Below are positions 1 to 11,690 of a DNA stretch of 11,690 nt, piece by piece. The notes under the pieces were generated by a model. That model was given only the letters and a program-made list of their open reading frames with translations. It had not been told where the DNA came from and searched no databases. The stretch spans positions 1 to 11,690 of the forward strand of contig MU621531.1 of assembly GCA_025399215.1 (NCBI GenBank), read 5' to 3'. The translations under genes and the position numbers were made by a program. Position 1 is the stretch's first letter. The number at the start of each line of letters is the position of its first letter. Source of the DNA: Globomyces pollinis-pini (Eukaryota > Chytridiomycota > Chytridiomycetes > Rhizophydiales > Globomycetaceae).

Positions 1-141
1 CTTGCCATTAACCGGACCGTCAACTTGATTAGTTTCACCTTGAAAGTCTTCCTTGAACTTAACCCATTCATTGCATTCATCAATAACTTCATCAAGCGTC
101 AAAGTAGTTGAATCCTTTCGATTTTCATAAATGCGAGGCAT
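1..141 (-). CDS. Hypothetical protein, N-terminal part, cut by window edge
   Basis: The frame opens at ATG 141-139 and stays open for 47 codons to the window edge. An in-frame TAG lies nine bases upstream of the ATG, which supports this start if there is no upstream exon. The visible peptide starts MPRIYENRKDSTTLTLDEV and is acidic and hydrophilic, with a predicted helical stretch (LDEVIDECNEWVKFKEDF). I recognise no domain. Accessory, retroelement-rich DNA lies next to it, so it could be a lineage-specific gene or part of a mobile element. Confidence 0.4.
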   Translation of the reverse strand, partial: MPRIYENRKDSTTLTLDEVIDECNEWVKFKEDFQGETNQVDGPVNGK

Positions 142-411
142 GGTACGCTACGGATGTGCATCGATGAATAACGCTCAAAAGGAAACCAATTATGTTTAAA
201 GAGTAAAAAGGGTATTTTTTATATGTATTTGATGGTTAGGCAAATGGAAACGGATATGATAAATATGATGTGAATCAATAGCTTCGTAATCAAAGAAACA
301 AAAGACAGCTTGATTTGAATACTGAGTGCTCGAAGAAGTTAAACCAATCAATGGTTTATATCAAGAGATCGGAAGAGTCATGTCGAACAAAGGAAATGGC
401 TAAATAATTAG

Positions 412-951
412 AACATCTAAGATCAAACGGTTTCGGCCTATTGAAAGTTAGTAGCAGTAAAGCATTAGAATTGGACATTAAGGGTCTTTTGGAAATATAT
501 CATCATGGTCATGTTCAAACTGGCCATTCTTGCTTTGATGATGAACATCCTAACGTAGTAAATAAACGCCAAGGGGTCGGTAGCGTATCCGAATCAGATG
601 ATTCTAAATACGAATATCAAGATTTAGTGTTTAATTTTCGTTCAAAAAAACAAATGCAATTTCCCTTCAACCGATTTGACAGAACAACAAATATAAAAGG
701 TAATCTTTAATTATAAATCAATAGCGTTACCTTCATTGTTTGTGATTTGGGCCATTGAAAAAGATACTAGAGTGTGGGTATGGCCCAAATCAAATTCCAC
801 AAAGAAGATACTGCTTCCATGGGACAAACCTAAAAAGGGACAAAGAGTATGTTCAGAGCCAACCCGAGAAGTTGATATCCCAGAAGGCTATACGTTGATT
901 GGATACACCTCACTGCTTTTCTCGGAGTCTGAATATCAAAATCCTAAGTAA
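412..951 (+). CDS. Hypothetical protein, two visible exons joined by a 25-nt intron; start not found
   Basis: Exon 412-699 and exon 725-951 form one continuous frame when a 25-nt GT-AG intron (700-724, GTAATC...AATAG) is removed; without splicing the first exon hits a stop at 708-710. The second exon ends at TAA 949-951. No in-frame ATG precedes Met within KKQMQFPF, and a TAA at 405-407 blocks the frame upstream. An upstream exon joined near the AG at 410-411 is therefore likely, but I could not place it, so the gene may be 5'-truncated or broken. The product is hydrophilic, with motifs such as YEYQDLVFNFRSKKQMQFPF and the Trp-rich VIWAIEKDTRVWVWPKS. I do not recognise the family. The very short intron matches those of the conserved genes to the right and argues that this is a native gene. 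Confidence 0.45.
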
Positions 952-1116
952 CTGACTCTGGAACATCGCGCTAAAGCTAGATATTGAATTGATAATGTAT
1001 AATTTTACCCAAAGGAAAAGAAGACGGGCAAGCCCTAAATAATCACAAACTGATTATCTGAAATTGCAACCATAATTTCTCTCCACGAGTCTCTTCCTCC
1101 CTTGGGACCCGTCTTG

Positions 1117-1629
1117 TTATTTGACTTTTTCGAGTCCTTCTTTTTCAACTCCATCATTCCACATTCCCATGTCTTCTAAGACTAATTGGATCGTAGTCTT
1201 CCAAATTGAAAAGTTGTCAGAGTTTAACTTTTCAATCTTAGTGCGTTTATTCTTCTTTTCAGCACTCATTGCAAACACTTTGAATTCAGTCTTATTGCAA
1301 TTGAAAACATTAAAATAGTTGGTATCCTTTTGATTTATTATTCCATAAGCCCAAGGATGTTGGAAGTATTTTGAAACTTCTTTGCAGCATTCAACATGAC
1401 CAGCAGCATTCTTTTCTAACCGACGAAATGAAACAAACTTCTTTTTCTTGGTGACGCAGTTGTTTGGCCATTCATTTTTCCCTTTCTTGTAGAAAATGGG
1501 CAGAAAGTTTATCAATTCATCAAAGTCTTTTTCTTTGACTAAGATTCGTTCCTTCTCGTAACTGCAATCAAGATCAACTTTTCGAACAATCAAGCGCCAA
1601 GTTGGAGGACGATCTGACTTTCTTGGCAA
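1117..1629 (-). pseudogene. Copia-type gag-like fragment fused to an unknown region
   Basis: This open frame runs on the minus strand to TAA at 1119-1117. Its last part, from Met at about 1269, reads MSAEKKNKRTKIEKLNSD followed by NFSIWKTTIQLVLEDMGMWND. This resembles the N-terminal gag motif of Ty1/Copia retrotransposons (K-I-x-x-L-N-x-x-N-[FY]-x-x-W-K, helix, then G-[LM]-W). Gag would normally continue for over 200 residues; here it stops about 25 residues after the motif, so the element is truncated. The roughly 120 residues before that Met are Lys- and Cys-rich and unrecognised. They may be an unrelated frame the fragment landed in. Sure of the gag resemblance, unsure of the left part. 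Confidence 0.45.
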
Positions 1630-2151
1630 TTCTTGGCTTGAAAAGACATGTAATAAATTTCATAGTCGTCCAAGGCATCCAAAACAGCGGCTACGGAGTA
1701 GTCGTACCGTTGTGGTTTCGTTTTACGAACCATGCCGTAAGACACAACCCTTCCCTCAGGCGACAACAACGTTATTGTACGCATGGGCAGTTTCAGGACT
1801 GCAGTCACGTGGAGCATCCATTATGTGCTCGCTGTTATCAACCGAAGGCGAATTATCAGTGGTGTGACAGTGTTTAGTGCAAAAGGATCCAGTTCTTGAA
1901 GAAAAGAACTTATGAATTGCAAACTGGCGTTCATTACCACGTAACTTATCAGCAGTGAGACAATCAGGGATTTCACGGACTCCCATCTGCTTGGCAGTAG
2001 AGTCCTTGGCATCCAACAGGTAGTCCGGCACAGGTAGTTCGGTAGGTCCAAAGTCTTCTCCAATGCTACCATAATGAGAAAGAGGCGAAGCGGGTGTTAC
2101 AATAAGGTAATGTTCTTTTGGGAGTTGTATTTTATTAATAGAAACTACTGT
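1630..2151 (-). pseudogene. GC-richer block with broken minus-strand reading frames, possible decayed element
   Basis: From just after a TAG at 2154-2152, one minus-strand frame is open for 131 codons to TGA at 1758-1756 (…PVPDYLLDAKDSTAKQ…). A second frame with coding-like character (LLSPEGRVVSYGMVRKTKPQ…) takes over at about 1775 and runs into the gag-like frame near 1630. The switches suggest frameshift decay of one longer gene, or missed mini-introns. By eye this block is close to half G+C, against roughly a third in the flanks, which fits foreign or transposon origin. No domain is recognised. No clear ATG opens the first frame. Confidence 0.3.
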
Positions 2152-2201
2152 CTATATATACTTTAAATGATACATTACGGAATAATTATGTAATGATGAC
2201 T

Positions 2202-2234
2202 CAAGATGGGTTAGGGTTACCCTAACCCAAGATG
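2202..2234. repeat. Telomere-motif palindrome between 7-bp direct repeats
   Basis: GGGTTAGGGT (2208-2217) and ACCCTAACCC (2219-2228) form a perfect 10-bp inverted repeat with a single T between them, that is, head-to-head telomere repeats. CAAGATG occurs directly on both sides (2202-2208 and 2228-2234), overlapping the arms by one base each. The layout is that of a 19-bp insertion with a target duplication, or of a joined and trimmed pair of telomere seeds. Confidence 0.7.
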
Positions 2235-2396
2235 AACTGCATCATAACTGCGTAATAGTTCGTCATTCAATTAAACCCAATTGTTTTGACACACAGCCTT
2301 TCCGATTATCGGCCGGTGTGGCGCAGATAGCTTAAACTGAGAATAATTTTTATTTTCCCTTAACTCAAAACTCAACAGTAGTACTCCTCGCGTTTG

Positions 2397-2559
2397 CTAA
2401 TCAAACCATTGATTAGTGTGACCAAAAGTTTCTTTCGAAGTTCACTATAAGTTAATAAAATATTCAGAAGTATACTTTTTTGATATAATGTTTGTTTCAG
2501 GAGGAGGTTCGAACATCACTGGTATTCTAACTCGACCCTATGAGTTGGGAACGAATACC
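2397..2559. repeat. Hairpin-forming inverted repeats
   Basis: Two clear inverted repeats are seen. CTAATCAA (2397-2404) pairs with TTGATTAG (2409-2416) around a 4-base ACCA loop. GGTATTC (2521-2527) pairs with GAATACC (2553-2559), with a nested AACTC/GAGTT pairing (2529-2533 with 2542-2546). A third, GGTACG/CGTACC (2676-2681 with 2685-2690), lies just beyond, before a run of seven T. They could belong to a structured RNA or be chance. I could not match any known RNA family. Confidence 0.3.
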
Positions 2560-2584
2560 GTTCTGTTCAACCGTGCGTAATCCA

Positions 2585-2701
2585 TCACATGCTGGAAGGA
2601 TCCGCCTGCAAATGTTTGAAAAACTTTGAAACGGTAATCCCTTCGGCTGTCTTCATCAGCATTTGTTGATGTGCTGGTACGGGTCGTACCACTTTCTTCA
2701 T
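2585..2701 (-). other. Short coding-like ORF, 38 codons
   Basis: The frame runs from ATG 2701-2699 to TGA 2587-2585 and reads MKKVVRPVPAHQQMLMKTAE and onward to …KHLQADPSSM. The residue mix is protein-like and the DNA is GC-richer than its flanks, but it is short and has no recognised domain. It may be a remnant of the retroelement material around it. It spans the GGTACG hairpin, so the hairpin and the ORF are competing readings of the same stretch. Confidence 0.2.
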
Positions 2702-2903
2702 TTTTTTCAAGCTTTATGCGTATATTCAGTCAACTAAAGAAGGGCTACCATTGAAAAAGCAATTGAGGATATTAACTAAACGATAGTTAGCCTCTAAAAT
2801 AAGTAAAGTGTCATAGCGAAGTAAAGTAAGAATTATCTAATCCAGTATAAATCTAACTCTTGCTGAATCTCATATATAAGCAACATTATAACCTCTAATG
2901 GCA

Positions 2904-2933
2904 GGGTTAGGGTTAGGGTTAGGGTTAGGGTTA
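2904..2933 (+). repeat. Interstitial telomeric repeat, five GGGTTA units
   Basis: Five exact tandem GGGTTA hexamers occupy 2904-2933, flanked by ordinary sequence on both sides. TTAGGG is the telomere repeat of most filamentous and early-diverging fungi. No longer array follows, so this is an internal patch and not a chromosome end. The rest of 2152-2903 holds only the palindrome, hairpins and short ORF described separately. Confidence 0.9.
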
Positions 2934-3192
2934 TGTCTACGCACACATCTTTAATAATCCGTCTATAATTCTCTCACAGAGAGCTGCTGTTTTGTTTTTA
3001 CTATCGTTAATAAAAAGTATACTACCATTCACTCTCACCATTATTGAACTTACTATGGTTAATAAATATAGATTACTAGGTTTTCTTTCTGAGCTTGAAC
3101 ACAGCAGGGATATAAACCTTCTTTTCTTCATCAATTTCAGGCTTTTCTTTTTGAGAATTTGATATAGTTAAGAGTATGTGTAAAATCAACCA

Positions 3193-3665
3193 ATGCCATT
3201 ACATCATGTGTTGGTTGTAGAGTTGGATGCAAATCTCTACCTTATAAAACAACAAGGCACAGTAGTTCAGTATTTGTTGGATTACACAACTCACCCAGAC
3301 CCCAATTATTCAAATAGTAGTACTCGAATTACAATACCCCGGTCCTTTACCATCGGAAAAAAGAAACGTGAACTGTCAACCGGAAAAAGGTAATTTTTTT
3401 GTATTAATTCTCTAATGTAGGGAAATTGCTATTGGAATATTATTAAAAAGTTTACCACTGCCTATTCTTAAAACTGTTGAATCAGCAAATGGATTAGTAT
3501 TGTCGACGGATGCTTCAAAGTGTGCTATGGGAGCGGTGTTAGAACAGTATGAAAGTGAAAGTGAACTTAGAGCGGTTGCCTGTTCAAAATTTTACGGAAG
3601 CGGAACTCAAATACTTAGCTAATGCTGGTACTACTTTTCGTATAACACAGTTAGTATTAACATAG
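3193..3665 (+). pseudogene. Spliced retroelement RNase H fragment with a frameshift
   Basis: Exon 3193-3389 opens with ATG (MPLHHVLVVELDANLYLIKQ…). Removing a 31-nt GT-AG intron (3390-3420) joins it in frame to 3421-3622. The second exon encodes LPLPILKTVESANGLVLSTD followed by ASKCAMGAVLEQ. This resembles the junction of reverse transcriptase and RNase H in Ty3/gypsy-type elements, where TDAS carries the first catalytic Asp. The frame then stops at TAA 3620-3622, but the +1 frame from about 3582 carries NFTEAELKYLAN, matching the next conserved block with its catalytic Glu, and runs to TAG 3663-3665. A single frameshift therefore breaks the domain, and the catalytic set cannot be complete. 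The first exon is not recognised. The fragment lacks reverse transcriptase, integrase and LTRs. Confidence 0.5.
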
Positions 3666-3983
3666 CAAGTAAATAATCTGGATATTAGTTGGAGTCATTA
3701 CCCATATTTATCAACTCCTAGTTGTTGGGAGTATCAGACAAATAACGGTGCCTTTGTCTCCTTGAAATATTTGATTTGGATCCTCTTTATCTGTTTGATC
3801 TGTTTAAGAGACACTATGAGGTTAGTATTCACTCGTTAAATGTACTAGAAAAAAGAATATATTGAAACCTTTATCAAGATCATTTTTGGAATTACTTAAG
3901 ACTATAAGGTACGATACCAGAGGTTTTCCCCATCTTCGAGTATCCTCGTTTGAAAACGTCTCTGCAGAGATTGTTATTTGAGC

Positions 3984-3998
3984 TTAGGGTTAGGGTTA
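3984..3998 (+). repeat. Short telomeric patch (TTAGGG x2.5)
   Basis: TTAGGGTTAGGGTTA lies internally in AT-rich DNA, in the same orientation as the patch at 2904-2933. It directly abuts the 24-bp tandem repeat that follows. Confidence 0.7.
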
Positions 3999-4048
3999 TT
4001 CTTATAGTCCAAACCATATAGTCGTTCTTATAGTCCAAACCATATAGT
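3999..4048 (+). repeat. 24-bp direct repeat, two exact copies
   Basis: The two 24-bp copies, 3999-4022 and 4025-4048, are identical and separated by the dinucleotide CG. Each contains TATAGTCCAAACCATATAG. The first copy starts at the last base of the telomeric patch, so the two may have arisen in the same repair event. Confidence 0.85.
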
Positions 4049-4824
4049 AATATTAAATATCTAGTTTCCTTCTTAATCATATCAACATTACACTTTAATT
4101 CAATTGAAGCTATTGATTAATAAGGAAACGTCATTTCGAGTGTATTCGATTTTTTAACTAGAGGTATTTAGATCTAGGGATACAGCCATTAGTAATTCAA
4201 GTTCAAATCACTAATGGCTTGCCATTGTTATGGTTGATTAAGGGGAACGGCATATCATACCAATCACGAGACTGTTAAGATCTATCAAAGGAGATTTCGA
4301 TGAATAACAAACTTCCAAACGAAAGGCAATAGAATGAACAAATGAAGGGTTAACAATTCTTTAGTTACAGATTGGGGCATTTTAATTGCAATCCTATATG
4401 ATTGGATTTACATTTTTTATATATAATTATTTATTCTGTAACTCCATTTGTATCTTTTATTGCCTTTTCACGTATATACTTCAGTTATTCGCGTTAATAA
4501 CTATTTTATATCAAAGAACAGTACTATCAGTCCTGGATAAACAATTTAGACTCAAAGTATTATTGGTGTTCCGACCCTGCTATGAATATCTCTTTCAACA
4601 CTTTCACCTTTGGGTTCAATGAACTAATGACTAGAATTTGATATAAGTCCATCAACAGGACATTAATCAAGTTACTTTTCCAGGGAAGTGAAGTTTTTTA
4701 AGCAGTCAGTTGTTGAATAGGATGCCTATTTCACACTAATTAACTTACAATATAAAATATATCTTAGTTAAGAATCATTAATTGGGTGGTAAAGATTATT
4801 TACTGGGTTATCAAACTAAATCAA
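4049..4824. other. Gene-poor AT-rich stretch with one inverted repeat
   Basis: I see no convincing gene here. The longest open frame (4386-4622, plus) is composed mainly of hydrophobic residues from AT-rich codons, lacks any motif and is probably noise. The only structure noted is a perfect 10-bp inverted repeat, AGCCATTAGT (4184-4193) and ACTAATGGCT (4210-4219), around a 16-base spacer. The right end would hold the 3' untranslated part of the RGS gene; no canonical AATAAA is seen close to its stop. Confidence 0.5.
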
Positions 4825-6396
4825 CTATTCATCTGCTCTTGATTTGATAAACAACAAAAACGAATTAACGTATAGTAATTCCAACACATGATCAATCACT
4901 GGATCAAAAATCGAAATTGGGATCATACTGTTCTTAATGTTACGCAGTTGTACATCAATTGACTTTCGAAGGGTGTGAGTTACATTTACTTCAAATGGAG
5001 ACTCGGGTTTCACAAACATTTGATCGAAAAACATATATAATGGTGCCAAGACCACCGGAATGGGTGTATCCTTATCTTCATCTTCAACGTTTGTGTCTAA
5101 AAATCGTTCGAGTGATAATGGAATCATGTTATCTGGTCTCTGTCTTGATCGACTTTCCAACTTCAGGAATGACTCGAAACAAACCAAATTTTCCTCACAA
5201 TGCGTTTCCTAAAATTAAGGATTCATAGATTTTACCTTGACGAATTGAGAAAACATTGCATAATATTTTGGGTTTTGCAAAACTTCTACCATACAATCTC
5301 TTGTATGTTTTAATTTGATTTTGTCCTTTTTGCCCATTCCTTTCATTTTATCCCATAGATTCATTGAGCTGGAATTCTTAGATTTCTGCTTTTCCTTTTC
5401 TCTGCCTATCTCAGTGGATTGTCTTGGTGAAGAATCAGAAATAGTTGATTTTGCAAATTGATCTTGCATATTGACAATCTCCCAATCTTTATGGGCTTGT
5501 AATACTTCCTTTAATGATGGGATGTTTGCCCCTTTAATCATTAGGTATTTTTGAAAGCATCGACAAAATAATGATTCTAGTATGCATTAAAAATCGAAAG
5601 CAATTACCAATTGCGATTTCCGCAATCTTATCAAAAACTGTAATCGACACTGTTCGGTCACATGTTAAATCCAACAATCCTGTAGCAACCATCTCTCGAA
5701 CAATTGGTGGAATGAATGGAACTTCAATTGGAGACCCTATATATTAGCATATGTATATCAATCAATGATACCTGAATATAAACAAATATAGTAAAATACC
5801 TATCACAAATAAACATATAATTGAATTACCTGCTGCAACAAAAGTAGCGTAAAATCGCAATAATTGATGAACGACACTGGATGGAACTTCTCTCATATTA
5901 TCACCTCTCATTCGAGGATTCAATGGGTCCAGAAATCGATAAATAACAGGATGATCCTTGGGGAACACCAGGGCATTAAAGTTCTTTGTGGGTTCAAATT
6001 TTTCATTAGCGAATAAGTCTTGAAATCTCCAATAGTTTTCCAAGTATGACGATAGTGGATTGGAAAGTTGAAAATACTAGAATATTAATAGCTTATGTCC
6101 GTACCTATATCATTTAAGTTATGACGCGGACATACCTAAAGATCAGTTATGAGGCAAAACTATTTATGAACCTGTTTCAATAATAAGTAATATGGAATTT
6201 ACCTAAAGATATTATTATAATAGGTAAGGCACCTAAGGGAATGAAATTAGATGTATCTTACCTTATCGGATAACGACAATACTTCTTTAAACTCCTGTGC
6301 TTTATCTTCGTTCTGCATAATAGCCAAGAATTTCAATTTAGCATCCTGAATTTCTTCTTTAAATGGCAGTAATGCTTCATTCTTGACTGCAAACAT
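4825..6396 (-). CDS. Protein with two RGS (regulator of G-protein signalling) domains
   Basis: Exons, read on the minus strand: 6396-6262, 6076-5830, 5736-5608, 5576-5236 and 5208-4825, giving 411 residues with all junctions in frame. The first RGS-like region (about residues 55-190) shows LENYWRFQDLF, FYATFVAAGSPIEV (the helix-5 F[IV]xxGSPxEVN signature) and ITVFDKIAEIAIESLF. A Lys-rich linker follows (about 205-255, EKEKQKSKN, KMKGMGKKDKIKLK), suited to membrane or partner binding. The second RGS domain (about 260-400) has FSQFVKETHCEENLVCFESF, MFVKPESPFEVN and ISIFDPVIDHVLELL. RGS proteins speed GTP hydrolysis by G-alpha subunits or act as scaffolds at membranes. The start is supported by an in-frame TGA 15 bases upstream. 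Introns are 185, 93, 31 and 27 nt; the two long ones are tandem composites. It lies 87 bp downstream of POLD2 on the same strand. Whether both domains retain GAP activity cannot be judged; the first is divergent. Confidence 0.85.
5737..5829 (-). other. Composite intron made of three abutting GT-AG units
   Basis: This 93-nt intron of the RGS gene splits exactly into units 5829-5800 (30 nt), 5799-5772 (28 nt) and 5771-5737 (35 nt). Each begins GTA and ends AG, and they meet at AG|GT junctions. Removing the whole stretch joins GCA-G to GG-TCT-CCA and restores the conserved AAGSPIEV, so no exon lies inside. Confidence 0.7.
6077..6261 (-). other. Composite intron made of six abutting GT-AG units
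   Basis: The first RGS intron (185 nt) divides without remainder into units of 29, 30, 31, 36, 31 and 28 nt: 6261-6233, 6232-6203, 6202-6172, 6171-6136, 6135-6105 and 6104-6077. Every unit starts GT and ends AG, and these five junctions are the only AGGT motifs in the intron. Two internal acceptors share the exact string ATCTTTAGGTA. Full removal keeps the frame (…LSLSDK then YFQLSNP…). Obvious internal exons are blocked by stops. Confidence 0.65.
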
Positions 6397-6483
6397 TGTA
6401 ATGAAAAATCAAAAAAAGCCCGTCATAGTCACCCCAAAAAGCCCATTTACTCTTAAAATACAAGTAGAAATTATAAGGGATTT

Positions 6484-8099
6484 TTATTCGATTTTTGAAA
6501 TATCAAATTCCACTGTTTTGGTCTCAAGGGTACGTGTATTGACCAGGCAAAGGGTTCCTGTCTCGCAAAATACTGGAAGCATTACTATCCTTACGTGATG
6601 TTCACCTATTAACACTAATTCACTTTCATATTGTGGTTGATTTCCAACAAAATAAACCTTCGGCAGTTGTTCTATTATAAATGGATCTCTGTCTGTAAAC
6701 GGATAACACCACAAGGTATCAGGGCATGTTGGTGCTAAATGGGCACACTTGAGCGTTTGCTTAGCAATATCCATTCGCGAATCTGTCTTTGTATATTTAT
6801 ACATGTTCTCAATGTTTTGTCCTGAGGTTCCTAAAACATTATTTACTACGAACAATACCTAAAAAGCTAAGCATATCAGAAACATTAAAGGTCAAACTTT
6901 GTATCATCGATAGTAATATGATGCGGATTCGTAACTGATTGAAATGTGGAATAGTGACAGGAATTGGTAAACATAGAGGCATGCATCGCTTGTTGTGGCA
7001 TTAGATGTGTAGCTGGATCTGTTTGACCCTATGAAGTTAAATAAAAAAATTGGTAAGATAAATTATAAGTGAAATAGCATTGAATAAACCCAATTGAACT
7101 TACCGGCATTATGTCTACATCTATACTTGTACAAATTTCAGTTAACCATTCATCCAAGGTCTCAACTGGAGTGGAATCATACCGTGTAGTTTCGCATCCA
7201 AAGTCATCTCTGATGGTAAGATCATCAATTTGCTTTTGGTTTAAAGGAGCAATAGAATTCCCAGCAATGATAACTCGCACAATATTACAAGAAAAATCCT
7301 AAAGACGTTAAGGCCATGGTTCAGTCGTACTTGTGATTCGCCAAGTTCTCCGACAAGATACTCAGATAGCATATGGAGTTTGAAATCGTAAGATCCTGAA
7401 GAATCAATGTTCAATCCTGAAACTAATGCCACCCAACAATCAGTATCTATATATAAACATCAGGTGAGTATTACCATCTTTCAGGGACAAAGGTATTTCA
7501 GGTCCATAGTTGGGATAACAAATATCAATTATTTCAAAAGAGCCATCTTTGCTTTCATTGCCAACTACTCCTACCACCATTCCCGATGTCAAAATATGAT
7601 CTTTCAAAATTGACCCCGTCAATTTGACTCTACCTGATTCATCTTCTAATAAAATAGAATCTTGCTCGCTGAGATACTTTTCTTTTGGTGCTGGGGGTAA
7701 TACCCATTGCTAACAGACGTAAACGTTTTGCGGGTGAGAAACATACCTGTCTAGTAATATCATTCAACACATTAGGTTTTTCTGGCATATCTAGCAATAA
7801 AATGTAGACCAACTCTTACCACAATAGATTGTTCCAAATATGGATGATACCTTTGAAGATACATTCACGATACGGATCTGGTCAATATCTGGCCAAGTGC
7901 TTAACCGATCCTTCAATTGATTCAATCGAGTAGCGTACAATTCTGAATATTGGCGAGCTAAGTTGGTGAATTGATTTTAACGTTTACTATATACTTTTTC
8001 CTTAATCTTGAATTCATGACCAGTCTCGACTTTGGTAGTCTTTCGATTTAATCTATTGAATCGTTATAAACATTCAATTTACAATCTGTCGGTTGTCAT
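6484..8099 (-). CDS. POLD2: DNA polymerase delta small (B) subunit
   Basis: This is the orthologue of human POLD2 and yeast Pol31, a structural subunit of the replicative polymerase delta that bridges the catalytic and third subunits. Ten exons give 431 residues (family about 460-490): 8099-8083, 8052-7988, 7957-7820, 7790-7747, 7709-7475, 7446-7331, 7298-7104, 7028-6898, 6866-6859 and 6830-6484. Signatures: YTRQYSELYATRL (27-39, OB-fold side), ALVSGLNI (about 170-177), VRVIIAGNSI, VDIMPGQTDPA (about 266-276), FLGTSGQN (315-322), APTCPDTLWCYPF (349-361), DPFIIE and VYFVGNQP (375-382), LVNTRTLETKTVEFD. The C-terminal half is the calcineurin-like phosphoesterase fold, catalytically inactive in this family. 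The first exon (17 nt, MTTDRL) rests on a 30-nt intron that restores the frame and is the least certain part. Introns are 30, 30, 29, 37, 28, 32, 75, 31 and 28 nt. Confidence 0.93.
6831..6897 (-). other. Two mini-introns flanking an 8-nt microexon in POLD2
   Basis: Intron 6897-6867 (31 nt, GTTTGA…TTAG), microexon 6866-6859 (CTTTTTAG) and intron 6858-6831 (28 nt, GTATTG…TTAG) lie between the exons ending DDT-AA and beginning GA-ACC. Including the microexon reads AAC TTT TTA GGA ACC, giving the family-invariant FLGTSGQN. Skipping it shifts the frame and destroys the motif. No other GT-AG pair in the stretch gives FLGTS. Confidence 0.8.
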
Positions 8100-8241
8100 T
8101 AATGAATACAAAAAAAGGGAAATTCTCCAATTCGATGATCGGACGTAGACCCACTTCGTTCGATGCAAGATATTTATATGCTATGAAAAAGATTTAAGGT
8201 ATACATTGGATAGATATCTCAAAGCAACGAATTTTAATAGT

Positions 8242-8278
8242 TATTGATTTGGTTTATATTAACATCAACAAATCAATA
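8242..8278 (-). repeat. Inverted repeat just after the SNARE stop codon
   Basis: TATTGATTTG (8242-8251) and CAAATCAATA (8269-8278) are perfect 10-bp complements around a 17-base loop. The structure starts 11 bases past the SNARE stop, so it would fold in the 3' untranslated region. The gap 8100-8288 otherwise serves as SNARE 3' end and POLD2 promoter; no clear TATA box or AATAAA is seen. Confidence 0.5.
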
Positions 8279-8288
8279 GCGTGAAGAT

Positions 8289-8736
8289 TTACTTGGACTT
8301 TACAACAGATACTACAAAATAAATAACGTTAATAATCAAACCTATAATGATAACCAAAATAATTCCCACTACACCACCAATAATAAGTTTCAATTTCATA
8401 TCTTTCCTAACAATAAGCAATCCAAATAGATTCAATACCACCACATTTCTTTTCTTACTTGATTTGCTCCACGTTTGAATTGTAAAGATGAATTTTGAAG
8501 ATCCTCTAATAAGTTATCAAAACAAATCTAATTTACCTGTTTTGTTTTGAAGAGAGTCAAGATGTTCTCCTCTCTCCATCACCTTGTGAATATTTCCTAA
8601 AACATTTAGTAATTATAACCAAAATAAAGGAAATTGAGTAGTATATAAAGTAATATTATTGATAGACTCTACCTTGCATAATTCCCACAACTTCATCAAC
8701 TTCCGACTGTACATTTTGGGTTTTGGAGTTTGACAT
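8289..8736 (-). CDS. SNC1: Synaptobrevin/VAMP-type R-SNARE (Snc1-like)
   Basis: The product is a vesicle SNARE that pairs with plasma-membrane Q-SNAREs in exocytosis and endocytic recycling. Exons: 8736-8673, 8596-8537, 8505-8439, 8406-8342 and 8311-8289, giving 92 residues. The SNARE motif runs from VQSEVDEVVGIMQ through KVMERGEHLDSLQNKTEDLQ to FKRGANQVRKEMWWKDMKLK. Arg in VMERGE is the zero-layer Arg of R-SNAREs. A C-terminal anchor (LIIGGVVGIILVIIIVSVV) and a short KSK tail follow. The N-terminal stretch before the motif is very short (about 8 residues), typical of brevins. Introns are 76, 31, 32 and 30 nt. The last intron (8341-8312) has no stop and a length divisible by three; if kept, the protein has 102 residues and a longer anchor. 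It is divergently arranged with the EF-hand gene. The paralogue assignment to Snc1 rather than another R-SNARE is by resemblance. Confidence 0.92.
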
Positions 8737-8986
8737 GTTTACTTAAAAAAGGAGAAAACACGTCATTCGCTTATATAAAGATTGTAGTCGAGCCGTGTTT
8801 TATCAACGCGAGCCAAAGATACCTGAATACATAAAAATTATCTCATTGATTGTATATATGGCTGATGTATATAGTCACCATCATCATCATGATCTAGAGC
8901 GGGAAAAAATAAGCTTTTAAAATCAAGACAACAAAGAATGATGTCATTGTGAAAATAGACTAGTTTCACAAACTATTCATCATAAA
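8737..8986. promoter_or_regulatory. Divergent promoter region between SNARE and EF-hand genes
   Basis: The 250-bp gap separates two divergent start codons. TTATATAAAG at 8771-8780 is a TATA-like element about 35-45 bp upstream of the SNARE ATG, read as CTTTATATAA on that strand. ACGTCA (8760-8765) resembles a CRE/bZIP half-site. A short CATCATCATCAT-like run sits near 8878-8890. No transcription start is known, so these are sequence resemblances only. Confidence 0.35.
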
Positions 8987-9591
8987 ATGACAGTAAGTGG
9001 GCAATTATTAACAAACGATTAGTCAATTGATCAAGAAGATATTTTGACTACTGGTAATTCACAATTCCATACTAAAATCAGATGATTATGAATCAGCATT
9101 TCAATTACTTGATAAAGATAAGGATGGGAAATTAACTGCAAAAGAACTCATTTACACGTTAAATAGCTTTGGTGTTAATCCTACTGAAGCGGAATTACAA
9201 GAATTAATGATGCAATTAGATTTGAATGGTAATGGTACTTTAGAATTAGAAGAATTGGTATGGAATTCATATTTGATCGAGTATAGATGGATATGTTACA
9301 AGTGGATGAGGATGATCAAGAATCAGATCTAAAGGAAGTCTTTAAGTTACTCGATCATGATTCAAATGGTTATATCACTTGTTCAGATTTGAAAAGTTTC
9401 ATTGTTACAATGGGGTTTAATATTCCAGATGAACAAATTGCGCTGATGATATATGAAGCAGATTTAGACGAGTATGATATCCTGTTATTCATGTTAGAGA
9501 TCAACAATTATGTTTTGATGAATTTAAATCAATTCTGTATCCATTGCAAAGTCCGCCTCAGATCATTGAGGACCCTCAGCTATTCAATTAG
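8987..9591 (+). CDS. Calmodulin-like protein with four EF-hands
   Basis: Five exons, 8987-8992, 9023-9053, 9082-9257, 9287-9471 and 9498-9591, give 163 residues. The four 12-residue calcium loops are DKDKDGKLTAKE (23-34), DLNGNGTLELEE (59-70), DHDSNGYITCSD (94-105) and DLDEDQQLCFDE (130-141). Spacing matches calmodulin or troponin C (about 149 residues), with an extra C-terminal tail of about 20 residues rich in Pro and Gln. Loop 3 ends in Asp instead of the usual Glu, which commonly lowers calcium affinity or shifts selectivity toward magnesium. Loop 4 is only completed after removing a 26-nt intron (9472-9497), giving DQQLCFDEFKSIL. Introns are 30, 28, 29 and 26 nt. The first exon is just ATG-ACA. 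Identity is too divergent for canonical calmodulin; centrin or a myosin light chain are less likely alternatives. Confidence 0.9.
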
Positions 9592-9666
9592 AAATAAATA
9601 GATTGACATCATATTAAGCGTTTATTACAATTAACACACCAAAAACATAAATTAGGTACTACATGC
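9592..9666. terminator. Convergent 3' ends with poly(A) signals on both strands
   Basis: Only 75 bp separate the stop codons of two convergent genes. AATAAA occurs on the plus strand at 9593-9598, right after the EF-hand stop, and on the minus strand at 9626-9621, about 41 bases past the NIPA stop. The two transcripts probably overlap in this short gap. Confidence 0.5.
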
Positions 9667-11690
9667 TCACTCAACTGGAAGTTCCAGGTCTATTTTAGTC
9701 TCCGGTTGAGACTTGGTCAATACCCAAACTCCCACAACAATCAATCCAATCCCAAGAGATAAGAAAACCAAATCTTGTAAATTAGATGATCCGAACGCAT
9801 CTAAATACACCATTGTGTTTGTCAGTGATAAACATGTAAAAAACGTATAAAATATTGGTAAGACCAATACTGGCAATTCGTATTTTAATGCCGAATTCAA
9901 AGAATACACCTATTTTGAGTAAAAGGAGTAATACCTGACTGAAGGCTGTTATGATCAATAATGATACAATGATCAATGAAAATACTCCATGAAATTGATT
10001 TTTTGAATCTATAATAGATATCAAAAGCACATCCACTCTAAACTGGTTAGTATATGCATAAAAAATTAGTCTGAATGATTTTGAACGACTAGTAAGTATG
10101 GAACTGAGGGATTTGAACTATCCAACGAATAAGAAAATGGAAACATCCTTCAAAACAAAAAAAAAACATACCCACTCTTTGTCAATAGTAATGTATCAGA
10201 CGCAACAATGCCTCCTAATATTGCATACAGAATGCCAATTAAGCCACTAACGTTAAGTGGTGTTACAGTCCGAATAACTGATGTTGCAGTATTGGTTCTG
10301 ATAAGTGGTACGCGCTGCTCACTCTCACTTGGAAACGGATCAATGTCAATTCTGAGGCGATGTTCATCATCTTCATGCATCTGCTGCTCACGTTCATTTC
10401 GAAACCGCTGTTCGTAGTCTTCTCGAATTCGATTAATTGAAGATGTAGATGATGCGCGGATCATAACCTCATTCTCTATTCCAGTGGCTTCTTCGTTAAT
10501 AGTTGTTTTGATAGTGATAGAATGACGGGAAGTTGAGTTCCGTAGTGGTGGTCTTTGGGATGCATCCATTGAGAAAGATCTTCGAGTTCCAAGTCGCGAA
10601 TTCATCCGTGTAGGAGTGTTCGAAAAGACTAACAAGTTTTGTCTGAAGGTGTCAAATGTGTCGTCTGTTACCTATTGATAAATTTCCTTAATCCAGCTAC
10701 CTTTGTACCAAAAATTCCAGATATTTAATTGCAAATAGTAGTGAAAACTCAATAAAGACCTGCACTGTGATAATATTAATGATGTTTAACAAAATATGTG
10801 AAGTGAGATCATTTTTGTATGTCTGCCGTTTTTTATGATGTTCATGGGGTGCACAAAAGGGTATAAAAATTACCTGATGTGTAAGCAATGAAAGCAGGCT
10901 TTGTAAACAATATTATAAGAGCATCAATAGATTTGGCTATTAACTTTAGATAGCCAAAAAGTTACGAGAATCAGAAATGTTGGAACCAAATGTACTCACC
11001 ACAGCACAACCAGCAACAATTAAAATGGTACCAATCCAATCATAAGTCGAAATAATAGTGCCAAGGAAAATAGACGAGAAAAGAATATTGAAAATCAAAC
11101 CCAAAGAACCTAAACTAAAACATTATAAAAACACTGTTGTTACATTGGTTACCTGACAAATATGAAAAATGATTGAAATTACGGGGCGAATACCATTGGA
11201 GATATAAAAGCCAAAGCGACTAACTTTAAATTGAAGAATTTGTACCAACAGATCCAAACACTTGGCAAAGTGTGTATAGGCAGAAACCAACATACCACTG
11301 AGAAGATGTCCAAAGATTTGAGATATATAGACGAAACGGAGTGGGAGGAGGAATAAGGCAATCAGATTCAGAAGCGGGAGATTCTAAGAGTTGATCGTTA
11401 TATAGTAAGTCATCTGGTGATAAGTGTTGGTGATCCGGAAATAAGATTATATTTTCGGATGTTTTTGATAGCAACGCAGCAGCCTGTAAATTTAAACCTA
11501 CATATATTTAATATGATCTATAATAAATAATAGTGTTTGATTTAAATAGATCTGTATTAGGCTAACAAACACACAACGACATCAGTATAGACTTACCTAG
11601 AGAGGATAAGCATGCGGAAGCCAGTGCAATGATGGTTCCCAGTATAAAATTCCAAGAAGGTGGATTGAGCATTAAATTGGAATCAAAGGA
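9667..11690 (-). CDS. NIPA-family (magnesium transporter-like) membrane protein, 5' end at window edge
   Basis: Nine exons are in frame over 498 residues: 11690-11597, 11497-11246, 11219-11183, 11114-10966, 10936-10874, 10764-10709, 10671-10172, 10037-9935 and 9909-9667. Family signatures: ILGTIIALASACLSSLGLNL, SPMVFAPLGSLGLIFNILFS, STYDWIGTILIVAGCAVV, ILFTKPAFIAYTS, LIGILYAILGGIVASDTLLL, ALKYELPVLVLPIFYTFFT and GIGLIVVGVWVLT. NIPA proteins are multi-pass carriers linked to magnesium transport in animals; substrate here is inferred. Two polar insertions stand out: about 55 residues after the first segment and about 120 residues, Ser/Arg/Glu-rich, coded mostly by the 500-nt exon, both likely cytosolic or luminal loops. 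ATG 11672-11670 could be the start, but the frame is open to the edge. Introns are 99, 26, 68, 29, 109, 37, 134 and 25 nt. Confidence 0.85.
11115..11182 (-). other. Composite intron made of two abutting GT-AG units
   Basis: This 68-nt NIPA intron splits into 11182-11153 (30 nt) and 11152-11115 (38 nt), both GTAA…AG, meeting at AG|GT. Full removal joins GCC-CC to T-TTA-GGT and gives the conserved FAPLGSLGLIFN, so the split contains no exon. Confidence 0.65.

Follow-up and report, generated by a model that had tools for sequence, protein, structure and literature searches.

Introduction

A 185-nt intron in Globomyces pollinis-pini, a chytrid of the order Rhizophydiales, raises the question of whether an intron can be built from, and removed as, a series of smaller introns laid end to end. 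Most known recursive splicing concerns introns of great length in animals, and the way in which introns multiply is not settled. The first-pass annotation of the window (a stretch of 11,690 nucleotides that makes up the whole of contig MU621531.1) had read the interval as six abutting mini-introns that might be spliced recursively in very small steps. We have followed this reading through the window and then through the genome.

Results

The window gene lies on the minus strand and codes for an RGS-domain protein, with 100% identity over 311 aa to BC833DRAFT_317198 (Globomyces pollinis-pini). Within it, the interval 6077-6261 (minus strand, 185 nt) is tiled exactly by six GT...AG units of 28-36 nt, with junctions precisely where they had been claimed: unit 1 at 6233-6261 (29 nt, its outer donor following ...GATAAG), unit 2 at 6203-6232 (30 nt), unit 3 at 6172-6202 (31 nt), unit 4 at 6136-6171 (36 nt), unit 5 at 6105-6135 (31 nt) and unit 6 at 6077-6104 (28 nt, its outer acceptor preceding TATTTTC), all on the minus strand. 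At every junction complete GT...AG introns abut, placing an AG|GT tandem acceptor-donor inside the interval, and this anatomy bears out the earlier claim that each junction re-creates a donor. Five AGGT are present where 0.41 would be expected from base composition and 0.79 from dinucleotide shuffles (P for at least five = 5e-5), in keeping with the first-pass estimate of fewer than one by chance, and only one in 100,000 shuffles tiled completely. The units are dissimilar, the best pair scoring 0.13 against 0.24 for the 99th percentile of unrelated units, and in this they depart from a minisatellite with its similar units. RNA folding of the 185-nt chain is ordinary (z -0.85).

When the whole 185 nt is removed, the product reads ...VLSLSDK|YFQLSNPL... 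and is colinear with the relatives P0002-P0005 (40-51% identity); the interval therefore contains no coding exon. Retention of one or more of the six units leads to a stop or a frameshift in all 63 of the 63 possible combinations. The annotated protein P0001 starts downstream of this chain, which is a warning for annotation. No second genomic copy with a different unit number was found for the window gene or for the two chain loci searched, one of these chain-locus searches giving additional matches that were local repeats adjoining the chain. Nor was a confirmed relative found at the DNA level in the viral and genome contig collections searched. Two further features of the chain were seen. 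An 8-nt inverted repeat, TATGTCCG / CGGACATA, is found at the 5' ends of units 5 (6105-6135) and 6 (6077-6104), and unit 2 contains CTTACCT, the complement of the unit 1 donor AGGTAAG (within 6203-6265).

The RGS gene holds a second chain, missing from the first-pass annotation, at 5737-5829 (minus strand), where 93 nt tile as units of 30 nt (5800-5829), 28 nt (5772-5799) and 35 nt (5737-5771); P0001 lacks the whole 93 nt. Two stand-alone mini-introns of the same gene and strand, 5577-5607 (31 nt) and 5209-5235 (27 nt), were read from the sequence, and neither is in P0001. At the site of the latter, the metagenomic relative P0003 has six additional residues, as though translation had continued in frame across a very short intron. 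A two-unit chain (30 + 38 nt), likewise missing earlier, is predicted from the gene model of a neighbouring gene at 11115-11182 (minus strand). In POLD2, which adjoins the RGS gene, a 75-nt intron at 7029-7103 (minus strand) is untiled: its donor is GTAAGT, no AGGT lies inside it, and the protein obtained by removing it is colinear with DNA polymerase delta subunit 2.

Elsewhere, the left part of the contig contains internal telomere-like TTAGGG stretches (2907-2930, 3984-3995 and approximately 2208-2229), one followed by its inverted copy. It also contains an open frame at 1117-1629 (minus strand) whose match to DUF4219 is weak (22.4 bits, where the Pfam cut-off is 27) and which we take to be retrotransposon-like.

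We searched the genome (18.55 Mb in 459 contigs) for the same spacing of junctions. TAGGT triples were found 214 times at 23-37 nt spacing compared to 5 times at 38-52 nt; at 83-97 nt there were 17, 11 of them inside fetched chains. Raw AGGT triple counts (1054, with 2879 for a reversed-motif control) were discarded as evidence, because the control is unmatched in frequency and some matches are coding repeats (e.g. locus L003). Introns were predicted in twenty 10-kb stretches and the window using a home-made gene finder, unchecked against any annotation, with a flat intron-length prior of 15-500 nt. It returned 397 introns, 369 of which were bordered on either side by exons no shorter than 30 nt; after exclusion of 8 introns below 20 nt, 299 single introns of 20-42 nt (peak 28-29) and 62 longer than 42 nt were both used. 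Of the 62 predicted long introns, 17 tile completely, compared to 1.9 expected from shuffles (maximum 8 in 500), and without the window 14 of 53 do so against 1.7 expected. The genome-wide excess of AG|GT spacing for which the first-pass annotation had called is therefore present, and the chains are real and occur throughout the genome. The remaining 45 long introns do not tile, some of them maybe wrong predictions. Tiled intervals range from 52 to 365 nt, far from the tens of kilobases of introns that host recursive splicing in the fly. From 14 chains per 200 kb, a rough extrapolation puts chains of at least two units at the order of a thousand genome-wide.

To compare chain units with stand-alone mini-introns, we assembled 32 chains with 163 chain-internal units from 28 targeted loci (27 with a chain), a random sample and the window. 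L003, L014, L015 and L017 were left out as coding or mixed, judged by eye, and L042 was fetched and had no chain of four AGGT. Chain units measure 29.2±2.7 nt and the 299 single introns 29.0±3.7 nt, a match that is partly conditioned by the targeted search patterns, which fixed the spacing of three junctions at 26-40 or 23-37 nt; with this proviso, the claim that units are sized like stand-alone introns extends from the window to the genome. The next unit's donor lies approximately 29 nt downstream of each junction. The two classes also agree in T at -3 (0.83 of chain units, 0.81 of single introns) and in a TRAY branch-like motif, the A of which lies at a median of 10 nt from the end in units and 9 nt in single introns. 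A at +3, in contrast, is rarer in units (0.71) than in single introns (0.91), perhaps partly reflecting a preference for A in the gene finder from which the single introns were taken. The donor and acceptor frequencies of single introns derive from a gene finder trained on such introns.

Evidence from the donors is mixed. GTANGT donors, a motif picked after the data were seen, are absent from all 17 tiled gene-model introns and from all 32 first-in-chain positions, whereas they occur in 11 of 35 untiled introns of at least 60 nt (P = 0.01 and P = 4e-4, respectively) and in 23 of 299 single introns. G at +5 is found in 4/17 tiled gene-model introns, 12/32 first-in-chain donors, 63/299 single introns and 14/35 untiled introns of at least 60 nt, so that first-in-chain donors are nearer to long introns than to single introns in this respect (12/32 vs 63/299: P = 0.045). 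A chain's outer donor does not in every case coincide with its first AGGT; that of L038, for instance, comes after AAT. That chains begin with a mini-intron donor is thus suggested by these data, which are not decisive.

Chains of 5-12 units also lie within the conserved domains of proteins. The exons around chains were joined and the products searched against solved structures, and the chain junction was ungapped in the alignment of a SIK/MARK/SNF1-like kinase (12 units, 365 nt, just before DFG), a Sec4/Rab8-like GTPase (5 units), a Ubc15/UBE2G1-like E2 (5 units), a protein disulfide isomerase (5 units, with gaps elsewhere in the alignment) and CHMP3/Vps24 (10 units, 289 nt). Two more, a kinase at L027 (5 units) and a WD-repeat-like protein at L047 (4 units), are clean by translation alone. 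Judged by colinearity at the protein level, chain sites would leave no nucleotide in the mature product.

The similarity of units bears on how chains grow. Units that are neighbours in a chain share more similarity than do units from different chains (P = 6e-10), a signal that stems from a few chains, with clear copies in L023, L030, L031, L032 and L034. In a per-chain list covering 31 of the 32 chains (the two L018 chains share one key), 9 have one or more unit pairs that score above the 99th percentile for unrelated units. In chains that lack a clear copy, the window chain among them, units resemble each other no more than they resemble units of other chains (P = 0.19). In L030, units 3 and 5 are identical, as are units 6 and 7, a pattern consistent with blocks of one and two units having been duplicated. 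Two repeated units, searched against the whole genome with up to 3 mismatches, had no copies beyond their own chains, and there is no large family among the 299 single introns of the kind that introners form as dispersed near-identical copies. As the two searched units are confined to their own chains, local tandem duplication appears favoured over dispersal, at least for young chains. For most chains, including the window chain, a duplication origin is extrapolated because their units show no similarity. The first-pass suggestion of growth by tandem duplication is thus supported by near-copies in some other chains and gains nothing from the window chain, the units of which are no longer alike. 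On the minus strand of L018, a predicted 120-nt intron (5218-5338, strand coordinates) ends in two AAATTACTAAATTATTAG copies with AG|GT at their boundary; this may be a unit duplication at an early stage, on an intron of greater length.

Junctions, in turn, seem to be kept. A genome search for a unit followed by a double-length gap gave 117 matches, and in 89 of the 100 listed an AGGT lies inside the gap (counted by eye in 80 printed letters; a few of the 89 may lie in exon); several of the remaining 11 look like exon. Junction loss within chains therefore appears rare, despite most units having diverged beyond recognition, and we infer that the internal splice sites are under selection.

Discussion

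We propose, with a probability of roughly 60%, that the 185-nt interval consists of six autonomous spliceosomal mini-introns concatenated with zero-length exons between them, which would be removed singly or in blocks. Each unit would be recognised by the spliceosome through short-range intron definition, and joining any donor to any later acceptor would give AG|GT again, that is, either a legal substrate or the final product. Because AG|GT stands at every junction, all orders of removal give the same mRNA. This path independence follows from the sequence itself; that the cell makes use of it, through stepwise, recursive and order-independent removal, is likely. Path independence in turn means that a unit can be duplicated in tandem with no effect on the message. 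Chains would lengthen by duplication, after which copies would diverge, with the splice signals kept by selection since a retained unit ruins the reading frame. As a general picture, in which mini-introns behave as a splice-neutral satellite whose copies accumulate, so that perhaps a thousand intervals are spliced stochastically, independently of order and in multiple steps under intron definition, we regard the odds as about even.

The chains could also be excised in one step, the outer donor being joined to the outer acceptor and the internal AG|GT sites being unused relics of intron growth. Since the POLD2 intron is supported by homology, the spliceosome of this organism can take out at least 75 nt without AG|GT steps, which makes one-step removal a live rival; it also draws on the 45 untiled long introns and on the +5 G of first-in-chain donors, which is as frequent as in long introns. 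However, internal junctions persist in chains most of which have diverged past recognisable similarity, none of the 17 tiled introns has a GTANGT outer donor and chains run to 365 nt, and we consider one-step excision unlikely, though a serious contender. The same POLD2 intron and untiled introns weaken the first-pass idea that a spliceosome tuned to tiny introns needs chains to cope with longer ones: chains are shown not to be the sole route by which this spliceosome removes longer intervals. A different origin, in which new introns from introner-like or other sources inserted at the AG|GT proto-splice junctions of existing introns with no local duplication, is rather improbable. Several chains consist of neighbouring near-copies, the two repeated units stay within their own chains and single-intron pairs score above the 99th percentile for unrelated units in just 1.4% of draws. 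Such insertion would nevertheless fit the lack of internal likeness in chains without a clear copy, and exonic AG precedes tiled introns more often than single introns (0.59 vs 0.29, P = 0.01), which is compatible with insertion or recombination at AGGT.

Two further explanations concern whether the chains are what they seem. Hidden micro-exons inside the interval, the finding that the first-pass annotation had named as speaking against its reading, are very improbable and were rejected for the genes tested, as proteins are colinear once the interval is removed, here and in the five other genes aligned. Chance or the low complexity of AT-rich introns might be invoked because the word TATT likewise tiles 17 of the 62 long introns; TATT is present 177 times in them, though, compared to 35 for AGGT, and since the shuffle tilings and the TAGGT triple counts contradict this explanation, we rejected it as having next to no probability.

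How do the chains relate to known systems? In the accessible excerpts of the literature, Drosophila ratchet points undergo zero-nucleotide recursive splicing in long introns, commonly above 40 kb, and intronic recursive splicing there needs a cryptic RS-exon (PMC8605326, PMC6110457). Going by these excerpts, the chains resemble ratchet points in that acceptor and donor are juxtaposed in an intron, upstream removal regenerates a donor and no remnant of the site stays in the mRNA (seen for the chains at the protein level). They differ in that the chytrid segments measure approximately 29 nt, follow each other in runs of up to 12, are of the ordinary mini-intron type and are partly tandem duplicates; moreover, recursion has been demonstrated in Drosophila, whereas for the chytrid chains we infer it. 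Stwintrons, the spliceosomal twin introns of ascomycetes, are likewise single fungal intervening sequences composed of several U2-type introns, with both sequential and one-step excision reported in the portions available (PMC12403724, PMC7138796, PMC5639578, PMC6616335). Yet stwintrons, as described there, are nested, an internal intron splitting the donor, branch site or acceptor of the external one, so that the order of excision matters, whereas the chytrid units are complete and abut; no unit of the window chain interrupts an external donor, branch site or acceptor. U2 introns that abut and are spliced out recursively are named in one of these papers as a class of their own, with reference to one study in Drosophila and to a review (PMC6616335).

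For intron gain, the excerpts describe an AGGT segment that is duplicated in tandem (Rogers 1989, recounted in PMC4974935) and, in two fission yeast genes, 24-nt repeats with AGGC sites (PMC3629103). As in the chains, short tandem repeats with proto-splice sites become intron while the protein is unchanged. Those cases, as presented, duplicate an exonic segment, whereas in the chytrid the duplicated unit is the mini-intron itself and chains occur throughout the genome. Introners, in the excerpt available, multiply introns by insertion into many genes (PMC9860276); the chains share the multiplication, but the two chytrid unit sequences tested stay within one chain. In the open-licence literature, at the level of titles and abstract openings, no such chains were found, nor any paper combining chytrid, intron and recursive splicing; subscription papers were mostly outside this scope, and absence from print is not established thereby. 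Nothing quite like the chains was found in the available text of the literature, including PMC10156609; the accessible part of PMC13105047 has no mention of 'fungi' or 'short introns', and that of PMC8476143, a survey of 644 fungal genomes, none of Globomyces. We class the chains, on their sequence, as a new form of zero-length-exon (recursive) intron structure.

To conclude, a compact fungal genome with many chains of approximately 29-nt introns makes both recursive splicing and intron multiplication testable: unit copies date the growth of a chain, internal junctions can be read out directly in RNA and, from path independence, intermediates should form a ladder. If the proposed reading is true, intron concatemers would lengthen in one-unit steps and would constitute a distinct mode of intron growth, as well as a natural case of massively repeated recursive splicing. 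The chains suggest that introns can increase in number where they stand and be excised piecewise while the message stays unchanged.
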